From: Chloroflexota bacterium
GTDB lineage: Bacteria > Chloroflexota > Anaerolineae > Anaerolineales > Anaerolineaceae
NCBI GenBank assembly: GCA_021825925.1
Contig: JAKAFP010000001.1
Location: forward strand, 558,001-622,000
Direction of reading: 5' to 3'
DNA length: 64,000 nt
Position 1 is the first letter of the stretch. Every line of letters begins with the position of its first letter. The notes under the pieces were generated by a model, which was given only the letters and a program-made list of their open reading frames with translations, was not told the DNA's origin and did no database searches. Shown in pieces: positions 1 to 64,000 of this stretch. The position numbers and the translations under genes are program-made.

Positions 1-188
1 CAGTCACCGTAAAAAGAACTCCAGCCTTGAAAACACACATTCGGCTGGCCGTTTTCTTTGAGCGTGGTGATCAGAAACAACGCATGCGGAATCCCCAGCG
101 CCATTTCAAAATGCGAGAAGATCTTGAACTCCCCCGGCCAGCGGTCAATAAAATTTTCCGGTTTCTCCCCGCCAATTTCTATTTTCAT
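1..188 (-). CDS. Flavin reductase family protein, N-terminal part (cut by window edge)
   Basis: The minus strand starts with ATG at 188 behind an AAAGGGG ribosome-binding site and stays open to the window edge, giving about 62 residues. They begin MKIEIGGEKPENFIDRWPGE and continue through 'ALFLITTLKENGQPNVCFQGW', which resembles the first strands of the split-barrel FMN-binding flavin reductase/flavoredoxin family. Members bind FMN and act as NAD(P)H:flavin oxidoreductases or electron carriers. The C-terminal two thirds lie outside the window, so the assignment rests on the N-terminus alone. A 7-bp tandem repeat tract lies directly upstream. Confidence 0.6.
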   Translation of the reverse strand, partial: MKIEIGGEKPENFIDRWPGEFKIFSHFEMALGIPHALFLITTLKENGQPNVCFQGWSSFYGD

Positions 189-282
189 CTTGACCCCTTT
201 CTTGTTTGGTACTGAAAAACGTGAACCGTGAATCGTGAACCGTGAATTGTGAATCGAGAATCGTAAACCGATATAATATTTC

Positions 283-400
283 ACGAATTACGAATTACGA
301 ATTACGAATTACGAATTACGAATTACGAATTACGAATTACGAATTACGAATTACGAATTACGAATTACGAATTACGAATTACGAATTACGAATTACGAAT
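283..400. repeat. 7-bp tandem repeat (ACGAATT), about 17 copies
   Basis: The heptamer ACGAATT is repeated almost perfectly from 283 to 400, about 16.9 copies. Degenerate relatives (CGTGAAC/CGTGAAT) precede it at about 220-270. The tract fills the space between the 3' end of the STAS-like gene and the 5' flank of the flavin reductase gene, both on the minus strand. It has no spacers and is not CRISPR. Copy number is likely to vary between strains. Confidence 0.95.
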
Positions 401-407
401 CCCTGAT

Positions 408-794
408 CTACTTGGAAATCCACTCTACGGCCTTATCCAGATCATAGAAGATCTTTACCCGTGAATTCCGATTGACTGAAATGGTCTCAAAGAAACGGAA
501 TTTTTCCCAATTCTTTTGATCAGGATTGATGAAAATGACTCGTTTGGATTCGTGCGGGTTTATCTTGTTTGCTTTCAGTGTTTCGATCCAGAATTCATAC
601 AGCCGAAGGATGTCCACGGTTCCCACAGTAAACAGGGTTTCCCGAAAATCACCAATGATCCTATTGCATTGATGCTCAATGATGACCTTGCCAGCTTCAA
701 GAATTGCTGTCCGGATGGTGGGCACGTCAATTTCCCCGACCAGGGTGATCAGGATGATCTTTTTTTCATCGTTGTAATCTATGAAGTATTGCAT
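408..794 (-). CDS. STAS/SpoIIAA-like small protein
   Basis: This encodes 128 residues with alternating strands and helices. The N-terminal strands 'IILITLVGEID' and the C-terminal 'VKIFYDLDKAVEWI' helix suit a STAS or SpoIIAA-like fold, as found in anti-sigma antagonists and small Chloroflexota sensor-associated proteins. No conserved phosphorylatable serine can be pointed to with confidence. It starts with ATG at 794 and stands alone. A second protein of the same general type is encoded at 10253-10615. The fold assignment is inference from pattern and the function is unknown. Confidence 0.6.
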   Translation of the reverse strand: MQYFIDYNDEKKIILITLVGEIDVPTIRTAILEAGKVIIEHQCNRIIGDFRETLFTVGTVDILRLYEFWIETLKANKINPHESKRVIFINPDQKNWEKFRFFETISVNRNSRVKIFYDLDKAVEWISK

Positions 795-946
795 GAATGA
801 CTCAATAAATAATATGAACCGCTGAAGATAATTATACCGGTTGAGTATGAAATCTCACATGCACATGGTCTGTACAAAATTTTCTGGCGTCCAATCCCAA
901 TGTGCTCAGACAATTTTTTGGTTCCGATGAAATGGTTTTACCAGAC

Positions 947-1795
947 CTACTTAATTGGATCCATCGTTTTCCCCGATTCCACGACCATATATTTCAAGAA
1001 CACCAGCGTCTCTTCAAGCACGGATTGTTCTGCCCGTTGTTTGATTTTGAGCATGAAGCGCACCCCCTCGCGTTCGGTCAAAGCCTCTTCGATTACCTTG
1101 AACCATCTGGGGTCCACCACCCCTTTTGCCCACGCCGCCGCGGACTTTTTGGATTCCACCCTGCCCGTACGCAGGGTCTGCAGCATACGGCAGAAGGTCA
1201 GCACGATGTGGGGCTGCCCGAAGCGCGAGTTCGAGTAGCAGCGTGGTTGGTCCAGACAGGGTTCAAATTCAAGCATTCTTTCGAGCATCCCTTTTTTCAT
1301 TTCGCAGCGCAGTTCTTCTGACGGAACTTCACTAACGAGATCAATGGGATTGGGGCCGATCAGTGTCACGCCGCGCTCCCGCAAGATCCAGCGCACGTGC
1401 CATTGATTGTCATGCACAGATTTTTCGATATCAGTCCAACCGTTGTCAAAATAATACAATTCCTTCTGGCCGACGATCAACGGATCGTTCAGGTCGGCAA
1501 GGCTGATGAACGACCCTTCCAGGTGCTGGGCGGGGTAACACCCCATGGCGTGGATCTTTTCCTGGATCGCCTGCAGCCGTTTGGGGGTTGGCTCGCTGAT
1601 CTCTGTTTTGGTCACCACCAAAAAATCCACGTCGCTGTCGGCGTCAAAATCCCCGACGGCGAGTGAACCGATCATATAAATGCCTACCAGGTTGTCTGCC
1701 AGTTCGGTTGAAAGCTCGGTTGCAAATGCTTCCAACACACCCCGCAGTTCAGGGTAGGGTTGGTCAGGGATGCGGGAATCGTCAATGAATTTCAT
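947..1795 (-). CDS. Nucleotidyltransferase-fold protein, aminoglycoside adenylyltransferase-like
   Basis: The 282-residue product carries the polymerase-beta-type nucleotidyltransferase signature 'GSLAVGDFDADSDVDFLVV' near residue 45, with the two metal-binding aspartates of DSDVD. A helical C-terminal region follows, as in AadA/ANT(3'')-like and DUF4111 proteins. Such enzymes transfer AMP from ATP to aminoglycosides, but many chromosomal members have no known substrate and resistance should not be assumed. The ATG at 1795 (MKFIDDSR) is preferred over an upstream in-frame TTG at 1831. The gene is monocistronic. Confidence 0.72.
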   Translation of the reverse strand: MKFIDDSRIPDQPYPELRGVLEAFATELSTELADNLVGIYMIGSLAVGDFDADSDVDFLVVTKTEISEPTPKRLQAIQEKIHAMGCYPAQHLEGSFISLADLNDPLIVGQKELYYFDNGWTDIEKSVHDNQWHVRWILRERGVTLIGPNPIDLVSEVPSEELRCEMKKGMLERMLEFEPCLDQPRCYSNSRFGQPHIVLTFCRMLQTLRTGRVESKKSAAAWAKGVVDPRWFKVIEEALTEREGVRFMLKIKQRAEQSVLEETLVFLKYMVVESGKTMDPIK

Positions 1796-2106
1796 TTTTT
1801 CCGCTTTCAGTTCGCATGGTGCTCTCGTCAAGGTTTTAGGAAGTGGTGCACCAAATCTGGTAAGTTAATCATAGTAGGGTTGGCTTGTATAACGAACCCA
1901 CCCATTCAATTATAGGCTTAATTATATTTGCCATTTTGTCCTCTTGACAAAATGAAATATAAGTTCTATCCCTGATTACTGATCTTCAACCTGAGCGCCT
2001 GATTACTCATTCCTAATTACTGATTTTGACGGTTCTCTATTCCGCGGTTTTTGCGCCCCGAGCGAAGCGAGAGGGGTCTGCTCTTCATTCTCTGCTGTTG
2101 AACCAC
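1796..2106. other. Intergenic region without a supported gene
   Basis: No convincing gene is seen here. The stretch 1970-2035 contains imperfect direct repeats of the type 'CTGATTACT', and 2055-2080 holds a small palindromic run around 'GAGCGAAGCGAGAGGGG'. Open frames that cross it on either strand have no ribosome-binding site and no recognisable composition. Confidence 0.5.
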
Positions 2107-2135
2107 TTGACACCTCCCCTCCCATTTGATACACT
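2107..2135 (+). promoter_or_regulatory. Sigma-70-type promoter of the leader/RIO kinase transcript
   Basis: TTGACA at 2107-2112 and TACACT at 2130-2135 are separated by exactly 17 bp. Transcription would start at about 2142, just ahead of the leader ORF ribosome-binding site. Confidence 0.75.
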
Positions 2136-2171
2136 CTTTTTATCTTATAAAGTGAAAGGAGGCACAACAAT

Positions 2172-2222
2172 ATGGAACAAGTTATCTCAACCTCAAAAAA
2201 TGTATTGTTGCGCGCCTCGTGA
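2172..2222 (+). CDS. 16-residue leader peptide ORF
   Basis: An optimal AGGAGG at 2157-2162 lies nine bases before an ATG that opens a 16-codon frame, MEQVISTSKNVLLRAS, ending with TGA at 2220-2222. It follows a near-consensus promoter and is followed 36 bases later by an intrinsic terminator hairpin, then by the RIO kinase gene. CAACAAT (2164-2170) can pair with ATTGTTG (2204-2210) across the start codon. The layout suggests a translated leader controlling read-through, or a tiny independent mRNA. It resembles no leader peptide I know. Confidence 0.5.
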   Translation: MEQVISTSKNVLLRAS

Positions 2223-2258
2223 AGCCGGATTAGATCATTATCAATCCCCGAACTAATG

Positions 2259-2290
2259 CCACAGGTGCCCAACACCTGTGGTTTTTTATG
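2259..2290 (+). terminator. Intrinsic terminator or attenuator upstream of the RIO kinase gene
   Basis: CCACAGGTG and CACCTGTGG form a perfect 9-bp stem around a CCCAA loop, followed by TTTTTT. It lies between the leader ORF and the RIO gene, about 40 bp before the latter, and may act as an attenuator. Confidence 0.8.
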
Positions 2291-2334
2291 CCACGGCATC
2301 TTGAACAGTTTTAATTTCACAAAGAGTGGATCAA

Positions 2335-3372
2335 ATGACATTACGCAATACAACTGATAATTACGACCTCATCGAACTGGATGAGATGGAAGCAGTCCCT
2401 GCCATTAAAAATCTAAAAACGGTCAAGAAACCGAACAAACCAAAATCCAACGTGGTCAGAAAGGTCGAGAAACCGCTTGAGCTCAAAATGATCGAAGCGG
2501 CCATCGAACAAGACAGCTTTAAGTTCTCTTATCACGCCTCACGCCACGAATACGGCTGGATCGTGGACTCCCTAAAGGAGTTCTACGAGCAGCACTGGTT
2601 TGAAGACATACTCGGTAAGGCCAAAGGCGGAAAAGAAGCCAACGTCTATATCTGCCGCGCCCCTGAAAAGATCGGTAAACCTCTGCTGGCAGCCAAGGTC
2701 TACCGTCCACGCATGTTCAGAAATTTGCGCAAAGACCATCTCTACCGCGAGGGCCGTGAAAACCTGGACGTCAACGGCAAGGTGGTTCTGGATGAGCGTG
2801 CCTACCATGCCATGCAGAAACGTTCTGCTTACGGGCTGGAGCTGCTGCACACCTCCTGGGTCGGGCATGAATTCCTCACCATGCAGGTGCTTTATGACGG
2901 CGGGGTGGATCTTCCGCGGCCGTATGCCAGCAGCAACAACGCCATCATGATGGATTACATCGGCGACGAATTCAATGCCGCGCCTGCCTTGAACGAGATC
3001 AATCTGACCCCTTCTGAAGCGCGTCCGCTCTTTCAGCGGGTCCTGCACAATATCGAGCTTATGCTGGCCTGCAATCGCGTTCACGCGGACCTGTCAGCCT
3101 ACAATATCCTCTACTGGGAAGGCGAGATAACCCTGATTGACTTTCCGCAGGCTATCAACCCTGAAGAGAATCACAACGCCTGGCGGATCTTCGCCAGGGA
3201 CGTGCAGCGGGTTTGCGACTACTTCAAAGCCCAGGGGGTGGCTTGTGAGGCTCCATCCCTGGCCTCCAAAATGTGGAAGTCCAAAGGCCGCGCCACCCAG
3301 CCAGAAATTGACCCGCACTTCCTCGATCCTGACAAAGACGAGGATCGGCGCGCCTGGCAGGGGCAGAAGTAA
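2335..3372 (+). CDS. RIO1-family serine/threonine protein kinase
   Basis: The 345-residue protein has a RIO kinase core: an ATP loop 'GKAKGGKEANVY' around residue 97, the ATP-binding lysine in 'AAKVYRPRMF', the catalytic loop 'HADLSAYNIL' and the metal-binding 'LIDFPQA'. RIO kinases are atypical protein kinases or ATPases; archaeal and eukaryotic members act in ribosome maturation, while bacterial roles are poorly known. The N-terminal 60 residues are Lys- and Pro-rich and poorly conserved in type. An in-frame GTG at 2326 is an alternative start; the ATG at 2335 has a weak AGTGGA site. A leader ORF and hairpin lie upstream. Confidence 0.88.
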   Translation: MTLRNTTDNYDLIELDEMEAVPAIKNLKTVKKPNKPKSNVVRKVEKPLELKMIEAAIEQDSFKFSYHASRHEYGWIVDSLKEFYEQHWFEDILGKAKGGKEANVYICRAPEKIGKPLLAAKVYRPRMFRNLRKDHLYREGRENLDVNGKVVLDERAYHAMQKRSAYGLELLHTSWVGHEFLTMQVLYDGGVDLPRPYASSNNAIMMDYIGDEFNAAPALNEINLTPSEARPLFQRVLHNIELMLACNRVHADLSAYNILYWEGEITLIDFPQAINPEENHNAWRIFARDVQRVCDYFKAQGVACEAPSLASKMWKSKGRATQPEIDPHFLDPDKDEDRRAWQGQK

Positions 3373-3387
3373 CAGCGACTTAACAAA

Positions 3388-3412
3388 ACACCCCCGCCGT
3401 CGGCGGGGGTGT
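3388..3412 (-). terminator. Intrinsic terminator of the glycosyltransferase gene (convergent region)
   Basis: ACACCCCCGCCG and CGGCGGGGGTGT form a strong GC hairpin. On the minus strand it is followed by TTTTGTT, so it best serves the gene ending at 3429. On the plus strand it closes the RIO kinase transcript without a T tract. Confidence 0.75.
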
Positions 3413-3428
3413 GGTGAATAGTTAGTGG

Positions 3429-5735
3429 TTAGGGTTTGTTGGTACGCGGTGTGATGCGCCAGCTTCTTTCACCCATGACTTCTTTGATCTGTGCGATGCG
3501 GGCAATGATGTTCTTAAACTCGGTGTAGAAGATCGAAGAAAAGAACAGATACTGCCAGAACCAACCTTTATGGCGTTTGATCTCATTATCTGATTTGAGA
3601 TAGGCGAACATCGCCTGTCCGGGACCAACGCTCAGGGTGAACAAAGAGGTCAAGACAAAAATGGGGATCAGCCAGTCGATCTTGTTCAGGCCATGGTACT
3701 TGACCGCCCAAAAAGCAATGATCGGAAACATTTGGGATGATATCCATGGATAAAGTTCCCGCCAGGCTAAAAGATAAACAGCACCCAGTTTCTGGCGTGG
3801 TGTGAGTCTCTTTGAGCGGATGGCGTTCATGAAGTGTTCCAGTGAAACCTGGAACCAGCCCTGCGACCAGCGCATACGTTGATGCCAGAGTGCTTTGAGC
3901 GTCCCTGGGGCTAATTCCCTTGATACAAGCAGCGGGTCCGTGACGATGATGGCGCCTTCTTCAGTTACGCGCATGGAAGAGTCAATATCCTCGGTCAGCA
4001 TGAACCCGTGCATGCGGGTTTGGCGCAGCAGTTCCGTCTTCCAGAAGCCGTTGGAGCCGCCAAAAATGCCGAATCCATACAATCGTGTGCGCCCGGGGTG
4101 GCTGACAGCGTAAATGGCCTCAAATTCCACGGCAACCATGCGGGCGATGAAGGAGGCTTCGTGGTTGCGCACCAGACAATGGCCCTGTACGATGTCGCAG
4201 CTTTCTACCAGCCACTTCCAGGCGCGCATGAACGCGTCCTTTTGAGGATGGTGGTCCGCGTCAAAAATACCGACGAACTCGCCGGTCACCTGGGCGATGG
4301 CTGCATTCACATTTTGTGATTTGGATTCGCTGCCTTCAACCTTCAAGAGCACCAGGCGGGGATCCTTTTTGGCAAGCTGCTGCAGTGTTTTTTCAACCGG
4401 CAGTGGCTTTGGCGTGTTATACGCCAGGATGATCTGCAGTTTGTTGGGATAATCCAGTTCAAGAAAATGCTTGATGGTATCCACAATGGTGTAAGCTTCG
4501 TTCGGCATATACGCGGCGATGATCGCGCTGGCCGGTGGATATTTCAAACCTGGTACTTCTGGTGGATTCTTTTCCTTCAACGATAGGAAGCCCTCGATCC
4601 AAATGATTACAGCAGTGATCAACAAAGCCACCACGATGATGTAATACACCACGGGAGTGATGTCAGCTCCAATCCGGTCAAGGAACCAATAAATCAGATA
4701 TGGAATCACCAGGTACATCACGGTCGTGATCAAAAACTGGAACAGGGTTCTGGAGTCTTGAAAAAAGCGAGTAACAGGCGAAACCGTTCTCATTTCTTGT
4801 GCCGTGTGCCGTAATTTTTCGACGGTTCTCTTGGCTTCATCGTTAAAGATCTTGGGTTCCAGATCCATTTGTGAGCGGGCATATTCCAATGCCATTTGGG
4901 TCTTTTCATCCACTTCTTTAAAATCTTTTTCTTTTTCAAAAAAGGTAAATCCAATGATCGGAGTGAGTCTCACACTCTCTGCATCCGCAAAGAAGCTTAA
5001 GGAGGATAGATTATCTGAAAGTTCTTTCAAATAGTCTTTGCATTCATTTTGATCTATTTCAGGAAGCAGGATCAGGAACTTTCCTGAAGGGTCATGCCCG
5101 AAAATATCCAGTGGATGGGCGGTTTGCTGTAAGACAATGGATACCTGTTCAGAGATTTCACGATCAGCGCGATCTCCCAGCCGTTCTCGAAGTCGGGGCA
5201 GTTCATTAAGTTCACAATAGGCAAGACAACCAGGCTTGCCACTTCTCGCTGCCCGATACAGTTCCCGTTTGGCTTCCGTTTGAAAATTCTGAGTGTTTAA
5301 AAGCCCGGTTTGACGGTCAATGATCAGGTTTTCCACGGGAACCGGCGGACGATTAATTTTTGATCTCACCCTGGCGATCAAAATATCAGGATCAAATGGC
5401 TTGGGAAGGTAATCGTCTGCACCCATGTTCAGCCCGCCGACGATATCTTCACAGGAATCTCTTGAAGTCAGCATGATGACCGGAATGAAGTTGGTCTTTG
5501 GATCGGACCGCAATACTTTCAACAACTCGAAGCCGTCCATTTCGGGCATCATCACGTCCGAAATGATCAAATCTGGTAGGGCAACTTTAACCTGCATTAA
5601 TGCCTCAATACCATTGGAGGCAACGACAGGTGAGAATCCTGCCTTTGTAAGGGTTAAAACCATTATTTTTTGAACTACGGGATCGTCTTCAACTACCAGG
5701 ATGGATACTATACGAGGTGTGGAATTTATTGCCAT
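3429..5735 (-). CDS. Receiver / degenerate GGDEF / membrane family 2 glycosyltransferase fusion
   Basis: The 768-residue protein starts with a complete receiver domain (acidic pair in 'VVEDDP', phospho-acceptor near D60 in 'ISDVMMPEMDG', Thr in 'MLTSR', Lys in 'LPKPF'). Residues 135-300 resemble a GGDEF domain, but 'HDPSGKF' stands where GGDEF would be, so cyclase activity is unlikely. Two membrane segments (about 330-390) lead into a processive GT2 domain with 'DADHH', 'TEDID' and 'QRMRW', the cellulose-synthase/hyaluronan-synthase motifs, followed by more membrane segments. It probably polymerises an exopolysaccharide under two-component control. The ATG at 5735 follows GGAGGG, which decides it over an ATG at 5756. 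No PilZ domain is seen. Confidence 0.85.
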   Translation of the reverse strand: MAINSTPRIVSILVVEDDPVVQKIMVLTLTKAGFSPVVASNGIEALMQVKVALPDLIISDVMMPEMDGFELLKVLRSDPKTNFIPVIMLTSRDSCEDIVGGLNMGADDYLPKPFDPDILIARVRSKINRPPVPVENLIIDRQTGLLNTQNFQTEAKRELYRAARSGKPGCLAYCELNELPRLRERLGDRADREISEQVSIVLQQTAHPLDIFGHDPSGKFLILLPEIDQNECKDYLKELSDNLSSLSFFADAESVRLTPIIGFTFFEKEKDFKEVDEKTQMALEYARSQMDLEPKIFNDEAKRTVEKLRHTAQEMRTVSPVTRFFQDSRTLFQFLITTVMYLVIPYLIYWFLDRIGADITPVVYYIIVVALLITAVIIWIEGFLSLKEKNPPEVPGLKYPPASAIIAAYMPNEAYTIVDTIKHFLELDYPNKLQIILAYNTPKPLPVEKTLQQLAKKDPRLVLLKVEGSESKSQNVNAAIAQVTGEFVGIFDADHHPQKDAFMRAWKWLVESCDIVQGHCLVRNHEASFIARMVAVEFEAIYAVSHPGRTRLYGFGIFGGSNGFWKTELLRQTRMHGFMLTEDIDSSMRVTEEGAIIVTDPLLVSRELAPGTLKALWHQRMRWSQGWFQVSLEHFMNAIRSKRLTPRQKLGAVYLLAWRELYPWISSQMFPIIAFWAVKYHGLNKIDWLIPIFVLTSLFTLSVGPGQAMFAYLKSDNEIKRHKGWFWQYLFFSSIFYTEFKNIIARIAQIKEVMGERSWRITPRTNKP

Positions 5736-5892
5736 ACTCGCCCTCCAGTATTGCATATGTGCACCAATAAATCGAGTAGATTAAGAAAAATCACTCTTTT
5801 TTATTATATATCTGTTGGAACCTAAACAAGCCTCTATTTATGGGGGGGTATGGCAGTATTTAAGTGTTAATAAAAACCGGTAACCAAATCGG

Positions 5893-6537
5893 TTATTTAC
5901 AGCAATCCTCTTCAACCCCTTCAGCTTTTTCAAATGCTTCCCTGCCCTCCGAGAAGGCGAACCAGGCAATGCCCAATGCACCCAGCACGTCCAATAAGCC
6001 GAAACCGGTCAGGGCGAAGGTCAGGCTCGAAACCAGCAGCACCACGGACATATAGATGCAGGTCTTGGTGCAGTTGGCGTCCGAAATGATGGCTGCGGAG
6101 TTGAGTTCTTTTCCAGTTTTCATTTTAGCCAGGTAAAGGAAGATCATCACCGAAAGAGAGATCAATGAGATGATGATGCCGCCGACCGTGGTGGATGGAT
6201 GCTGACGATTGATCAGGCTGAAAACAGAACTGGCCACCAACCCGGCTGTCAGCAGATAGAAACCGACGCCGGTCATTTTTAAAGCCAGTCCTTCGAATGA
6301 AGAACGAGGTGAATCGGGATTTCTAAATGTTCGCACCAACATGGTGGTAATGCCGATGGCAGAGATCACTTCCACAAAGCTATCAATGCCGAAGCCAAAG
6401 AGAGCCAGGGTCTCATCCTGTGCGCCAAAAAAGGTTGAAAAACCCCCCTCCACCAGGTTGGCAAGGATGGTAAATGCACTCAACCAGAGTGCGATTTTCA
6501 TGAATTTTCGATCATTGTCAAATAAATGAGTATCCAT
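5893..6537 (-). CDS. Cation-diffusion-facilitator-like membrane protein lacking the cytoplasmic domain
   Basis: The 214-residue, mostly hydrophobic protein has six predicted membrane segments arranged as in the CDF transmembrane domain. The usual metal-site motifs are altered: 'FGFGIDSFVEV' retains one acidic residue in the first, and 'SDANCTKTC' takes the place of the HxxxD motif in the later helix. The protein ends 'EGVEEDCCK' where a CDF C-terminal ferredoxin-like domain would begin. It may move a soft metal or act on another cation; this is inference. A TATAAT box on the minus strand at 6558-6563 lies 20 bp before the start. Confidence 0.7.
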   Translation of the reverse strand: MDTHLFDNDRKFMKIALWLSAFTILANLVEGGFSTFFGAQDETLALFGFGIDSFVEVISAIGITTMLVRTFRNPDSPRSSFEGLALKMTGVGFYLLTAGLVASSVFSLINRQHPSTTVGGIIISLISLSVMIFLYLAKMKTGKELNSAAIISDANCTKTCIYMSVVLLVSSLTFALTGFGLLDVLGALGIAWFAFSEGREAFEKAEGVEEDCCK

Positions 6538-6557
6538 TTTTCTGCTCCATGGTGGGC

Positions 6558-6563
6558 ATTATA
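6558..6563 (-). promoter_or_regulatory. -10 box of the CDF-like gene
   Basis: TATAAT on the minus strand ends 20 bases before the ATG at 6537. The -35 region is A/T-rich and gives no clear match. Confidence 0.45.
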
Positions 6564-6612
6564 ACGGCTTATTAAATATATAAAAACACAACAATTCAAT
6601 TTTATAAGCCGG

Positions 6613-6618
6613 TATAAT
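6613..6618 (+). promoter_or_regulatory. -10 box of the HIT-nitroreductase-GNAT transcript
   Basis: A consensus TATAAT lies here. The expected start of transcription (about 6625) falls inside the longest possible HIT frame, which argues for the shorter start at 6638. Confidence 0.5.
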
Positions 6619-6637
6619 GGGCTTGTTGCGGAGGGAT

Positions 6638-7006
6638 ATGTCTGGTTTCAAGGATCGAATTCTTTATAGCAAACCTGTTACCGGCCTGATCAGCTTTCTG
6701 TTTGCTCATGCTGATAAACTTGTTCCAGTCAGCCGCTTGAGAGAAACCCGGAATTGGTTGGCATTTACGCATCCAAAACCAAGTTATCCGGTTCATATAT
6801 TAATCGTACCAAAACGCCGTATCGCCAACTGGATGCAATTACCTGTTGACGATCCTGCACTTTATGCTGAATTTGTGGCATTAACCCAAAACATGATCAG
6901 GGATTTCTGCCTTGATGAAGCCGGTTATCGCATGATCGTGAATGGCGGCATTAATCAGGATTTTCCACACTTGCATATTCATCTCGTGGCCGGAGAAGCC
7001 ATCTGA
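6638..7006 (+). CDS. HIT-family nucleotide-binding protein
   Basis: The 122-residue protein ends with the histidine triad 'HLHIHLVAG', the nucleotide hydrolase/transferase signature of the HIT superfamily. 'YPVHILIVPKR' and 'YRMIVNGGINQ' are further family hallmarks. Members hydrolyse AMP-lysine-type or dinucleoside substrates; the exact substrate here is unknown. The ATG at 6638 is preferred because it follows GCGGAGGG and lies downstream of the -10 box, whereas an ATG at 6617 overlaps that box. The nitroreductase gene starts 15 bp later, probably in the same transcript. Confidence 0.85.
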   Translation: MSGFKDRILYSKPVTGLISFLFAHADKLVPVSRLRETRNWLAFTHPKPSYPVHILIVPKRRIANWMQLPVDDPALYAEFVALTQNMIRDFCLDEAGYRMIVNGGINQDFPHLHIHLVAGEAI

Positions 7007-7021
7007 TATTTTGGAGGATTG

Positions 7022-7621
7022 ATGAACGATTTTCTTGACGTTTTTTACCGGCGGCGCAGCATCCGCAAATTCACCGAGGAGTCTGTTTCGCGGGAAGATT
7101 TGATCGCGCTGCTCAAAGCGGGCATGTCTGGTCCGTCTGCAATGAACGCGAAACCTTGGGAATTTGTGGTCATCACCGAAAAAGCAATTTTGACCAAGCT
7201 CCGCAAGAATCTTATGTTCGCCAAGATGGTTGCCCCGGCGGCGATTTGCGTGTTGGGAAGTAAACGGCTTCAAGCGAATAAAGGTGGAGATCTGTTCTGG
7301 GTGCAGGATTGTTCAGCCGCCACCGAAAACATCCTTCTGGCGGCGACAGCCATGGGGCTGGGCGCTGTCTGGATCGGAATTCATCCTGTGCACATTTTTG
7401 AACGCCAGGTCAAGAGCATTCTGAATTTGCCAAACGGAGTTACCCCTCTCAACTTAATTATGATTGGGCATCCGGCTGAAGAAAAAGATGCACGCACACA
7501 GTACGATGCAACGCGGGTGCATTGGGGGGCTTTTCCACGGACTGGGAAAGATGAGACTATCGAAGAAGATGCAGTATTGGACGATGAAGAAAAGAGTGAA
7601 CATGACTTACACGATCTCTGA
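7022..7621 (+). CDS. Nitroreductase family protein
   Basis: The 199-residue product has the N-terminal FMN phosphate-binding 'RRRSIRKF', 'SGPSAMNAKPWEF' and 'AAATAMGLGAVWIG', all typical of the NfsB/FRP nitroreductase fold. These homodimeric FMN enzymes reduce nitro-compounds, quinones or related electrophiles with NAD(P)H; the natural substrate cannot be told from sequence. ATG at 7022 is preceded by GGAGG; an in-frame TTG sits just before it. The 3' end overlaps the next GNAT gene by 20 bp, so translation is probably coupled. Confidence 0.88.
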   Translation: MNDFLDVFYRRRSIRKFTEESVSREDLIALLKAGMSGPSAMNAKPWEFVVITEKAILTKLRKNLMFAKMVAPAAICVLGSKRLQANKGGDLFWVQDCSAATENILLAATAMGLGAVWIGIHPVHIFERQVKSILNLPNGVTPLNLIMIGHPAEEKDARTQYDATRVHWGAFPRTGKDETIEEDAVLDDEEKSEHDLHDL

Positions 7622-8048
7622 AATGACCAAAGAAGATTACAGTGAGGCTTATGCGCTCTGGCAGCGCCTTCCCGGCATTGGACTCAGCGACGCAGATTCA
7701 TCCTGCGCAATTGGTCGTTTTTTGGAACACAACCCCGGGTTGTGCTTTGTCGCCCGCCAGGATGGACAGATGGTGGGCACCTGTCTGGCAGGTTCCGATG
7801 GCCGACGCGGCTACCTTTATCATCTGGCAGTGGATCCCATTGTCAGACGCCAGGGTATCGGCCAGGCGCTGGTTGAGAAAACCCTTGACGCTCTGAAAGC
7901 CGCCAGGATCCAAAAATGCCATATCATGGTGTTCAACGATAATGATTTGGGGTTGTCTTTCTGGCAGGCCACGGGTTGGAAGAGGCGCAACGATATCGCC
8001 ATTCTCTCTTATGACCTGGTTTCGCCTGAAACGGCTTCCCCTTGCTGA
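7602..8048 (+). CDS. GNAT family N-acetyltransferase
   Basis: The 148-residue protein shows the acetyl-CoA pyrophosphate loop 'VRRQGIGQAL' and the C-terminal 'FWQATGWKRRNDI' element of single-domain GNAT enzymes. It probably acetylates a small molecule or a protein amine; no substrate can be named. The start chosen overlaps the nitroreductase gene, with a purine-rich AAGAAAAGAG upstream; an ATG at 7584 is an alternative. The next GNAT frame overlaps its stop codon. Confidence 0.82.
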   Translation: MTYTISEMTKEDYSEAYALWQRLPGIGLSDADSSCAIGRFLEHNPGLCFVARQDGQMVGTCLAGSDGRRGYLYHLAVDPIVRRQGIGQALVEKTLDALKAARIQKCHIMVFNDNDLGLSFWQATGWKRRNDIAILSYDLVSPETASPC

Positions 8049-8599
8049 CCAAAGCCCTTCGTATCGAAAGATTATCCGAACTCAACCGCTTAGATTTTTA
8101 CAAGGTGCTGGGTATGGGCGAGTTTGGCGATTGCTGCTACTGCGTTTTTTGGTGGCAAACCTCACATGAGGGATGGGGCGACCGAACCTGCGACCAGAAT
8201 CGCCAATTCCGTGAAGGGTTGTTCACAAAGCATGTCTACGACGGATTCCTGCTGTATATCAATGATGTACCTCAAGGCTGGTGCCAGTGTAGTCCGCGCG
8301 ATCAGTGGGGTTCGCTGATAAAAAAATATTCACTCGCTCCCGAGCAGAATGTCTGGGCGATCACCTGTTTTCTGTTGAATCCAGAGATTGCTGGCCAGGG
8401 ATATGCCCATAAATTCCTGCATGAATTATTGGCTGACTTAAAAAAACAGGGAGTCGGCAAGGTGCAAGCTTTTCCGCATGTTGGTAAAAATCTCAGCAGT
8501 GAAGAACTTTGGCCTGGTCCCTTTTCCATCTATGAAAAAGCGGGATTTTCAACCCTCAAGGCTGATGATCAACGGCCCATTTTGGAATTATTGCTTTAA
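8042..8599 (+). CDS. GNAT-like acetyltransferase
   Basis: The 185-residue frame opens with TTG at 8042, overlapping the preceding stop, which suggests translational coupling; the nearest other starts are GTG 8104 and ATG 8113. The central 'WAITCFLLNPEIAGQGYAHK' and terminal 'IYEKAGFSTL' are GNAT motif A and B elements, although the Q/RxxGxG loop is altered to 'AGQGYA'. The Cys-Cys pair near residue 31 and the 'WWQT' segment are typical of a YoaP-like or uncharacterised GNAT subgroup seen in environmental bacteria. Substrate unknown. Confidence 0.72.
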   Translation: MLTKALRIERLSELNRLDFYKVLGMGEFGDCCYCVFWWQTSHEGWGDRTCDQNRQFREGLFTKHVYDGFLLYINDVPQGWCQCSPRDQWGSLIKKYSLAPEQNVWAITCFLLNPEIAGQGYAHKFLHELLADLKKQGVGKVQAFPHVGKNLSSEELWPGPFSIYEKAGFSTLKADDQRPILELLL

Positions 8600-8603
8600 C
8601 CTT

Positions 8604-8609
8604 TACAAT
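8604..8609 (+). promoter_or_regulatory. -10 box with leaderless spacing before the lipoprotein gene
   Basis: TACAAT is followed by six bases and then the ATG at 8616; TTTGGA lies 17 bp upstream at 8581-8586, inside the preceding gene. No ribosome-binding site is present. Confidence 0.5.
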
Positions 8610-8615
8610 ATACCC

Positions 8616-9206
8616 ATGAAAAAATTGCTACTCGCCATTTTTATTCTTCTCATCCTGACTGCTTGTGAACGCCCGGCTACCCTGGCGAATTGGTCTCCGA
8701 TCAATGATGTCAGCACCCCGGCGCCGACTTCCTCGCCGACGGTTTCAGCAAAGACGCTTCAACCATCGCCTACGACCTCACTGGCAACACTTGAGGCTGC
8801 CACACCACTACCGACGCTTGATTTGAGCAAGTTCCCCAATCCTCTTCCTGAATCCATGAAGGGTTATGAACTGGTGTCATGGCAGTCTGGTTCAGATTGG
8901 AGCTTTACCCTGATCACCGGCACCAACCGCGAGAAATCTTTTGACGAGATGATGGCGCCTGACAGCCAGGTGAGTGCGGATGGATTCGTCAAGATCACAG
9001 TGCCAGGTTTTGAGGGTATTAAAGCCGTATTGGAAATGCTGCCAGCTGGGTCCGAGGTCTTATGGAACGGCATGGATCTCTCTGGACAGGTGCCAGAGGG
9101 AACCATCTACTTTGCCTATCCTGAAAAGATCCTGCGAGATGACCTGGTCAACTATTGCGCCAAACATAATGTAAAACTTGAGATCCTGGTGGAGCCCGGA
9201 AAATGA
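8616..9206 (+). CDS. Predicted lipoprotein with Thr/Pro/Ser-rich linker
   Basis: The 196-residue product begins with a type II signal peptide: MKK, a hydrophobic stretch, and the lipobox 'LTAC' at residues 14-17. A Thr/Pro/Ser-rich linker (about 30-65) leads to a compact domain of about 125 residues containing 'GYELVSWQSGSDWSFTLITG'. I do not recognise that domain, though its strand pattern suggests a small extracytoplasmic alpha/beta fold. It is probably anchored on the outer face of the membrane. The stop overlaps the start of the adenosine deaminase gene (ATGA). Confidence 0.75.
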   Translation: MKKLLLAIFILLILTACERPATLANWSPINDVSTPAPTSSPTVSAKTLQPSPTTSLATLEAATPLPTLDLSKFPNPLPESMKGYELVSWQSGSDWSFTLITGTNREKSFDEMMAPDSQVSADGFVKITVPGFEGIKAVLEMLPAGSEVLWNGMDLSGQVPEGTIYFAYPEKILRDDLVNYCAKHNVKLEILVEPGK

Positions 9207-10216
9207 CCCCTTCAAAGATTGACACCTCGCTGCCTTTGCTCGACCTTCACCATCATTTGGATGGAAGCGTCAGGCTCGAAACCATTCTTGAGCTTGGGCT
9301 TAAACACAACCTACCTTTACCGGCTAAAACACTTGAAGGATTGCGGCCTTATGTTCAGGTTTCTGATCCACAGCCGGGAGTGATGGTCTTTATTGAAAAA
9401 TTCAAGTGGATGGTGGGGGTGCTGGTGGATTATGATGCCTGCCGTCGTATCGCTTTCGAGAACGTGGAAGACGCGGCACATGAAGGTATTGATTACATTG
9501 AATTACGCTACAGCCCCTGGTTCATGGCAGAAGCCCATGGTTTGAACCCTCAGGGCGTGGTGGAGGCAGTGACGGATGGCATCCGTGCCGGACAAGGGCA
9601 ATTTGGTGTGAGGGTCAATCAGATCGGCATCCTTTCACGGCATTACGGCCCTGAAATTGCTCACCAAGAATTGAGTGCCTTATTAAGTTGTAAAAATGAG
9701 ATCACCGCTCTTGATCTTGCTGGAGACGAGGGTAACTTTCCGGGAGAGTGGTATGTGGACCATTTCAAAAAAGGACGCGACGCAGGGTGGCATATCACTA
9801 TCCATGCCGGCGAGATCACTGGTCCTGAATCGGTCTGGCAGGCCATCCGCGGATTGGGCGCCGAGCGAATCGGGCATGCCGTTCACGCTGTTGAAGATCC
9901 TGCGCTGATGGTTTATCTCGCAGAACATCGGATTGGTGTGGAGTGCTGCCTGACCAGTAATGTTCAGACTTCTACCGTAGCCGATTATCCTTCACATCCG
10001 ATGAGCACATTTCTAAACAGTGGCGTTTTAGCCACTCTGAACACCGATGACCCGGGCATCAGCGCCATTGATCTGCATTACGAATATGATTTGGCAGCTC
10101 CCGCGGCTGGATTGACAGCCCAACAGATCAGGCAGTCGCAAATGAACGCGTTGGAAATAGCTTTTCTTTCTAAAAACGAGAAACAAAAACTGATCGAAAG
10201 GAAGCAGAAAAAATAA
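9203..10216 (+). CDS. add: Adenosine deaminase
   Basis: The 337-residue protein has the complete zinc amidohydrolase signature of adenosine deaminase: 'HHHLDGS' (metal histidines) at about 17-23, 'HAGE' with the catalytic glutamate near 200, 'IGHAVH' and 'LNTDDPGIS' with the last metal aspartate. It converts adenosine or deoxyadenosine to inosine in purine salvage. Length and motif spacing match the family; adenine deaminase or a related 6-aminodeoxyfutalosine deaminase activity cannot be excluded. It overlaps the lipoprotein gene by 4 bp and is followed by a terminator. Confidence 0.88.
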   Translation: MTPSKIDTSLPLLDLHHHLDGSVRLETILELGLKHNLPLPAKTLEGLRPYVQVSDPQPGVMVFIEKFKWMVGVLVDYDACRRIAFENVEDAAHEGIDYIELRYSPWFMAEAHGLNPQGVVEAVTDGIRAGQGQFGVRVNQIGILSRHYGPEIAHQELSALLSCKNEITALDLAGDEGNFPGEWYVDHFKKGRDAGWHITIHAGEITGPESVWQAIRGLGAERIGHAVHAVEDPALMVYLAEHRIGVECCLTSNVQTSTVADYPSHPMSTFLNSGVLATLNTDDPGISAIDLHYEYDLAAPAAGLTAQQIRQSQMNALEIAFLSKNEKQKLIERKQKK

Positions 10217-10218
10217 CC

Positions 10219-10243
10219 AAAAAGGAGCCCCGGCTCCTTTTTT
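10219..10243. terminator. Bidirectional intrinsic terminator
   Basis: AAAAGGAGCC and GGCTCCTTTT form a stem with T runs on both strands. It separates the convergent adenosine deaminase gene and the STAS-like gene. Confidence 0.85.
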
Positions 10244-10252
10244 ATCGTCTTT

Positions 10253-10615
10253 TCATAATTCTGCCAAGAAGTCCATGGCCTCTTCACGGGTCTTAAAGGT
10301 GGTAAAGTCTCGACCAGTGAATTTGGATACTGCCGATAGCGCCACCTGCAGCAGACCGTTCATCCCCACCACGGTTGCTTTTTTAACGAAGGGGGCATTT
10401 GCCGAAGTGAATTTTTTCATCTGATCCAGCATCTCCGAATTGAAGGAGCATCCGGTGGCATCAAAAACAGCCAAAACACTCCCTTTTGGTTCAGCTGCGA
10501 TCATACCCTGGGCAATCTTGAGGGTTTCGTTAAATTCTGCACCGGGGTTCAGTTGTGTAAAATCTTCCACCAGTATCTTTTTTCCCTTGTGAGTGACAAA
10601 TTTGACTCGTTCCAT
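10253..10615 (-). CDS. STAS/SpoIIAA-like small protein
   Basis: The 120-residue product has the strand-helix alternation of a STAS-like fold: 'GKKILVEDFTQL', 'GSVLAVFDATG', 'KKATVVGM' and the final 'FKTREEAMDFLAEL' helix. Similar stand-alone proteins are common in Chloroflexota next to signalling genes, but no partner is encoded here. ATG at 10615 follows GGAGGG at eight bases; an upstream TTG at 10633 overlaps that site and is rejected. The function is unknown. Related in layout, though not clearly in sequence, to the protein at 408-794. Confidence 0.65.
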   Translation of the reverse strand: MERVKFVTHKGKKILVEDFTQLNPGAEFNETLKIAQGMIAAEPKGSVLAVFDATGCSFNSEMLDQMKKFTSANAPFVKKATVVGMNGLLQVALSAVSKFTGRDFTTFKTREEAMDFLAEL

Positions 10616-10748
10616 AAGGTATACCCTCCGCAAATGGCTATCATGTAGACTCTTAATCTAAAATGAAACTGAACCGGTTTCAATAAATTCGGCGTAAAAA
10701 GGTGGGGTTTAACCAATTTCTGCACATTTCGTGCTTGTTTTGTGACTA

Positions 10749-10757
10749 TGCTATAAT
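10749..10757 (+). promoter_or_regulatory. Extended -10 promoter of the epimerase gene
   Basis: TGCTATAAT is an extended -10 element; no good -35 is seen. It lies 33 bp before the TTG start at 10791. Confidence 0.5.
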
Positions 10758-10790
10758 GTTGGTCACACCAAAAAGAGAGAGACTATCCCC

Positions 10791-11717
10791 TTGAGATATC
10801 TAATTACCGGAGTTGCAGGTTTTCTTGGTTCCGCCCTGGCGAATGCGCTGGTCGCGGAGGGCCATTCGGTAATAGGTATTGACGATTTATCCACGGGAGA
10901 CCCAAACAAGCTGGCCAGCGGTGTGCAGTTCAATCGCGCGGATGTCAATGACCGGCCCAAACTTTGGTCGCTACTTCAGGAAGTGGATTGTGTCTACCAC
11001 CTTGCTGCGCGTGTGATCGTACCTGAATCTGTGCTTTACCCCCGGGAATATAATCAGGTAAATGTTGGCGGCACCGTCACCCTCATGGAAGCCATGCGGG
11101 ATGTGGGCGTCAGGCGTGTCGTTTTTATTTCTTCAGGCACGGTTTATGGTAACCAACCCATTCAGCCGGTTACTGAAGACGCCATCCCCAATCCACGCTC
11201 ACCTTATGCAGTTTCCAAACTGGCCGCTGAATTTTATGTCAAATCCATTGGTTCTTTGTGGGGAATCGAAACGGTCAATCTGCGTGTCTTTAATGCTTAC
11301 GGTCCGGGGCAGCGGCGACCGCCGGTGCACACCCCGGTCATTCCGGGTTTCTTGCGCCAGGCCTGGGAGAACGGCACCATCGTCATCCACGGAGATGGCA
11401 ACCAGACCCGCGATTATGTCTACCGGGATGATGTGGTTTCCGCCATGAAAGCCGCTTCCTCTGCACCGGATGTCAACCAGCTGACCATTAATGTCGGCAG
11501 CGGAACCGAAATGAATCTGCGCGACCTTTCCAAGCTGGCCATCGAGATCACCGGCGGACACCCTGAAATCGTATACAATCCTCGTAATGAGGGTGGATTG
11601 AGCCGTTTGTGTGCTGATATTTCTCTTGCGCGTGAAAAATTGGGTTATGAACCCAAGGTATCCCTGGTGGATGGGTTGAAATTGACCTTCGACCAGGATA
11701 TCCGTATCAAATCCTAG
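10791..11717 (+). CDS. NAD-dependent epimerase/dehydratase (UDP-glucose 4-epimerase-like)
   Basis: The 308-residue extended short-chain dehydrogenase has the N-terminal 'GVAGFLG' NAD loop, 'YHLAARV', the catalytic 'SSGTVYG' and the 'YAVSK' Tyr-x3-Lys pair. 'NAYGPGQRRPP' and 'GDGNQTRDYVY' are sugar-nucleotide binding elements of the GalE/UDP-glucuronate epimerase group. It probably interconverts nucleotide sugars for surface glycans. Translation starts with TTG behind AGAGAGA, the only start that keeps the Rossmann strand 'MRYLITG' at the N-terminus. It stands alone behind its own promoter. Confidence 0.85.
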   Translation: MRYLITGVAGFLGSALANALVAEGHSVIGIDDLSTGDPNKLASGVQFNRADVNDRPKLWSLLQEVDCVYHLAARVIVPESVLYPREYNQVNVGGTVTLMEAMRDVGVRRVVFISSGTVYGNQPIQPVTEDAIPNPRSPYAVSKLAAEFYVKSIGSLWGIETVNLRVFNAYGPGQRRPPVHTPVIPGFLRQAWENGTIVIHGDGNQTRDYVYRDDVVSAMKAASSAPDVNQLTINVGSGTEMNLRDLSKLAIEITGGHPEIVYNPRNEGGLSRLCADISLAREKLGYEPKVSLVDGLKLTFDQDIRIKS

Positions 11718-11776
11718 TTTATTCCCCAAATTAAAACCTGATTACTCCCGACTGGATTTTCAAGATTCCTTTTGGG

Positions 11777-11782
11777 TATAAT
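11777..11782 (+). promoter_or_regulatory. -10 box with leaderless spacing before the DNA glycosylase operon
   Basis: A consensus TATAAT is followed by six bases and the ATG at 11789. There is no ribosome-binding site, so the mRNA probably begins at or near the start codon. Confidence 0.6.
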
Positions 11783-11788
11783 TACTTG

Positions 11789-12382
11789 ATGACCTGCCTG
11801 CCGCAGAGCTTTTACCTTGATGAGGTCACCCTGGTGGCGCGCCGTCTATTGGGTATGCGCTTGATCCGCAATCTACATGGCATTCGAACAGGCGGCATCA
11901 TTGTTGAAACCGAAGCCTACCGCGGAGAAGAAGACTTGGCCTGTCATGCGCATGTGGGCAAGACCCGCCGCAACGCCATGCTTTATGAAGAAGGCGGCAA
12001 GTCTTACGTTTATTTCACTTACGGCATGCACTGGCTGGTTAACGCGGTTACCGGAGTAAATGGTTTTCCGGCTGCTGTTTTGATCAGGGCCATCCTGCCC
12101 ATGGAAGGGTTGGAGGGCATACAAGCCAGACGAAGCGGACAGCCGCAAAAGCAGTGGTGTAACGGACCAGCCAAGATCTGTCAGGCACTCGGCATTGATG
12201 GAACCCTCAGTGGAATCTTGCTGTATCAAGACAATGGAGAATTGTGGATCGAAGAAGGAAACCCTGTGGCAGATGAACTCGTAAAGACCAGTCCACGCAT
12301 TGGCTTGGGCGCCACGCCGGAACCCTGGTTGAGCCTCCCCTGGCGATATTATGTAGATCCACAAGACGTGAAGGACTCATGA
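11789..12382 (+). CDS. DNA-3-methyladenine glycosylase (AAG/MPG type)
   Basis: The 197-residue protein is a complete alkyladenine glycosylase: 'LARRLLG'-like opening, the active-site segment 'IVETEAYRGEEDLACHA' with the catalytic glutamate, 'YVYFTYGMHWLVN', 'AVLIRAILP' and 'NGPAKICQALGI'. It removes alkylated or deaminated purines in base-excision repair. It overlaps the E1 alpha gene by 4 bp (ATGA), which places a DNA repair enzyme first in a 2-oxoacid dehydrogenase operon. The upstream -10 box sits six bases away, so it is probably leaderless. Confidence 0.88.
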   Translation: MTCLPQSFYLDEVTLVARRLLGMRLIRNLHGIRTGGIIVETEAYRGEEDLACHAHVGKTRRNAMLYEEGGKSYVYFTYGMHWLVNAVTGVNGFPAAVLIRAILPMEGLEGIQARRSGQPQKQWCNGPAKICQALGIDGTLSGILLYQDNGELWIEEGNPVADELVKTSPRIGLGATPEPWLSLPWRYYVDPQDVKDS

Positions 12383-13278
12383 CACTGGAAGAAGAATACT
12401 ATCGAGACATGCTGCGTATCAGACGGTTTGAAGAAACCGTACTTGAGGAGTTTAAACGCGGCGTTTTTTCGGGCACCACCCACACCTCGATCGGTCAGGA
12501 AGCCGATGCAGTTGGCGTGATCCGACAACTCCTGCCTGACGACATCATCCTCACCAATCACCGCTGCCACGGTCATTTTCTGGCTTACGGCGGCGACATG
12601 CGCGCCTTGTGTGCTGAATTGATGGGCAGGCAAACCGGTGTCTGCGGCGGACGCGGTGGTTCGCAACATATCCACTACAAGAATCTTTATTCCAACGGCG
12701 TGCAGGGTGGCATTGTCCCCATAGCAGTGGGCATGGCGCTGGCCGAAAAGCAAAAAAAATCAGACGCGGCTGTCACAGTTTTTATTGGAGATGGCACGCT
12801 GGGAGAAGGCGTGATCTACGAAGCCTTTAATATGGCCGGTTTATGGTCTGCGCCGCTGTTGATCGTAGTCGAAAACAATCACATTGCCCAAACCACCCCC
12901 ACCGACTTTGCCCTGGCTGGCGACGTGCGCATGCGTTTTCAGGCTTTTGGCATTCCTGCGCTTGAACTCGATACCAGCGACGTAATGGAAATCGCCGGCA
13001 ATTCTTTTCAATTAATGCGTGAAGTACATGAAGATTACTCTCCGCGGGCGTTGATCCTGAATACCCAGCGGTTTGGCCCGCACTCCAAGGGGGATGACAC
13101 CCGACCCGAAGATGTTGTGGCCCTGCTCAAAGAACAGCGCGACCCCATCACCTTGATGGAAAAGCGGCTCTCGGCCGATTTTGTTGACAGCATCCGTGCT
13201 GCTGTGGAGCAGGAAGTAAAAATGGCTTTTGAAACTGCCATGGGCGATCCCATAGCCAGTATGGAGGGCAGGTCATGA
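12379..13278 (+). CDS. Thiamine-diphosphate-dependent 2-oxoacid dehydrogenase E1, alpha subunit
   Basis: The 299-residue protein follows the PDH/acetoin dehydrogenase E1 alpha pattern: 'SIGQEADAVG', the conserved histidines of 'NHRCHGHFLAYGG', 'GRGGSQH', and the ThDP/Mg motif 'GDGTLGEG' ending in the NN of 'VENNHIAQTT'. With the beta subunit it would decarboxylate a 2-oxoacid and reductively acylate a lipoyl group. It overlaps the genes on both sides by 4 bp. The lipoyl carrier two genes on is fused to a sugar acyltransferase rather than an E2 core, so a role outside central metabolism is likely. The oxoacid cannot be told from sequence. Confidence 0.85.
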   Translation: MTLEEEYYRDMLRIRRFEETVLEEFKRGVFSGTTHTSIGQEADAVGVIRQLLPDDIILTNHRCHGHFLAYGGDMRALCAELMGRQTGVCGGRGGSQHIHYKNLYSNGVQGGIVPIAVGMALAEKQKKSDAAVTVFIGDGTLGEGVIYEAFNMAGLWSAPLLIVVENNHIAQTTPTDFALAGDVRMRFQAFGIPALELDTSDVMEIAGNSFQLMREVHEDYSPRALILNTQRFGPHSKGDDTRPEDVVALLKEQRDPITLMEKRLSADFVDSIRAAVEQEVKMAFETAMGDPIASMEGRS

Positions 13279-14309
13279 AAGAGACCGTGCTCGATTCACT
13301 TAACCGTGGTTTGCTTGCGGCTTTGCAGTCGGATCCTTCCGTCCATCTTTTGGGTGAAGACATCCTAGATCCTTATGGCGGTGCATTCAAAGTCACCCGC
13401 GGATGCTCAACCGCCTTCCCGGAGCGCGTGATTCCCACCCCCATCTCAGAAGCCGGGCTGGCAGGCATCACTGCTGGCATGGCGCTGCGGGGATTACGGC
13501 CGGTGCTAGAGATCATGTTTGGCGATTTCACCACCCTGATCGCTGATCAGCTTATCAATCACATTTCCAAATTCCGTTGGATGTACAACGATAGCGTCAC
13601 ACTTCCGTTGGTGATCCGCACCCCCATGGGTGGTCGCCGCGGGTATGGTCCCACCCACTCACAGTCTCTTGAAAAACTCTTTTTGGGGGTTCCTGGCATG
13701 ACTGTGTTGGCACCTGCCATTCTCTCGATCGGCATGCATTCACCGGGTGATCTTTTAAAGGATGCCATTCTCAATACGGATTCCCCCGTGCTTTTCATTG
13801 AAAACAAGGTGCAGTATCTGCAGCCCCTGCTCACCACAGAAGACCTTTCTGGTTTTGATGTAGAGATGCGGTATGATCCGGGCGACATCAAACAGCAGTA
13901 TCCGATCTATGTGCTGCGCATCAAGGGTGCGCCACCTGCATCTATTACCATGTCTGCTTATGGTTTTTGTGCCGAAATGGCCAGGCAGGCGCAGTTGAAA
14001 ATGGCTTTTGAAGAAGAGATTTTCTGTGAGTTGGTAGTGCCCACCCGCTTATCACCCTTTGCGCTACAACCGTTGATGGATTCTGTTGGACGGACCGGCA
14101 AGGCTTTAATAATAGAAGAGGGCACCCGCTCGCTTGGCTGGGGTGCTGAAGTGGCTGCACTGCTGGCAGAGTCATTGGGTGACAAACTTAAACAGGTGAA
14201 ACGCCTGGCTGCCAATGAAACACCCGTTCCTGCAGCCATTAGTCTCGAAAAAGGGATGCTGCCGCAGCAAGAGGATATTGAAAAACTCTTGAGAAAGATG
14301 AGTGCATGA
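13275..14309 (+). CDS. 2-oxoacid dehydrogenase E1, beta subunit
   Basis: The 344-residue product has the transketolase pyrimidine-binding domain with the cofactor-activating glutamate in 'TPISEAGLAGITAGMAL', then 'FGDFTTLIADQLINH' and 'RTPMGGRRGYGPTHSQS', and a C-terminal transketolase-like domain ending in 'IIEEGTRSLGWGAEVA'. These match E1 beta of pyruvate, acetoin or branched-chain dehydrogenases. It overlaps E1 alpha by 4 bp and the lipoyl-acyltransferase gene at its 3' end, so the three are translationally coupled and probably work together. Confidence 0.85.
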   Translation: MKETVLDSLNRGLLAALQSDPSVHLLGEDILDPYGGAFKVTRGCSTAFPERVIPTPISEAGLAGITAGMALRGLRPVLEIMFGDFTTLIADQLINHISKFRWMYNDSVTLPLVIRTPMGGRRGYGPTHSQSLEKLFLGVPGMTVLAPAILSIGMHSPGDLLKDAILNTDSPVLFIENKVQYLQPLLTTEDLSGFDVEMRYDPGDIKQQYPIYVLRIKGAPPASITMSAYGFCAEMARQAQLKMAFEEEIFCELVVPTRLSPFALQPLMDSVGRTGKALIIEEGTRSLGWGAEVAALLAESLGDKLKQVKRLAANETPVPAAISLEKGMLPQQEDIEKLLRKMSA

Positions 14310-14310
14310 A

Positions 14311-15402
14311 ATGCCTGATCTGATCCAGATTCTGGTTCCGCTGGTGAACCCCAATGAAAATGAAAGTCTGCTGGCTTCCCTCGTTGTAAAAGAAGGGCAG
14401 CAGGTTAAAAAAGGCGACCTGTTGGCCGTCTTCGAAACCACCAAATCCACTTTTGAGCTGATGGCAGAAGCCGCCGGGTTTGTATTAGGCATTCGTGCTA
14501 CTGAAGGGGATCTGCTCAAAACGGGTGATCTGCTCTGTTACCTGGCAGATCGCGCTGATACCAAACTGCCAAAACCATCTGTTCCAGAAAAACAAGAGCC
14601 CGCTTTACAGGCTCCTGCAGACCTGCGTATTACGCAGCCCGCTTTGGCATACGCCCAAACAAACGGCATTGACCTGAGTGTTTTTACTGCCGGCCAGCTG
14701 ATCACTGAAAAGATGGTCAAGGAATTAACTTCGACCAATTTGCCGGCAATTGACCCGAACAAGGTGATCATCTACGGCGGGGGAGGACATGCCAAGTCGC
14801 TGATTGATCTGATCCATGCCGAAGGCAGGTTTCTCATTCATGGCATCGTGGATGATGGCATAGCGGCAGGCACTCAGATCATGGGTGTGCCGGTGCTGGG
14901 TGATGGTTCCATATTAAATGAATTGCGCCACCAGGGCATTGGTCTGGCCGTTAATGCGGTGGGTGGCATAGGCAGCATCACACCCAGACTGAAGGTTTAT
15001 GACCGCTTGCGTCAGGCCGGGTTTGGTTTTCCGACAGTGATCCATCCGCGCGCTTTTGTGGAACCCACCGCAACGCTGGGTGAAGGCGGGCAGCTTTTCT
15101 TCAACGCCTACATCGGTAGTGAAGTTAAAGTTGGTTTTGGTTGTATCATCAATACAGGCGCGATCATTTCGCATGACTGCGTCCTGGGTGATTTTGTGAA
15201 CATTTCTCCTGGCGCCATCCTGGCCGGTGCGGTGACCGTGAATGAACGATCGCTGGTTGGCATGGGGGTGACCATTAATTTAAACGTGTCCATTGGCGAG
15301 GGCTGCCGTGTGGGCAACAGCGCCACCATAAAAGCTGACATCCCTGATAACGGAGTTGTGCGCGCCGGAACGATCTGGCCCATTGACTCAACCTCTACAT
15401 AA
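14311..15402 (+). CDS. Lipoyl domain / E3-binding domain / NeuD-type sugar acyltransferase fusion
   Basis: The 363-residue protein has three parts. Residues 1-80 are a lipoyl domain with the modified lysine in 'FETTKSTFEL'. Residues about 110-145 ('ITQPALAYAQTNGIDLS...ITEKMVKEL') resemble a peripheral-subunit-binding domain. Residues 150-363 are a NeuD/PglD-type acyltransferase: nucleotide-sugar-binding 'IYGGGGHAKS', then left-handed beta-helix hexapeptides with the catalytic histidine in 'IISHDCVLGDF'. The E2 catalytic domain (HxxxDG) is absent. The protein would accept an acyl group from the adjacent E1 and may pass it to an amino or hydroxy sugar. An in-frame GTG at 14302 is an alternative start. 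Confidence 0.85.
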   Translation: MPDLIQILVPLVNPNENESLLASLVVKEGQQVKKGDLLAVFETTKSTFELMAEAAGFVLGIRATEGDLLKTGDLLCYLADRADTKLPKPSVPEKQEPALQAPADLRITQPALAYAQTNGIDLSVFTAGQLITEKMVKELTSTNLPAIDPNKVIIYGGGGHAKSLIDLIHAEGRFLIHGIVDDGIAAGTQIMGVPVLGDGSILNELRHQGIGLAVNAVGGIGSITPRLKVYDRLRQAGFGFPTVIHPRAFVEPTATLGEGGQLFFNAYIGSEVKVGFGCIINTGAIISHDCVLGDFVNISPGAILAGAVTVNERSLVGMGVTINLNVSIGEGCRVGNSATIKADIPDNGVVRAGTIWPIDSTST

Positions 15403-15420
15403 TCTTTAAAGGAAATCCCT

Positions 15421-16725
15421 ATGGTTAAAAAATCTGAGATCAAGGGACCCGATGTTTCGAACAAGAAAACGATTGACGCAGCAAAATCAGTTTTACGTGG
15501 AACAAGCAAACGCGGAAAATTCGCCAATCTTTTACCTTTTTTGGGTCCCGCTTTCATTGCAAGTGTAGCTTATGTTGACCCCGGTAACTTTGCGACCAAT
15601 ATTGCCGGTGGCGCCCAATTTGGGCTGACCCTTTTATGGGTGATCGTTGCCAGTAATTTAATGGCTGTTCTGATCCAATCATTATCAGCCAAGCTGGGTA
15701 TCGCTTCAGGGCGCAATTTGGCTGAAATGTGCCGTGAGAGATTCCCCAAATGGTTTGTGATGTTCCTTTGGATCCTGATGGAATTGGTGGCCATGGCTAC
15801 CGATCTGGCGGAATTCTTGGGTGCAGCCATTGGTTTCAATCTGCTGTTCGGTATTCCGCTGTGGGTTGCTGGCATCCTGACCGGTATCGCCACCTTTATC
15901 ATCCTGGGGTTGGAGCGCAAAGGCTTCAGACACCTCGAAGCGGTCATAACCGCCATGGTCGGCGTTGTGGCCATCAGTTATGTGGTTGAAACCATCATCG
16001 TTAAACCAGTATGGGGTGAAGTCCTGTTCCACGCATTCGTGCCCCAGTTTAAAGGGTCTGAAAGCATTTTATTGGCCACTGGTATCTTGGGAGCCACAGT
16101 CATGCCGCATGCCATTTTCTTGCATTCAGCGCTTACCCAGGGCAGAATTGTGGTTAAAAAACCCACTCTGCTTAAAAGGCTCTTTAAGTTTGAACAAATT
16201 GATATTTTGATCGCCATGGGTGTGGCGAGTTTGATCAACATGGCCATGTTGGTGATGGCGGCAACCACCTTCCACAACCAGGGCATCACCAGCGTTGGTA
16301 GTCTGGAAGTGGCGTATAAGACCCTTGAACCCTTGATGGGAAAGGCTTCTTCGGCCGTCTTTGGTATTTCATTATTATTCTCCGGGTTGTCTTCCGCTTC
16401 TGTGGGGACAATGGCGGGACAGGTGATCATGAAAGGGTTCCTGCATCGGGAAATCCCGGTGTGGATTCGTCGTTTGGTGACCATGGTTCCTTCCATGATC
16501 GTGGTGGCCATTGGGCTTGATCCGTCTCGTACGCTGGTGATCAGCCAGGTCTTGCTCAGTTTTGGGCTGCCCTTTGCGATCATTCCGCTGGTCATTTTTA
16601 CCAGCCAGAAGAAGATCATGGGCGTTTTGACCAACAGGAAAATAACTTCGATTCTGGCTTACATCGTGGCAGGCATCATCGTAGTGCTCAATGTTTTCCT
16701 CCTCTATTCAACATTTAAAGGATAA
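15421..16725 (+). CDS. Nramp-family divalent metal transporter
   Basis: The 434-residue protein has 11 predicted membrane segments and the Nramp metal-site motifs 'DPGNFATN' in TM1 and 'MPHAIFLH' in TM6, the Met providing the thioether ligand that favours Mn/Fe over Mg/Ca. It probably imports Mn2+ or Fe2+ with protons. RBS AAAGGAAA precedes the ATG. A polar N-terminus of about 40 residues precedes TM1. A universal stress protein gene starts 4 bp after its stop and a bactofilin gene follows. Confidence 0.9.
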   Translation: MVKKSEIKGPDVSNKKTIDAAKSVLRGTSKRGKFANLLPFLGPAFIASVAYVDPGNFATNIAGGAQFGLTLLWVIVASNLMAVLIQSLSAKLGIASGRNLAEMCRERFPKWFVMFLWILMELVAMATDLAEFLGAAIGFNLLFGIPLWVAGILTGIATFIILGLERKGFRHLEAVITAMVGVVAISYVVETIIVKPVWGEVLFHAFVPQFKGSESILLATGILGATVMPHAIFLHSALTQGRIVVKKPTLLKRLFKFEQIDILIAMGVASLINMAMLVMAATTFHNQGITSVGSLEVAYKTLEPLMGKASSAVFGISLLFSGLSSASVGTMAGQVIMKGFLHREIPVWIRRLVTMVPSMIVVAIGLDPSRTLVISQVLLSFGLPFAIIPLVIFTSQKKIMGVLTNRKITSILAYIVAGIIVVLNVFLLYSTFKG

Positions 16726-16729
16726 GATC

Positions 16730-17623
16730 ATGTTTAAACATATCCTCCTTCCCCTTGATGGTTCGCAGTTGGCTGAGTCAGCCATCCCATTTGTGGTTGA
16801 ATTGTGCAAGAAACTGGATTGCAAGGTCACCCTGCTGCATGTGATCGAAAAAGATGCTTCTCCAGAAATTCACGGTCAACATCACCTCACCAATGAAGAT
16901 GAGGCCTGTAATTATCTCGGTGACATTGCTGAACAATATCTTTCTTTCTGCGGACAGGTTGAAAAACATGTTCACACTGAAGAGGTCAGCCAGGTTTCAC
17001 AGAGTATTGTGCAGCATTCTGGTGAATTTGCTCCCGATTTGATCGTTTTATGTGCCCACGGCGTGGGTGGCTTGCGGGATATCGTGGCGGGTTCCATTGC
17101 GCAGCAGGTCATTGCCAACGGACAGGTGCCAGTCTTATTGATACATCCTGAGACCCCGTTCACAGGATTCCATAATCTGCTGGTTGCCTTGGATGGCGAA
17201 AAGGATCATGATCGCGCTTTGGATGTTGCAACAGAGCTGGCACAGCAATTGAAATCAGATTTACGCCTGGTCCGCATTGTGCCAACTTATTCCACCCTGG
17301 CGGGTGAAACTGCTGCGCTTGGAACCATGTTGCCGGCGACCACTGTTGCCTATTTGGATGTCATGGAAGAAGAAGCCGTGGATTATCTTCAAGCTCACCT
17401 CGACAAATTGTGTGGTCAAGGAATCAACACCGAAGCTGAAGTTCAACGCGGCGATCCGGCCCAGGAAGTGGTAAAATCGGCTAACCGTTCAAATGCTGAT
17501 ATGATCATTTTGGGTACGCATGGAAAATCGGGACTTAACGCGTTCTGGTCTGGAAGTGTGGCTCCAAAAATTCTTGCCAGGACGAAAATACCTGTATTGC
17601 TTTATCCGGTTCGGAGGAACTAA
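16730..17623 (+). CDS. Tandem universal stress protein
   Basis: The 297-residue product contains two UspA domains. Domain 1 opens 'MFKHILLPLDGSQLAESA' and ends near 'GQVPVLLIHP'; domain 2 (from about 143) opens 'LLVALDGEKDHDRALD' and ends with the ATP-binding 'GTHGKSGLNAFWSGSVAPK'. Only the second domain has the full G-2x-G-9x-G(S/T) nucleotide motif. ATG at 16730 follows the Nramp stop, with AAAGGA upstream inside it. The stop overlaps the bactofilin start (TAATG). Confidence 0.9.
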   Translation: MFKHILLPLDGSQLAESAIPFVVELCKKLDCKVTLLHVIEKDASPEIHGQHHLTNEDEACNYLGDIAEQYLSFCGQVEKHVHTEEVSQVSQSIVQHSGEFAPDLIVLCAHGVGGLRDIVAGSIAQQVIANGQVPVLLIHPETPFTGFHNLLVALDGEKDHDRALDVATELAQQLKSDLRLVRIVPTYSTLAGETAALGTMLPATTVAYLDVMEEEAVDYLQAHLDKLCGQGINTEAEVQRGDPAQEVVKSANRSNADMIILGTHGKSGLNAFWSGSVAPKILARTKIPVLLYPVRRN

Positions 17624-18126
17624 TGTTCAAAAAAACACCTGCCCCCACGCCTTCACCTGCTGCACCAGTTGAGAGGGTAACTTCAGTTCTGGGCCCTGGC
17701 ATCAATTGGACAGGCAACCTGGGCGGCAAGGGAGGCATTCGCATTGAAGGAACTTTTGAAGGCGAAATAGCCATCCGCGGATTGGTGGTGATTGGCGAGA
17801 CCGGCCGTTTAACCTGCAAAATGCTCAAAGCCAATAATGTGATCGTGGCCGGCGCCGTAAAAGGCAGCATCACGGCTGAAAAACTTGAGATCCGCTCCAC
17901 CGGTCGTGTGTGGGGTGATGTGGTCACCACGGCTTTTTCAACTGAAGAAGGCGCCTTCCTGCGAGGGCAGGTGCGTATGGAAGAACATGTCGAGATCAAG
18001 CTTGATGATGAATCTGTCAAAGAGAAATCTGATACGGAACCGACTGAAACCAATCCTGAAGGCACAAACGGCTCTTCAGAGCATCTCATACCTACCCGGC
18101 CGGTAAAAAGCCAAAAAGTGGCATAA
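17623..18126 (+). CDS. Bactofilin (polymer-forming cytoskeletal protein)
   Basis: The 167-residue protein has a Pro-rich N-terminus, then the bactofilin beta-helix: 'INWTGNLGGKGGIRIEGTFEG', 'VVIGETGRLTC', 'VIVAGAVKGSI' and 'LEIRSTGRVWGDV', followed by an acidic tail. Bactofilins form nucleotide-free filaments that act in cell shape, wall synthesis or protein placement. It starts within the stop of the USP gene behind CGGAGGAAC, so it is translated from the Nramp-USP transcript. A membrane protease-like gene follows 9 bp later. Confidence 0.9.
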   Translation: MFKKTPAPTPSPAAPVERVTSVLGPGINWTGNLGGKGGIRIEGTFEGEIAIRGLVVIGETGRLTCKMLKANNVIVAGAVKGSITAEKLEIRSTGRVWGDVVTTAFSTEEGAFLRGQVRMEEHVEIKLDDESVKEKSDTEPTETNPEGTNGSSEHLIPTRPVKSQKVA

Positions 18127-18135
18127 GAAAAGAAG

Positions 18136-18891
18136 GTGGCATTGGATAAACTAGCCTGGTTGGGGTATGTTATTGAGTGGATGGGTGCCATCGCAGTTGT
18201 AATGATTGCCGGTACCAGCCCATTGTTTAAGAGTATTCGCCGGATTGATTTTCGCTTTCCACGCCGTGAAGCCACCTTTGCGCTTTCGGTTTTTGCATTA
18301 AGCTATTTGGTTGCTTTCCAATATTTTGGTAATCCTATTTTCCAATTCCTGTTGGATTTCAGCAAAATATTGCCAGGTGGTGAACTGGCCCAGCGCACCC
18401 TGCTGGCTGTGGTCTGCCTGATCTTCTTTTTGCTGGCAACCTTTTTGCGTGGACAACCACTGAAAAGTATCGGCTGGGGTAAAGCCAACTTCAAACCAGG
18501 GTTGACCCTCGGATTGCTTCTGGTGATCATCGCCATCGTGCTGCGCGGTAAATTTAACACCATGCTGCAGGGCATTACATCCGAGCAGGGCGGATTGTTG
18601 TTGACCTGTCTGCTTTTGGCGTTGGCCGAAGAGACGATTTTTAGAGGGTATATCCAACTGCGCTTGAATTCCTTCCTGGGTTCCACCTGGGGATGGCTGG
18701 CCACTGCCGCGCTTTATCTGCTCTGGCAGTTGCCTGGCCGTTTATGGGTTCTGCCTTTTGCTCAACTTTGGCCGACCTTGGTCGTTGCCCTGGCGCAGGC
18801 TTTGCTGTTCGGTTGGATCATGCGCAAGAGCGGCCATGTGGTAACGACGGTCCTCTTTAGAGCGGTTGCAGCCTGGTTATTGTTTCTATAA
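18136..18891 (+). CDS. CPBP-family intramembrane protein (CAAX protease-like)
   Basis: The 251-residue hydrophobic protein has about seven membrane segments and the CPBP/Abi motif 'AEETIFRGYIQ' (EExxxR) near residue 165. A second motif is weak ('LYLLWQLPGR') and lacks the usual FxxxH, so proteolytic activity is uncertain. Translation begins at GTG 18136 or possibly TTG 18142, with GAAGG in front. It lies between the bactofilin gene and proS, all on the same strand. Confidence 0.75.
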   Translation: MALDKLAWLGYVIEWMGAIAVVMIAGTSPLFKSIRRIDFRFPRREATFALSVFALSYLVAFQYFGNPIFQFLLDFSKILPGGELAQRTLLAVVCLIFFLLATFLRGQPLKSIGWGKANFKPGLTLGLLLVIIAIVLRGKFNTMLQGITSEQGGLLLTCLLLALAEETIFRGYIQLRLNSFLGSTWGWLATAALYLLWQLPGRLWVLPFAQLWPTLVVALAQALLFGWIMRKSGHVVTTVLFRAVAAWLLFL

Positions 18892-18921
18892 GTTTTCTCA
18901 CTCTCACTTTAGGAGTATTCC

Positions 18922-20652
18922 ATGCGCATGGCGCGCCTTTTTTCACAAACGCTGCGTGAAGCCCCTGCCGATAGCGAAATCGTCAGTCATCAACTGCTCG
19001 TCAGGGCAGGCTTTATCCGTCAACTGGGTGCGGGCATCTTTTCGTACCTGCCCCTGGCACACCGAAGTCTGGGCAAGATCATGGCCATCATGCGTGAAGA
19101 AATTAACGCCATTGATGGACAGGAAATCAGCATGCCGGTCGTTCAGCCCGCAGATATCTGGAAGGAATCAGGCCGCTGGTATCAAATTGGCAGTGAAATG
19201 GGACGCATGAAAGACAAGTCAGACCATGACATGATTTTGGCCATGACCCATGAAGAAGTGGTGGCGGATCTGGCTCGCGGTCTTGTACGATCGTACCGGC
19301 AATTGCCCGCGCTGGTTTATCAACTGCAAACCAAATGGCGTGACGATCCGCGCCCACGCGCCGGGTTGATCCGTGTGCGTGAGTTCACCATGCTTGATTC
19401 CTACAGCCTGGATGCTGATTGGGAGGGCCTTGACAAGCAATACCAGGCCCATTACCAGGCTTATTTTCGCATTTATGAGCGCTGCGGCTTGCCCACAGTA
19501 GCGGTGCTGGCAGACACCGGCATGATGGGTGGCAAGATGGCTCACGAATACATGTATCTGACCCCCATCGGTGAAGACAGCCTGTTGTTTTGCGACGCCT
19601 GCGGACATTCCGCCAATCGCCAGGTGGCTAAAACCCAAAAACCAAAACCGGTTGCAGAATCCATGCTGCCGGTTGAAAAAGTCGCCACACCCGATTGTTC
19701 CTCCATCGCCGACCTTGCGGCTTTTCTCAAGGTTCCTGCATCAAGGACCGCCAAAGCCGTCTTTTTCACCGCCGACATCCAGGATGAGACTGGGACGATC
19801 AGGCAGGAATTTGTGTTCTGCGTGGTGCGCGGTGATATGGAAGTGAACGAAACCAAGATCAGCAATCTCTTGAAAGCCAAAGAGCTGCGGCCTGCCACGG
19901 ATGAAGAGATCATCCGCACCGGCGCCGTCCCTGGCTACGCCTCCCCAGTTGGTTTAAAGAAAGTGCGCGTGATCGTGGATGAATTGATCCCGCTTTCTGC
20001 CAACCTTGTTTCTGGCGCCAACGAAAAAGGCTACCATCTGCTCAATGTAAATTACGGTCGTGACTTCAAAGCCGACGAGATCGCGGATATAACCTCAGCA
20101 TGCGAGGGGGATGCCTGCGAAAAATGCGGTCAACCCTATCGTCTGTCACGCGGTGTTGAGGTAGGCAATATCTTCAAATTGGGCACCCGTTACACAGATG
20201 CCCTTGGATGTACATTCACCGACGAGAACGGAGAAAGCCATCCCATCATCATGGGGTCTTACGGCATCGGAGTGGGGCGGCTTCTGGCCTGTGTGGCTGA
20301 AGAACACCACGATGACAAGGGCTTGATCTGGCCGGCTTCCATTGCACCCTACCCGGTACACATGGTCGTGCTGCCCGGCAAGACCATGGATATTGCCCCT
20401 GTAGTGGATGACCTTGAAAAAGCTCTGCGCCTGACGGGTATTGAATGTCTTGTGGATGACCGCCCGGATTCAGCGGGGGTAAAATTCAATGACGCCGATC
20501 TAATCGGTCTGCCTTTGCGGGTGACGGTCAGTGAACGAGCCTACAAGAATGGCGGTTTCGAATTGAAACTGCGCAGCGGCGGTGAGAGCTGGATCGTACC
20601 GGTGGATGAAGCCGTGGCTGCAATCACCAAAACACTTTCGGGTCTGAATTGA
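18922..20652 (+). CDS. proS: Prolyl-tRNA synthetase, bacterial type
   Basis: The 576-residue enzyme has the class II core motifs: motif 1 region 'EISMPVVQP', motif 2 'KWRDDPRPRAGLIRVREF', and motif 3 'GIGVGRLLACVAEE'. The editing (INS/YbaK-like) domain lies at about 230-385 ('ASRTAKAVFF', 'GDMEVNETK'), and a C-terminal anticodon-binding domain follows ('GVKFNDADLIGLPLRVTV'). It charges tRNA-Pro and can clear Ala-tRNA-Pro. RBS TTTAGGAG lies before the ATG. Confidence 0.95.
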   Translation: MRMARLFSQTLREAPADSEIVSHQLLVRAGFIRQLGAGIFSYLPLAHRSLGKIMAIMREEINAIDGQEISMPVVQPADIWKESGRWYQIGSEMGRMKDKSDHDMILAMTHEEVVADLARGLVRSYRQLPALVYQLQTKWRDDPRPRAGLIRVREFTMLDSYSLDADWEGLDKQYQAHYQAYFRIYERCGLPTVAVLADTGMMGGKMAHEYMYLTPIGEDSLLFCDACGHSANRQVAKTQKPKPVAESMLPVEKVATPDCSSIADLAAFLKVPASRTAKAVFFTADIQDETGTIRQEFVFCVVRGDMEVNETKISNLLKAKELRPATDEEIIRTGAVPGYASPVGLKKVRVIVDELIPLSANLVSGANEKGYHLLNVNYGRDFKADEIADITSACEGDACEKCGQPYRLSRGVEVGNIFKLGTRYTDALGCTFTDENGESHPIIMGSYGIGVGRLLACVAEEHHDDKGLIWPASIAPYPVHMVVLPGKTMDIAPVVDDLEKALRLTGIECLVDDRPDSAGVKFNDADLIGLPLRVTVSERAYKNGGFELKLRSGGESWIVPVDEAVAAITKTLSGLN

Positions 20653-20679
20653 CCTGAGAAAAAGGATAAAATCAATTTT

Positions 20680-21870
20680 ATGACTAACAATTCACCGTTC
20701 CTGGTTCCCATGTCCAGCCCCGATTTAACTGATGCCGAACGCGCCAGGGTGATGGAAGTGGTTAATTCTCCCATCTTGAGCATGGGCAAACAAACTGAAC
20801 TTTTCGAAAAAGCCATCGCTGAATTTGTGGGCGCCAAACACGCCGTGGCGGTGAACTCGGGTACTGCAGGGCTTCATCTGTGCGTACGCGCCGCAGGCAT
20901 CGAAGCCGGGGACCTGGTGATCACCACGCCATTTTCTTTTGTGGCCTCAAGCAATGTGCTGCTCTTTGAAAAAGCCATCCCTGTTTTTGTGGATGTGGAT
21001 CCTCTGACCGGTAACTTGGATGTTGATCTGCTTGAAAAAGCGGTTGCGGATCTGACTGCAGGTGGAGAAGCGGCAAAAAAGTGGCTGCCTCGTGAAGGGG
21101 CCCGGAACCACGGCAAATTAAAAGCCATCCTGGCTGTGGATGTGTTTGGCCAACCCGCCGATTATGAAAGAATCGTCAAACTGATCAAAAAATACGATCT
21201 GAAATTAATTGAAGATTCATGCGAATCGTTGGGTGCTGAATACAAGTCGGTAAAGACCGGTTTGTTTGGTGACTACGGTGTTTTCGCCTTTTACCCCAAC
21301 AAGCAGATCACTACCGGCGAAGGTGGCATGATCGTGACCAATGATGACAAAGCGGCTGGGTTGATGCGCGCTTTGCGTAATCAGGGACGTGCCCCCGGTG
21401 ACAACTGGCTGCAGCATACCGAGCTTGGCTATAATTACCGCATTGATGAACTTAGTGCAGCTTTGGGGGCAGTGCAAATGACTCGCATTGAAGAACTGCT
21501 TGATAAACGTCAGCAGGTTGCGGATTGGTATGCTGACCGGCTGGCCGAGATCCAGGGCATTGAAGCCCCCGGCATCGCCAGCGGCACCACCCGCAACAGC
21601 TGGTTTGTTTACGTGATCAAGGTCAAACCGGGGATGGATCGCGACCGATTGGCCGCGAAACTGACTGAAGCACGCATCCCGGTGCGGCCTTATTTCCTGC
21701 CCATTCATCTGCAGCCCTACATGGCCAAACAATTCGGTTATCGCGAGGGTGACTATCCGGTGACCGAAGACTTGGGCAAACGCGGTGTGGCGCTGCCTTT
21801 CTCGGGTGTTATGACTGAGGAGCAGGTGGAAACAGTTTGCCAGATCCTGCGCAATTGTTTGACCTCTTAG
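20680..21870 (+). CDS. DegT/DnrJ/EryC1/StrS aminotransferase
   Basis: The 396-residue PLP enzyme has 'AVNSGTAGLHL', 'TTPFSFVASSN', 'DVFGQPADYE', 'EDSCESLGAEY' and the Schiff-base lysine in 'FYPNKQITTGEGG'. Members transaminate keto-sugars on nucleotide carriers to give amino sugars. It is a plausible partner for the NeuD-type acyltransferase at 14311 and the epimerase at 10791 in making an acylated amino sugar, although they are not in one operon. A TAAAAT seven bases before the ATG may reflect a leaderless start; an AAAGGA lies 14 bases upstream. Confidence 0.88.
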   Translation: MTNNSPFLVPMSSPDLTDAERARVMEVVNSPILSMGKQTELFEKAIAEFVGAKHAVAVNSGTAGLHLCVRAAGIEAGDLVITTPFSFVASSNVLLFEKAIPVFVDVDPLTGNLDVDLLEKAVADLTAGGEAAKKWLPREGARNHGKLKAILAVDVFGQPADYERIVKLIKKYDLKLIEDSCESLGAEYKSVKTGLFGDYGVFAFYPNKQITTGEGGMIVTNDDKAAGLMRALRNQGRAPGDNWLQHTELGYNYRIDELSAALGAVQMTRIEELLDKRQQVADWYADRLAEIQGIEAPGIASGTTRNSWFVYVIKVKPGMDRDRLAAKLTEARIPVRPYFLPIHLQPYMAKQFGYREGDYPVTEDLGKRGVALPFSGVMTEEQVETVCQILRNCLTS

Positions 21871-21884
21871 ACTGACAGGCTAAA

Positions 21885-22793
21885 ATGGCTGAAACCTTTA
21901 CCTTTCTGCCAAACCGATCGCGTGGGATAACGCTCCACGTGATCATCATTCTTCTCCTCATGGGGGGATGCGGAATTCTGGTTTGGCAGGCTTTTCAACA
22001 ACCCGGCGGTATTTTGTTGGTGCTGGATTTGTTGGGAGCAGTGGTGCTGCTTGGTTTGCTGCCTTTTGTCGGTTATCGCGGATATGCATTATTAAATGGC
22101 ATTTACTCTCTAAAACGGGATGGTCTGCGCATTCGTTGGGGTTTACGCGCAGAAGACATTCCACTCTCCGAAGTGACCTGGGTACGCCCGGCGACGGATC
22201 TTGAAGTGCCACTCAGAATGCCGGCATTTTCGATCACAGGTGCGCTGCTGGGTTATGTGGACCACCCCGACCTTGGTCAGTTGGAATTCATCGCCTCAGA
22301 TGCCCGCGACTTGGTGATCGTCGCCACGGTGGACCATTATTTCGTGCTCTCCCCTGAACGCAAGGATGAGTTTGTTCAGCGGTTTCAGCGTGCGCTTGAA
22401 ATGGGCACGCTCACCCCGATGGAAGCTTATTCTGCCATCCCCGCTGCTTTTTTGCGGCAGGTGGTTCTCGATAAATACGGACGAGCCCTGATCCCGGCCG
22501 GGTTTGGCTTGACCCTGTCTTTGTTGGTGATCGTCGGTCTTTCCATCTCATCACGGGCAACGGTATCCCTCGGGTACGACCCCAACGGTGTGCTATTGCC
22601 GCCTGTGGCGGCCAACCGCCTACTGCTGCTGCCGGTGCTGGGTGTGTTGTTTTATATTGCCGGCACGGTGGCCGGGGTTTTCTTTTACCGCCGCGTTGAA
22701 TCACGCCCCGTGGCTTGGCTGCTCTGGACGGGTAGCCTGATCACTCCCATCATTTTGATCATGGCGGCTGGCATGCTGGTGGGAGCCGGCTGA
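21885..22793 (+). CDS. Membrane protein with PH-like domain
   Basis: The 302-residue protein has two N-terminal membrane segments (about 17-35 and 42-62). A soluble region (75-165) has the strand pattern of bacterial PH domains: 'GIYSLKRDGLRIRWGLR', 'IPLSEVTWVRP', 'HYFVLSPERKDEFVQRFQRAL'. Three or four C-terminal membrane segments follow. The function is unknown. The gene follows the aminotransferase by 14 bp and is followed by the DUF92 gene 3 bp later. Confidence 0.65.
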   Translation: MAETFTFLPNRSRGITLHVIIILLLMGGCGILVWQAFQQPGGILLVLDLLGAVVLLGLLPFVGYRGYALLNGIYSLKRDGLRIRWGLRAEDIPLSEVTWVRPATDLEVPLRMPAFSITGALLGYVDHPDLGQLEFIASDARDLVIVATVDHYFVLSPERKDEFVQRFQRALEMGTLTPMEAYSAIPAAFLRQVVLDKYGRALIPAGFGLTLSLLVIVGLSISSRATVSLGYDPNGVLLPPVAANRLLLLPVLGVLFYIAGTVAGVFFYRRVESRPVAWLLWTGSLITPIILIMAAGMLVGAG

Positions 22794-22796
22794 TCC

Positions 22797-23636
22797 ATGA
22801 TCTTCATGCAATCCGCGGCAGGGCAGTTGGGTTTGGGGATTATACTGGCCTTGTTGGTGTCGGGGGGGGCCTATCTTTTCAAATTGTTAACTAGATCAGG
22901 GGCTGTGGCTGCTTTTATTTTAGGCGCGGTCACCTTTGGCTTGGGGGGATGGGGATGGGCGATCGTGCTCATTAGTTTCTTTGTGACTTCCAGTGCATTA
23001 TCTTTATTTTTCAAAAAGCGGAAAAGAGCTGCGGAAAGCATGTATTCCAAGGGGGGCAGGCGCGATTCAGCGCAGGTGCTTGCCAATGGCGGCATTGCCG
23101 GATTGTTTGTGATATTGCATGTACTACTGCCTGACTCATGGGTACCCTGGATCGGTTTTTGTGCTGCCATGGCGGCTGCCAATGCGGATACCTGGGCTAC
23201 CGAATTGGGCATCCTGAACCCTGGAAACCCTGTCAAGATCATTTCGGCAAAACCAGTGGAACCTGGAACCTCCGGGGCTGTCAGTCTGGTGGGCACTCTG
23301 GCTTCTGCCTCAGGAGCAGCCTTGATCGCCGTTTTGACTTGGTTTTTGCGACCTGCAGGTTGGTATGGGTTGAGCGGATTTGAGTTGTTTGTTTTGATCA
23401 CAATTTGCGGCCTGGCTGGCAGCCTGGTGGATTCCATCCTTGGTGCGACGATCCAGGCGATCTATTACTGCCCGAGCTGTCGAAAAGAGACCGAAAAACA
23501 TCCGCTGCATGGCTGCGGAACTGAAACTCATTTAATTCGTGGCAAAAAATGGATGGACAACGATTGGGTCAACCTGGGTTGTACTCTGACTTCATCTCTT
23601 TTGGTCGTCTTATTGGGCTGGCTTATTGCTTATTAA
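22797..23636 (+). CDS. DUF92/TMEM19-like membrane protein
   Basis: The 279-residue polytopic protein has the DUF92 hallmarks: 'RDSAQVLANGG', 'AAANADTWATELG', 'KPVEPGTSGAVS' and 'LVDSILGATIQ', with a Cys pair and His in 'YYCPSCRKETEKHPLHGC'. This family includes plant VTE6 phytyl-phosphate kinase, and prokaryotic members may phosphorylate isoprenoid alcohols, but that is inference. The ATG at 22797 lacks a clear ribosome-binding site; ATG 22806 is an alternative. A terminator follows. Confidence 0.8.
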   Translation: MIFMQSAAGQLGLGIILALLVSGGAYLFKLLTRSGAVAAFILGAVTFGLGGWGWAIVLISFFVTSSALSLFFKKRKRAAESMYSKGGRRDSAQVLANGGIAGLFVILHVLLPDSWVPWIGFCAAMAAANADTWATELGILNPGNPVKIISAKPVEPGTSGAVSLVGTLASASGAALIAVLTWFLRPAGWYGLSGFELFVLITICGLAGSLVDSILGATIQAIYYCPSCRKETEKHPLHGCGTETHLIRGKKWMDNDWVNLGCTLTSSLLVVLLGWLIAY

Positions 23637-23663
23637 TTGAACATTGATGTGATTAAAGATTTA

Positions 23664-23700
23664 GAAGTCCAGGTTTCGTAGAAGAAATTTGGACTTTTTG
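23664..23700 (+). terminator. Intrinsic terminator after the DUF92 gene
   Basis: AAGTCCA...GGTTTC and GAAATT...TGGACTT form an imperfect hairpin followed by TTTTTG. It isolates the following Tad cluster. Confidence 0.65.
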
Positions 23701-23775
23701 ATTATGTATTTTGACAACAGATTCACTATTTTTTTAGATATCTGTATTCTTTGGAACGTGGTTATTGTAAGGGGG

Positions 23776-23826
23776 TTTACAGTTTTGCAATGCTCGTTTT
23801 GAACATGCCAAAAGTCGTATAATTTT
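23776..23826 (+). promoter_or_regulatory. Conserved two-block promoter element, Tad cluster A
   Basis: TTTACAGTTTTGCAATG (23776-23792) is followed after 25 bp by TATAAT (23818-23823), with CCAAAAGTCG directly before the -10 box. The same arrangement and exact spacing recur at 27047 and 30959. The upstream block sits too far out for an ordinary -35, so it may be an operator or alternative -35. Confidence 0.75.
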
Positions 23827-23884
23827 ATTGAACGTAATTTATGGGTTTTTTCTTTTAATGGTACACGATTTATTGTTAGGAATT

Positions 23885-25135
23885 ATGAAAACCCTTGGAA
23901 GTAAGTTATTTACACCTAGATCAAGAGGGCAGGCTACGCTTGAACTTGCGTTGACCCTTCCTCTCTTCTTGTTGTTAATAGTTGGTATTTTTGAAATCGG
24001 TCGCCTGGTCTTTATATATAGTTCAGTTCTAAATTCAAGTCGTGAAGCTGCCCGTTATGCTTCTGGAACAGGGGAAAACTCAGCAGGGACAGTTTATTAC
24101 CGTGATTGTCTGGGAATCACAAACCGTGCAATATCTCAAGGTTTAATCGTAAAGCTTACTGCCGCAGATGTAACAATTCAATATGATCATGGGCCGGATA
24201 GCAATGGTGAAAATACCGTTTTTGCATCATGCCCGGTAGCAACTAATCTGGCTCTAGGGGATCGGGTTATTGTTACTGTCCGCACGACATATCGCCCAAT
24301 TATAAATTTTAATAACTTGATCTCGTTTCCGATCACTTCTGTAACAACACGTACGATCATTAAAGATCTGGATGTCATGGGGACACCCCCTTGGACAAAT
24401 ACACCAAAGCCAACCAACACGCTCACACTAACTGTAACTCCAACCATAATTCCTTCTGAAACGGCCACGCCAACGCATACTTCGGTTCCCACCGCTACAC
24501 TTACACCAACCCTGACCCCCACAAAGACCAACACCTCGACAATTACGTTAACGCCAACTATTACGTTGACCCCCACCATTACTTTAACGCCAACGATTAC
24601 ATTAACTCCGACCATTACTTATACCCCTACAATCACACTCACACCATCCATAACTCCTACCCCAACAGACACACGCACTCCCACCGCAACCAGAACACCG
24701 ACTGCAACACGGACGCCAACACCTACTAGAACGTCAACCCCGACTCGCACACTTACTCCAACTCTGGTAAGTCTTTGCAACACTTGGACAGTTCAAAACC
24801 CGGTTCGCTTGACGAACTCCTGGTCATTTGATATTTATTCGAGCTCATCAGTGGACCAGACATATGTGTTCCGCGTTCAGGTTGAGTTTACCGGCACTTC
24901 GGTGCTGGATACGGTGGCCTTACGAACCAAACCGATTTGGGCTGACACAGCTACTTCCATCGCCGATCTAACCTTTCCATACACCTACCACGAAGATCTT
25001 TTAATTCCTGCCATTATTAATACGCCAAATCAATTAAGGCTGACGTTTACTGCTAATGATTTCACGATCAAGCATGTCAAAGTGTTTTTTGATAACGGCT
25101 GTTTTGTCCAATATTATTCCGATCCTTATCCATAA
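23885..25135 (+). CDS. TadE-like pseudopilin fused to a TPT-repeat linker and C-terminal domain
   Basis: The 416-residue protein starts with a TadE-type region: '[21 protein letters not shown]' membrane helix with the E(L/V) motif, then '[12 protein letters not shown]'. Residues 165-293 are almost pure Thr-Pro repeats (TITLTP units), a likely extended, perhaps glycosylated, linker. The last 120 residues form an unrecognised beta-rich domain with two cysteines ('SLCNTW', 'DNGCFV'). TadE proteins are minor pseudopilins of Flp/Tad pili; this fusion would project a domain from the surface. ATG at 23885 follows TTAGGA and is preferred over 23828. Confidence 0.8.
24545..24652 (+). repeat. 18-bp in-gene tandem repeat encoding TITLTP units
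   Basis: Six imperfect 18-bp units run from 24545, each encoding Thr-(Ile)-Thr-Leu-Thr-Pro. They make up the core of a longer Thr-Pro stretch (24381-24765) and could expand or contract by slippage. Confidence 0.85.
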
Positions 25136-25146
25136 AAAGTGAAGAG

Positions 25147-25611
25147 ATGAAAACAAATAGAGATGGATTTGATGAAAAAGGACAAAGTCTGCTCGAATTA
25201 TCGCTCAGTCTGGTTTTGCTTTTAATTATCCTGGCAGGTATTGTTGACCTTGGAAGGGCGATCTTTACAAAATTCGCCATGAAGGATGCGGCTGAAGAGG
25301 GTGTGGTCTATGGTACAAGTTTTCCTACGGATTGCGACCAAATTAATAATCGGGTCGAGTTTAACCTTTCTAATAGAGCATTGAATGGTGGTATGACCGT
25401 TGTCACATTAATTGAAGGTAATGATGGCAGTTTCATTGATTGTAGTTTGATCCCCTTTAATCAGGTGTATGCAGGAAAAAGACTAAAAGTAACGGTTACA
25501 AAGACATTTACGGTTACCATGCCGTTTTTGGGAGCAATTATTGGGCAGACCATTCCATTATCAGTTACTGCAAATGGGATTGTTTTAAGACCTCAACCTC
25601 CTGCGAATTAG
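25147..25611 (+). CDS. TadE/TadF-like pseudopilin
   Basis: The 154-residue protein has the TadE-like N-terminus 'GQSLLELSLSLVLLLIILAGI' followed by 'VDLGRAIFTKFAMKDAAEEG', with a Glu five residues into the hydrophobic segment as in prepilin-like proteins. Two cysteines follow in the exported part. It starts 11 bp after the previous gene behind AGTGAAGAG. It is similar to the second gene of cluster B (27710-28186), including 'MPFLGAIIG' near the C-terminus. Confidence 0.8.
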   Translation: MKTNRDGFDEKGQSLLELSLSLVLLLIILAGIVDLGRAIFTKFAMKDAAEEGVVYGTSFPTDCDQINNRVEFNLSNRALNGGMTVVTLIEGNDGSFIDCSLIPFNQVYAGKRLKVTVTKTFTVTMPFLGAIIGQTIPLSVTANGIVLRPQPPAN

Positions 25612-25627
25612 AGATACTGAGGAAATT

Positions 25628-26917
25628 ATGAAAAAGTCACAAGCAAGTGAAAGTGGACAAATAATTGTCATTTTGGCAATAGCCCTGGTTGCTGTTCTGG
25701 GGGTCACTGCTTTGGCGCTTGATGGTAGTTTGCTATTAAATGACCGTCGTGATGATCAAAGTATTGCGGATTCTACAGCATTAGCCAGCGCCAGTGCTGC
25801 AGTTCAAATATTAAAGGATTACCCGCCCAATCAATTTTATTGTGGTTCTGTTCTGGCTAATAACGCCGCGACGGCTGCAATTTTAGCCGGAAAACAATTT
25901 GCATTATCTGAAGGAATTACACTGATTGACAATGATTCAACGAATGGTATTTCAGTGGGTTGCAGTGTAAAAAGCTACCGAACTTATCTGGATATAAAAA
26001 TAACCGTTTCTACAACCAGAGAGACTACTTTTGCAAAGATTGTTGGTAGAAACGAGCTAAATACCAGGGTTGAGGCTACATCTAGGGTATATCCAAAAGA
26101 GACTTTGGCGTTTGGGAATGGGATCGCTTCTTTGTCAAATTCTTGTGGGACAATTGGTGGAATCACTGTTAATGGGACTGGATCAATTGATATACTCGGT
26201 GCAGGGATTTTTACTAATTCCTGTTTAACAGGTACTGGTACCATAGATATCGTGGTCGAGAATGGTCAAATTTCGTATTTTACTTCGTACTCTCCTCCTT
26301 CTGCGGGATCAGTCAGCCCAGCTCCTTCACATGTTGCTGAGAGACTTCCCCTTTTCACAGTTCCTATCCCGGATTGCACAAAAGTGCCTTATTACAATGC
26401 TCCTGTTTCTGTCACCAGTGGAAGGACCATTGATCCAGGAAATTACTCAAAGATTAAGCTTTCCAATTCGGACACCTTGATCATGAATCCAGGACTTTAC
26501 TGCATGACTGGTGATTTTACAACCACTGGTCAGGCGCATGTTGTTGGAAATGGCGTGACTATATACTTTGTGAGTGGAACGTTTGATACCGCAGGTACAT
26601 CCGTCATCAATTTGTCTGCCCCAAATTGTGAAAGTTCTGTATGCGGTGTTCCTCCTGCAATACGAGGAATTCTCATTTATTTAAGCCCCAGTAACAACTC
26701 AAAAATCAAGTTTACAGGCACATCAAATTCAGAGTTTATGGGTACCATTTTTGCTCCGGGTGGGTCCATCTATGTGACGGGTTCCGGGAGTACTGTCACC
26801 TTGAACACCCAATTGATCGCGAACAAAGTGGATGTTTCTGGCACGGCAGATATTTCTCTCAATCTGAACGGGGCCGAGATTTATCAATCCCCCTCCTCAA
26901 TTCAACTTCTTAAGTAG
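25628..26917 (+). CDS. TadG-like protein with beta-helix-type C-terminal region
   Basis: The 429-residue protein opens with 'ESGQIIVILAIALVAVLGVTAL', the TadG N-terminal membrane segment, followed by 'ALDGSLLLNDRRDDQSIADST'. From about residue 150 it has repeated Gly/Ser/Thr-rich strands ('NPGLYCMTGDFTTTG', 'GTIFAPGGSIYVTG') suggesting a right-handed beta-helix such as DUF7305. It ends 'SIQLLK', like its two paralogues at 28230 and 31191, and lacks a von Willebrand domain. Probably a surface protein of a Tad-like apparatus. No Tad ATPase or platform gene is in the window. Confidence 0.78.
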   Translation: MKKSQASESGQIIVILAIALVAVLGVTALALDGSLLLNDRRDDQSIADSTALASASAAVQILKDYPPNQFYCGSVLANNAATAAILAGKQFALSEGITLIDNDSTNGISVGCSVKSYRTYLDIKITVSTTRETTFAKIVGRNELNTRVEATSRVYPKETLAFGNGIASLSNSCGTIGGITVNGTGSIDILGAGIFTNSCLTGTGTIDIVVENGQISYFTSYSPPSAGSVSPAPSHVAERLPLFTVPIPDCTKVPYYNAPVSVTSGRTIDPGNYSKIKLSNSDTLIMNPGLYCMTGDFTTTGQAHVVGNGVTIYFVSGTFDTAGTSVINLSAPNCESSVCGVPPAIRGILIYLSPSNNSKIKFTGTSNSEFMGTIFAPGGSIYVTGSGSTVTLNTQLIANKVDVSGTADISLNLNGAEIYQSPSSIQLLK

Positions 26918-26938
26918 TCTTAGTGAAGGATTTGACTC

Positions 26939-27003
26939 AACTCTAATAGATCTCGCGAAGCTGAAAAAGTGAGCGATTGTATCGGAATCACCTATAACAA
27001 TTA
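26939..27003 (+). pseudogene. Remnant of a TadE gene
   Basis: In one frame this stretch reads NSNRSREAEKVSDCIGITYN and then stops. The intact TadE at 23885 has '[10 protein letters not shown]...[12 protein letters not shown]' and the one at 27198 '[10 protein letters not shown]...YYQDCTGIKNRA'. The remnant keeps both motifs but lacks the residues between them, so it looks like an internally deleted copy left between clusters A and B. No start codon or ribosome-binding site is present. Confidence 0.45.
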
Positions 27004-27046
27004 GTTATTGCGCAAGGTGATAATTTGCGTGTTCGTTAATTTATAG

Positions 27047-27097
27047 TTAACACTTTTGCAATGATGCGCTTTTTATATCTAAAAGACTTATAATTTT
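27047..27097 (+). promoter_or_regulatory. Conserved two-block promoter element, Tad cluster B
   Basis: TTAACACTTTTGCAATG (27047-27063) lies 25 bp before TATAAT (27089-27094), with CTAAAAGACT just ahead of the box. Same geometry as at 23776 and 30959. Confidence 0.75.
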
Positions 27098-27197
27098 CTA
27101 TTATAAGTAGAAATATTATTGTTATTTTTTCCGAGACAAAAAACAACTCAATTTATTGGTGATTTTTCAGTATAAGGCTAAAGGTAGGCTTAAATAC

Positions 27198-27710
27198 ATG
27201 AAGGATCTATTTAACTTGGTTGGCCCAAAAGAGAAGGGTCAATCCACCCTTGAATTGGCTCTAGTCTTACCCGTTTTTGTGACATTAATCCTGGGTGTTT
27301 TTGAGATTGCGCTTATCTTTTTTACCAATGTGTCTGTGGCAAATGCCAGTCGTGAAGCTGCCCGTTATGCCGCCACTTCAGGCTGCCCTTCCTCCACCGC
27401 TTGTCTGGATGCTGATATTCAGTATTACCAGGATTGTACAGGTATAAAGAATAGGGCAATAGCAAAAGCTCCGGGCATTGGGCTAACAGCCTCTAACATT
27501 ACCATCAGTTATGACCACGGGCCCAATAACAGCGGTGTGATTTCTGCCATTACAGATGCTTGTTCTGCAACCACACCGACATTGGTCACTGGTGACCGTG
27601 TAGTTGTTACTGTGACAAAGCAATTTACTCTAATCGTTCCCATTCCTGGACTAAAGAATTTTCCGATAGTTAGTAAAACTTATCGCACTTATCTAGGAAA
27701 GGTGCAGTGA
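27198..27710 (+). CDS. TadE-like pseudopilin
   Basis: The 170-residue protein has the TadE N-terminus 'KGQSTLELALVLPVFVTLILG' and '[17 protein letters not shown]', followed by a short exported domain with 'ISYDHGPNNSG' and 'VVVTVTKQFTLIVP'. It is closely related to the TadE part of 23885 but has no TPT tail. ATG at 27198 (MKDLFNL) is chosen because the longer frame from 27156 has no ribosome-binding site. The stop overlaps the next start (TGATG). Confidence 0.82.
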   Translation: MKDLFNLVGPKEKGQSTLELALVLPVFVTLILGVFEIALIFFTNVSVANASREAARYAATSGCPSSTACLDADIQYYQDCTGIKNRAIAKAPGIGLTASNITISYDHGPNNSGVISAITDACSATTPTLVTGDRVVVTVTKQFTLIVPIPGLKNFPIVSKTYRTYLGKVQ

Positions 27711-28186
27711 TGAGTGCAAAAATGGATTTTTTCAGACGCTTGACAAAATTAAACGACAAAATGCCTCAGGGACGCAGACGGGATGAATCAGGTCAAGGTA
27801 TGGTGGAACTCGCTGTCAGCTTGATCGTGATATTGGTCGTTTTAGCCGGTATTGTGGATATGAGCCGCACGATCATTACGAAGATGCAGTTGCAAGATGC
27901 CGCAGAGGAAGGGGTGGTTTATGCCATGGCATTTCCACACAACTGCACGCAAATTCAATATAGAGTGCTTCAGAATCTGACAAAAGTAAAAAACGCCACC
28001 TTAAGTTCTGTAAACGTCTCTTACAACAATGTTGCTTGTGCTACTGCAACCGGCAATGTCAAAGGGCAACTTATCAATATTTCCATTGCAAATAGTTTTC
28101 CGGTGAGCATGCCTTTTCTAGGTACAGTGATTGGAAGTTCAAGAACCATTCAGGTGGATGCAAAAGGCGTCGTAATAAAGAATTAA
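27710..28186 (+). CDS. TadE/TadF-like pseudopilin
   Basis: The 158-residue protein has 'ESGQGMVELAVSLIVILVVLAGI' and then 'VDMSRTIITKMQLQDAAEEG', a prepilin-like signal helix with the Glu-Leu pair. It matches the protein at 25147 in layout and in 'MPFLGTVIG' near the end. Its N-terminal cytoplasmic extension is longer (about 28 residues, Lys/Arg-rich). The ATG overlaps the previous stop and is preceded by AGGAAAGG. Confidence 0.8.
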   Translation: MSAKMDFFRRLTKLNDKMPQGRRRDESGQGMVELAVSLIVILVVLAGIVDMSRTIITKMQLQDAAEEGVVYAMAFPHNCTQIQYRVLQNLTKVKNATLSSVNVSYNNVACATATGNVKGQLINISIANSFPVSMPFLGTVIGSSRTIQVDAKGVVIKN

Positions 28187-28229
28187 TGGATAGGTGGATC
28201 AGATTGGTAGTATTACTGGATTGGTAGAT

Positions 28230-29822
28230 ATGAAAACAATTGAAAAGGGTCAAATTATTGTCGTACTGGCAGTTGCATTGGTGGCAATTTTAGGGATCAC
28301 TGCACTGGCGGTGGATGGCAGTATGATCTATGCAGAACGTCGTAATGATCAAACCACTGCAGATTCGACAGCCTTATCCGCAGCTCAGACTGCTTCAGCC
28401 AATGCCACCTGCGCTACAGCCCGACCTGCTGCAATTACACAGGCCATTGCTTATGCCTCTGCACAAGAAGGTATGGCACTGGTGAATGATTCCACCAGCC
28501 CCAACCGGGTGGAAGCCACCTGCAATGCAGACAATACCAAGTTGACCATTAAAGTGGTGATCACTTCAAACACGCCGACTACGTTTGCCAAATTGGTTTC
28601 AAGAAATCAATTGACCACCAAAGTTGAATCCACTTCGCAAATTACTTTTGGATCGAACATATTTGCCAGCGGTGATGGGTTTTGGGCTACAGGCACCACC
28701 TGTGATGCCAATGGCGGTATTTGGTTGTCAGGCACCTCCAAAGTGTATATTCATGGGGGTGGAGTCTATTCGTCTTCGTGTATTTCGGTGCGCTCCGCTC
28801 CCGGTGGTATTTTCACGGATGGTGGCCCAATAAACTATACAGGCAGTACCGGCAATGGAATGCGCACGCTTACGGTTGGTTCGAAAACTGAATATATTGG
28901 TACGCCGGGTACCTCAGGCACCAACGGGTTGATTTTTTCCAAAAACACCACTTCGTTCATGCTGGCAAATCAAACCACTTTTCCAACGGCGACTTATCAA
29001 TTGTCAGATGGGATGATCCAGGCAGGGCTTTATGCAAACCCGCTTTTTGCTGATGTTCAATGGCCTACTTACCAACCTGCCCTTTCTGTTCTTCCGACTA
29101 TTCCGGTGATGCCGACGCAGCCATGCACTGGCCTGGTGGATTACGGTACGCCTGATCTGAGCTATTCAGCAACACCAAGAACGCTGAACCCCGGCATCTA
29201 TACAAAAATGGATCAAGGTTACACCAACCTGGTCCTGAACCCCGGCGTCTATTGTATTAAAGCCGGCGGTTCGCTTAATTTCAACCAACTTAATGTAACG
29301 GCCAACAATACCATCATCTATTTCATGGGAGCCGGGTCTTTTAATGTCGGCAGCGGTATTAATACCATGACCATGGATAGCAGTTCAATCTACTTGACCA
29401 ATGGGAATTTCGATGTCAGCAACGGCACCTTTAATGCGAACCCGATTACGATCTATATCAAACAAGGTAGCTTTTATCTAAGAAATGGTGCATATGGCGC
29501 AACCATGAAAGCGCCGACTTGCAGCGATTCTTCTTGTGGCGTCGGTCCAGCCATTAAAGGTGTATTGGTTTATATGGATCCCGCCAACACAGGGACCTTT
29601 AATATTTTGAATGGAAATTCTTCAGCACATAAACTATACGGCACTATTTTTGCGCCAAATGCATTAGCTTATATTGATGGTGCAACTTACACCTATTCCA
29701 CGGACGTCCAATTTATTGCCAAGCGGATTGAATTGTCTGGCAGCGCCGGCATTACGTTGAACACTACAGCAGGTAACCTTTATACTACCGGCGGTGCAGG
29801 GGCTGTTGAACTTTTGAAATAA
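28230..29822 (+). CDS. TadG-like protein with beta-helix-type C-terminal region
   Basis: The 530-residue protein begins with 'EKGQIIVVLAVALVAILGITAL' and 'AVDGSMIYAERRNDQTTADS'. The C-terminal two thirds consist of Gly/Asn/Thr-rich strands ('NPGVYCIKAGGSLNFNQ', 'GSFYLRNGAYGATM', 'GTIFAPNALAYIDG') and it ends 'AVELLK'. It is strongly similar along its whole length to the protein at 31191, with matching DNA blocks, so the two arose by recent duplication. ATG 28230 is chosen; a GTG at 28194 is the alternative. Probably exported and surface-bound. Confidence 0.8.
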   Translation: MKTIEKGQIIVVLAVALVAILGITALAVDGSMIYAERRNDQTTADSTALSAAQTASANATCATARPAAITQAIAYASAQEGMALVNDSTSPNRVEATCNADNTKLTIKVVITSNTPTTFAKLVSRNQLTTKVESTSQITFGSNIFASGDGFWATGTTCDANGGIWLSGTSKVYIHGGGVYSSSCISVRSAPGGIFTDGGPINYTGSTGNGMRTLTVGSKTEYIGTPGTSGTNGLIFSKNTTSFMLANQTTFPTATYQLSDGMIQAGLYANPLFADVQWPTYQPALSVLPTIPVMPTQPCTGLVDYGTPDLSYSATPRTLNPGIYTKMDQGYTNLVLNPGVYCIKAGGSLNFNQLNVTANNTIIYFMGAGSFNVGSGINTMTMDSSSIYLTNGNFDVSNGTFNANPITIYIKQGSFYLRNGAYGATMKAPTCSDSSCGVGPAIKGVLVYMDPANTGTFNILNGNSSAHKLYGTIFAPNALAYIDGATYTYSTDVQFIAKRIELSGSAGITLNTTAGNLYTTGGAGAVELLK

Positions 29823-29830
29823 TTTGGATT

Positions 29831-30544
29831 TTATGCTTCGAAGATGACCAAATCCGAAAATGCAACTGAAATATCGGATCTGTTGGATGGTTCAACCGCA
29901 AGGTGAGATTGTCCCTTGCTGTAGAAAGTATCTTTCATTGAAGTTGCTAATACTCCATTAAGGTAAACAGATAACTGCACACCTTTAAGGACGAATCGTA
30001 ATTCGTTGGTTTCATTTAATCCTGCTTTTAATGCGCTGTTAAACCGCCAGCTTACGATCGCCCTCCAAGCCATTTCTCCGCCTGGAGGCGTTTCGTAACA
30101 GCCAATAATATAATGCCTGTTAGGTGAGATAAGCACACAATATCCCCCTATACCATCTTCATATCGGGCGCATACCCCTGCGTGGATAAGATCGCAGTCT
30201 CCTTGCAGAAACCGAATTTTGACTCGCATATCTTGATCATCAAGATATCCTGATGTTTTCAATATAAAATGCACACGTTCAGAAGATGGAAAGTTGGCAT
30301 GGATTTCAGGGATACTTCCGGTTTTAAGCGATACCTTGTCCGGGTTAATTTTTTCCCATCCAGTCAAGTTGGGATCATTAAAATCTGCCCTGTAAAGAAT
30401 GCCTGGTTCATTAAACTCAGATTTGTTTTTCTTGGGTAAATGAAGTATTTTACCGCAATACAGACACTTGATCACTCCCTCAGGATAACTCAGGGGTTGT
30501 TGGATTGGCGCTCCGCAAGCAGGACAGTCGAGGGTTGCATACAT
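29831..30544 (-). CDS. Zinc-ribbon protein with concanavalin-like domain
   Basis: The 237-residue protein starts with a zinc ribbon, 'LDCPACGAPIQQ...VIKCLYCGKIL' (CxxC-x17-CxxC), at residues 5-34. The rest (50-237) has the strand pattern of a LamG/DUF1080-like jelly roll, including 'RADFNDPNLTGWEK', 'YLDDQDMRVKIRF', 'GGYCVLISPNRHYIIG', 'NELRFVLKGVQLSVYLNG' and 'VAFSDLVIFEA'. No signal peptide is seen. It lies on the opposite strand between Tad clusters B and C. The function is unknown; ligand binding is inferred. Confidence 0.65.
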   Translation of the reverse strand: MYATLDCPACGAPIQQPLSYPEGVIKCLYCGKILHLPKKNKSEFNEPGILYRADFNDPNLTGWEKINPDKVSLKTGSIPEIHANFPSSERVHFILKTSGYLDDQDMRVKIRFLQGDCDLIHAGVCARYEDGIGGYCVLISPNRHYIIGCYETPPGGEMAWRAIVSWRFNSALKAGLNETNELRFVLKGVQLSVYLNGVLATSMKDTFYSKGQSHLAVEPSNRSDISVAFSDLVIFEA

Positions 30545-30958
30545 GTTGTTTATTTTAAGAGAAAATGAGATTGCTGTAAATAAAATATCTATTAATGATC
30601 TTTCGTGGGGTTTGATATCACGGCACTATTGTTTATTGACTGCTGAACCTTTGAGTTTAATAAAATCGGCCAAATAATAAGCAGGAACATTTTGATTAAC
30701 ACAGTTGTTCCACAAATTTGCCAACTTCGATGAGATCAATAAAAACGCTACGCCCAATCATGGCTGTTGCAAGACAAATTATCTAAATCACTCAACACTA
30801 GTAGGTAAGAGAGTTTGGGTATTACAACGTCCAAACATTGAATAATCTATATCCTTGGTGGACAGTACTTGATTAATGTATTCATTAATTTGTTTCAAAT
30901 AAATTGAGAACGCCCAATTGAACATGGATTTTAGGTATCCAACCGGTTGCTCCTGAAG
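30545..30958. other. A/T-rich intergenic region without a supported gene
   Basis: No gene with a credible start and ribosome-binding site is seen. A 61-codon minus-strand frame (30788-30973) overlaps the conserved promoter block and is probably not coding. The area may mark the site where the TadE genes of cluster C were lost. Confidence 0.5.
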
Positions 30959-31009
30959 TTTACAGATTTGCAATGCCCAAACCGGGCAGGCTAAAAGTCG
31001 TATAATTTT
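30959..31009 (+). promoter_or_regulatory. Conserved two-block promoter element, Tad cluster C
   Basis: TTTACAGATTTGCAATG (30959-30975) lies 25 bp before TATAAT (31001-31006), with CTAAAAGTCG immediately ahead of the box, as at 23776 and 27047. It is followed by a long leader of about 180 bp before the gene at 31191. Confidence 0.75.
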
Positions 31010-31190
31010 TTATTATAGGTGGGTTTTTTATTGGTAAAACTTCAGTTTCAAATTGTATTAATTTACTGGTAGTAATAGCAAATTATTATTTTTATATGTT
31101 TTGGTAAAGCAGATAGATTTTACCTGCCTTTATTAATCCATTTCATTGATTGGTTCTAATTTGTGCAATGATTTGTGACGTGAGGATTAA

Positions 31191-32756
31191 ATGAACAAAA
31201 AAGAAAGTGGTCAAATAATTGTAATTTTAGCTGTGGCGCTTGTCGCCATATTAGGTATTACCGCCCTGGCGGTAGATGGCAGTATGATCTACGCGGAACG
31301 GCGAGAGGATCAATCCACTGCGGATTCGGCCGCTTTGTCGGCGGCGCAAACAGCATCCGCCAGCCCGACTTGCGCAACTGCACGCTCAGCCGCCATAAAC
31401 CAGGCCATCACTTATGCCTCTGCCCAAGAAGGGGTGGCATTGGTGAATGATTCCACTAACCCCAACCGGGTGGAAGCCACCTGCAACGCCGATAACACCA
31501 AGCTGACCATTAAAATTGTGGTGACATCAGATACGCCCACTACTTTTGCACAAATGGTGTCTCGTGATCAATTACAGACCACTGTAGAGTCCATCTCACA
31601 GGTTTCGATCGGAAATTCAACCCCTTATGCCAATGGGGCCGGACTTTGGAGTACTGGCACAACCTGTGATGCAAATGGCGGCATCTGGTTATCTGGTACT
31701 GCAAAGATATTGATCAGCGGTGGTAGTGCTTATTCGGCCTCCTGTATTAGTGTGGCTTCATCCCCTTCAGGAATTATTTCCGACACTTCATCCATTCAGT
31801 ATTCAGGTAAAACCGGGTCGAATGTTACAACGTCATATATTGGCAGCCAGGTTTTGTATCTTGGATCTGCAGGACAATCTGGTTCGAATGGACTGATGTT
31901 GGCCAACTGGCAGGATGCTTATGTGTTGTATCAGCAAAACAACCTGGTTTTTCCTGCTGCGCTCTATCAATACCAGGTTAATCCGGCAGTCAATACTCTT
32001 ATTCCACAAGTCCAGTGGCCTGTTTATACTCCAACGGTGCAAACCCTGGCGGCACCACCCGTGATGGTTCCACCTAGCTGTAGTGGATTGGTAGACAAGG
32101 GTACTCCTGCTTCAACTTCAACAACTTATGATCCTGGATTGTACACAAGTATTAATGTGTCTCCATGGGCAGGGGATACAACCATGAGTGCGGGCATTTA
32201 TTGTATCAAAGCAGGGGGAAGTGTTGCCCTTTCGCAAAAGAATGTCACAGCTAACAACACCATTTTTTATTTTCTTGGGGCAGGTTCATTCAATGTCGGC
32301 AATGGCGTTCAAACAGTAACCATGAATAACAGCTCCATATATCTAACAAACGGTAATTTTGATGTCAGCAACGGAACATTTAATGCAGCAGGAATTACCA
32401 TATATATTAAGCAAGGTAATTTTTACCTCGAGAATGGTGCGTATGGAGCAACGATGTCTGCACCAGATGCAAGTGTTACAGGGTCACAAATTAAAGGTGT
32501 TTTGGTGTATATGGATCCTGCCAATACCGGTACTTTCAATATATTAAATGGAAACGGAACGCATAATTTAACTGGAACAATGTATGCGCCAAATGCACTG
32601 GCTACATTTGACGGCGGTACCGCCACAAGAACGAACAAGTGTCAACTCATCGCAAAACGAATTTCAATGTCTGGAAGCGCATCATTAACAATGGATACCA
32701 AGAATGGAGGCCTCTATTCAACCAGTTCCATTAGTTCAGTGGAATTGCTTAAATAG
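31191..32756 (+). CDS. TadG-like protein with beta-helix-type C-terminal region
   Basis: The 521-residue paralogue of 28230 shares 'GQIIVILAVALVAILGITAL', 'AVDGSMIYAERREDQSTADS', 'NDSTNPNRVEATCNADNTKL' and much of the Gly/Asn-rich C-terminal half, ending 'SVELLK'. The middle segment (about 140-330) diverges more, which would fit a variable exposed face. Unlike clusters A and B it has no TadE genes in front, only the conserved promoter element. GTGAGGA precedes the ATG. A convergent response regulator gene follows. Confidence 0.8.
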   Translation: MNKKESGQIIVILAVALVAILGITALAVDGSMIYAERREDQSTADSAALSAAQTASASPTCATARSAAINQAITYASAQEGVALVNDSTNPNRVEATCNADNTKLTIKIVVTSDTPTTFAQMVSRDQLQTTVESISQVSIGNSTPYANGAGLWSTGTTCDANGGIWLSGTAKILISGGSAYSASCISVASSPSGIISDTSSIQYSGKTGSNVTTSYIGSQVLYLGSAGQSGSNGLMLANWQDAYVLYQQNNLVFPAALYQYQVNPAVNTLIPQVQWPVYTPTVQTLAAPPVMVPPSCSGLVDKGTPASTSTTYDPGLYTSINVSPWAGDTTMSAGIYCIKAGGSVALSQKNVTANNTIFYFLGAGSFNVGNGVQTVTMNNSSIYLTNGNFDVSNGTFNAAGITIYIKQGNFYLENGAYGATMSAPDASVTGSQIKGVLVYMDPANTGTFNILNGNGTHNLTGTMYAPNALATFDGGTATRTNKCQLIAKRISMSGSASLTMDTKNGGLYSTSSISSVELLK

Positions 32757-32779
32757 TTTTAGGCATTATTAACCAAAAA

Positions 32780-32797
32780 CCCCGCCATTTGGCGGGG
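32780..32797 (-). terminator. Intrinsic terminator of the response regulator gene (convergent)
   Basis: CCCCGCC and GGCGGGG pair around ATTT. On the minus strand the hairpin is followed by TTTTTGG, so it ends the transcript from 33512; it can also slow the Tad cluster C transcript. Confidence 0.8.
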
Positions 32798-32804
32798 TTA
32801 CATT

Positions 32805-33512
32805 TTATAGGGAGGCATTCTTTCGGCGGTTCTGAGGCTGGGTGCCCGAATTGTCAGTATCCAATCGGTAGCCTACGCCGCGGATGGTTTTGATGTATTC
32901 CGGATGCCGTGGATTTTCTTCAATAGCCTGTCGGAGCCAGCTCATGTGAACATCCAGTGAGCGAGTGTCGCCAGTATAGTCGGTTTCCCATGCTTTGCGG
33001 AACATCTCTTCACGATTGATCACCTCGCCAGGATGTTCCATTAAGATCTTCAATAAAACCACCAGCCTGGGGGTGAGTTGGATCTGTCTATCTTTCAAGA
33101 TCACGCGATGTTGTTCAACATCCAGGATCAATTCCCCCGCCTGTAAACCGCCATTGTTTTGAATGGGTAGCAGGTGTTTTACCCTGTTGACCAGCTTTTG
33201 CATGGTAAAAGGCAAAAACAAAACAGAGTTGGCATCGTAATTATCTTTGGGGTCGGCATCTTTATCCAGTACCAGGATCACAGGCAGATCTGAATTTTGT
33301 TGGTGAAGAGATTGACAAATACGCTTACCGTTGGTGCGCATGGAAGAAGCATCAATGACCACGAGATCGGGTTTGCTGCTTTCAAGGTGAGACAAGGCAG
33401 CCGCACCACTTGGTACACTTTCAACCAGGTAACCTTTCTTGGTCAATCCGGCTGCAAATGATGGGTGGTCGGTTCTTTTGCCTTCGACGAGTAAAATTCT
33501 AGGCTTGATCAA
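32805..33512 (-). CDS. OmpR-type response regulator with atypical receiver
   Basis: The 235-residue protein combines a receiver-like domain (1-115) with a winged-helix DNA-binding domain (about 130-222; 'LTPRLVVLLKILMEHPGEVINREEM', 'DVHMSWLRQAIE', 'IKTIRGVGYRL'). The receiver keeps an aspartate at the expected site ('VVIDAS') but lacks the acidic pair ('LLVEGKR') and the conserved lysine ('LFLPF' instead of xxKPF). It may therefore work without phosphorylation. Translation starts at TTG 33512. It lies next to the Tad clusters and could control them, but no direct evidence is seen. Confidence 0.85.
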   Translation of the reverse strand: MIKPRILLVEGKRTDHPSFAAGLTKKGYLVESVPSGAAALSHLESSKPDLVVIDASSMRTNGKRICQSLHQQNSDLPVILVLDKDADPKDNYDANSVLFLPFTMQKLVNRVKHLLPIQNNGGLQAGELILDVEQHRVILKDRQIQLTPRLVVLLKILMEHPGEVINREEMFRKAWETDYTGDTRSLDVHMSWLRQAIEENPRHPEYIKTIRGVGYRLDTDNSGTQPQNRRKNASL

Positions 33513-33821
33513 CGATTCTTTATTCCAGTCCTATTTATGATAATAGCAGAAGTACTCTGTATTTACTGATAATTTTCCAAACAGCAAGATCTATTATGTT
33601 GCCTGAACTCTCATGACAGCCATGAGATGCTTTGTTATATTCTTTCTGTCTGAAATTTGAACACAATCCCCACTAAAAAGCAATATCTAGTTCAAGCAGA
33701 CAGTTGAAAGGTGTGCGTCAATTACTAAAACCTATTATACTCCAATCTTAAAAAAAGCAAGTTAAAAGAATTGTAAGCCTTAAAAAAACCGGCAATCCGA
33801 TTAATCAGTGGGCGGGCAAAG
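33513..33821. other. Intergenic region without a supported gene
   Basis: This A/T-rich stretch between divergent genes holds no credible gene. It must contain the promoter of the response regulator gene, but no clear hexamers were found. Confidence 0.5.
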
Positions 33822-33850
33822 TTGCGTTGCTATTTGCCGCGTGTTAGAAT
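33822..33850 (+). promoter_or_regulatory. Promoter of the bifunctional nuclease gene
   Basis: TTGCGT (33822-33827) and TAGAAT (33845-33850) are 17 bp apart; the gene starts 48 bp later. It may also serve dnaB and the genes behind it. Confidence 0.6.
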
Positions 33851-33898
33851 ACTAACAAGATTTTATGAATTATTTACGTTATGAGGTGGAAGAAGTTA

Positions 33899-34492
33899 AT
33901 GTCCGAAATGGTTGAAGTGATGATTGACAGTGTGAGAGTAAGCCTCACAAACCAGCAGCGAATCGTATTGCTGCGGGAAATTGAAGTTGAACGCTACCTG
34001 CCGATCTGGATTGGTCCCTACGAAGCCGAATCCATCACCATTTCGCTGCAAGAAATTGAAATTGCCCGGCCTCAAACCCATGACCTTTTGATCGAAACAC
34101 TTGAAAAGATTCACGCCCGCCTGACCCGGGTGGAAGTGATCGCCTTACGCGGGGATATTTTTTATGGCAATCTCGTGATCGAATCTGGCGGGGAGATCAT
34201 CCTGATTGATGCCAGGCCTTCAGATTCGATTGCCTTGGCTGTCAGGGCGCATGTACCCATCCTGGTTGCGCGGGATATTCTGGAGACGGCAGGTATTACC
34301 CGTGAGCCGGATATACAACAGGAGATCGAAGAGGAAGAATCCAAACAGGCTGCCGCCGAAGCGGGTGAGTCAAAAGAACGGTTGTCTGTTTTTGAAAACT
34401 TTCTATCCAATGTCAAACTGGATGACGAACCGGACATGGATCAATCCGTTGACCCTGATGACGATCCTGATCATCCTTCCATTGACGATTAA
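33899..34492 (+). CDS. Bifunctional nuclease (DUF151) family protein
   Basis: The 197-residue protein has the BFN domain at 1-135: 'LPIWIGPYEAESI', 'RPQTHDLL', 'ARLTRVEVIAL' and 'IDARPSDSIALAVR'. The C-terminal 60 residues are very acidic and low in complexity. Family members were named for RNase/DNase activity reported in plants, while in bacteria the role is unclear. ATG at 33899 (MSEMVEV) follows GAGGTGG; the longer frame from 33881 starts within that site. dnaB lies 44 bp downstream. Confidence 0.82.
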   Translation: MSEMVEVMIDSVRVSLTNQQRIVLLREIEVERYLPIWIGPYEAESITISLQEIEIARPQTHDLLIETLEKIHARLTRVEVIALRGDIFYGNLVIESGGEIILIDARPSDSIALAVRAHVPILVARDILETAGITREPDIQQEIEEEESKQAAAEAGESKERLSVFENFLSNVKLDDEPDMDQSVDPDDDPDHPSIDD

Positions 34493-34536
34493 AACAGCTT
34501 CATCCATCTGATAAATTTGGAGAACCCGGGTAGCCC

Positions 34537-35925
34537 ATGAGTAATTTTCACTCCCCTGACGATAACTCTGTTACCGAGATTCAGTCGCAGCCCAACAGCC
34601 GAGAGGCTGAAGAAGCTGTACTGGGTTCCATTTTAATTAATCCTGAATCTTATTATGATGTGGCCGAGATTCTACATGAGGATGATTTTTATATCATTCG
34701 CAACCAGTGGGTGTGGAGTTCATTTGTTCGCCTAAACGAAAAGCGTGCCCCGATTGACATTCTCACGGTCAGTGAAGATCTGCAGAACCACAATCAACTC
34801 AGCGACATCGGTGGACAAGCCTACCTGATCTCTCTGGTTAACCAAACACCAACCTCCCTGCATGCGCAATCGTATTCACATATCGTTGAACAAAACGCCA
34901 TCCGCAGGCGGATGCTGGCCGCTGCCAATGAAATGGCCAAGCTGGCTTACGACCAGGAAAAAGACGTAGATACCATTATTGATAAAGCCGAAATGTCTGT
35001 CTTTGGCTTGAGCGAAAGACGAGTTCGGCATGATCTTGAACCGATCGAACGCGTCTTAAGTAATTATTACGATCACGTGGACGAACTCTCTCAAAGAGAT
35101 GAAGAAATTTTCGGTGTTCCCACTGGTTTAACCGATCTTGATAAGCTTCTAGGTGGGTTACAGAAATCTGACCTGCTGATCATCGCCGGTCGCCCTGGTT
35201 CAGGTAAGACCGGTTTCATGCTTTCGATCGCCAAAAACGCCGCGCAAAAACATAAGAAACATGTGGCTTTTTTCTCGCTGGAAATGTCCAATGAGCAATT
35301 GGTACAGCGTTTGATCGCCCAGGAAACCAAGATTGATACGCAGCGTTTGCGCACCGGCAAGCTCGAAGATGAAGAATGGCCGCTCTTTACCCACGCGGTT
35401 GAAGTGTTGGGCGATACCCACATGTGGCTGGATGATACGCCGGCCATCACCCCGCTGCAGCTCCGCACCAAATGCCGCCGTTTGCACATGGAACACAACC
35501 TCGATCTGATCATCATTGACTACCTGCAGTTGATGGGCAGCGATTCGCGCAACGAAAACCGTGTACAGGAAGTCTCTCACATCTCTCGCAGCCTGAAAGT
35601 CTTGGCACGCGAATTGAACGTTCCGGTGTTGGCAGGCGCCCAGCTTTCTCGTGCGGTTGAGCAGCGTGAAGGTAAGAAACCTGTGCTCTCAGATCTGCGT
35701 GAATCCGGCTCCCTCGAGCAGGACGCGGATATTGTCATGTTCATCCACAGGCCTGATATGCTTGAAAAAGACAATCCCCGCCAGAATATTGCCGAGCTGA
35801 TCGTGGCCAAACATCGTAATGGTCCCACCCATCCCGGCATCGAACTGGTCTTCTTGAACAACCTGGCCAAGTTTGAGAACGCAGCCACCTTCTCGGGTGA
35901 CTTCAAGGATAAAAAGAGAAATTAG
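34537..35925 (+). CDS. dnaB: Replicative DNA helicase DnaB
   Basis: The 462-residue helicase has the N-terminal domain ('SREAEEAVLGSILINPE'), the linker helix, and the RecA-like core with Walker A 'AGRPGSGKT', 'FSLEMSNEQLVQR', Walker B 'LDLIIIDYLQLM', 'AGAQLSR' and 'LRESGSLEQDADIV'. It unwinds DNA at the replication fork as a hexamer. RBS TTTGGAGAA precedes the ATG at about 14 bases. The next two genes encode a DnaD-like and a DnaC/DnaI-like protein, so this operon gathers helicase and loader functions. Confidence 0.95.
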   Translation: MSNFHSPDDNSVTEIQSQPNSREAEEAVLGSILINPESYYDVAEILHEDDFYIIRNQWVWSSFVRLNEKRAPIDILTVSEDLQNHNQLSDIGGQAYLISLVNQTPTSLHAQSYSHIVEQNAIRRRMLAAANEMAKLAYDQEKDVDTIIDKAEMSVFGLSERRVRHDLEPIERVLSNYYDHVDELSQRDEEIFGVPTGLTDLDKLLGGLQKSDLLIIAGRPGSGKTGFMLSIAKNAAQKHKKHVAFFSLEMSNEQLVQRLIAQETKIDTQRLRTGKLEDEEWPLFTHAVEVLGDTHMWLDDTPAITPLQLRTKCRRLHMEHNLDLIIIDYLQLMGSDSRNENRVQEVSHISRSLKVLARELNVPVLAGAQLSRAVEQREGKKPVLSDLRESGSLEQDADIVMFIHRPDMLEKDNPRQNIAELIVAKHRNGPTHPGIELVFLNNLAKFENAATFSGDFKDKKRN

Positions 35926-35933
35926 GGCAGGCC

Positions 35934-36620
35934 ATGTCTCCATTCAGCGGATTCAATGCATCCACCGGCAAGAACACTCCCATCCCGGCGGCTTTCTTCA
36001 CCGACTTGCTGCCTCAGGTGACCGACCTTGATGAGCTGCGTGTCATCTTGTGGGCGTTTAGAAGTCTCGATCAACAACAAGGCGATCTCCGGTACCTGAC
36101 CCTTGAAGATTTTTTGGAAGCCGAAGAATTCATCCCGAGTCTGGGCAAGAACGAAAAGGATCAAAAAGCAAGACTGGCAAAAGCGCTGGAAGGGTCAGAA
36201 CGATTGGGTGTGCTGCTGAAAGCCGAGAATGGTGAACAGATGTTATATTTTCTCAATTCACCCCGGGGCAGGGCTGCACTTGAAGCATTATCGCAAGGCG
36301 CCTGGAAGCCTGAAGCGCATCATGCGGCAGCTTTTACCACCGGACGGCCGAATATTTTTGCCTTGTATGAACAGAACATCGGTCCGCTGACCCCGCTGAT
36401 TGCGGATGCGTTACGCGATGCTGAAGGCCAATACCCGGCAGATTGGATCAATGATGCCTTCAGGATTTCAGTTACCCGAAACGCGCGCAGTTGGAAGTAC
36501 ATAGAAGCCATTTTACGTAATTGGAAAGAGAAAGGCCGCGATGAAAGAGATCAACGATCCACTCAAGAAGATCGCAAACTCGACAGTGAGGGCCAATATG
36601 GCGACTACATCCTCCACTAA
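35934..36620 (+). CDS. DnaD-domain replication protein
   Basis: The 228-residue protein has a winged-helix-like N-terminal part ('IPAAFFTDLLPQVTDLDELR') and a C-terminal DnaD/phage-replication domain ('IFALYEQNIGPLTPLIADAL', 'WINDAFRISVTRNARSWKYI'), followed by a polar tail. In Firmicutes DnaD takes part in primosome assembly and helicase loading. It starts 8 bp after dnaB behind AGGGCAGG, and its 3' end overlaps the loader gene, which supports a joint role in loading DnaB. Confidence 0.85.
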   Translation: MSPFSGFNASTGKNTPIPAAFFTDLLPQVTDLDELRVILWAFRSLDQQQGDLRYLTLEDFLEAEEFIPSLGKNEKDQKARLAKALEGSERLGVLLKAENGEQMLYFLNSPRGRAALEALSQGAWKPEAHHAAAFTTGRPNIFALYEQNIGPLTPLIADALRDAEGQYPADWINDAFRISVTRNARSWKYIEAILRNWKEKGRDERDQRSTQEDRKLDSEGQYGDYILH

Positions 36621-37938
36621 GACCGACAAACCCAAAGGGGAGGTCTGCCCTATTTGCGGCGGGGTGGGTTTCGTGCGCAAGGATGTGCCGATCAGCGACC
36701 CTGATTTTGGCAAGCTGACCATGTGCGTCTGCAAACAAAACGATCAAAACCGTACCGCCCAGGAACGCCTGCTCCGCATGAGCAACCTCGAAGCCTTCAG
36801 TCAAATGACCTTCCATTCTTTTTCGGTGCAGGGACGGCTAGGATTGGGGGACGAGCAGATCCAGTCGCTGCAGTACGGACTGAGCCAGGCGCAGCAGTAC
36901 GCCGCCGCACCACGGGGTTGGATGGTACTGATGGGTACCTACGGCTGTGGCAAGACTCATCTTGCGGCGGCCATTGCCAACACCTGTGTGGAATACGGCA
37001 TGAATACCCTTTTCCTGACCGTGCCTGACCTTTTGGATTGGCTGCGCTATTCCTATGATTCAGCAGACACCACCTTTGAGCAGCGTTTTGAAGAGATTCG
37101 CAACGTCGGCTTGCTGGTGCTGGATGATCTCGGTTCCCAAAACTCCACCAAATGGGCGGCTGAAAAGCTCTTTCAGATCATTGATTACCGCTACTCGCGC
37201 AAACTACCGCTGGTCGTAACCACCAACCTGACCTTTGAAGACCTGGATGACCGCATTCGATCACGATTGCAGGACCCCGATCTTTCAACCCGGGTGCGTA
37301 TTTCTGCGCCCGATTATCGGGCACCCATCAAAGACAGCAAGGATCCACTGGTGTACCAGCTTCAACTGCTGGGCGACCGTTCGTTTGGCAACTGGAGTGG
37401 AAGGGAACCTGAGCGTCTGCCGCTTGATGTTCAGAACAACCTTGAGAACGTCTTTAGAGCCGCCCAGGATTTCGCCGAATCACCGCGCGGCTGGCTGGTG
37501 ATGATGGGCACCTACGGCTGTGGCAAGACCCACCTGGCCGCGGCCATCGGCAATTACCGCAAGGGGATGGGCGATGATCCCATCTTTGTGGTCGTGCCGG
37601 ATTTGCTGGACCATTTGCGCGCCACTTTCAGTCCGGCCAGCAATGTTTCATACGATGAGATGTTTAACCGCGTTAAAGGGGCATCCGTACTGATACTGGA
37701 TGATCTGGGCACTCAAAGTGCCACACCCTGGGCACGAGAAAAGCTTTACCAGATCTTCAATGAACGCTATAACGCCAAGCTGCCTACGGTCATCACCATG
37801 TCAGGCAACCTTGATGATTTGGATGCGCGTATTCGCAGCCGTATGCTGGATGGCCGTCTGTGTTCCATCTATGAGATCCTTGCGTCTTCGTATCGCGGTG
37901 GTATGTCCAGGGCAGAACGTCCTCGCAAGAACAAATAA
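36598..37938 (+). CDS. Double-AAA+ DnaC/DnaI-like helicase loader
   Basis: The protein has a Cys-rich N-terminus ('CPICGGVGF...CVCK') and then two AAA+ modules. Module 1 has 'GTYGCGKTHLAAAI' and 'LLVLDDLGSQ'; module 2 repeats 'GTYGCGKTHLAAAI' and has 'VLILDDLGTQ'. Each also ends with a sensor/arginine segment ('DDRIRSRLQD', 'DARIRSRMLD'). Ordinary DnaC/DnaI has one AAA+ domain, so this is an internal duplication. It would load DnaB. Start chosen: ATG 36598 behind GAGGG (446 residues); ATG 36541 with AGAAAGG is a strong alternative (465 residues). Confidence 0.85.
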   Translation: MATTSSTKTDKPKGEVCPICGGVGFVRKDVPISDPDFGKLTMCVCKQNDQNRTAQERLLRMSNLEAFSQMTFHSFSVQGRLGLGDEQIQSLQYGLSQAQQYAAAPRGWMVLMGTYGCGKTHLAAAIANTCVEYGMNTLFLTVPDLLDWLRYSYDSADTTFEQRFEEIRNVGLLVLDDLGSQNSTKWAAEKLFQIIDYRYSRKLPLVVTTNLTFEDLDDRIRSRLQDPDLSTRVRISAPDYRAPIKDSKDPLVYQLQLLGDRSFGNWSGREPERLPLDVQNNLENVFRAAQDFAESPRGWLVMMGTYGCGKTHLAAAIGNYRKGMGDDPIFVVVPDLLDHLRATFSPASNVSYDEMFNRVKGASVLILDDLGTQSATPWAREKLYQIFNERYNAKLPTVITMSGNLDDLDARIRSRMLDGRLCSIYEILASSYRGGMSRAERPRKNK

Positions 37939-37953
37939 TTAATACCCAATAAG

Positions 37954-38394
37954 CTAGACCGGGTTAACTTCTGAGGTGCAGTGCGGGCAGCGGCTGGCCT
38001 TTTTTGAGATCGCGGTCATGCAGTACGGGCATTCGCGTGTGGTCGCTTCAACCGGTTTCTCTTCTTTTTTAGTTAATTTGTTCATGGCGCGGATCATTAT
38101 AAAGATCACCAGGGCCACGATAAGAAAATTGACCACATTATTCAGGAACAAGCCGTAGTTCAGGGTGGGAGCGCCGGCAGCCTGGGCTTCTGCCAGGCTG
38201 GCATACTTGACCTTGCTCATGTTGATATAGAGGTTGGAAAAATCCACTTTACCGAGCAGCAGCCCGATGGGGGGCATGAGCACATCATTGACTAGTGAAG
38301 TAATGATCTTGCCAAACGCGCCGCCGATGATCACCGCAACGGCCAGGTCCACCACATTACCGCGTAAAATAAAAGCCTTAAACTCTTTAAGCAT
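37954..38394 (-). CDS. mscL: Large-conductance mechanosensitive channel with zinc-ribbon tail
   Basis: The 146-residue protein is a typical MscL over its first 105 residues: '[23 protein letters not shown]' (TM1), '[12 protein letters not shown]' and the second membrane helix '[12 protein letters not shown]'. The C-terminal bundle is replaced or extended by a zinc ribbon, '[18 protein letters not shown]' (CxxC-x11-CxxC). MscL opens under membrane tension and releases solutes during hypo-osmotic shock. The zinc ribbon may replace the helical bundle as an assembly clamp. RBS GAGGAGGAA precedes the ATG. Confidence 0.92.
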
Positions 38395-38473
38395 AATTCC
38401 TCCTCAGATCTCGATAATATTTATAAACTTTACCTCGAATAAAGCATGATTGTCAAATGGTTTTAGTCGAACA

Positions 38474-38506
38474 GTCATTGCGAGCGTTTTTTGCGAAGCA
38501 ATCCCC
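38474..38506. repeat. Dispersed 'GTCATTGCGAGCG...GCGAAGCAATCCCC' type repeat
   Basis: GTCATTGCGAGCG and GCGAAGCAATCCCC match the sequence type of short palindromic repeats seen in many unrelated environmental genomes. ATTGC and GCAAT can pair. Only this one copy was noticed in the window. Confidence 0.5.
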
Positions 38507-38590
38507 ATCAAGGTTTACGCAATAACTCAATGACTGATTGATGACTTAATCATCCCGCCCCTTGACACATGGTTTATAATAAAATGATGG

Positions 38591-38610
38591 AATAGAATAT
38601 ATATTCTATT
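38591..38610. promoter_or_regulatory. Perfect 20-bp palindrome, candidate operator
   Basis: AATAGAATATATATTCTATT is its own reverse complement over all 20 bases. It lies 265 bp before the MFS gene and 196 bp before mscL, and could bind a dimeric regulator or simply be a cruciform-prone A/T element. Confidence 0.4.
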
Positions 38611-38875
38611 ATTTTGTGATGTTGGCTCTTAACAACATTATGAATTGACAGCCATCCATGAAACAACTGCGATTATGAGATCAAATGAGAATTGAATTTA
38701 ATTGTTTTTGATTTAACGTAAAGAAAACAATTTTTTTTACGCTTATCTCCTTCGTGAAACGGGTTTTCACTTATAGCATTTTGGTCATTCAAGAGTAGCG
38801 TCCTATTGCTGGATGAACTTCTCTTACTAAGACGTCCTAAAGAACCATTTTCACCGTGTTAGAATAATCTTCATC

Positions 38876-40114
38876 ATGATCGCCAAACTAAAAACCGCCC
38901 AAAAAGAGTACCCCGGCCAGTTCTGGATCCTGTTCATTGGCATGCTGATCAGCACCATTGGACAATCCATGATTTGGCCGTTCCTGATGATCTATGTCTC
39001 CAAAAAGTTGTCGCTGCCTTTGGCGCAGACCGCCAGCCTCATCAGCATGAACGCAGCCATGGGGTTGATCTTTTCCTTTGTGGCTGGCCCCATCATTGAC
39101 CGCCTGGGTCGCAAGTGGGTCATGGTGGTCAGTCTGGTGGGTATGGGCATCATGTACTTTTTCATGAGCACAGCCGCCACCTTCGCGGAATTTGCGGTGG
39201 CGCAGTGTTTGATGGGTGCCTTGACCCCCCTTTACCGGGTTGGCGCGGATGCCATGCTGGCAGATCTTATCCCCGCTGAGAAGCGTACAGATGCCTATTC
39301 GCTCTTGCGCATGAGCAATAACGCTGGAGTAGCCATTGGTCCGGCCATAGGCGGCTTTATAGCCTCTACTTCATACACATTGGCTTTTTATATCGCCGCA
39401 GCCGGATTGAGCTTCTACGGGTTGCTGATCGCCTTCAGAGCCAATGAGACCCTACCTAGTGGTGTATCAAACACGCTCAAGGGAAAATTCATATTTGCGG
39501 GGTATGGGCACATTTTCAAACACCGTGAATTCATGGGATTCATTGGAGCGTTTACCCTGACAACCATGTTGGCCTCCATGGTTTGGGTGCTGCTTCCGGT
39601 CTATTCAAACACCAACTTTGGGCTGTCTGAAAAGCTGTATGGGTTCATCCCGACCACCAATGCATTGATGGTGGTGGGACTGCAGTACCTGGTGACCCTG
39701 GTCACAAGGCGGCATAAACCGATGACGGTGCTTACCGTTGGCACCCTGTTCTATGCGGCTTCCACGATTATGATTGCCCTGTTTACGGGTTTCTGGGGTT
39801 TCTGGTTCTGCATGGTCATCATGACGATCGGAGAGTTGATCATCAGCCCAACCGCCACGACATACACGGCCAACGCTGCACCGGTAGACATGCGCGGACG
39901 TTATATGAGCGTGTTCGGTTTGACCTCCTCAGTAGCTTCCTTGATTGCACCTGTTTTGGGTGGCGTGTTGAGTGACCATTTTGGCGGACGTTCCATCTGG
40001 CTGGGCGGGGGAGTGATCGGTGTGCTGGCGATCGGGGCTTTTCTGTGGCTGACCATTCTGGTCAATAATCGAAAGAATGCCAAAAAAATACCAGACTTAT
40101 CCATGGAACCATAA
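38876..40114 (+). CDS. Major facilitator superfamily transporter
   Basis: The 412-residue protein has 12 predicted membrane segments and the MFS loop 2-3 motif 'GPIIDRLGRKWVMVV', with a second copy-like loop 'GVLSDHFGGRSIW' between later segments. The overall pattern resembles the drug or sugar efflux (MdtG/YfmO-like) branch, but the substrate is unknown. A TAGAAT box lies ten bases before the ATG, with no ribosome-binding site, so the mRNA has at most a very short leader. It stands alone. Confidence 0.85.
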   Translation: MIAKLKTAQKEYPGQFWILFIGMLISTIGQSMIWPFLMIYVSKKLSLPLAQTASLISMNAAMGLIFSFVAGPIIDRLGRKWVMVVSLVGMGIMYFFMSTAATFAEFAVAQCLMGALTPLYRVGADAMLADLIPAEKRTDAYSLLRMSNNAGVAIGPAIGGFIASTSYTLAFYIAAAGLSFYGLLIAFRANETLPSGVSNTLKGKFIFAGYGHIFKHREFMGFIGAFTLTTMLASMVWVLLPVYSNTNFGLSEKLYGFIPTTNALMVVGLQYLVTLVTRRHKPMTVLTVGTLFYAASTIMIALFTGFWGFWFCMVIMTIGELIISPTATTYTANAAPVDMRGRYMSVFGLTSSVASLIAPVLGGVLSDHFGGRSIWLGGGVIGVLAIGAFLWLTILVNNRKNAKKIPDLSMEP

Positions 40115-40161
40115 CAGAAGGCAAGAAAACAGCGGCTATTGCTTATAGCCATCGAAATTTG

Positions 40162-40167
40162 TATAAT
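40162..40167 (+). promoter_or_regulatory. -10 box with leaderless spacing before the secreted protein gene
   Basis: TATAAT here and TTGCTT at 40139-40144 are 17 bp apart. Six bases separate the -10 box from GTG 40174 and nine from ATG 40177. Confidence 0.6.
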
Positions 40168-40173
40168 ATGTAA

Positions 40174-41127
40174 GTGATGAAGAAATTACGATGGACTTCC
40201 GTTTTTGTGATTCTGGCCTTACTGATCGCCTTGGTTCCCCAGGCGGTCAAGGCGCAGTCCTCTGATTCTGTCTTCGTCTCTGAAACCGGGCATTGGATCT
40301 GGGGTGACTTTTTACGCACCTACAACAGTGTCAGCGATCCCCTGCTTTATTTTGGATATCCCATCACCGATGATTTTACTGATCCACAGACGAACCAGCG
40401 CGTGCAATACTTCCAGCGCGCCCGATTCGATATGGTGGATACTCCTGAAGGTCCCATGGTACAAATTGCCCCGTTGGGTAAACTGCTGCATCAAGAGGGC
40501 GCAGAACTTGCGGATATCCCGCGTGAAGGGCCGACCTGCCGCAATTTCAATTCTGGCTTCACTGTTTGTTATGCCTTCCTGCAATTTTACGATTCTTATG
40601 ACGGTGCGACCTGGTTCGGCCAGCCCATTTCTGAGGTGGAAGTCGCTGATGGACATTACGTGCAGTACTTCGAAAATATCCGCATGGAATGGTGGCCAGA
40701 TAAACCCAGTGGTCAGCGTGTGGTGATCTCGGATCTTGGACGCATTTTTTTTGACAAAGAAGTGCGTAATCCTGAGTTATTAAAATCCAGCCAAATGGCC
40801 AGTATCGCTGGCACTTTGATCAACCCCCAGGTGAATGTTTTTGCCCTTTATTCCCTGGTTGGGGCAGGTGAACCACAAACTATTTATGTCATTGTGCAGG
40901 ATCAAAACCTGCTGCCGGTGGCCAATGCCCAGGTGGGTGTAACCCTCTACTATCCCGATGGCAGCAAGCAGTTCTACCGTCTTGCAGAGACCAACGAATT
41001 TGGCATCAGTCAATTCAGTTTTCAGGTTGATCAATTGGAGGTCCGCACTGTGGTGAATGCAGTTGCCGACATCAACATTCGTGGAGAATCTGCCTCAGGA
41101 AAAACCTGGTTTCGGATCTGGTGGTAA
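40174..41127 (+). CDS. Secreted protein with LGFP-like repeats and Ig-like C-terminal domain
   Basis: The 317-residue product has a signal peptide (MMKK, hydrophobic 9-23, likely cleavage after 'VKA'). Two LGFP-like units follow: 'LYFGYPITDDF...VQYFQRARFDM' and 'TWFGQPISEVE...VQYFENIRMEWW'. The last 100 residues ('PVANAQVGVTLYYPDG...') look like an Ig-like or carboxypeptidase-regulatory-like fold. Such proteins are frequent in Chloroflexota envelopes and their role is unknown. GTG 40174 fits a leaderless start best; ATG 40177 is one codon later. Confidence 0.72.
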   Translation: MMKKLRWTSVFVILALLIALVPQAVKAQSSDSVFVSETGHWIWGDFLRTYNSVSDPLLYFGYPITDDFTDPQTNQRVQYFQRARFDMVDTPEGPMVQIAPLGKLLHQEGAELADIPREGPTCRNFNSGFTVCYAFLQFYDSYDGATWFGQPISEVEVADGHYVQYFENIRMEWWPDKPSGQRVVISDLGRIFFDKEVRNPELLKSSQMASIAGTLINPQVNVFALYSLVGAGEPQTIYVIVQDQNLLPVANAQVGVTLYYPDGSKQFYRLAETNEFGISQFSFQVDQLEVRTVVNAVADINIRGESASGKTWFRIWW

Positions 41128-41173
41128 TCCATATAACTAATGTACATGTAGGTAAAAACTTGAAGGATAAATC

Positions 41174-41584
41174 ATGAAACGTGAAATTATTTGGAATGAA
41201 GCGTTTTCAGTAGGCGTAAAAATTTTAGATCAACAGCATCAAAAGATATTGGATGAACTGAATAAACTATATTCCACCTTTGATACCACATCAGAAAAAG
41301 AGGATCTGGCAATAATCTTAAATAATTTGATAGATTATGCCAGTCAACATTTTTCCACTGAAGAAGGCTTGTTGGAAAAATATAAATATCATGATTTGAT
41401 CACTCAACGCAGTGAACACTCCCTCTACCAACAAAAAATTAATGGTTTTATGCAAAGGTTTGAGGCAGAAGGGCATGCCGTCGTTTTGGAAACGATCGGT
41501 TTTTTGGCGGATTGGTGGATGGGGCATATTCAAGGGTGTGACAAAGAATACTCACGCTTTTTAAATAATAACGGTGTCTTCTAA
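41174..41584 (+). CDS. Bacteriohemerythrin
   Basis: The 136-residue protein has the full hemerythrin ligand set: H in 'DQQHQK', 'HFSTEE', H in 'SEHSLYQQK' and 'HIQGCDKEY'. It binds O2 at a di-iron site and probably serves oxygen sensing, storage or delivery, which would suit a facultative or microaerophilic organism. RBS AAGGA lies before the ATG. It is followed by a strong bidirectional terminator. Confidence 0.92.
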   Translation: MKREIIWNEAFSVGVKILDQQHQKILDELNKLYSTFDTTSEKEDLAIILNNLIDYASQHFSTEEGLLEKYKYHDLITQRSEHSLYQQKINGFMQRFEAEGHAVVLETIGFLADWWMGHIQGCDKEYSRFLNNNGVF

Positions 41585-41587
41585 ACA

Positions 41588-41614
41588 AAACCGCCCGGGC
41601 TAAACCGGGCGGTT
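41588..41614. terminator. Bidirectional intrinsic terminator
   Basis: AAACCGCCCGG and CCGGGCGGTTT form an 11-bp stem with T-rich flanks on both strands, separating the convergent hemerythrin and TPR genes. Confidence 0.9.
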
Positions 41615-41617
41615 TAT

Positions 41618-43948
41618 TTATTTTTTCTGGTTTCTTAATTCTTCATACAACCTGCGATAATCATTACTGTTGGGGGGATTCAACGCGATCAGATTCTGCA
41701 AAGTTGCCAGTGCTCCTTCACGGTTTTCTTGACGCAGACATTTCTCAGCCAAGGCATCCAATTTTTCGATGATCTCAGTCTGTTTGTTTTGATTTTGGAA
41801 AAATCGTATCAGACGTTTTTGGATATCAATATTATCCGGTCTATCCTCCAGCAGGCTGTCAAGGAAACGTTCTGACCGGTCTGAGTGGCCGGCAGTTTCA
41901 AGTAATCGCAGGAAGGCATCCAGTTCGTTCATGGCGCCGGAGGGCAGACCAATACGCAGATAAAGGTCAATCAGGGTTGCACGCGTGGTGGAATCCAGCG
42001 GTTCCAGGCTGCGTAATTGTTCAAGTATCTTGATGGCTTGCTTTAAGTCCAGGCTTTGTAACTCAATATCAGCCAGTTTGTTCAGGATCTGGACCGCCCA
42101 GGTGCGGGAAGTAACCGTTTTTTGTGACAGTGATAAGGCTTTCTGATAATCTGATCGGGCGAGATCCAGTTCAGCCAGCAGATAGTGGACATTGGCAATA
42201 TCCATATATTGCTGAACGGCCTCATCCATGCGTCCGGAAGAGATCAGCAGGTCAATCAACATATCCCTGACAGAAAGATCCATGGGTGCCAGTTTGGCTA
42301 CCCGGGTCAAAAGTCTCACTGCCTGATTAGTCTCACCCCGCACATTATATAGGTAGGCCACCAGGTTGAATTTCTCCACCGCTTCGTGGATGCGTCCTTC
42401 CATGATCAACAATTCCCCGATCTGAACATGCAAAGGCAGGTAAGTGGGAGCATGGGTGAGCGCATAAAAGGCTTCTTCCATTGCGGTGCGGATCTTTCCT
42501 TCAGAGGCCAGCTGTTTGATCAAGGCGAGTGCTTCGATCACCTGGCTGTTGGTGGTTTCAAGCAGCATCTCTGCCAGTGGGATGGGAGGGCTGCCTTCGG
42601 GTTGGCGCGGAAGCTGTCCGCGTGCTTCTTTCAAATATTCACGCCAATCATCGCGCAGCAATTGCGCTTGAATGATCTTGGTGATGTTGGCCTGGTCTTT
42701 TTCATCTGTGACGCGTTCATGCGCTTCAAGAATGGGTTCATAAAGCTGGGTGAGTTCATTTTCCAACTCGCGTGACACCGATAGAACATCGGCAAGTTTT
42801 AATGCTTGAAGTGCATAAGCACTCGAGTCTTTTAATTGACCAGCTTTTTCCTGGATCTTTGCCATTAGTAAATTGGAAGCTAAGGCATAGGCAGGGTTTC
42901 TTACTGCTTTTTGTAAATGCTTCAAGGCTTTTTGCGGTTGGGCTTCATAAGTTAACAGTGCAAGCACATATTCTGCTGCCGACTGATTAAGCCCAAGGTC
43001 AATTGCCCGCTCCAACTCCACAGCGGCTTCATCATCTTTGCCGGCGGTCTGTAGATCAATGGTGCGGCTGAGATGGGTGCGGGCGCGAGATCGTTCAGCT
43101 TCTTTTGACGAAAGATCGCCGGTTCCTCGCAGCAGATGAATTTGCCGGCGCAAGGGAACCTGCCCGTCGGGGGCTGCTCCTTCCGATTGATCAAACAGCA
43201 TGCCAGCCATTTCTTTTAGTGCGGCCAGGCGGGCTTCTGTAAGTGGATCATATTTTGGAGTGACAACTTCTGTAGGTGCCAGATTATCCGTTTGTTTTGC
43301 ATTTGTGACAACAACAGGTCCGGCCCCAAATTTCAAAGGTTGCGGCAAAGCCATCTGTTGACCGGTTTTCAACTGCATCATGGCATTCTGGGCGGCCTGA
43401 TTTTGCGGCTCCAGTTGGATGGTGTACTGAACCACCTGGCTGGCTTTTGAGGCGTCTCCACTGAATTGCATCAAAGCAGCAACAAACAGGTATTCGGTCA
43501 CAGATTCGGCCTTCAATCCCATTTTGTCGTAGATCATGGCCAGACGCATACGTACCGTCTGGTTGTTGGGGTCCAGGCGGATGGCTTCTTTAAATGCGGC
43601 GATCGCACGTTCTGCATCACGGGCTTTGAGTTGTTTTTCACCGCATTGCATGAAGGCCTTAACGGCTTCGATTATAGAACCGGTATGTTCATAGATCCGC
43701 CCCATTTTTTCAAAAGGCATGGGGTCATCCGGTGTCACATTGGAGCAGCGGACGTACAGTTTCAAAGCTTCGTCATATTGCTCCATTTGATAGCAAGCCA
43801 ACCCGGCGCTGGCAAGTGCCATGGCGTCTTGCGGGTTTTCGAGCAGGGCAAGACGATAACATTCAAGAGCCTTGGCCCAGTCTTGTTCCCAAGCAGCCGT
43901 GTGGCCCTGGCTCATAAAGGTTTGAAATTGGGCTGATTCTTGGCTCAT
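41618..43948 (-). CDS. Large tetratricopeptide-repeat protein
   Basis: The 776-residue protein is built largely of TPR helical pairs: four or more near the N-terminus ('AKALECYRLALLENPQDAMA', 'AIAAFKEAIRLDPNNQTV') and a longer run from about 480 to the end ('ALATLQNLIALNPPNSNDYR'). Between them lies a charged segment of about 100 residues. TPR proteins are scaffolds. It begins 22 bp after polA, and both follow the receiver/repeat protein gene, so the three are probably co-transcribed. ATG 43948 is preferred to a GTG two codons upstream. No signal peptide is seen. Confidence 0.8.
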   Translation of the reverse strand: MSQESAQFQTFMSQGHTAAWEQDWAKALECYRLALLENPQDAMALASAGLACYQMEQYDEALKLYVRCSNVTPDDPMPFEKMGRIYEHTGSIIEAVKAFMQCGEKQLKARDAERAIAAFKEAIRLDPNNQTVRMRLAMIYDKMGLKAESVTEYLFVAALMQFSGDASKASQVVQYTIQLEPQNQAAQNAMMQLKTGQQMALPQPLKFGAGPVVVTNAKQTDNLAPTEVVTPKYDPLTEARLAALKEMAGMLFDQSEGAAPDGQVPLRRQIHLLRGTGDLSSKEAERSRARTHLSRTIDLQTAGKDDEAAVELERAIDLGLNQSAAEYVLALLTYEAQPQKALKHLQKAVRNPAYALASNLLMAKIQEKAGQLKDSSAYALQALKLADVLSVSRELENELTQLYEPILEAHERVTDEKDQANITKIIQAQLLRDDWREYLKEARGQLPRQPEGSPPIPLAEMLLETTNSQVIEALALIKQLASEGKIRTAMEEAFYALTHAPTYLPLHVQIGELLIMEGRIHEAVEKFNLVAYLYNVRGETNQAVRLLTRVAKLAPMDLSVRDMLIDLLISSGRMDEAVQQYMDIANVHYLLAELDLARSDYQKALSLSQKTVTSRTWAVQILNKLADIELQSLDLKQAIKILEQLRSLEPLDSTTRATLIDLYLRIGLPSGAMNELDAFLRLLETAGHSDRSERFLDSLLEDRPDNIDIQKRLIRFFQNQNKQTEIIEKLDALAEKCLRQENREGALATLQNLIALNPPNSNDYRRLYEELRNQKK

Positions 43949-43970
43949 GTTCACTCTTTCAACGTTTGCA

Positions 43971-46757
43971 TCAATTTTTGAGCACTTGCATGCTTCCCCA
44001 GTTGATGCCGCTTCTGGCTTCAGTCAGCAGAGGAATGGATAACTGATAGGCTTCAGACATTACAGTTTGTACTACTTTAGCAGTATCGGCCAATTCGCTC
44101 TCGGGTACATCCAAAACCAATTCATCGTGAACCTGCAGCAAGATTTTGGCCTGCAGTTTATTGGCTTCAAGCGCCGGCGGCAGATGGATCAACGCCAGTT
44201 TCATGATATCTGCTGCTGTGCCCTGGATGGGCGCGTTGATAGCCTCACGTTCTTCGCGGTTTTTCATGTTGACGTTGATCGGGTTGGCCAGGTTGGGGAA
44301 GTATCGCCTGCGTCCGAGCATGGTTTCGACGAAGCCCTGGCGGGTGGCCAGGATGCGGATGTTATCGAGGTAACTCTTGACGCCGGGGAAATTCTCAAAA
44401 TATCCTTTGACAAAATTCTCGGCTTCACCGAGGGTCAGGTCGGTGGAACGGCTTAATCCAAAAGCGCTCATGCCGTAGATCAAGCCAAAATTAATGGCTT
44501 TGGCGTGACGGCGCTGATCTTTGGTCACCTTTTCGAGTGGGATGCCGTTGATGGCGGCGGCGGTTGCAGCATGGATATCCTGGCCGGCGCGGAAGGCATT
44601 CAACATGGCCTCATCACCCGACATGTGCGCCACAATGCGCAGCTCAATTTGAGAATAATCCACAGAGAGCAGTACGCAGCCTGGAGACGATTTGAATCCC
44701 AGTCTCACCTGCCTGCCGATCTCGGTACGGGTCGGGATGTTCTGCAGGTTGGGGTCGGAGGAGGCCAGGCGGCCAGTCACTGAACCGGTTTGATTAAAGC
44801 TGGTATGAACTCTTCCGGTGCGTGGATTGACCTGGAGCGGTAGTGAATCCAGGTAAGTGGATTTAAGTTTGGCCAGTTCGCGGTACTCCAACAGCAGGTC
44901 CACCACCGGGTGTTTGCCGCTCAGTTCATCCAGCACCGCGGCGGAGGTTGAAAAATGTCCGCTTGCGGTTTTCTTGTTTCGATCAGGCGGGATCAGCCTG
45001 AGTGTTTCAAACAGCACTTTTGATAGCTGCTGGGTTGAATTTAGGTTGAAAGGATAGCCGACGGCTTGATAGACCTGGTCTTCAATTTCACGCAGCCGAA
45101 TGTTCATCTCACCACTGAATTTCTTGAAAAATTCAGTATCCAGCAGGATGCCATGGCGTTCCATCTGCATTAAGACCGGCACCAGCGGCATTTCAATTTC
45201 TTTGAAGATCTTGGTGCATTTACGGTCTTCCATTTTCTTTTCAACCAGCGGTGCCAGCCTGAATGTGACTTCAGCATCCGCGGCCGCATAGGGTGCAGCG
45301 GATTCCACCGGAACCTGATCCATGGTAATTTGAGTTTTACCTTTGCCGATCAATTCTTCAATGTGGGTCATGCTGGCGTTAAGGTAATCTGCAGCCATAT
45401 CTTTAAGCCCAAGGCTGCGTGAAGAGGGATCTATCAACCATTCGGCCAACATGGTGTCAAAAGAGATCGGATAAACCTCAAGACCATAGTTGCCCAACAC
45501 CAGGGCATCATATTTGATGTTGTGACCGATTTTCTCGATCTTGGGATTTGTGAATGCGGGTTTAAGCGCCTGAATGACATCGGGGATCGGCAGTTGGGCG
45601 GTCAAGCCGGTATGCCCAACCGGAATGTAATATCCAGTGCCTTCTTTGACTGCCACAGATATTCCCACCAGATCAGCTTTGAGCGGATCTGTCGAGGTGG
45701 TTTCAGTGTCAAAAGCGATCTTGGGGGAGGAAGCCAACAACGCGGCCAGCTCATCGAGTTTTTCTGAGGTGTTGATGATCACGGTTTCAAGAGAATATTG
45801 TGAAGGGATTCCGATCTCGTGGACTTCACTGGCAAACAGGTTCATCTGTCCCTTGGGAGCCGATTTTACGAATGGGGAAGCGACGGTGTGCAGGCGTGTC
45901 ACCAGGGTGCGGAACTCCAGCTCCCTGAAGAGTGCCTCAACGGCGGGGATATTGATGTGGTCTGTCTTGGCTTCATCCAGCTTCAGGGTGATGCCGACAT
46001 CTGTCTTGATCCTCGCCAGGGTTTGACTCATGTATGCAGAATCTTTACCCTCTGCAATTTTTTGTCCCATCTTGCCAGGGATCTCTGAAATGTGGGCATA
46101 GATCTCATCCAGAGTTTTATATTGTTCCAACAGGCTGACCGCTGTTTTCTGGCCCACCCCCGGTACCCCAGGGATGTTATCAGAAGTATCTCCAACCAGA
46201 GCTTTGTAATCCACCACCTGGTCGGGGTTCACACCCAGGTAAGCTTTTACATCTTCAACCGTATAGTTTTTGGCCTCGGATATCTTGGTGCCAGAAAGCG
46301 CCACCACAATGCGGTCATTGACCAGTTGCAGCAGGTCCCTGTCACCGGTGATGATCTTGACCCCAAACCCTTGTTCCACGGCTTGATATGCGATCGTGCC
46401 GAGAATATCATCCGCTTCGACCCCCTCCTGTTCAAGGCGGGGCAGGTGAAATGCATCCACCAGTTGACGGATGCGGTCTATCTGCGGACGAAGATCATCG
46501 GGCATCTTGGCGCGAGTGGCTTTGTAGCCCGGGAACAGATCATTCCGAAAGGTCTTGCCGGTATCGAAAGCCACTGCCAGATATTCAGGTTTTTCTTGTT
46601 CAAGCAGCCTCATCATGACATTGGCGAAACCAAGAATACCTGCGGTGGGTTCACCTGACTTGGTTTGCAGACGTTCACTGCCTGCACCGGCAGTCAGGGC
46701 AAAGTATGCGCGATAGGCCAGGGCATGTCCGTCAATTAAATAAAGTACAGGGGGCAT
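43971..46757 (-). CDS. polA: DNA polymerase I
   Basis: The 928-residue enzyme has all three domains. The 5'-3' nuclease is at 1-290 ('LIDGHALAYRAYFAL', 'GDTSDNIPGVPGVGQKTA'). The 3'-5' exonuclease at about 330-520 appears active ('AFDTETTSTDPL'). The polymerase domain is at 550-928, with motif A 'SVDYSQIELRIVAH', motif B 'RRHAKAINFGLIYGM' and motif C 'LQVHDELVLDVP'. It acts in Okazaki fragment processing and repair. RBS-like AAAGGAT lies before the ATG. It is 26 bp behind the receiver/repeat gene. Confidence 0.96.
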   Translation of the reverse strand: MPPVLYLIDGHALAYRAYFALTAGAGSERLQTKSGEPTAGILGFANVMMRLLEQEKPEYLAVAFDTGKTFRNDLFPGYKATRAKMPDDLRPQIDRIRQLVDAFHLPRLEQEGVEADDILGTIAYQAVEQGFGVKIITGDRDLLQLVNDRIVVALSGTKISEAKNYTVEDVKAYLGVNPDQVVDYKALVGDTSDNIPGVPGVGQKTAVSLLEQYKTLDEIYAHISEIPGKMGQKIAEGKDSAYMSQTLARIKTDVGITLKLDEAKTDHINIPAVEALFRELEFRTLVTRLHTVASPFVKSAPKGQMNLFASEVHEIGIPSQYSLETVIINTSEKLDELAALLASSPKIAFDTETTSTDPLKADLVGISVAVKEGTGYYIPVGHTGLTAQLPIPDVIQALKPAFTNPKIEKIGHNIKYDALVLGNYGLEVYPISFDTMLAEWLIDPSSRSLGLKDMAADYLNASMTHIEELIGKGKTQITMDQVPVESAAPYAAADAEVTFRLAPLVEKKMEDRKCTKIFKEIEMPLVPVLMQMERHGILLDTEFFKKFSGEMNIRLREIEDQVYQAVGYPFNLNSTQQLSKVLFETLRLIPPDRNKKTASGHFSTSAAVLDELSGKHPVVDLLLEYRELAKLKSTYLDSLPLQVNPRTGRVHTSFNQTGSVTGRLASSDPNLQNIPTRTEIGRQVRLGFKSSPGCVLLSVDYSQIELRIVAHMSGDEAMLNAFRAGQDIHAATAAAINGIPLEKVTKDQRRHAKAINFGLIYGMSAFGLSRSTDLTLGEAENFVKGYFENFPGVKSYLDNIRILATRQGFVETMLGRRRYFPNLANPINVNMKNREEREAINAPIQGTAADIMKLALIHLPPALEANKLQAKILLQVHDELVLDVPESELADTAKVVQTVMSEAYQLSIPLLTEARSGINWGSMQVLKN

Positions 46758-46782
46758 AATTGCTTATCCTTTAATGGCAGAA

Positions 46783-49700
46783 TCAGGGAGTGGCAGGTTC
46801 CGGGGTCTTCCAGACATTGTTAACAAATTCAAAGATCAAGTTTGCCGGAGGTGGTTCTGACCCGCTGACTGCCAGGAAATCGGATGACCAGAAATCGTTG
46901 GAGGTTTTTGTTTTTGCGATTTCAGGAAAATTTGCAAAAATGGAATTTGAGGTGAGAGTGCGCACCTCTTGCAGGATGCGATGTGGACATACACCCATGG
47001 GGACTGCAACAGTCCACAACAGGTATTGCGGGCGAACGGTGATATTCGTCATCCGCCATCCCTGGTCTTCGTGGATGTCGGGCATAATGCCGCTTATTTT
47101 TTCAGAGAGAGTGCGGGTTAGAAATTGGGCATGGTCCGCCGGCATCAGCACCAAGGTGTAATTGAAACGGAACTCCTTAAGGGTGGGAGGAGGCGGTGGT
47201 GCCACGGGTTCTTCCGCGATAATTGGTTCAATGATGGTCGTTGTGGTAGGCCCTGGTACTACCGCTGCCGATGCAGGAATGCTTTCCACTTGGGGAGTTA
47301 CTGAGTTTAAAACATCTGCAAAAGAGGCGGGTGCAGGAGGCTGGGTTTCAACGGGTGTTTCTACAACAGCCGTGACCGGGGTTTCGACTGGAATATTAAC
47401 CGGTTTTTCGATCGTGGTTTCAACAACCGGCACAGATTGTTCAGCTACAGGCTCAATTACAGGTCCATTGATCACAACCGCGGAGGGTTCTGACAAGGCT
47501 TGGGCTTCAGCTTGAATTGATGATTCTTCGGTTTCCCAGGGTAGTTTGAAATCAATCTCGGGCAACGGGGCACCAGAATCAATGGCAGCTTTTATGTTCG
47601 CGTCTATCCCAAAAAATGGTGGGGTGCCAGCGGGAATGGTTTCTGTTGCCGGGATGGGTTGAGGTGCAGCAGCTTCCGCGGATTGTGCAGAAGTTCCGGT
47701 GGCTTCAAGTTCATTTAACCACTCAGGAAGTTTTTTCTCCTCAACTTGGGTCTCAGTTTCAGCCTGGGGATCTGGGGCAGGCATTTGATCCAGCAGCTGC
47801 GACAACTGGGAGAGTTCCTGTTCGCTGATACCTGGAATGTTGGTTGGAGTGGATTGCAAAGCTTCCAATTCCACCTGGGGAACCGTGGCAGGAGCTGGTT
47901 CTGAAGGCGGTTGAAGCTGGGCTTTCAAAAGGTCAATCTCATCCTGAGAAATTGCGCTGGTGTTTGGCTTGGGTTTGACGGATTCCTGTTCAAATAACCT
48001 GCGGGCATCGAGTTCAGCTTGAGAAGTTCCCTCTGCAGATGGCTGCGCAGGTATTTGGAGTTGTGCCTTTAAAAGGTCTAATTCATCTTGCGACACGCCG
48101 TTGATCGTCGGTTTTGGTTTTGAGTTGAGGGATTCCTGCTCGAATAGTTTCCGGGCTTCCAACTCGGCCTGCGAAACCGCATCAGCAGCCGGTTGTTGGG
48201 GAGCATTCTGCATCGCCTTCAACAGATCCAGTTCTTCTTGAGACACGCCGTTAATGGTCGGTATGGGTTTTGATTTGAGGGATTCCTGCTCGAATAGTTT
48301 CCGGGCTTCCAACTCGGCCTGCGAAACCGCATCAGCGGCGGGTTGTTGGGGCGTATTCTGCATCGCCTTCAACAAATCCAGTTCTTCTTGAGACACGCCG
48401 TTAATGGTCGGTTTGGGCTTTGAATTGAGAGATTCCTGCTCGAATAGTTTCCGGGCTTCCAATTCGGCCTGCGTAACTGCATTAGCGGCGGGTTGTTGGG
48501 GCGCATTCTGCATCGCCTTCAACAAATCCAGTTCTTCTTGAGACACGCCGTTAATGGTCGGTTTGGGCTTTGAATTGAGTGATTCCTGTTCAAAAAGTTT
48601 CCGCGCTTCCAACTCGGCTTGCGAAACTGCATCACCAGCAGGCTGAGGAGGTGTGTCATTAAGGGCTTTTAAAAGGTCAATTTCTTCTTGTGAGATGGCC
48701 GCGATTGTTGGTTTTGGCTTCTGAGATTCCTGTTCGAATAATTTCCGTGCTTCCAACTCGGCCTGTGAAACCGCATCAGCGGCAGGCTGAGTTGGGGTTT
48801 CGTTCAAGGCTTTTAAGAGGTCAATTTCTTCTTGTGAGATAGCCGCAATTGTCGGTTTTGATTTTTTGGATTCCTGTTCAAACAGTTTTCGTGCCTCCAA
48901 CTCTGCCTGGGTTGCCGCATCGGCAGAAGGTTGTGCCATAGACTGTTCAAGTAAATTCAATGCATCCAATTCTGATTGTGAAACATCTTTATCGGCTACG
49001 GCATTAAGCTTTTGCAATTCCTGCTCGAACAATTTCCGGGCATCCAGTTCCACCTGCGAGACGGGCGTGGCAGGTGGAGTGGATGGTGTTTGAAGCTTGG
49101 CTTTTAAGGCATCAATTTCGTCTTGAGAAAAAGAACTTGAGGCGGACTTGAGCGGCGTTTCCTGCATTTCAATCAGTACATCCAGCTCGTTTTGCGAAAA
49201 AGCAGGAGTATTAGACTGGAGAGCACTAAGTTTCTTGTTTCTCTTATTGATTTCCGCCAGGGTCTGTTTGGCAATATCCTGCCTTAATTCCCCTGTGGTG
49301 GGATAGTGCTGCTGGAAATCATCTTTTACACGATTCAGTTCGCGCCGAACCAGTTGGATGGTTGCTTTCATTGGATAAACCAACACCAGCACAACATTGC
49401 TTACCAGTTTTGTAGCATAAAGGAAGCGGTTGCTGGAGTCACCCTCCAATTTGATATAACGGGCAAGCTCGCTGTTTTCTTCATCTTTCCAATAACGCGA
49501 CAAAAAACCGGTCACATTCTCAGCAAGACCGTCATCCATGGATCCGGCACTGGCGATGAGTTGGTCTTTAATAATGATTAATACAGCTTGAGCCGAGGTG
49601 GCTTCAAGGATTTGTTCCGCTTTTCGGCCGCCTGTTTCAGGGATCTGCAGCCACTGCTTGACCAGGTCATCCACTACTTTTACCTGTATGTTGCCAGCCA

Positions 49701-50067
49701 TGGGTTGGTCTGAAAACAGACCGGATAAAGCCTTGCCAATTTCCTGGCCTGAAAAGGGTTTGGTTAAATAACCATTTACGGCTAAGCCTTCAAGCACCGG
49801 ATGCGCGGCGTTGTTGTCTGGGGGAAAAACCAGTATTTTGAGATCAGATTGTAGAGCGGTAAGGTCGCGGCAGAAGGCTGCTACTGGAATGTCATCCAGT
49901 TCACCATCCACGATGGCAACTTCGAAAAAATTACTATTGGCCAGATTTAAGGCATCGTGGGCGTTTAATGCGACAGTCACTTGATAGCGTCCACCTTCTT
50001 CTAGGTGGGAACGCATTTGTTGCAAGAATTCGGTATCAGGCGATACGACTAAGATTACACGTTGCAT
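46783..50067 (-). CDS. Receiver / roadblock-like / repeat-array / Y1-transposase-like multidomain protein
   Basis: The 1094-residue protein has four parts. Residues 1-120 are a receiver domain that keeps the phospho-site ('VAIVDGELDD') and lysine ('LTKPF') but has only a single aspartate in the pocket. Residues 125-260 resemble a roadblock/LC7 fold ('AQAVLIIIKDQLIASAG'). Residues about 285-790 hold some 20 'SQxE(L/I)DxL'-type motifs in near-50-residue repeats, followed by a Pro/Val-rich stretch. Residues 960-1094 follow the IS200/IS605 Y1 transposase pattern ('SIFANFPEIAK', 'FWSSDFLAVSG') but lack the HUH histidines and the tyrosine. It heads an operon with polA. It is probably leaderless. 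Function unknown. Confidence 0.7.
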   Translation of the reverse strand: MQRVILVVSPDTEFLQQMRSHLEEGGRYQVTVALNAHDALNLANSNFFEVAIVDGELDDIPVAAFCRDLTALQSDLKILVFPPDNNAAHPVLEGLAVNGYLTKPFSGQEIGKALSGLFSDQPMAGNIQVKVVDDLVKQWLQIPETGGRKAEQILEATSAQAVLIIIKDQLIASAGSMDDGLAENVTGFLSRYWKDEENSELARYIKLEGDSSNRFLYATKLVSNVVLVLVYPMKATIQLVRRELNRVKDDFQQHYPTTGELRQDIAKQTLAEINKRNKKLSALQSNTPAFSQNELDVLIEMQETPLKSASSSFSQDEIDALKAKLQTPSTPPATPVSQVELDARKLFEQELQKLNAVADKDVSQSELDALNLLEQSMAQPSADAATQAELEARKLFEQESKKSKPTIAAISQEEIDLLKALNETPTQPAADAVSQAELEARKLFEQESQKPKPTIAAISQEEIDLLKALNDTPPQPAGDAVSQAELEARKLFEQESLNSKPKPTINGVSQEELDLLKAMQNAPQQPAANAVTQAELEARKLFEQESLNSKPKPTINGVSQEELDLLKAMQNTPQQPAADAVSQAELEARKLFEQESLKSKPIPTINGVSQEELDLLKAMQNAPQQPAADAVSQAELEARKLFEQESLNSKPKPTINGVSQDELDLLKAQLQIPAQPSAEGTSQAELDARRLFEQESVKPKPNTSAISQDEIDLLKAQLQPPSEPAPATVPQVELEALQSTPTNIPGISEQELSQLSQLLDQMPAPDPQAETETQVEEKKLPEWLNELEATGTSAQSAEAAAPQPIPATETIPAGTPPFFGIDANIKAAIDSGAPLPEIDFKLPWETEESSIQAEAQALSEPSAVVINGPVIEPVAEQSVPVVETTIEKPVNIPVETPVTAVVETPVETQPPAPASFADVLNSVTPQVESIPASAAVVPGPTTTTIIEPIIAEEPVAPPPPPTLKEFRFNYTLVLMPADHAQFLTRTLSEKISGIMPDIHEDQGWRMTNITVRPQYLLWTVAVPMGVCPHRILQEVRTLTSNSIFANFPEIAKTKTSNDFWSSDFLAVSGSEPPPANLIFEFVNNVWKTPEPATP
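47940..48985 (-). repeat. Tandem 144-150 bp coding repeats
   Basis: Equivalent positions recur at 48091, 48241, 48391, 48541 and 48691 (150 bp each), then 48835. The central units are nearly identical in DNA. Each unit encodes 'SQEELDLLKA...(S/T)QAELEARKLFEQES' separated by Pro/Ala- and Lys/Pro-rich links. Recent unequal exchange is likely. Confidence 0.9.
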
Positions 50068-50073
50068 GTAAAA

Positions 50074-50102
50074 AGTGTATCACGGCGTTATTCTCGATGC
50101 AA
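50074..50102 (-). promoter_or_regulatory. Leaderless-type promoter of the repeat protein-polA-TPR operon
   Basis: On the minus strand TTGCAT (50102-50097) and TACACT (50079-50074) are 17 bp apart, and six bases separate the -10 box from the ATG at 50067. There is no ribosome-binding site. Confidence 0.7.
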
Positions 50103-50200
50103 GCAAAAATATATTGGGGGGGGTAAGGATTTTGATAACCTCCCCAAGGTGTTAATCCTGTGGCATAATCATTTCATCTTTTTTTAATAAAGGAAATACC

Positions 50201-51499
50201 GTGCAAATTAACTCGATTTGCGTCATTGGACTTGGTTACATTGGGTTGCCCACCGCAAGTACTTTTGCCACTCATGGAGTTTATGTCACAGGGGTGGATA
50301 ACAACCTTGAAGTGGTCAAAAGCCTGCAGTCAGGAAAAGTGCATATCTTTGAACCGGGGCTGAATGAGGTCGTTCAAGAAGCCATCCAGAGCGGTAATTT
50401 TCACGTTTCTCAAAAAACAGTTGCCGCGGATGCTTTCATCATCGCGGTTCCCACGCCCTTTTATGACGGCAAAAAAGCGGACATGCGTTTTGTGGATTCC
50501 GCGGCTGAATCCATTGTGCCTGTGCTGCGCAAGGGGAACCTGGTGGTGCTCGAATCCACCTCGCCGCCATTGACCACCCGTGAAAGGGTGCTGCCCATTC
50601 TCGAAAGATCAGGCCTCAAGGCAGGTCAAGACTTTTTGCTGGCCTATTCACCCGAACGTGTGCTGCCAGGCAAGATCATGGACGAATTGATCCATAATTC
50701 GCGCGTGATCGGCGGCATAGATCAGGCGTCGGCCGAAGCCGGCCGCGATCTTTACCGCACCTTTGTGGAAGGTGAGATTTTCACCACTGATTCCACCACT
50801 TCTGAAATGATCAAATTGATGGAAAACACCTATCGCGACATCAACATCGCCATAGCCAATGAATTCTCCCGACTGGCTGACCGTTTCGGGGTGGATGTGT
50901 GGGAAGCCATTTCGATCGCCAACAAGCATCCACGGGTGAAGATTCTCAATCCCGGCCCGGGTGTGGGTGGTCACTGCATCAGCGTGGATCCGTGGTTCTT
51001 TGTCGAAGCGGCTCCTGATATATCTCCGCTGATCAACACTGCCAGAAATGTTAATGATGGTCAGCCCGATTTTGTGATCTCATTGGTCAAGCGGGCTTTG
51101 GGTGATCTGTCTTCAAAGAAAATAGCCGTGTTGGGTCTGGCATTCAAACCTGACGTGGATGATCTGCGCGAAAGCCCGGCGGTTGAAGTGGCTGAAAAAC
51201 TGCACAAAGCCGGCGCTCATGTGACTGCTTGTGAACCCTACAAACCAGATTTCCAACTGGAAGGTGTCACAGTTAAAGCCTCCTTGGAAGAAGCTGTCCA
51301 ATCTGCTGATGCGGTGATGTTCCTGGTAGGCCACACTCAATTCAAAAAGCTTAAACCCTCCGAGCTTCAAAATTACACCACCGCACGCATCATCATTGAT
51401 TGCGTGGATGCCCTTGATTGGGAAAAGATCGAAAATCGCCAGCCCTGGCTGGAAGCAGGTTTCACCGTTTATCGTCTCGGGGACAGCAAGAACCAGTAG
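50201..51499 (+). CDS. wecC: UDP-N-acetyl-D-mannosamine dehydrogenase
   Basis: The 432-residue protein has the three-domain UDP-sugar dehydrogenase layout: NAD-binding 'VIGLGYIGLPTA', 'IIAVPTPF', central 'SPERVLPGKIMDELIHNSRVIGG', the catalytic cysteine in 'GPGVGGHCISVDPWF', and a C-terminal UDP-binding domain 'LGLAFKPDVDDLRESPA'. The 'HCISVDPWF' form points to UDP-ManNAc rather than UDP-Glc dehydrogenases. It makes UDP-ManNAcA for surface polysaccharide. It starts at GTG 50201 behind AAAGGAA. The epimerase that supplies its substrate follows 3 bp later. Confidence 0.9.
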   Translation: MQINSICVIGLGYIGLPTASTFATHGVYVTGVDNNLEVVKSLQSGKVHIFEPGLNEVVQEAIQSGNFHVSQKTVAADAFIIAVPTPFYDGKKADMRFVDSAAESIVPVLRKGNLVVLESTSPPLTTRERVLPILERSGLKAGQDFLLAYSPERVLPGKIMDELIHNSRVIGGIDQASAEAGRDLYRTFVEGEIFTTDSTTSEMIKLMENTYRDINIAIANEFSRLADRFGVDVWEAISIANKHPRVKILNPGPGVGGHCISVDPWFFVEAAPDISPLINTARNVNDGQPDFVISLVKRALGDLSSKKIAVLGLAFKPDVDDLRESPAVEVAEKLHKAGAHVTACEPYKPDFQLEGVTVKASLEEAVQSADAVMFLVGHTQFKKLKPSELQNYTTARIIIDCVDALDWEKIENRQPWLEAGFTVYRLGDSKNQ

Positions 51500-51502
51500 A
51501 TC

Positions 51503-52633
51503 ATGGCAGACTTACGCGTACTTTCGATCTTTGGCACCCGGCCTGAAGCCATCAAAATGGCTCCTGTGGTCAAGACTTTGGAAAAAGCCGCAGGGATTGA
51601 ATCAAGGGTCTGTGTGACCGCTCAGCACAGAGAGATGTTGGACCAGGTGCTTGATCTTTTCAAGATCAAGCCTGATATTGATCTCAATTTGATGCGCCCG
51701 AACCAGTCGCTGGCGCAGTTGACCGCCCAGATTCTTGAAAACATTGATCCCGTACTCGCAGATGAACACCCTGATTGGGTTTTAATCCAGGGCGACACCA
51801 CCACGGTCATGGCGGCCAGCCTGGCGGCTTTTTACCGCGGTATTAAAGTGGGGCATGTCGAAGCCGGGCTGCGAACCTATGATAAATTGCAGCCTTTCCC
51901 GGAAGAAATCAATCGGCGGATCGCCAGTGTAACCGCCGATCTGCACTTTGCTCCCACCCAACTCAGCCGTGAAAACCTGCTCAATGAAGGTGTTTCTGAT
52001 GACCACATCCTCGTCACTGGCAACCCTGCCATTGACGCTTTACAGCAGATCGTCAAATTGCCCGCTCCCACCCAGGTGGATGCCTGGTTGAAGGAGTGGG
52101 GAATAAAGCAACACAAACGGCGCCTCGTTTTGATCACCGCACACCGCAGAGAAAACTTCGGTGAGCCGATAGAATCCATTTGCAATGCGATCAAGACCCT
52201 TGCCCAGCAATATGGCAATGCTCTACACCTTGTTTACCCGGTTCATTTGAATCCCAACATCCAGGATCCCGTCAAGCGTCTATTGGGCGAGGTGCCCGGT
52301 GTCACCTTGCTGCCGCCGCAGGAATACATTTCCCTGGTTCATCTGATGAAAGCTGCCACGCTGATCCTGACAGATTCGGGTGGCATTCAGGAAGAAGCCA
52401 CCGGGTTGGGTAAACCCACCCTGGTGCTGCGAGATAAAACCGAACGCCCCGAAGGCGTCACCGCGGGGGTTTTGAAATTGGTGGGCACCGATTCAGAAAC
52501 AATCATCAGAGAGACAAGGCGATTGCTGGATGACCAGAAGGCCTATGATGCCATGGCACACGCTGAAAATCCATTTGGGGATGGTCGCGCCGCCAGCCGT
52601 ATCGTCAAAGGCCTGCTGGATTATGCCGCATAA
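51503..52633 (+). CDS. wecB: UDP-N-acetylglucosamine 2-epimerase
   Basis: The 376-residue non-hydrolysing epimerase has 'IFGTRPEAIKMAPV', 'QGDTTTVMA', 'GHVEAGLRT', 'FPEEINRR', 'THRREN'-type 'TAHRRENFG' and 'DSGGIQEEA'. It converts UDP-GlcNAc to UDP-ManNAc, the substrate of the dehydrogenase encoded just upstream. The two genes are 3 bp apart, and a glycosyltransferase gene follows, so this is a small surface-glycan operon. Confidence 0.93.
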   Translation: MADLRVLSIFGTRPEAIKMAPVVKTLEKAAGIESRVCVTAQHREMLDQVLDLFKIKPDIDLNLMRPNQSLAQLTAQILENIDPVLADEHPDWVLIQGDTTTVMAASLAAFYRGIKVGHVEAGLRTYDKLQPFPEEINRRIASVTADLHFAPTQLSRENLLNEGVSDDHILVTGNPAIDALQQIVKLPAPTQVDAWLKEWGIKQHKRRLVLITAHRRENFGEPIESICNAIKTLAQQYGNALHLVYPVHLNPNIQDPVKRLLGEVPGVTLLPPQEYISLVHLMKAATLILTDSGGIQEEATGLGKPTLVLRDKTERPEGVTAGVLKLVGTDSETIIRETRRLLDDQKAYDAMAHAENPFGDGRAASRIVKGLLDYAA

Positions 52634-52648
52634 CCCGTTGATACCCTC

Positions 52649-53665
52649 ATGAAGAAAACGATCTGTATTCTTCCTCAAAAAATTGGGCGCGGCGGACCGG
52701 GGTCTTTCCACTCCAGGATTGCCACAGTTCTAACTTCGCGTGGTTACAACCTCAATCATGATCCGCTTGATCCAGCCAACTCGGTTATTCTGGTGATCGG
52801 CGGCACACGGCACATCGGTATGCTCAATGAGGCCAAGCGCAATGGTGTGCGCATAGTACAACGCCTTAATGGCATGAACTGGGTTCACCGCCAAAAACGC
52901 ACAGGTCTAAAACACTTTTTACGCGCTGAAGTCAACAATTGGATCCTTAAAACCATCCGCGGCATGGCGGATCAAATTGTCTACCAGAGCAATTTCACTC
53001 AGGGATGGTGGACTCGTACCTACGGCGAGACCAAGCACCCCGGACGTGTGATCTATAACGGTGTGAATCTCGAAGTTTTCAATCCGATTGGGGCGGGCAC
53101 ACCACCCACAGACCGTATCCGCATCCTGCTCGTGGAAGCCAACCTAGGCGGTGGATACGAAGGCGGATTGGATTCAGCCGTGCAGATGGCCAAACTGCTT
53201 TCCAAGCGTCAGACCACCCCCGTGGAACTTATGGTGGTGGGTAGCGTGCCGCCTGATCTTCAGATCAGCTATCTCGGCTGCGGCGTGGATATTGTGTGGA
53301 AGGGGTTGGTCAAACGCGAGGCCATTCCGGCGATTGACCGATCAGCTCACCTATTCTTTTCTTCTGATATCAACGCTGCCTGCCCCAATTCAGTCATTGA
53401 AGCCCTGGCCTGCGGACTGCCGGTGATCGGCTACGACACCGGTTCACTCGCCGAACTTGTTAATTCAGATTGCGGGGCGGTGGCCCGATATGGGTCCGAT
53501 CCATGGAAACTGCAAAAACCCGATATCCATGCCCTGGTGGATGCCGCCCAGCAGGCGCTGAACAATCAACCTCAAAAACGCGCCGCGGCCAGAGCCCGGG
53601 CTGAAAGATTCTTTAATATTGAGCGGATCGTTGACCAGTATTTGGAAGTGCTTTTCGACCTTTAG
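52649..53665 (+). CDS. GT-B glycosyltransferase (family 4-like)
   Basis: The 338-residue protein begins 'KKTICILPQKIGRGGPGSFHSR' in type, has 'RLNGMNW', 'VIYNGVNLEVFNP' and the donor-site segment 'CPNSVIEALACGLPVIGYDTGSLAELV' of GT4 enzymes with the conserved Glu pair replaced by a single E in 'SVIEAL'. It probably transfers a sugar (perhaps ManNAcA made by the neighbouring enzymes) to a lipid-linked or polysaccharide acceptor. It starts 15 bp after wecB. The precise donor is unknown. Confidence 0.85.
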   Translation: MKKTICILPQKIGRGGPGSFHSRIATVLTSRGYNLNHDPLDPANSVILVIGGTRHIGMLNEAKRNGVRIVQRLNGMNWVHRQKRTGLKHFLRAEVNNWILKTIRGMADQIVYQSNFTQGWWTRTYGETKHPGRVIYNGVNLEVFNPIGAGTPPTDRIRILLVEANLGGGYEGGLDSAVQMAKLLSKRQTTPVELMVVGSVPPDLQISYLGCGVDIVWKGLVKREAIPAIDRSAHLFFSSDINAACPNSVIEALACGLPVIGYDTGSLAELVNSDCGAVARYGSDPWKLQKPDIHALVDAAQQALNNQPQKRAAARARAERFFNIERIVDQYLEVLFDL

Positions 53666-53679
53666 GGATTTTGAAAAGA

Positions 53680-53985
53680 TCAGGAATTGCGGCGCATTTC
53701 GATCATCGTTCCCACAATAATGATCACTAAAACAGCAGTTGTGCCGACGATCACCCCTGAGGTGATGGGTGGTTCTGTAATTAATTCTGCCAGATTGTTG
53801 GCGATATCTCCCTTGTTTTCCACAACGACCTGGGTGACCGACGCTGATTCTTCTGTATAATCCAGAGGTTTTGGCCCGCTTAAAACGATGGCAATCGCCA
53901 AAATACTGATGACTGCCAGTACAGTGATGATCCTGCTGCCGATTTCAGAACGAAAAATGGATGTAAGAATATTTTTCTTGGGCAT
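53680..53985 (-). CDS. Small membrane protein, two membrane segments
   Basis: The 101-residue protein has a basic N-terminus, a membrane helix at about 18-39 ('IITVLAVISILAIAIVLSG'), a 35-residue extracytoplasmic loop, and a second helix at about 77-95 ('GVIVGTTAVLVIIIVGTMIE'). It ends with a basic tail. No family is recognised. It is convergent with the glycosyltransferase gene, 14 bp apart. Confidence 0.6.
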   Translation of the reverse strand: MPKKNILTSIFRSEIGSRIITVLAVISILAIAIVLSGPKPLDYTEESASVTQVVVENKGDIANNLAELITEPPITSGVIVGTTAVLVIIIVGTMIEMRRNS

Positions 53986-54076
53986 CGTTTAAGGTCCTTT
54001 TTTGGGTGCCGATTGAGATTGGCATTTTCCCAATTTCTTCACCGCTAATTATACAGTTCCCGCAAAAAACAGGCAT

Positions 54077-55072
54077 CTATTGCAAACTAACCGGATTATT
54101 AAGCAATACGGTCAAGAGGTCAACCGTCGCTTGAACATCATTCATGTCTACCACTTCTGAGGGTGAATGCACATAACGGCAGGGGATGGAGATCGCTCCG
54201 GCGGGCATACCCGCCTTGCTGATCTGCATTACCCTGGCATCGGTGGTGCCAACTTCCAACACTTCAAGTTGATAAGGGATCTTATTCTTTTTTGCCGTGT
54301 CTTCCATCCACCGCACGACGCGTGGATCGCTCAACATGCCCACATCTCGCACTTTGATGGCCGGACCGCCGCCGAGATCAACCTGCATTTTGATACCCAA
54401 AATATCAAGAGAGGGGGTCACATCCAGTGCGATGGCGAGATCAGGCTCAATTTCATAAGCAGCCGTGGTGGCTCCCTTGGATTGGACTTCTTCCTGTGTG
54501 CTGAACACGAAAGCAAGTTCGTGCGGGCTGTTTTTGATCTTTTTCATGGTTTCGATCATCACGGCGCAAGAAACACGATCATCCAGCGCTTTGGCAGAAA
54601 CCCGTTTTCCCAATTCCATAAATCCGCGGTCGAAGACGCCCACATCACCCACTTTTACCGGGCAACCCTTGTCGCTGGTGGCGCCGACATCAATGAAATG
54701 TTTATCCTGTCCTACGATTTTGTGAAGATCATCCGGTTTGTCCTGGTTGATCACACCACGAGTTCCGTTTAAGAAGACCACCCGACTGCCGGGCAGGTAT
54801 TGGGGCAGGATCGTTCCCAGGTTTGAAAAGCGTACCAACCCTGTTTTTTCTACGTGGCTGACGATCACACCGATCTCATCCATGTGGGCGGCCACCATGA
54901 TGCGCAACCCCTTGGCATTCTTCTTACCCATGGTGACGATCAAATTTCCTAGCGGGTCCACTTTGATTTCATTCGATAATGTCGAAATTTCGGCTTTGAT
55001 CATTTCGCGGATGACTGTTTCATATCCTGATGGTGAGGCGGTTTCAGTCAGTTTTTTAAGAAGGGTTTTCAT
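54077..55072 (-). CDS. M42-family metallo-aminopeptidase
   Basis: The 331-residue protein has the M42/TET dinuclear metal site: 'AAHMDEIGV', 'KALDDRVSC', catalytic 'STQEEVQ', 'IALDVTP' and 'RYVHSPSEVVD'. These enzymes form large tetrahedral dodecamers and remove N-terminal residues from peptides in the cytoplasm. It is the last of three consecutive M42 genes on this strand, 24 bp after the second. The three are diverged enough to suggest different residue preferences, as in archaeal TET sets. Confidence 0.9.
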   Translation of the reverse strand: MKTLLKKLTETASPSGYETVIREMIKAEISTLSNEIKVDPLGNLIVTMGKKNAKGLRIMVAAHMDEIGVIVSHVEKTGLVRFSNLGTILPQYLPGSRVVFLNGTRGVINQDKPDDLHKIVGQDKHFIDVGATSDKGCPVKVGDVGVFDRGFMELGKRVSAKALDDRVSCAVMIETMKKIKNSPHELAFVFSTQEEVQSKGATTAAYEIEPDLAIALDVTPSLDILGIKMQVDLGGGPAIKVRDVGMLSDPRVVRWMEDTAKKNKIPYQLEVLEVGTTDARVMQISKAGMPAGAISIPCRYVHSPSEVVDMNDVQATVDLLTVLLNNPVSLQ

Positions 55073-55096
55073 TTCAGCTCCAATTCCTGGCGTGGG

Positions 55097-56179
55097 TTAA
55101 GCCCGGTCGCCAGAGAGGATTTCAGGGGAGATGGCTGCGAGTGCCTGCTGCAGCAGGTTCAGGGTGTCTTGCCAATCGCTGATACGTGCCAGCATTACGG
55201 CAGTATGCGCATAGCGGCCGGGAACAGACACCGAAACCGAAGGGATTCCGCCGCGAGTCAGGTGTAGTGCGCCGGCATCAGTGCCGCCGCCGCCGGGTTG
55301 GCGATATTGAAAATTGATCTTGTTTTCTTCGGCAATGCGGGTTAAAAAGCGGATCAAGCGGGGATCGGATAAGGTACCGCGGTCGGCAATATAAATGGCT
55401 GGTCCACCGCCGAGTTTGCAGTTGTACTGGGTGTTCTCACTGCCATCCGGGCGCGCAAAGTCAAAGGCAGGGGTCGAATCCACGGCGATGGCCAGCTGCG
55501 GGTAAAAGTCATAAGCTGCCACCATGGCGCCGCGCAGACCGATCTCTTCCTGGACGGTGAATGCGGCCAGCAATTCGATATGTTCAGGTGCCGTTTTTAA
55601 GAGTTCGATCAGGGTCGCACATCCCAGGCGGTTATCAAGCGCCTTGGCAAAAAGGGCGTCGCCAGAGCGAAGGAATTTGGTGGCATAGGTTGCGAAATCG
55701 CCGCGTTTGGCTTTGCCTTTGCCGCCGGGGCCGAGGTCAATACGCATGTTGTGATACGAAATGACAGCGTGCATTTCATCTTCAGTCGAGAGGTGTATGG
55801 GTTTGCTGCCGATCACGCCGGGCAGTTTCTCTTTGCCAACGCTGACGGGTTTTGCGATGAACTGTCGTTCATCACCGCCTCCCACCTGTTCAAATTCATA
55901 CAAGCCGTCGCCGTCTTCTTCAACGATCATGAAGCCGACTTCGTCCATGTGGGCATCCAGCATAACCTTGATGGCATTGGGTTTCTTGGCATGTTTGATC
56001 ACCAGCAGGTTGCCCATGCCATCCACTTTGATCTCATCGGCGTAGGGCGCCACTTTTTTACGGATGATCTCGCGGACTTCAATTTCGTTTCCCGAGACGC
56101 CGTTGGCATTGGTCAATTCTTCCAACAGGTCAAGCTGCGTTTTGCCAACACGGAAGGTTGATCTCGTCTGAGGGCTCAT
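55097..56179 (-). CDS. M42-family metallo-aminopeptidase
   Basis: The 360-residue protein has 'LDAHMDEVGFM', 'KALDNRLGCATL', 'TVQEEIGLRGA', 'IAVDSTPAFD' and 'GRYAHTAVM', the full M42 metal and catalytic set. Compared with its neighbours it has the canonical 'GLRGA' segment and an N-terminal extension of about 10 residues. Its ATG overlaps the stop of the gene before it (ATGA), so the two are translationally coupled. Confidence 0.92.
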   Translation of the reverse strand: MSPQTRSTFRVGKTQLDLLEELTNANGVSGNEIEVREIIRKKVAPYADEIKVDGMGNLLVIKHAKKPNAIKVMLDAHMDEVGFMIVEEDGDGLYEFEQVGGGDERQFIAKPVSVGKEKLPGVIGSKPIHLSTEDEMHAVISYHNMRIDLGPGGKGKAKRGDFATYATKFLRSGDALFAKALDNRLGCATLIELLKTAPEHIELLAAFTVQEEIGLRGAMVAAYDFYPQLAIAVDSTPAFDFARPDGSENTQYNCKLGGGPAIYIADRGTLSDPRLIRFLTRIAEENKINFQYRQPGGGGTDAGALHLTRGGIPSVSVSVPGRYAHTAVMLARISDWQDTLNLLQQALAAISPEILSGDRA

Positions 56180-57240
56180 AATGGTTTCTCCTCAAACAAA
56201 CCGGCAAAAGAATCAGGGTTGAGCTCGGTAATAAAGCGCGCCAGCAAGCGGCCGGTGCGGTAGATATCTTTCATTGCGACCATCTCAACTGATGTGTGCA
56301 TGTAACGCAGCGTGATGCCAAGTACCAGGGTCGGGATTCCATTGGCCGCGATCTGTAAATGCATCCCGTCGGTGCCTGAACTGACGGGCATGGCTTCCAT
56401 GAAATAGGGCATGTCAAGGTCTTCAGCGATCTGAACGATCTTCTCGGTTAGCGCGGGGTGATTGTTTGCGCCAACCCCCAGAGTGGGACCTTCACCCAGC
56501 GGAAAACAGCGGTAATCATTCGAACCGGGACCTTTGGCAAAAGTGACATCCACGGCAAAAGCCAGGTCTGGTCTCAGACTGAACGCGGAAGTGGCCGCCC
56601 CGACTGCAAAGACCTCTTCTTGAACCGTTGCGGCTGCCACCACGTTGCATTCCAGATTGTAATTCTTGATCTCTTCAAGACAGCAGGTCAGCGCTGCCAC
56701 GGAGGCTCGATTATCCAGGCTGTGGCCTGCCACGTAGCCACCGGCCAATTCAAAAGGAGGTTGGGAAAAGGAAACCAGATCGCCCGGTTTTACCAGATTC
56801 GCAAGTTCTATTTCAGTCAAACCGGTATCTACAAACAGCTGATCTTTGGATGGCGCCTTGCTGGCGGTTTGATTGTTGACCAATCGGTCAGGCATTAATT
56901 GCACCAATCCATGTAATTCTTTTTGTCCATGGACGGTAACCATCTGGCCTGGCAGCACACGCGGATCAATGCCGCCGATCGTGGTGATGCTTAAAAATCC
57001 ATGATCAATGGATTTAACCATCAGTCCAATCGCGTCCATGTGGGCGGCGATCATCAGTGTAGGCCTTTTTCCACTAGAAGAGGCCTTGCGCAGGCCGTGC
57101 AAACTGCCCAACGGACTGACCGTCAATTCATCCGTCAAAGGACGCCATTTTTCAGCGATAATTTCGCCAATGGTGGCTTCATAGCCTGATAATCCTGATT
57201 TTGACAACATGGAGAACAGGAACGGTTTGATATCCTTCAT
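56176..57240 (-). CDS. M42-family metallo-aminopeptidase
   Basis: The 354-residue protein has 'IAAHMDAIGLMV' (Ala where the others have Glu), 'HSLDNRASVAAL', 'TVQEEVFAVGA', 'FAVDVTFAKG' and 'RYMHTSVEMV', so the metal ligands and catalytic glutamate are present. ATG at 57240 (MKDIKPF) follows TAGGATAAC; a longer frame to 57279 overlaps the preceding gene and is rejected. It is first of the three M42 genes and lies 7 bp behind a small membrane protein gene. Confidence 0.9.
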   Translation of the reverse strand: MKDIKPFLFSMLSKSGLSGYEATIGEIIAEKWRPLTDELTVSPLGSLHGLRKASSSGKRPTLMIAAHMDAIGLMVKSIDHGFLSITTIGGIDPRVLPGQMVTVHGQKELHGLVQLMPDRLVNNQTASKAPSKDQLFVDTGLTEIELANLVKPGDLVSFSQPPFELAGGYVAGHSLDNRASVAALTCCLEEIKNYNLECNVVAAATVQEEVFAVGAATSAFSLRPDLAFAVDVTFAKGPGSNDYRCFPLGEGPTLGVGANNHPALTEKIVQIAEDLDMPYFMEAMPVSSGTDGMHLQIAANGIPTLVLGITLRYMHTSVEMVAMKDIYRTGRLLARFITELNPDSFAGLFEEKPL

Positions 57241-57247
57241 TGTTATC

Positions 57248-57646
57248 CTATGGAGCGGTGGTGGTATCAACGACGGCAATTGTTTCAGTGGCCGTTGGCG
57301 CGGGGGTTTCCGTGATGGTTGGCGTGGCTGAAGGGGTGGCTGATAGCGTGGGGGTATTGCTGGGGATCACATAAGTGATCGTCGCCGTGGGCGGTAAGGT
57401 GATGGTCGGCGTCGCGGTTTCGATCAAGGGGCTGGTGGCGATGGGAAGAAGCGTATTGGTTGGAACACCTCCCCAGGGGTCTACCGTGGCGGTGATCGTC
57501 ACCGTGGGGGTGAGGTTTTGCTGATTGATCACGCTTTTGCCGATCCATAATACGATCATGCCCAGCAGATAGCAGGGCAGTGTCGCAAAAATGATTACGA
57601 TTAAGGTTGAACGAAGCTTGTTTTTACGCACCGGATTGCGAACCAT
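57248..57646 (-). CDS. Membrane-anchored Thr/Pro-rich protein
   Basis: The 132-residue protein has a basic N-terminus, one membrane helix at about 14-36 ('LIVIIFATLPCYLLGMIVLW'), and an exported tail rich in Thr-Pro-Ala ('TPTITLPPTATIT', 'TPTLSATPSATPTITETPAP'). No folded domain follows, so it may be a spacer or glycosylated surface stub. A minus-strand TAGAAT box lies six bases before its ATG, with no ribosome-binding site, which suggests a leaderless transcript that runs on into the M42 genes. Confidence 0.65.
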   Translation of the reverse strand: MVRNPVRKNKLRSTLIVIIFATLPCYLLGMIVLWIGKSVINQQNLTPTVTITATVDPWGGVPTNTLLPIATSPLIETATPTITLPPTATITYVIPSNTPTLSATPSATPTITETPAPTATETIAVVDTTTAP

Positions 57647-57652
57647 GGTCTA

Positions 57653-57658
57653 ATTCTA
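57653..57658 (-). promoter_or_regulatory. -10 box with leaderless spacing before the 57646 gene
   Basis: TAGAAT on the minus strand is followed by six bases and the ATG at 57646. No good -35 hexamer is seen. Confidence 0.45.
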
Positions 57659-57684
57659 ACTCACCTTTTCGCCGTCGGCAGGGT

Positions 57685-58674
57685 TCATTTGAAATCCAGT
57701 GAAGCGTTGGTATTTACCTGTCTGATCTCTTGTTGCACAGTCACGAACAGGCTTTCTGCCTTGAGGTCGGTAATGGTATAGCAAGGTGACTTGAGGTGAT
57801 CTGCCAGAGCCTGTGCCAGCCCTTGATCGAAGGCGGCGTGTTCCATGTTGATCACCACGGAATGAACTTTATCCTGGGCGATCATTTCGGCGAATTTATA
57901 GGCTTCTTCCTGTGGTGGTTGGTGCCCGATCGAAACGTTGCCGGCGCCATCGGTGAGGATGATCAACAGTGGCATGATCTCGGGGTGCAGGTTCTTTTCC
58001 TTCTTAAGCACTTCATGTGACATTAATAAGCCCGCACTGAGCGGCGTCTTGCCCCCCACCGGTACATCAGAAAGCGCTTCTTGTGCCAGCAGCACCGAAT
58101 TGGTGGGCGGCAGTACCAGCGTAGCTTTACTCTTCTGAAAAACGATCAATCCCACCCGGTCACGGCGCTGGTAGGCATCGGTCAGCAGCGAGAGGATGGC
58201 GCCTTTGGTGGCGGCCATACGTTCTGCCACCGCCATGGACCACGAGGCATCCACCAAAAAGAGGATCAGGTTGGCTGCTTTGCGCACCCTGATCTTTTTC
58301 ATGTAATCCGTCGGGCGGATGGCGAAGGCTACCTTGTTGTGTTCACGGATCTCGCTGCGGTCGCGCTGAAAAGGCGCAGCCGCGCGGATGGTGGCGTCAA
58401 AGGCGAGGTCGTTGGTGCGTCCGTTGGCCGGGGTGGATTGGATGTAGCGTCCGCGTTTGCGTTCGGTGCGGGTCACCGAGCGCCGTCCGGCATAAGAACG
58501 CATCATCTTGTCGAGCGGGGTATCCAGCTTACGCGGGTTGAATTCCTCGCCGACTGGCGTTTTTTGACCGCCCGTCCACCAGAAGGCGTCGTTTTTGTCA
58601 AAAACATTTTGCGGGGAGGGTTGAGGCTCCCCTTGTTCAGGGGTTTGTTCGCCGGCTTGCTCCGGCGTTACGCT
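57685..58674 (-). CDS. VWA domain of ChlD-type chelatase subunit, read in the -1 frame
   Basis: This frame continues from the A7 site of the AAA+ gene and encodes 329 residues: a Pro/Glu/Gln-rich linker (PEQAGEQTPEQGEPQP), a segment 'FWWTGGQKTPVGEEFNPRKL', then a von Willebrand A domain with the MIDAS motif 'VDASWSM', 'TPLSAG' and 'ILTDGAGN'. This is the C-terminal half of BchD/ChlD. No ATG, GTG or TTG opens the frame before ATG 58506, and that one has no ribosome-binding site. Expression is therefore best explained by -1 frameshifting from the upstream gene, giving a 695-residue protein. Separate translation from 58506 is possible. Confidence 0.8.
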   Translation of the reverse strand, partial: SVTPEQAGEQTPEQGEPQPSPQNVFDKNDAFWWTGGQKTPVGEEFNPRKLDTPLDKMMRSYAGRRSVTRTERKRGRYIQSTPANGRTNDLAFDATIRAAAPFQRDRSEIREHNKVAFAIRPTDYMKKIRVRKAANLILFLVDASWSMAVAERMAATKGAILSLLTDAYQRRDRVGLIVFQKSKATLVLPPTNSVLLAQEALSDVPVGGKTPLSAGLLMSHEVLKKEKNLHPEIMPLLIILTDGAGNVSIGHQPPQEEAYKFAEMIAQDKVHSVVINMEHAAFDQGLAQALADHLKSPCYTITDLKAESLFVTVQQEIRQVNTNASLDFK

Positions 58675-58680
58675 TTTTTT
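58650..58680 (-). promoter_or_regulatory. Candidate programmed -1 frameshift signal
   Basis: On the minus strand the zero-frame codons CCA AAA AAA GCG TAA contain the slippery heptamer A AAA AAA (58680-58674). Six bases later (GCGTAA) comes the perfect hairpin CGCCGG-AGCAAG-CCGGCG (58667-58650). A -1 slip avoids the TAA and enters the VWA frame. Confidence 0.75.
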
Positions 58681-59771
58681 GGGGATGAAGAGTCTTCGTC
58701 GCCCAACTCGGAAGTGGATTGTTGGTTGGTGCCACTTGGGGTTCCACCCGAAAGCTGTTCAATGCGCTCCTGCAGTTCTTCCATGCCCATTTCTTCGCGT
58801 TGGAAGGGTCCACTCTTGAGGCGGTGGGGCAGGGCCAGTTCGGCAGCCAGGGCGATATCCCTGTCGGTGATGGAGGTGCGGCCATCAAAGGCAGCCTGGG
58901 CGCGTGCGGTTTTGAGGATCACCAGATCGGAGCGGTGGCCATCCACGTTTAATGAGGAGGTCAAAGCGGCGATGGAAAGCAGATTCTGTTTGGTATGAGT
59001 CACCTGGTCCACCAGGTGGCGGCCTTTTTCGATCTGCTCAGAAAGTTCTTCTTCCTTGCCTTCAAACTCCTTGCGGAAGGCCACGGAATCGGCCTCGAAG
59101 GCCAGGTTGCGTTCCATGATGGTCACACGTTCTCTGGCATCGCGAATACCGCGGATTTCAACAGACAGGGCAAAGCGGTCCAGCAGTTGAGGTCGCAGGT
59201 CGCCTTCTTCAGGGTTCATGGTGCCGACCAGTATGAAACGGGCGGGATGGGTGAACGAAATACCCTCTCGTTCAACATTATTCACACCCATGGCGGCGGC
59301 ATCCAGCAGCACATCCACCACGTGGTCATCGAGCAGGTTGACCTCATCAATATAAAGCAATCCACGGTTGGCGGCTGCCAGCACACCAGGTTCAAAGGCT
59401 CTTACGCCTTTTTGAATGGCCTTTTCAATATCCAGGGTGCCCACCACGCGGTCTTCAGTGGCTGAAACAGGCAGGTTGATAAAGGGGGTGTGGCGTGAAA
59501 CGGATTTTAACTGTTCACCGGCTGCAGCACGGTCGCGGCATTCGGTGCACCAGGTGGCGGGTCTGTCTGGATCGCAGCCAAAACGGCAGTTTTCAACCGT
59601 TTTAACAGAAGGCAGCAGGGCGGCAAGCGCACGTGCGGCGGTGGATTTGGCAGTGCCGCGTTCTCCACGGATCAACACGCCACCAATACGGGGATCAACG
59701 GCGTTCAAGACCAGCGCGCGCCGCATACGTTCCTGACCAACAACTGCAGTAAATGGATAAATTGCAGGCAT
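58668..59771 (-). CDS. AAA+ chelatase subunit (ChlI-type), zero-frame product
   Basis: The 367-residue protein has Walker A 'GERGTAKSTAARA', the cysteine-rich insert 'CRFGCDPDRPATWCTEC', 'TEDRVVGTLD', Walker B 'GLLYIDEVNLLDDH', and 'GTMNPEEGDLRPQLLDRF', all features of the ChlI/BchI motor subunit of Mg or Co chelatases. The motor appears active, unlike the AAA domain of many ChlD proteins. The zero frame stops at TAA 58670-58668, just after an A7 run. -1 slippage there would fuse it to a VWA domain, so one gene may supply both subunits. AAGGAAG precedes the ATG. No large subunit (ChlH/CobN) is in the window. Confidence 0.9.
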   Translation of the reverse strand: MPAIYPFTAVVGQERMRRALVLNAVDPRIGGVLIRGERGTAKSTAARALAALLPSVKTVENCRFGCDPDRPATWCTECRDRAAAGEQLKSVSRHTPFINLPVSATEDRVVGTLDIEKAIQKGVRAFEPGVLAAANRGLLYIDEVNLLDDHVVDVLLDAAAMGVNNVEREGISFTHPARFILVGTMNPEEGDLRPQLLDRFALSVEIRGIRDARERVTIMERNLAFEADSVAFRKEFEGKEEELSEQIEKGRHLVDQVTHTKQNLLSIAALTSSLNVDGHRSDLVILKTARAQAAFDGRTSITDRDIALAAELALPHRLKSGPFQREEMGMEELQERIEQLSGGTPSGTNQQSTSELGDEDSSSPKKA

Positions 59772-59861
59772 AGGGATACTTCCTTAAGAATAAATTAGTT
59801 TCTTAAATGAAGTTTACCATAATCAAATCACCATTTCCTGCTTTATTTGTAAAGGTTGGAC

Positions 59862-59897
59862 AAAAAAACCGCACTCATTTGAGTGCGGTTTTTTTTG
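59862..59897. terminator. Bidirectional intrinsic terminator
   Basis: AACCGCACTC and GAGTGCGGTT pair around ATTT, flanked by A7 and T8 runs. On the minus strand it ends the DUF4190-like transcript and insulates the chelatase gene. Confidence 0.92.
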
Positions 59898-59910
59898 ATA
59901 CTGACGAGGG

Positions 59911-60273
59911 TTATATCAGGTTCGGGACCAGGTAAGTGAAGCTGTTGAAACCGTTGTTCAAGTCCAGGTTGGCTCCAAACACGATGATCGCCACGGTCAA
60001 GAGGATGACCGCGAGCAGCACCAGGCCGAGCTGTACATAGCCGAGGATCAATCCAGCCAAAGCCATGCCGTTGCCATTAAGAGCGTTGCCGCTGTCGCGG
60101 ATCTCTTTTTTGGCGAGGTGGCCGGTGATGATGGCTGCGATGGCGCCAATGAGGGGCAGGAAGGTCCATGCCACTAAACCGCTTACCAGGCTGACGATGG
60201 CCAACACACTGTCCTTTTTGCCGTAAGGCATGGGGGGCAGGGTAACTTGATTTTGATTTTCAGGTATTGTCAT
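59911..60273 (-). CDS. DUF4190-like small membrane protein
   Basis: The 120-residue protein has a polar N-terminus, then two membrane segments at about 24-48 and 72-100 separated by 'GHLAKKEIRDSGNALNGNGMALAGLILGY', the DUF4190 hallmark. The function is unknown; such proteins often accompany envelope genes. ATG 60273 follows AGGAGAAAAG. It is a paralogue of the gene just upstream (60381-60719). Confidence 0.8.
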   Translation of the reverse strand: MTIPENQNQVTLPPMPYGKKDSVLAIVSLVSGLVAWTFLPLIGAIAAIITGHLAKKEIRDSGNALNGNGMALAGLILGYVQLGLVLLAVILLTVAIIVFGANLDLNNGFNSFTYLVPNLI

Positions 60274-60380
60274 TTTCTTTTCTCCTATCAATTTCCTGTA
60301 TTTGATCTTTAATAAATATACGCAGGTCTTGATAGAAGGTAGCAAAAAATATTCATTAGTTTAGAAAAAGCGTCACTTTC

Positions 60381-60719
60381 TTAATAGATACTGCTGTTGA
60401 TATTGTTGAATACATCAGAGACAGATCCGGCGGACAGCGCAAGGATGGTGATCACGCAAACACTCAAAACAAAAACACCAAGTTGGACATATCCAAGGAT
60501 TAAACCTGCTGTAGCCATACCGTTGCCTTTGAGCATGCCGGCGCTTTTTTTGATCTCACTTTTACCCATGTGGCCCAAAACGACGGCAACGATCGAGCCG
60601 ATAAATGGCAGAATCACGTAGGCAGCAATGCCAAAGATCATGCTGAGCAGTGCCAGGGTGCTGTCTTTGGGTTCAGTTGGGATGGTTGAATACGGTTGTT
60701 GCGGAATTTGGTCGGTCAT
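60381..60719 (-). CDS. DUF4190-like small membrane protein
   Basis: The 112-residue protein matches its neighbour: polar N-terminus, 'DSTLALLSMIFGIAAYVILP', 'GHMGKSEIKKSAGMLKGNGM' and a second helix 'LGVFVLSVCVITILALSAG'. Tandem duplication is evident. RBS AAGGAGAAAT precedes the ATG. The N-terminus 'QIPQQPYSTIPTEP' is Pro/Gln-rich as is common before this domain. Confidence 0.8.
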   Translation of the reverse strand: MTDQIPQQPYSTIPTEPKDSTLALLSMIFGIAAYVILPFIGSIVAVVLGHMGKSEIKKSAGMLKGNGMATAGLILGYVQLGVFVLSVCVITILALSAGSVSDVFNNINSSIY

Positions 60720-60830
60720 AATTTCTCCTTATGAATATAAAGACTGATGGATTCATTATATAACGGCTTCAAATTAATAAATCATTAATAATTCGTGTCT
60801 TGTGGAGGCGATGATTATTTATTCAGGCGG

Positions 60831-60836
60831 TATAAT
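60831..60836 (+). promoter_or_regulatory. -10 box of the mutase-MeaB transcript
   Basis: TATAAT lies 29 bases before the ATG at 60866, which has its own GAGGAG site. A -35 match is not evident. Confidence 0.5.
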
Positions 60837-60865
60837 TGTTAACATCAATTCGTGAGGAGAAATCT

Positions 60866-61267
60866 ATGACGGATCGTAAAATTCGTGTCTTGATCGCAAA
60901 ACCTGGTTTGGATGGGCATGATCGTGGAGCGAAGGTCATCGCGCGTGCATTGCGCGACGCCGGCATGGAAGTGATCTATACCGGTTTGCGCCAGACCCCT
61001 GAAATGATCGCCGAAGCAGCCTTGCAGGAAGACGTGGATGTGATTGGCATGTCCATTCTTTCCGGCGCCCACCTGGTGTTGGTGCCCAAGGTGATTGATA
61101 CGGTCAGAAAAACAGGTCTCACTGATGTAGGTTTCTTCGTGGGCGGCATTATCCCTGAAGAAGACGTGGCTGTTCTCAAGGCCGCCGGTGTCAATGCAGT
61201 CTATGGCCCGGGCACTTCGACGGTCACCGTGATCGAAGATGTCAAGTCTTTCGCACACGCCGCCTGA
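60866..61267 (+). CDS. Methylmalonyl-CoA mutase B12-binding subunit
   Basis: The 133-residue protein is a stand-alone cobalamin-binding domain with 'DGHDRGAK' (DxHxxG, the lower-ligand histidine), 'MSILSGAH' and '[11 protein letters not shown]'. It matches the C-terminal B12 domain of methylmalonyl-CoA mutase, which in archaea and many bacteria is a separate small subunit. With a large subunit encoded elsewhere it interconverts succinyl-CoA and (R)-methylmalonyl-CoA. GTGAGGAG precedes the ATG. The MeaB chaperone gene follows 20 bp later. Confidence 0.92.
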
Positions 61268-61287
61268 GATTGTGAGCGCATGAATTA

Positions 61288-62280
61288 ATGAAGTCATCAG
61301 AACTCCCCTCCGCTGTGAACAAACTGGCGTTATCACGTCTGATCAGCGAAGTGGAAAATGAAACCAGCGCAGGTAAAACAGCGCTGGATGAATGTTTTCC
61401 CCGCTCTGGCAAAGCCCACCTCATCGGCGTCACCGGAGCTCCCGGAACTGGTAAATCCTCGCTGGTCAACCGATTGGCACAGTTGATCAGGCGGCAAGGC
61501 GAACAAACCGTGGCCATTGTGGCCATTGACCCCTCCAGCCCTTTCACCGGCGGCGCCATTCTAGGCGATAGGGTTAGAATGCGTGACCTTTCCGGTGACC
61601 CCGGCGTGTTCATTCGTTCGATGGCCTCACGCGGCGAATTGGGCGGACTAGCACGCACGACCGCAGGCGTGGTCCAATTGCTGGATGCGGCAGGTTACGA
61701 CCTGATCCTCATCGAAACGGTTGGCGCAGGTCAATCCGAAGTGGATATTGCGCGGCTCGCGCATACCACCATTGTGGTCGAAAGCCCCGGTATGGGCGAC
61801 GACATCCAGGCCATCAAGGCTGGCATCCTCGAGATCGCCGATATTTTGGTGGTCAACAAGGCGGACCGACCGGGAATTGAGAATACAGAACGCGCTTTAC
61901 GTGCCAACCTTGATCTGGGTTATTCACACCGTGTCAACGGCAAAGCCGGTCATGGTGGTTATACAGAAGAAAAAGGTGTTGAATCGGAAGACTGGGTTCC
62001 CCCGGTGATCAAGACCATTGCGACTGAAGAGAGCGGTTTTCCGGAATTGATCAAAGCCATCGCAGATCATCGTGATTACCTTCATAAAACTGGATTATTG
62101 GCTCAGCGTGAACGCGAACGATTGATGGACGAATTTGAACATTTATTGCGCCACACTCTGGTGCAGAATTGGAAAGCTCAAGCTTCAACTGAACAAGTTT
62201 CTCAGGTAATGGATGCGGTTTTTTCGCGCAAGCGATCCCCAGCCAGCGCCGTGGAAGAATTAACCAGACCATCGAATTGA
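61288..62280 (+). CDS. meaB: Methylmalonyl-CoA mutase-associated GTPase (MeaB/ArgK)
   Basis: The 330-residue G3E GTPase has the P-loop 'GAPGTGKSSLVNRL', 'AIDPSSPFTGGAILGDRVRM', 'ETVGAGQSEVDIA' and 'VVNKADRPG'. It protects and reloads adenosylcobalamin on the mutase. Its place directly after the B12-binding subunit fits that role. The C-terminal dimerisation arm is present ('LAQRERERLMDEFEHLL'). Confidence 0.93.
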   Translation: MKSSELPSAVNKLALSRLISEVENETSAGKTALDECFPRSGKAHLIGVTGAPGTGKSSLVNRLAQLIRRQGEQTVAIVAIDPSSPFTGGAILGDRVRMRDLSGDPGVFIRSMASRGELGGLARTTAGVVQLLDAAGYDLILIETVGAGQSEVDIARLAHTTIVVESPGMGDDIQAIKAGILEIADILVVNKADRPGIENTERALRANLDLGYSHRVNGKAGHGGYTEEKGVESEDWVPPVIKTIATEESGFPELIKAIADHRDYLHKTGLLAQRERERLMDEFEHLLRHTLVQNWKAQASTEQVSQVMDAVFSRKRSPASAVEELTRPSN

Positions 62281-62314
62281 AAATTATGTCATTATTGATC
62301 TGTGAGGAGAAAAA

Positions 62315-63631
62315 ATGGAACGCACATTAATCAAGGATTTACGCAGCAAAATTGATCAAACAGTAGAAATCAAAGGCTGGCTTCAAACCCTGCGCGATCA
62401 GAAGAAAATTCAATTCATCATTCTTCGTGATCCCACCGGCGCCGCCCAGGTGGCTCACTGGAAGCCCAACGACGAAGCCCTGGCCGAAGAGATCGCCAAA
62501 CTGGGAACTGAATCCGCCCTTACCATCACCGGCAAAGTCATTGACAACCCGGTGGTTAAATTGAACGGCCTTGAGATCCAACTTGAATCGCTGAAGGTGG
62601 AAAACAACGCCGAAAGTCCGTTGCCTTTTGACCCCTTTGCAGAAACCCTGCCGACCATTGATTACCGCCAGGATTGGCGCTATATGGATCTTCGCCGCCC
62701 GGTGAACAATCTCTTCTTCCAGGTTGAAACCCTGGTCGAGCTGGCCATGCGCGAATACTGGACCAAGAATAATTTCATTGAAATTCACACCCCGAAACTG
62801 GTGGGTGCCCCCAGTGAAAGCGGTGCGGAACTCTTCTCGCTCGATTATTTTGAACGCAAAGCCTACCTGGCCCAGTCTCCCCAGTTCTATAAACAAATGG
62901 CCATGGCCTCCGGTTTTGAACGCATCTTCGAGATCGGCCCTGTGTTTAGAGCCGACCCCTCTTTTACCTCACGCCACATGACCGAGTTTACCGGTGTGGA
63001 TATGGAAATGTCATGGATTGACAGCCACGAAGACGTAATGGCCTCTGAAGAGCAATGGCTGAATTATGTGTACACCCGTGTCAAGGAACAATTTGGCGAC
63101 GCCATCAAGGAGCAATTTGGCGTGGATCTGGTAGTGCCCACCCTGCCATTCCCGCGTATTCCCATGAAAGAAGCTGTTGAGATCCTCAAGAGCCGGGGTT
63201 GGGTGCCTGCCGATAAAAAAGGCGATATTGACCCTGCCGGCGAACGCGAGATCGCTGCCTACGTTAAGGAAAAATACAATCATGACTTCGTTTTCCTCAC
63301 CGATTGGCCGATCGGAGTGCGTCCCTTCTATCATATGCGCAAACCTGAAGATCCCACCCTCACCCGCAGCTTTGACCTGATTGCCTGCGGTCTTGAGATC
63401 ACCACCGGGGCACAGCGCGAACACCGGGTGGAAGTGCTTCAGAAACAGGCTACCGAAAAAGGTCTGCATTTCGAACCCATCCAGTTCTATCTGGATTTCT
63501 TCCGTTACGGCTGCCCGCCACACGGTGGCTTTGGTCTCGGCCTGGCTCGTTTGATGATGGTCATGTTGGGCGTCGGCAACATCCGCGAATCAGTGTATCT
63601 CTTCCGCGGGCCGACCCGTTTGATCCCCTAA
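62315..63631 (+). CDS. aspS: Aspartyl-tRNA synthetase, archaeal type
   Basis: The 438-residue class II synthetase has an OB-fold anticodon domain (1-105; 'EIKGWLQTLRDQKKIQFIILRD') and a catalytic core with 'FIEIHTPKLVGAPSESGAELF', motif 2 'EIGPVFRADPSFTSRHMTEF' and motif 3 'FGLGLARLMMVMLG'. The short length and lack of the bacterial GAD insertion place it with archaeal/eukaryotic AspRS, which in bacteria is often non-discriminating and also charges tRNA-Asn. An AsnRS is less likely, given the 'SPQFYKQMAMASGFERIFEI' context. RBS GTGAGGAGA precedes the ATG. Confidence 0.85.
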   Translation: MERTLIKDLRSKIDQTVEIKGWLQTLRDQKKIQFIILRDPTGAAQVAHWKPNDEALAEEIAKLGTESALTITGKVIDNPVVKLNGLEIQLESLKVENNAESPLPFDPFAETLPTIDYRQDWRYMDLRRPVNNLFFQVETLVELAMREYWTKNNFIEIHTPKLVGAPSESGAELFSLDYFERKAYLAQSPQFYKQMAMASGFERIFEIGPVFRADPSFTSRHMTEFTGVDMEMSWIDSHEDVMASEEQWLNYVYTRVKEQFGDAIKEQFGVDLVVPTLPFPRIPMKEAVEILKSRGWVPADKKGDIDPAGEREIAAYVKEKYNHDFVFLTDWPIGVRPFYHMRKPEDPTLTRSFDLIACGLEITTGAQREHRVEVLQKQATEKGLHFEPIQFYLDFFRYGCPPHGGFGLGLARLMMVMLGVGNIRESVYLFRGPTRLIP

Positions 63632-63649
63632 ACCATACAGGGAGGCACC

Positions 63650-64000
63650 ATGCTGGTTGGAAACAAAGTTCGGTTGCGCGCACTTGAAAGGGAAGACCTG
63701 CCCAATTGCGTGCGCTGGTTAAACGATCGTGAAGTCACAGAATTCTTGCTGCAAAACTCACCTTTATCGCAAGCCATGGAAGAAAAGTGGTTTGATGCAC
63801 AAGTTTCCATACCTCCCACCAGTGGACAGGTTCTAGCGATTGAAGCTAAAGTAGGCACTGATTGGGTGCACATTGGAAATACAGGCCTTCACAATGTAGA
63901 ACCTGTTACACGTGAAGCCGAATTTGGTATTTTCATTGGCGAAAAAAGTTATTGGAATCAGGGCTTGGGTCGGGAGGCAACCCTTCTGACACTCAAGCAT
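63650..64000 (+). CDS. GNAT acetyltransferase, RimJ/RimL type (cut by window edge)
   Basis: ATG at 63650 follows GGGAGG and opens a frame that runs to the window end, 117 codons. The N-terminus 'VRLRALEREDLPNCVRWLND' is typical of RimJ/RimL-type GNATs, as are 'GNTGLHNVEP', 'EFGIFIGEKSYWNQGLGREA' with the acetyl-CoA loop at the truncated end. The last 50 or so residues are missing. Substrate unknown. Confidence 0.82.
   Translation, partial: MLVGNKVRLRALEREDLPNCVRWLNDREVTEFLLQNSPLSQAMEEKWFDAQVSIPPTSGQVLAIEAKVGTDWVHIGNTGLHNVEPVTREAEFGIFIGEKSYWNQGLGREATLLTLKH

What the first reader, a model, noticed from the sequence alone, without database searches (positions are those of the whole stretch)
12379..15402. 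2-oxoacid dehydrogenase E1 wired to a lipoyl-NeuD sugar acyltransferase
Seen: overlapping genes for E1 alpha, E1 beta and a fusion of lipoyl domain ('FETTKSTFEL'), subunit-binding domain and NeuD/PglD-type left-handed beta-helix acyltransferase; no E2 catalytic domain. Known: E1 acylates a lipoyl lysine, E2 moves the acyl to CoA, and NeuD/PglD enzymes use acyl-CoA to acylate sugars. Inferred: here the lipoyl arm may deliver the acyl group from a 2-oxoacid directly to a sugar, or load a dedicated CoA pool, as a self-contained glycan acylation machine. The DegT aminotransferase at 20680 could make the amino-sugar acceptor. I know of no characterised example.
Basis: partly seen in the sequence, partly recalled or inferred. 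Interest (0 to 1): 0.85.

Follow-up and report, generated by a model that had tools for sequence, protein, structure and literature searches.

The report
Lipoyl-armed sugar acyltransferase fed by 2-oxoacids
In many Anaerolineae bacteria, genes of the family that splits 2-oxoacids sit beside a gene that fuses a lipoyl swinging-arm domain to a domain of a sugar-acylating family; arm and neighbours are almost always present or absent together, so the arm likely carries the acyl group straight onto an amino sugar and would bypass coenzyme A.

Summary
Window 12379-15402 encodes E1-alpha, E1-beta and a lipoyl / PSBD-like / NeuD fusion; no E2 catalytic domain was found in the assembly (84% complete). 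The set recurs across one order of Chloroflexota. Of 60 lipoyl-NeuD loci with at least 3 kb upstream, 58 have both E1 genes nearby; of 18 NeuD loci without the arm, none has an E1. The lipoyl lysine is present in 73 of 73 readable fusions, the catalytic histidine in 72 of 73. The one fusion without histidine (L044) is also the one for which no cognate E1 was found in its genome. Six of 22 genomes with a full-length fusion show no E2 domain. Neighbours are a PglE-type aminotransferase and a PglC-type transferase, so the acceptor is likely a 4-amino nucleotide sugar. Best reading: a 2-oxoacid dehydrogenase-like assembly whose E2 core is replaced by a sugar N-acyltransferase, acyl passing from dihydrolipoyl directly to the sugar amine. 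Not shown: lipoylation, the acyl group, and direct rather than CoA-mediated transfer; arm-tracking residues in the NeuD domain do not prove loss of CoA binding. Ten literature searches listed nothing like it.

The parts
12379..13278 (+). E1-alpha subunit, 299 aa, ThDP-dependent 2-oxoacid dehydrogenase family; the only match to this protein in the own assembly at E 1e-8
   Evidence: PF00676 E 6.7e-47; single hit in own genome; GDG...N motif and loop His conserved in relatives
13275..14309 (+). E1-beta subunit, 344 aa; the only match to this protein in the own assembly at E 1e-8; member of a dedicated clade with signature MFGDF
   Evidence: PF02779/PF02780; single own-genome hit; 68 linked E1-beta form one side of a branch against 12 E2-linked E1-beta, SH-aLRT 100
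14302..15402 (+). lipoyl / PSBD-like / NeuD fusion protein (366 aa from GTG 14302, or 363 aa from ATG 14311)
   Evidence: AlphaFold2 mean pLDDT 92.8, pTM 0.67
14329..14544 (+). lipoyl domain
   Evidence: PF00364, own-genome scan places it at C13:572329-572544; hhalign to canonical E2 lipoyl domains 99.3%
14443..14445 (+). codon of the predicted lipoyl-attachment lysine (K45 of the 363-aa form) in ETTKST
   Evidence: K in 73 of 73 readable fusions of 74
14623..14733 (+). PSBD-like two-helix segment, predicted E1 docking site
   Evidence: profile alignment to E2 PSBD, helices 109-117 and 133-140 in the model; sequence; no Pfam hit
14761..15360 (+). NeuD/PglD/PerB-type left-handed beta-helix sugar N-acyltransferase domain
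15172..15174 (+). codon of the predicted catalytic histidine (H288 of the 363-aa form)
   Evidence: aligns with the His that is mutated in the PerB H141N/H141A structures; H in 72 of 73 readable fusions and 24 of 24 unarmed NeuD
20680..21870 (+). DegT-type PLP aminotransferase, predicted to make the 4-amino sugar acceptor
   Evidence: PF01041 6e-108, nearest NCBIfam LegC/PseC families but below their cut-offs; DegT within 12 kb in 36 of 74 fusion loci
10791..11717 (+). GalE-like sugar-nucleotide epimerase/dehydratase two genes upstream; possible precursor step, link unproven
   Evidence: PF01370 5.1e-60; GalE 165.8 bits, below cut-off 262.3

Best explanation
The three genes encode an E1 pair of the 2-oxoacid dehydrogenase family and a protein that fuses a lipoyl domain to a NeuD-family sugar acyltransferase domain, and the lipoyl arm likely carries the acyl group from E1 straight to the 4-amino group of a nucleotide sugar. 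Shown by calls: the domains, their fusion, the conserved lysine and histidine, the near-complete joint presence or absence of arm and E1 pair, and no E2 domain found in this assembly. Inferred steps: (1) the lysine is lipoylated by the genome's one LplA/LipB-family gene product; (2) E1 docks on the PSBD-like segment, decarboxylates a 2-oxoacid and leaves S-acyl-dihydrolipoyl; (3) the arm enters the groove of the NeuD trimer where CoA sits in PerB and PglD, and H288 activates the sugar amine; (4) an E3 encoded elsewhere reoxidises the arm; (5) the acceptor is a DegT product and the acylated sugar goes to a lipid carrier through a PglC-type transferase. In effect the E2 core is swapped for a sugar N-acyltransferase. 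The acyl group is unknown; that it is not acetyl is a guess, since acetyl-CoA could serve an ordinary NeuD.
For: Joint occurrence: of 60 unique fusion loci (window included) with at least 3 kb upstream, 58 have both E1 genes within 8.5 kb on the same strand; 12 of the other 14, with less upstream sequence, show at least one; of 18 NeuD-only loci with at least 3 kb upstream none has either. Exceptions: in L030 a cognate E1-alpha (61%) is on another contig; L044, with no cognate E1 found in its genome, is also the only fusion of 73 readable whose catalytic His is replaced (Gln), which fits decay of the whole function. Same-place contrasts: L025 has PGT-E1-E1-LipNeuD-DegT, L074 PGT-NeuD-DegT with shared flanks; L072 has the window's GalE-3mg--Nramp order without E1 or arm. 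NeuD-only L067 and L072 fall inside a 15-row clade with the window (SH-aLRT 95), which fits joint loss. No E2 domain: 6 of 22 genomes with full-length fusion have none. Own genome: one E3 over cut-off, one ligase-family gene, one GcvH. Lysine 73 of 73. Dedicated E1-beta clade, SH-aLRT 100. Sugar context: DegT 36 of 74, PGT 30 of 74, either 49 of 74 within 12 kb; an own-genome PGT is 66% identical to a clustered one but unlinked. LpxD-ACP structures are among the fold matches, so a protein-bound thioester donor has precedent in this fold.
Against: No call tests donor or chemistry. The NeuD positions that best separate fused from unfused proteins (L315, F263, T282, R351) do not show loss of CoA binding: T282 and A284 match CoA-using PerB. 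16 of the 22 fusion genomes have at least one E2-domain match, some weak or partial, so in those acyl-CoA could in principle be made. GcvH also needs lipoylation (60 of 61 genomes), so a ligase gene does not prove lipoylation of this domain. L044 keeps the lysine without cognate E1, though its active site is altered too. Only 2 independent presence/absence contrasts rest on well-supported branches (4 on all branches), too few for significance, and the 60 loci are related. The PSBD-like segment has no Pfam hit. The lipoyl synthase search did not complete. No complex was modelled.
Confidence: 0.6

Rival explanations
1. CoA relay: the NeuD domain still uses acyl-CoA. The E1/lipoyl part makes that acyl-CoA locally, with the NeuD domain or an unrecognised protein acting as the E2 that moves acyl from lipoyl to CoA, and the arm only channels it.
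For: The NeuD domain keeps the fold and catalytic His of CoA-using PerB and PglD, and T282/A284 match PerB. NeuD-only relatives at the same locus presumably use acetyl-CoA (donor inferred).
Against: No PF00198 E2 domain in 6 of 22 fusion genomes. It needs a second acyl transfer for which no catalyst is seen. It does not explain why NeuD positions switch with the arm.
Confidence: 0.2
2. Substitute E2: the NeuD-like domain has become a lipoyl-to-CoA acyltransferase, so the set is simply a pyruvate dehydrogenase with an odd E2 and has left sugar chemistry.
For: Five genomes of the genus, the window's among them, show no E2 domain; E1-alpha and E1-beta score best against chains named pyruvate dehydrogenase E1 among solved structures.
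Against: Recurrent link with DegT and PGT (either in 49 of 74 fusion loci); the NeuD domain is above the family cut-off; unfused relatives sit in the same sugar cassette; 16 of 22 fusion genomes have E2-domain matches as well; 12 E2-linked E1-beta lie outside the clade of the linked ones.
Confidence: 0.1
3. Regulatory or vestigial arm: the lipoyl domain tethers E1 near the sugar pathway or senses redox, without carrying acyl groups to the sugar.
For: L044 keeps arm and lysine without a cognate E1.
Against: Lysine kept in 73 of 73 readable fusions and E1 active-site residues conserved; L044 has also lost the NeuD catalytic His, so it reads as decay (odds lowered from 0.07 to 0.05 for this reason).
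Confidence: 0.05

Closest known systems
2-oxoacid dehydrogenase complexes (PDH, BCKDH; E1-E2-E3)
   Same: E1-alpha/beta, N-terminal lipoyl domain, flexible linker, PSBD-like segment, then an acyltransferase core; E3 available in the genome. E2 cores and NeuD-family enzymes are both built on trimers (recalled, from no call).
   Different: The catalytic E2 domain (PF00198) is replaced by a left-handed beta-helix sugar acyltransferase; the expected acceptor is a sugar amine rather than CoA.
NeuD/PglD/PerB/VioB sugar N-acetyltransferases (TIGR03570)
   Different: Fused to a lipoyl arm and PSBD-like segment, and encoded with an E1 pair; several of the solved relatives listed are complexed with free CoA or acetyl-CoA.
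LpxA/LpxD acyl-ACP-dependent acyltransferases
   Same: Left-handed beta-helix acyltransferases that take the acyl group from a protein-bound thioester (ACP) and put it on a UDP sugar (recalled; LpxD-ACP entries listed).
   Different: Carrier is ACP phosphopantetheine, not a lipoyl domain; not fused; no E1.

Membership tests
NeuD/PglD/PerB sugar N-acyltransferase family | TIGR03570 above curated cut-off | tested here: met
   178.7 vs 160.8 bits
NeuD/PglD/PerB sugar N-acyltransferase family | catalytic His of the hexapeptide domain | tested here: met
   H288 aligns with the residue mutated in PerB H141N/H141A; H in 72 of 73 readable fusions, Gln in L044
NeuD/PglD/PerB sugar N-acyltransferase family | uses acyl-CoA as donor | not testable with these tools
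   no coordinates or assay; PerB-like T282/A284 kept
NeuD/PglD/PerB sugar N-acyltransferase family | genomic link to a PLP sugar aminotransferase | tested here: met
   DegT within 12 kb in 36 of 74 fusion loci; window DegT at 20680
2-oxoacid dehydrogenase multienzyme complex | E1 alpha and beta | tested here: met
   PF00676, PF02779, PF02780
2-oxoacid dehydrogenase multienzyme complex | lipoyl domain with attachment lysine | tested here: met
   PF00364; K in 73 of 73 readable
2-oxoacid dehydrogenase multienzyme complex | peripheral subunit-binding domain | tested here: inconclusive
   hhalign 70% to E2 PSBD, no Pfam hit
2-oxoacid dehydrogenase multienzyme complex | E2 catalytic domain PF00198 | tested here: not met
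   absent from the fusion and not found in the own assembly, 84% complete
2-oxoacid dehydrogenase multienzyme complex | E3 dihydrolipoamide dehydrogenase available | tested here: met
   one hit over cut-off, unlinked
2-oxoacid dehydrogenase multienzyme complex | lipoylation in the cell | not testable with these tools
   one ligase-family gene; lipoyl synthase search unanswered
LpxA/LpxD acyl-ACP-dependent acyltransferases | LpxA or LpxD family model above cut-off | tested here: not met
   TIGR01852 49.7 bits (cut-off 231.05), TIGR01853 48.4 (cut-off 242.5)

The most novel reading that the evidence does not exclude
A CoA-independent sugar N-acylation machine: E1 decarboxylates a 2-oxoacid onto a lipoyl arm and the arm hands the acyl group directly to a nucleotide amino sugar in a left-handed beta-helix active site, so the E2 core of a 2-oxoacid dehydrogenase has been exchanged for a glycan-modifying enzyme and acyl-lipoyl becomes a biosynthetic donor in its own right.
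Probability: 0.55. Interest if true: 0.88.

Novelty: new variant of a known kind. Interest (0 to 1): 0.77.

Why it matters
If true, acyl-dihydrolipoyl, otherwise an intermediate on the way to acyl-CoA, is used directly to decorate a sugar. That would give a route from 2-oxoacids to sugar N-acyl groups without a CoA thioester. It would show that the swinging-arm architecture of 2-oxoacid dehydrogenases can be moved onto an unrelated acyltransferase fold, add a class of lipoylated protein beyond the E2s, E3-binding protein and GcvH, and explain E1-bearing genomes that show no E2. The naturally armed and unarmed versions of the same gene cassette make the idea directly testable.

Tried and rejected
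Biotin instead of lipoate on the arm: the motif is ETTKST/A rather than the AMKM usual for biotin (recalled), and an E1 pair is the neighbour; rejected. E1 acting as a carboligase on a keto sugar, as proposed for AviB1/B2 in avilamycin (recalled): does not need a lipoyl arm, not favoured. Loss of the CoA site as proof of direct transfer: I looked for positions that separate 73 fused from 20 unfused NeuD domains; positions exist, but T282 and A284 agree with CoA-using PerB, so I do not claim it. Ligase presence as proof of lipoylation of this arm: GcvH is in 60 of 61 genomes, so it proves nothing. The first structure model, from 21 close sequences, was poor (pTM 0.39) and was replaced by one from 104 sequences. 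Chance neighbourhood: rejected by recurrence in different gene orders. Antisense ORFs over E1-alpha (cluster c11) treated as artefacts. Spread outside the order: of 400 sampled genomes of the phylum, 7 have the full-length fusion, all in the same order, with only the five best candidates scored per genome. The named scan used two peptide patterns, found 90 relatives and kept 80, whose titles name Chloroflexota or taxa in it. The two protein searches listed 120 of 2793 and 120 of 2060 hits; the eight listed hits that carry an organism in their name are Chloroflexota. Other phyla were not scanned otherwise. The other PF00364 matches of the own genome (two over cut-off, one below) were not identified further. 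Literature: ten searches, seen as listings with starts of abstracts, no paper opened; nothing describing this fusion was listed. They cover open-licence PMC papers only.

Four distant NeuD rows (L095, L096, L108, L109) were left out of the 20-row comparison; three of them are among the 18 unarmed loci counted. L075 (NeuD cut by the contig end) was not in the NeuD tree.
Full report

No E2. A whole-genome scan finds no PF00198 catalytic domain in the own assembly, 84% complete. The same scan over 61 genomes (own and 60 relatives) finds one in 51. Full-length fusions are in 22 of those 61 (counted by hand from the listed matches). Six of the 22 (G000, G005, G006, G007, G011, G056) have no E2 match; 16 have at least one, some weak or partial. 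The own genome has one match each to this E1-beta and this E1-alpha at E 1e-8, one E3 over cut-off, one lipoate-ligase-family gene and one GcvH.

Arm and E1 come and go together. One scan of named genomes gave 80 loci; stretches of unnamed relatives added more. After removal of eight duplicates there are 74 places with the lipoyl arm, the window included, and 24 with a NeuD domain alone. Of the 60 armed loci with at least 3 kb upstream, 58 carry both E1 genes on the same strand. Of the 14 with less sequence, 12 carry at least one and two have under 400 bases upstream. Of the 18 unarmed loci with at least 3 kb upstream (15 close relatives, 3 distant), none carries an E1; nor do the other six. 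The two exceptions: L030, for which a cognate E1-alpha lies on another contig of the same genome, and L044, where no cognate E1 was found in its fragmented genome. L044 is also the only one of 73 readable fusions in which the catalytic histidine is replaced, by Gln; all 24 unarmed proteins keep it. So the one fusion without its E1 looks as if it has lost its activity as well. This is one case and may be coincidence.

Same place, two states. L025 reads glycosyltransferase-PGT-E1-E1-LipNeuD-DegT; L074 reads the same with plain NeuD and no E1. L072 has the window's own order (deaminase-like gene, GalE-like, 3mg) followed by plain NeuD and Nramp. In a NeuD-domain tree of 97 rows the two states need five changes, and well-supported branches force at least two. 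L067 and L072, from genomes of the window's genus, fall inside the window's 15-row clade (SH-aLRT 95), which fits joint loss of E1 and arm (a quick tree with many weak branches). The test for independent contrasts has only two pairs on supported branches (four on all), those on supported branches both in the expected direction, so it is not significant by itself.

Conserved parts. The lysine is K in 73 of 73 readable fusions. E1-alpha keeps the GDG motif, its N and the loop His in 61 of 62 fully readable rows, one having S for the first G; E1-beta keeps E59 and H128 in all 68 rows readable at both. The linked E1-beta proteins form one side of a branch against 12 E2-linked E1-beta from seven relatives (SH-aLRT 100). 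They share MFGDF in 68 of 68 readable rows, which none of the 12 has. That suggests a 2-oxoacid preference of its own; which one is unknown. The catalytic His of PerB is kept as H288.

Sugar context. DegT aminotransferases lie within 12 kb in 36 of 74 fusion loci, PglC-type transferases (PF02397) in 30 of 74, one or the other in 49 of 74, and in 19 of 24 unarmed loci; DegT is directly adjacent in 18 of 74. In the own genome the best-matching PGT (66% identical to that of L023) is unlinked at C2:4521, and a 669-aa frame with the PglF-type dehydratase domain is at C10:147105. The acceptor is therefore likely a UDP-4-amino-4,6-dideoxy sugar as in the bacillosamine route (pathway recalled).

Mechanism. 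Shown: parts, fusion, co-occurrence, conserved residues, no E2 found. Inferred: lipoylation, E1 docking on the 105-141 segment (profile match 70%), reductive acylation, direct transfer to the sugar amine, reoxidation by E3. Direct transfer is favoured because in six genomes nothing recognisable could pass acyl from lipoyl to CoA, and because LpxA/LpxD show that this fold takes acyl from a protein-bound thioester (recalled; LpxD-ACP entries). It is not proven: some NeuD positions switch with the arm (L315 in 73 of 73 fused against Q or R in 20 of 20 unfused; F263 69 of 73 against L in 20 of 20; T282 72 of 73 against A, V, S or N; R351, less strictly, most often R against mostly Y), but T282 and A284 agree with CoA-using PerB, so the CoA groove may be intact.

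Distribution. In 400 genomes drawn across the phylum, 7 carry the full-length fusion, all in the window's order. Two searches of a 5.8-billion-protein set gave 2793 and 2060 hits, of which the 120 best of each are listed; nearly all of those listed bear lipoyl plus PglD_N domains and, where named, mostly labels such as 'sugar O-acyltransferase' or 'acetyltransferase EpsM'. So it is common in Anaerolineae, and none of the labels seen mentions the arm.

Verdict. Its interpretation is the most likely one but remains a prediction; the machine also depends on E3, ligase and sugar genes elsewhere.

Noticed in passing
L044:9001-10089 / genome G041: The only fusion without a cognate E1 found in its genome is also the only readable one whose catalytic His is Gln; lipoyl lysine intact.
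   Followed up: yes
L022, L023, L034, L052, L073 between E1-beta and the fusion: A 423-432 aa protein with an N-terminal zinc-ribbon-like stretch (cluster c39) lies between E1-beta and the fusion in five loci.
   Followed up: no
window 21885-22793; a member of the same cluster in 23 of 81 loci: A bacterial PH-domain protein (bPH_5) recurs near the DegT gene; role unknown.
   Followed up: partly
L047:5605-6612 and 15 other loci: A UbiA-family prenyltransferase recurs near the fusion, often after the DegT gene (cluster of 16 loci).
   Followed up: partly
P0131: A 66%-identical relative of the L063 fusion without a precomputed PF00364 hit; could be a below-threshold or altered lipoyl domain.
   Followed up: no
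P0133 / L063:8986-10083: A listed 233-aa protein is identical to the NeuD part of the 365-aa L063 frame, on a contig of the same length; the lipoyl part seems to be left out of that annotation.
   Followed up: no
window 23828-25135: Protein with a TadE-like start and a long threonine-proline repeat tail of the TPTxT type.
   Followed up: no
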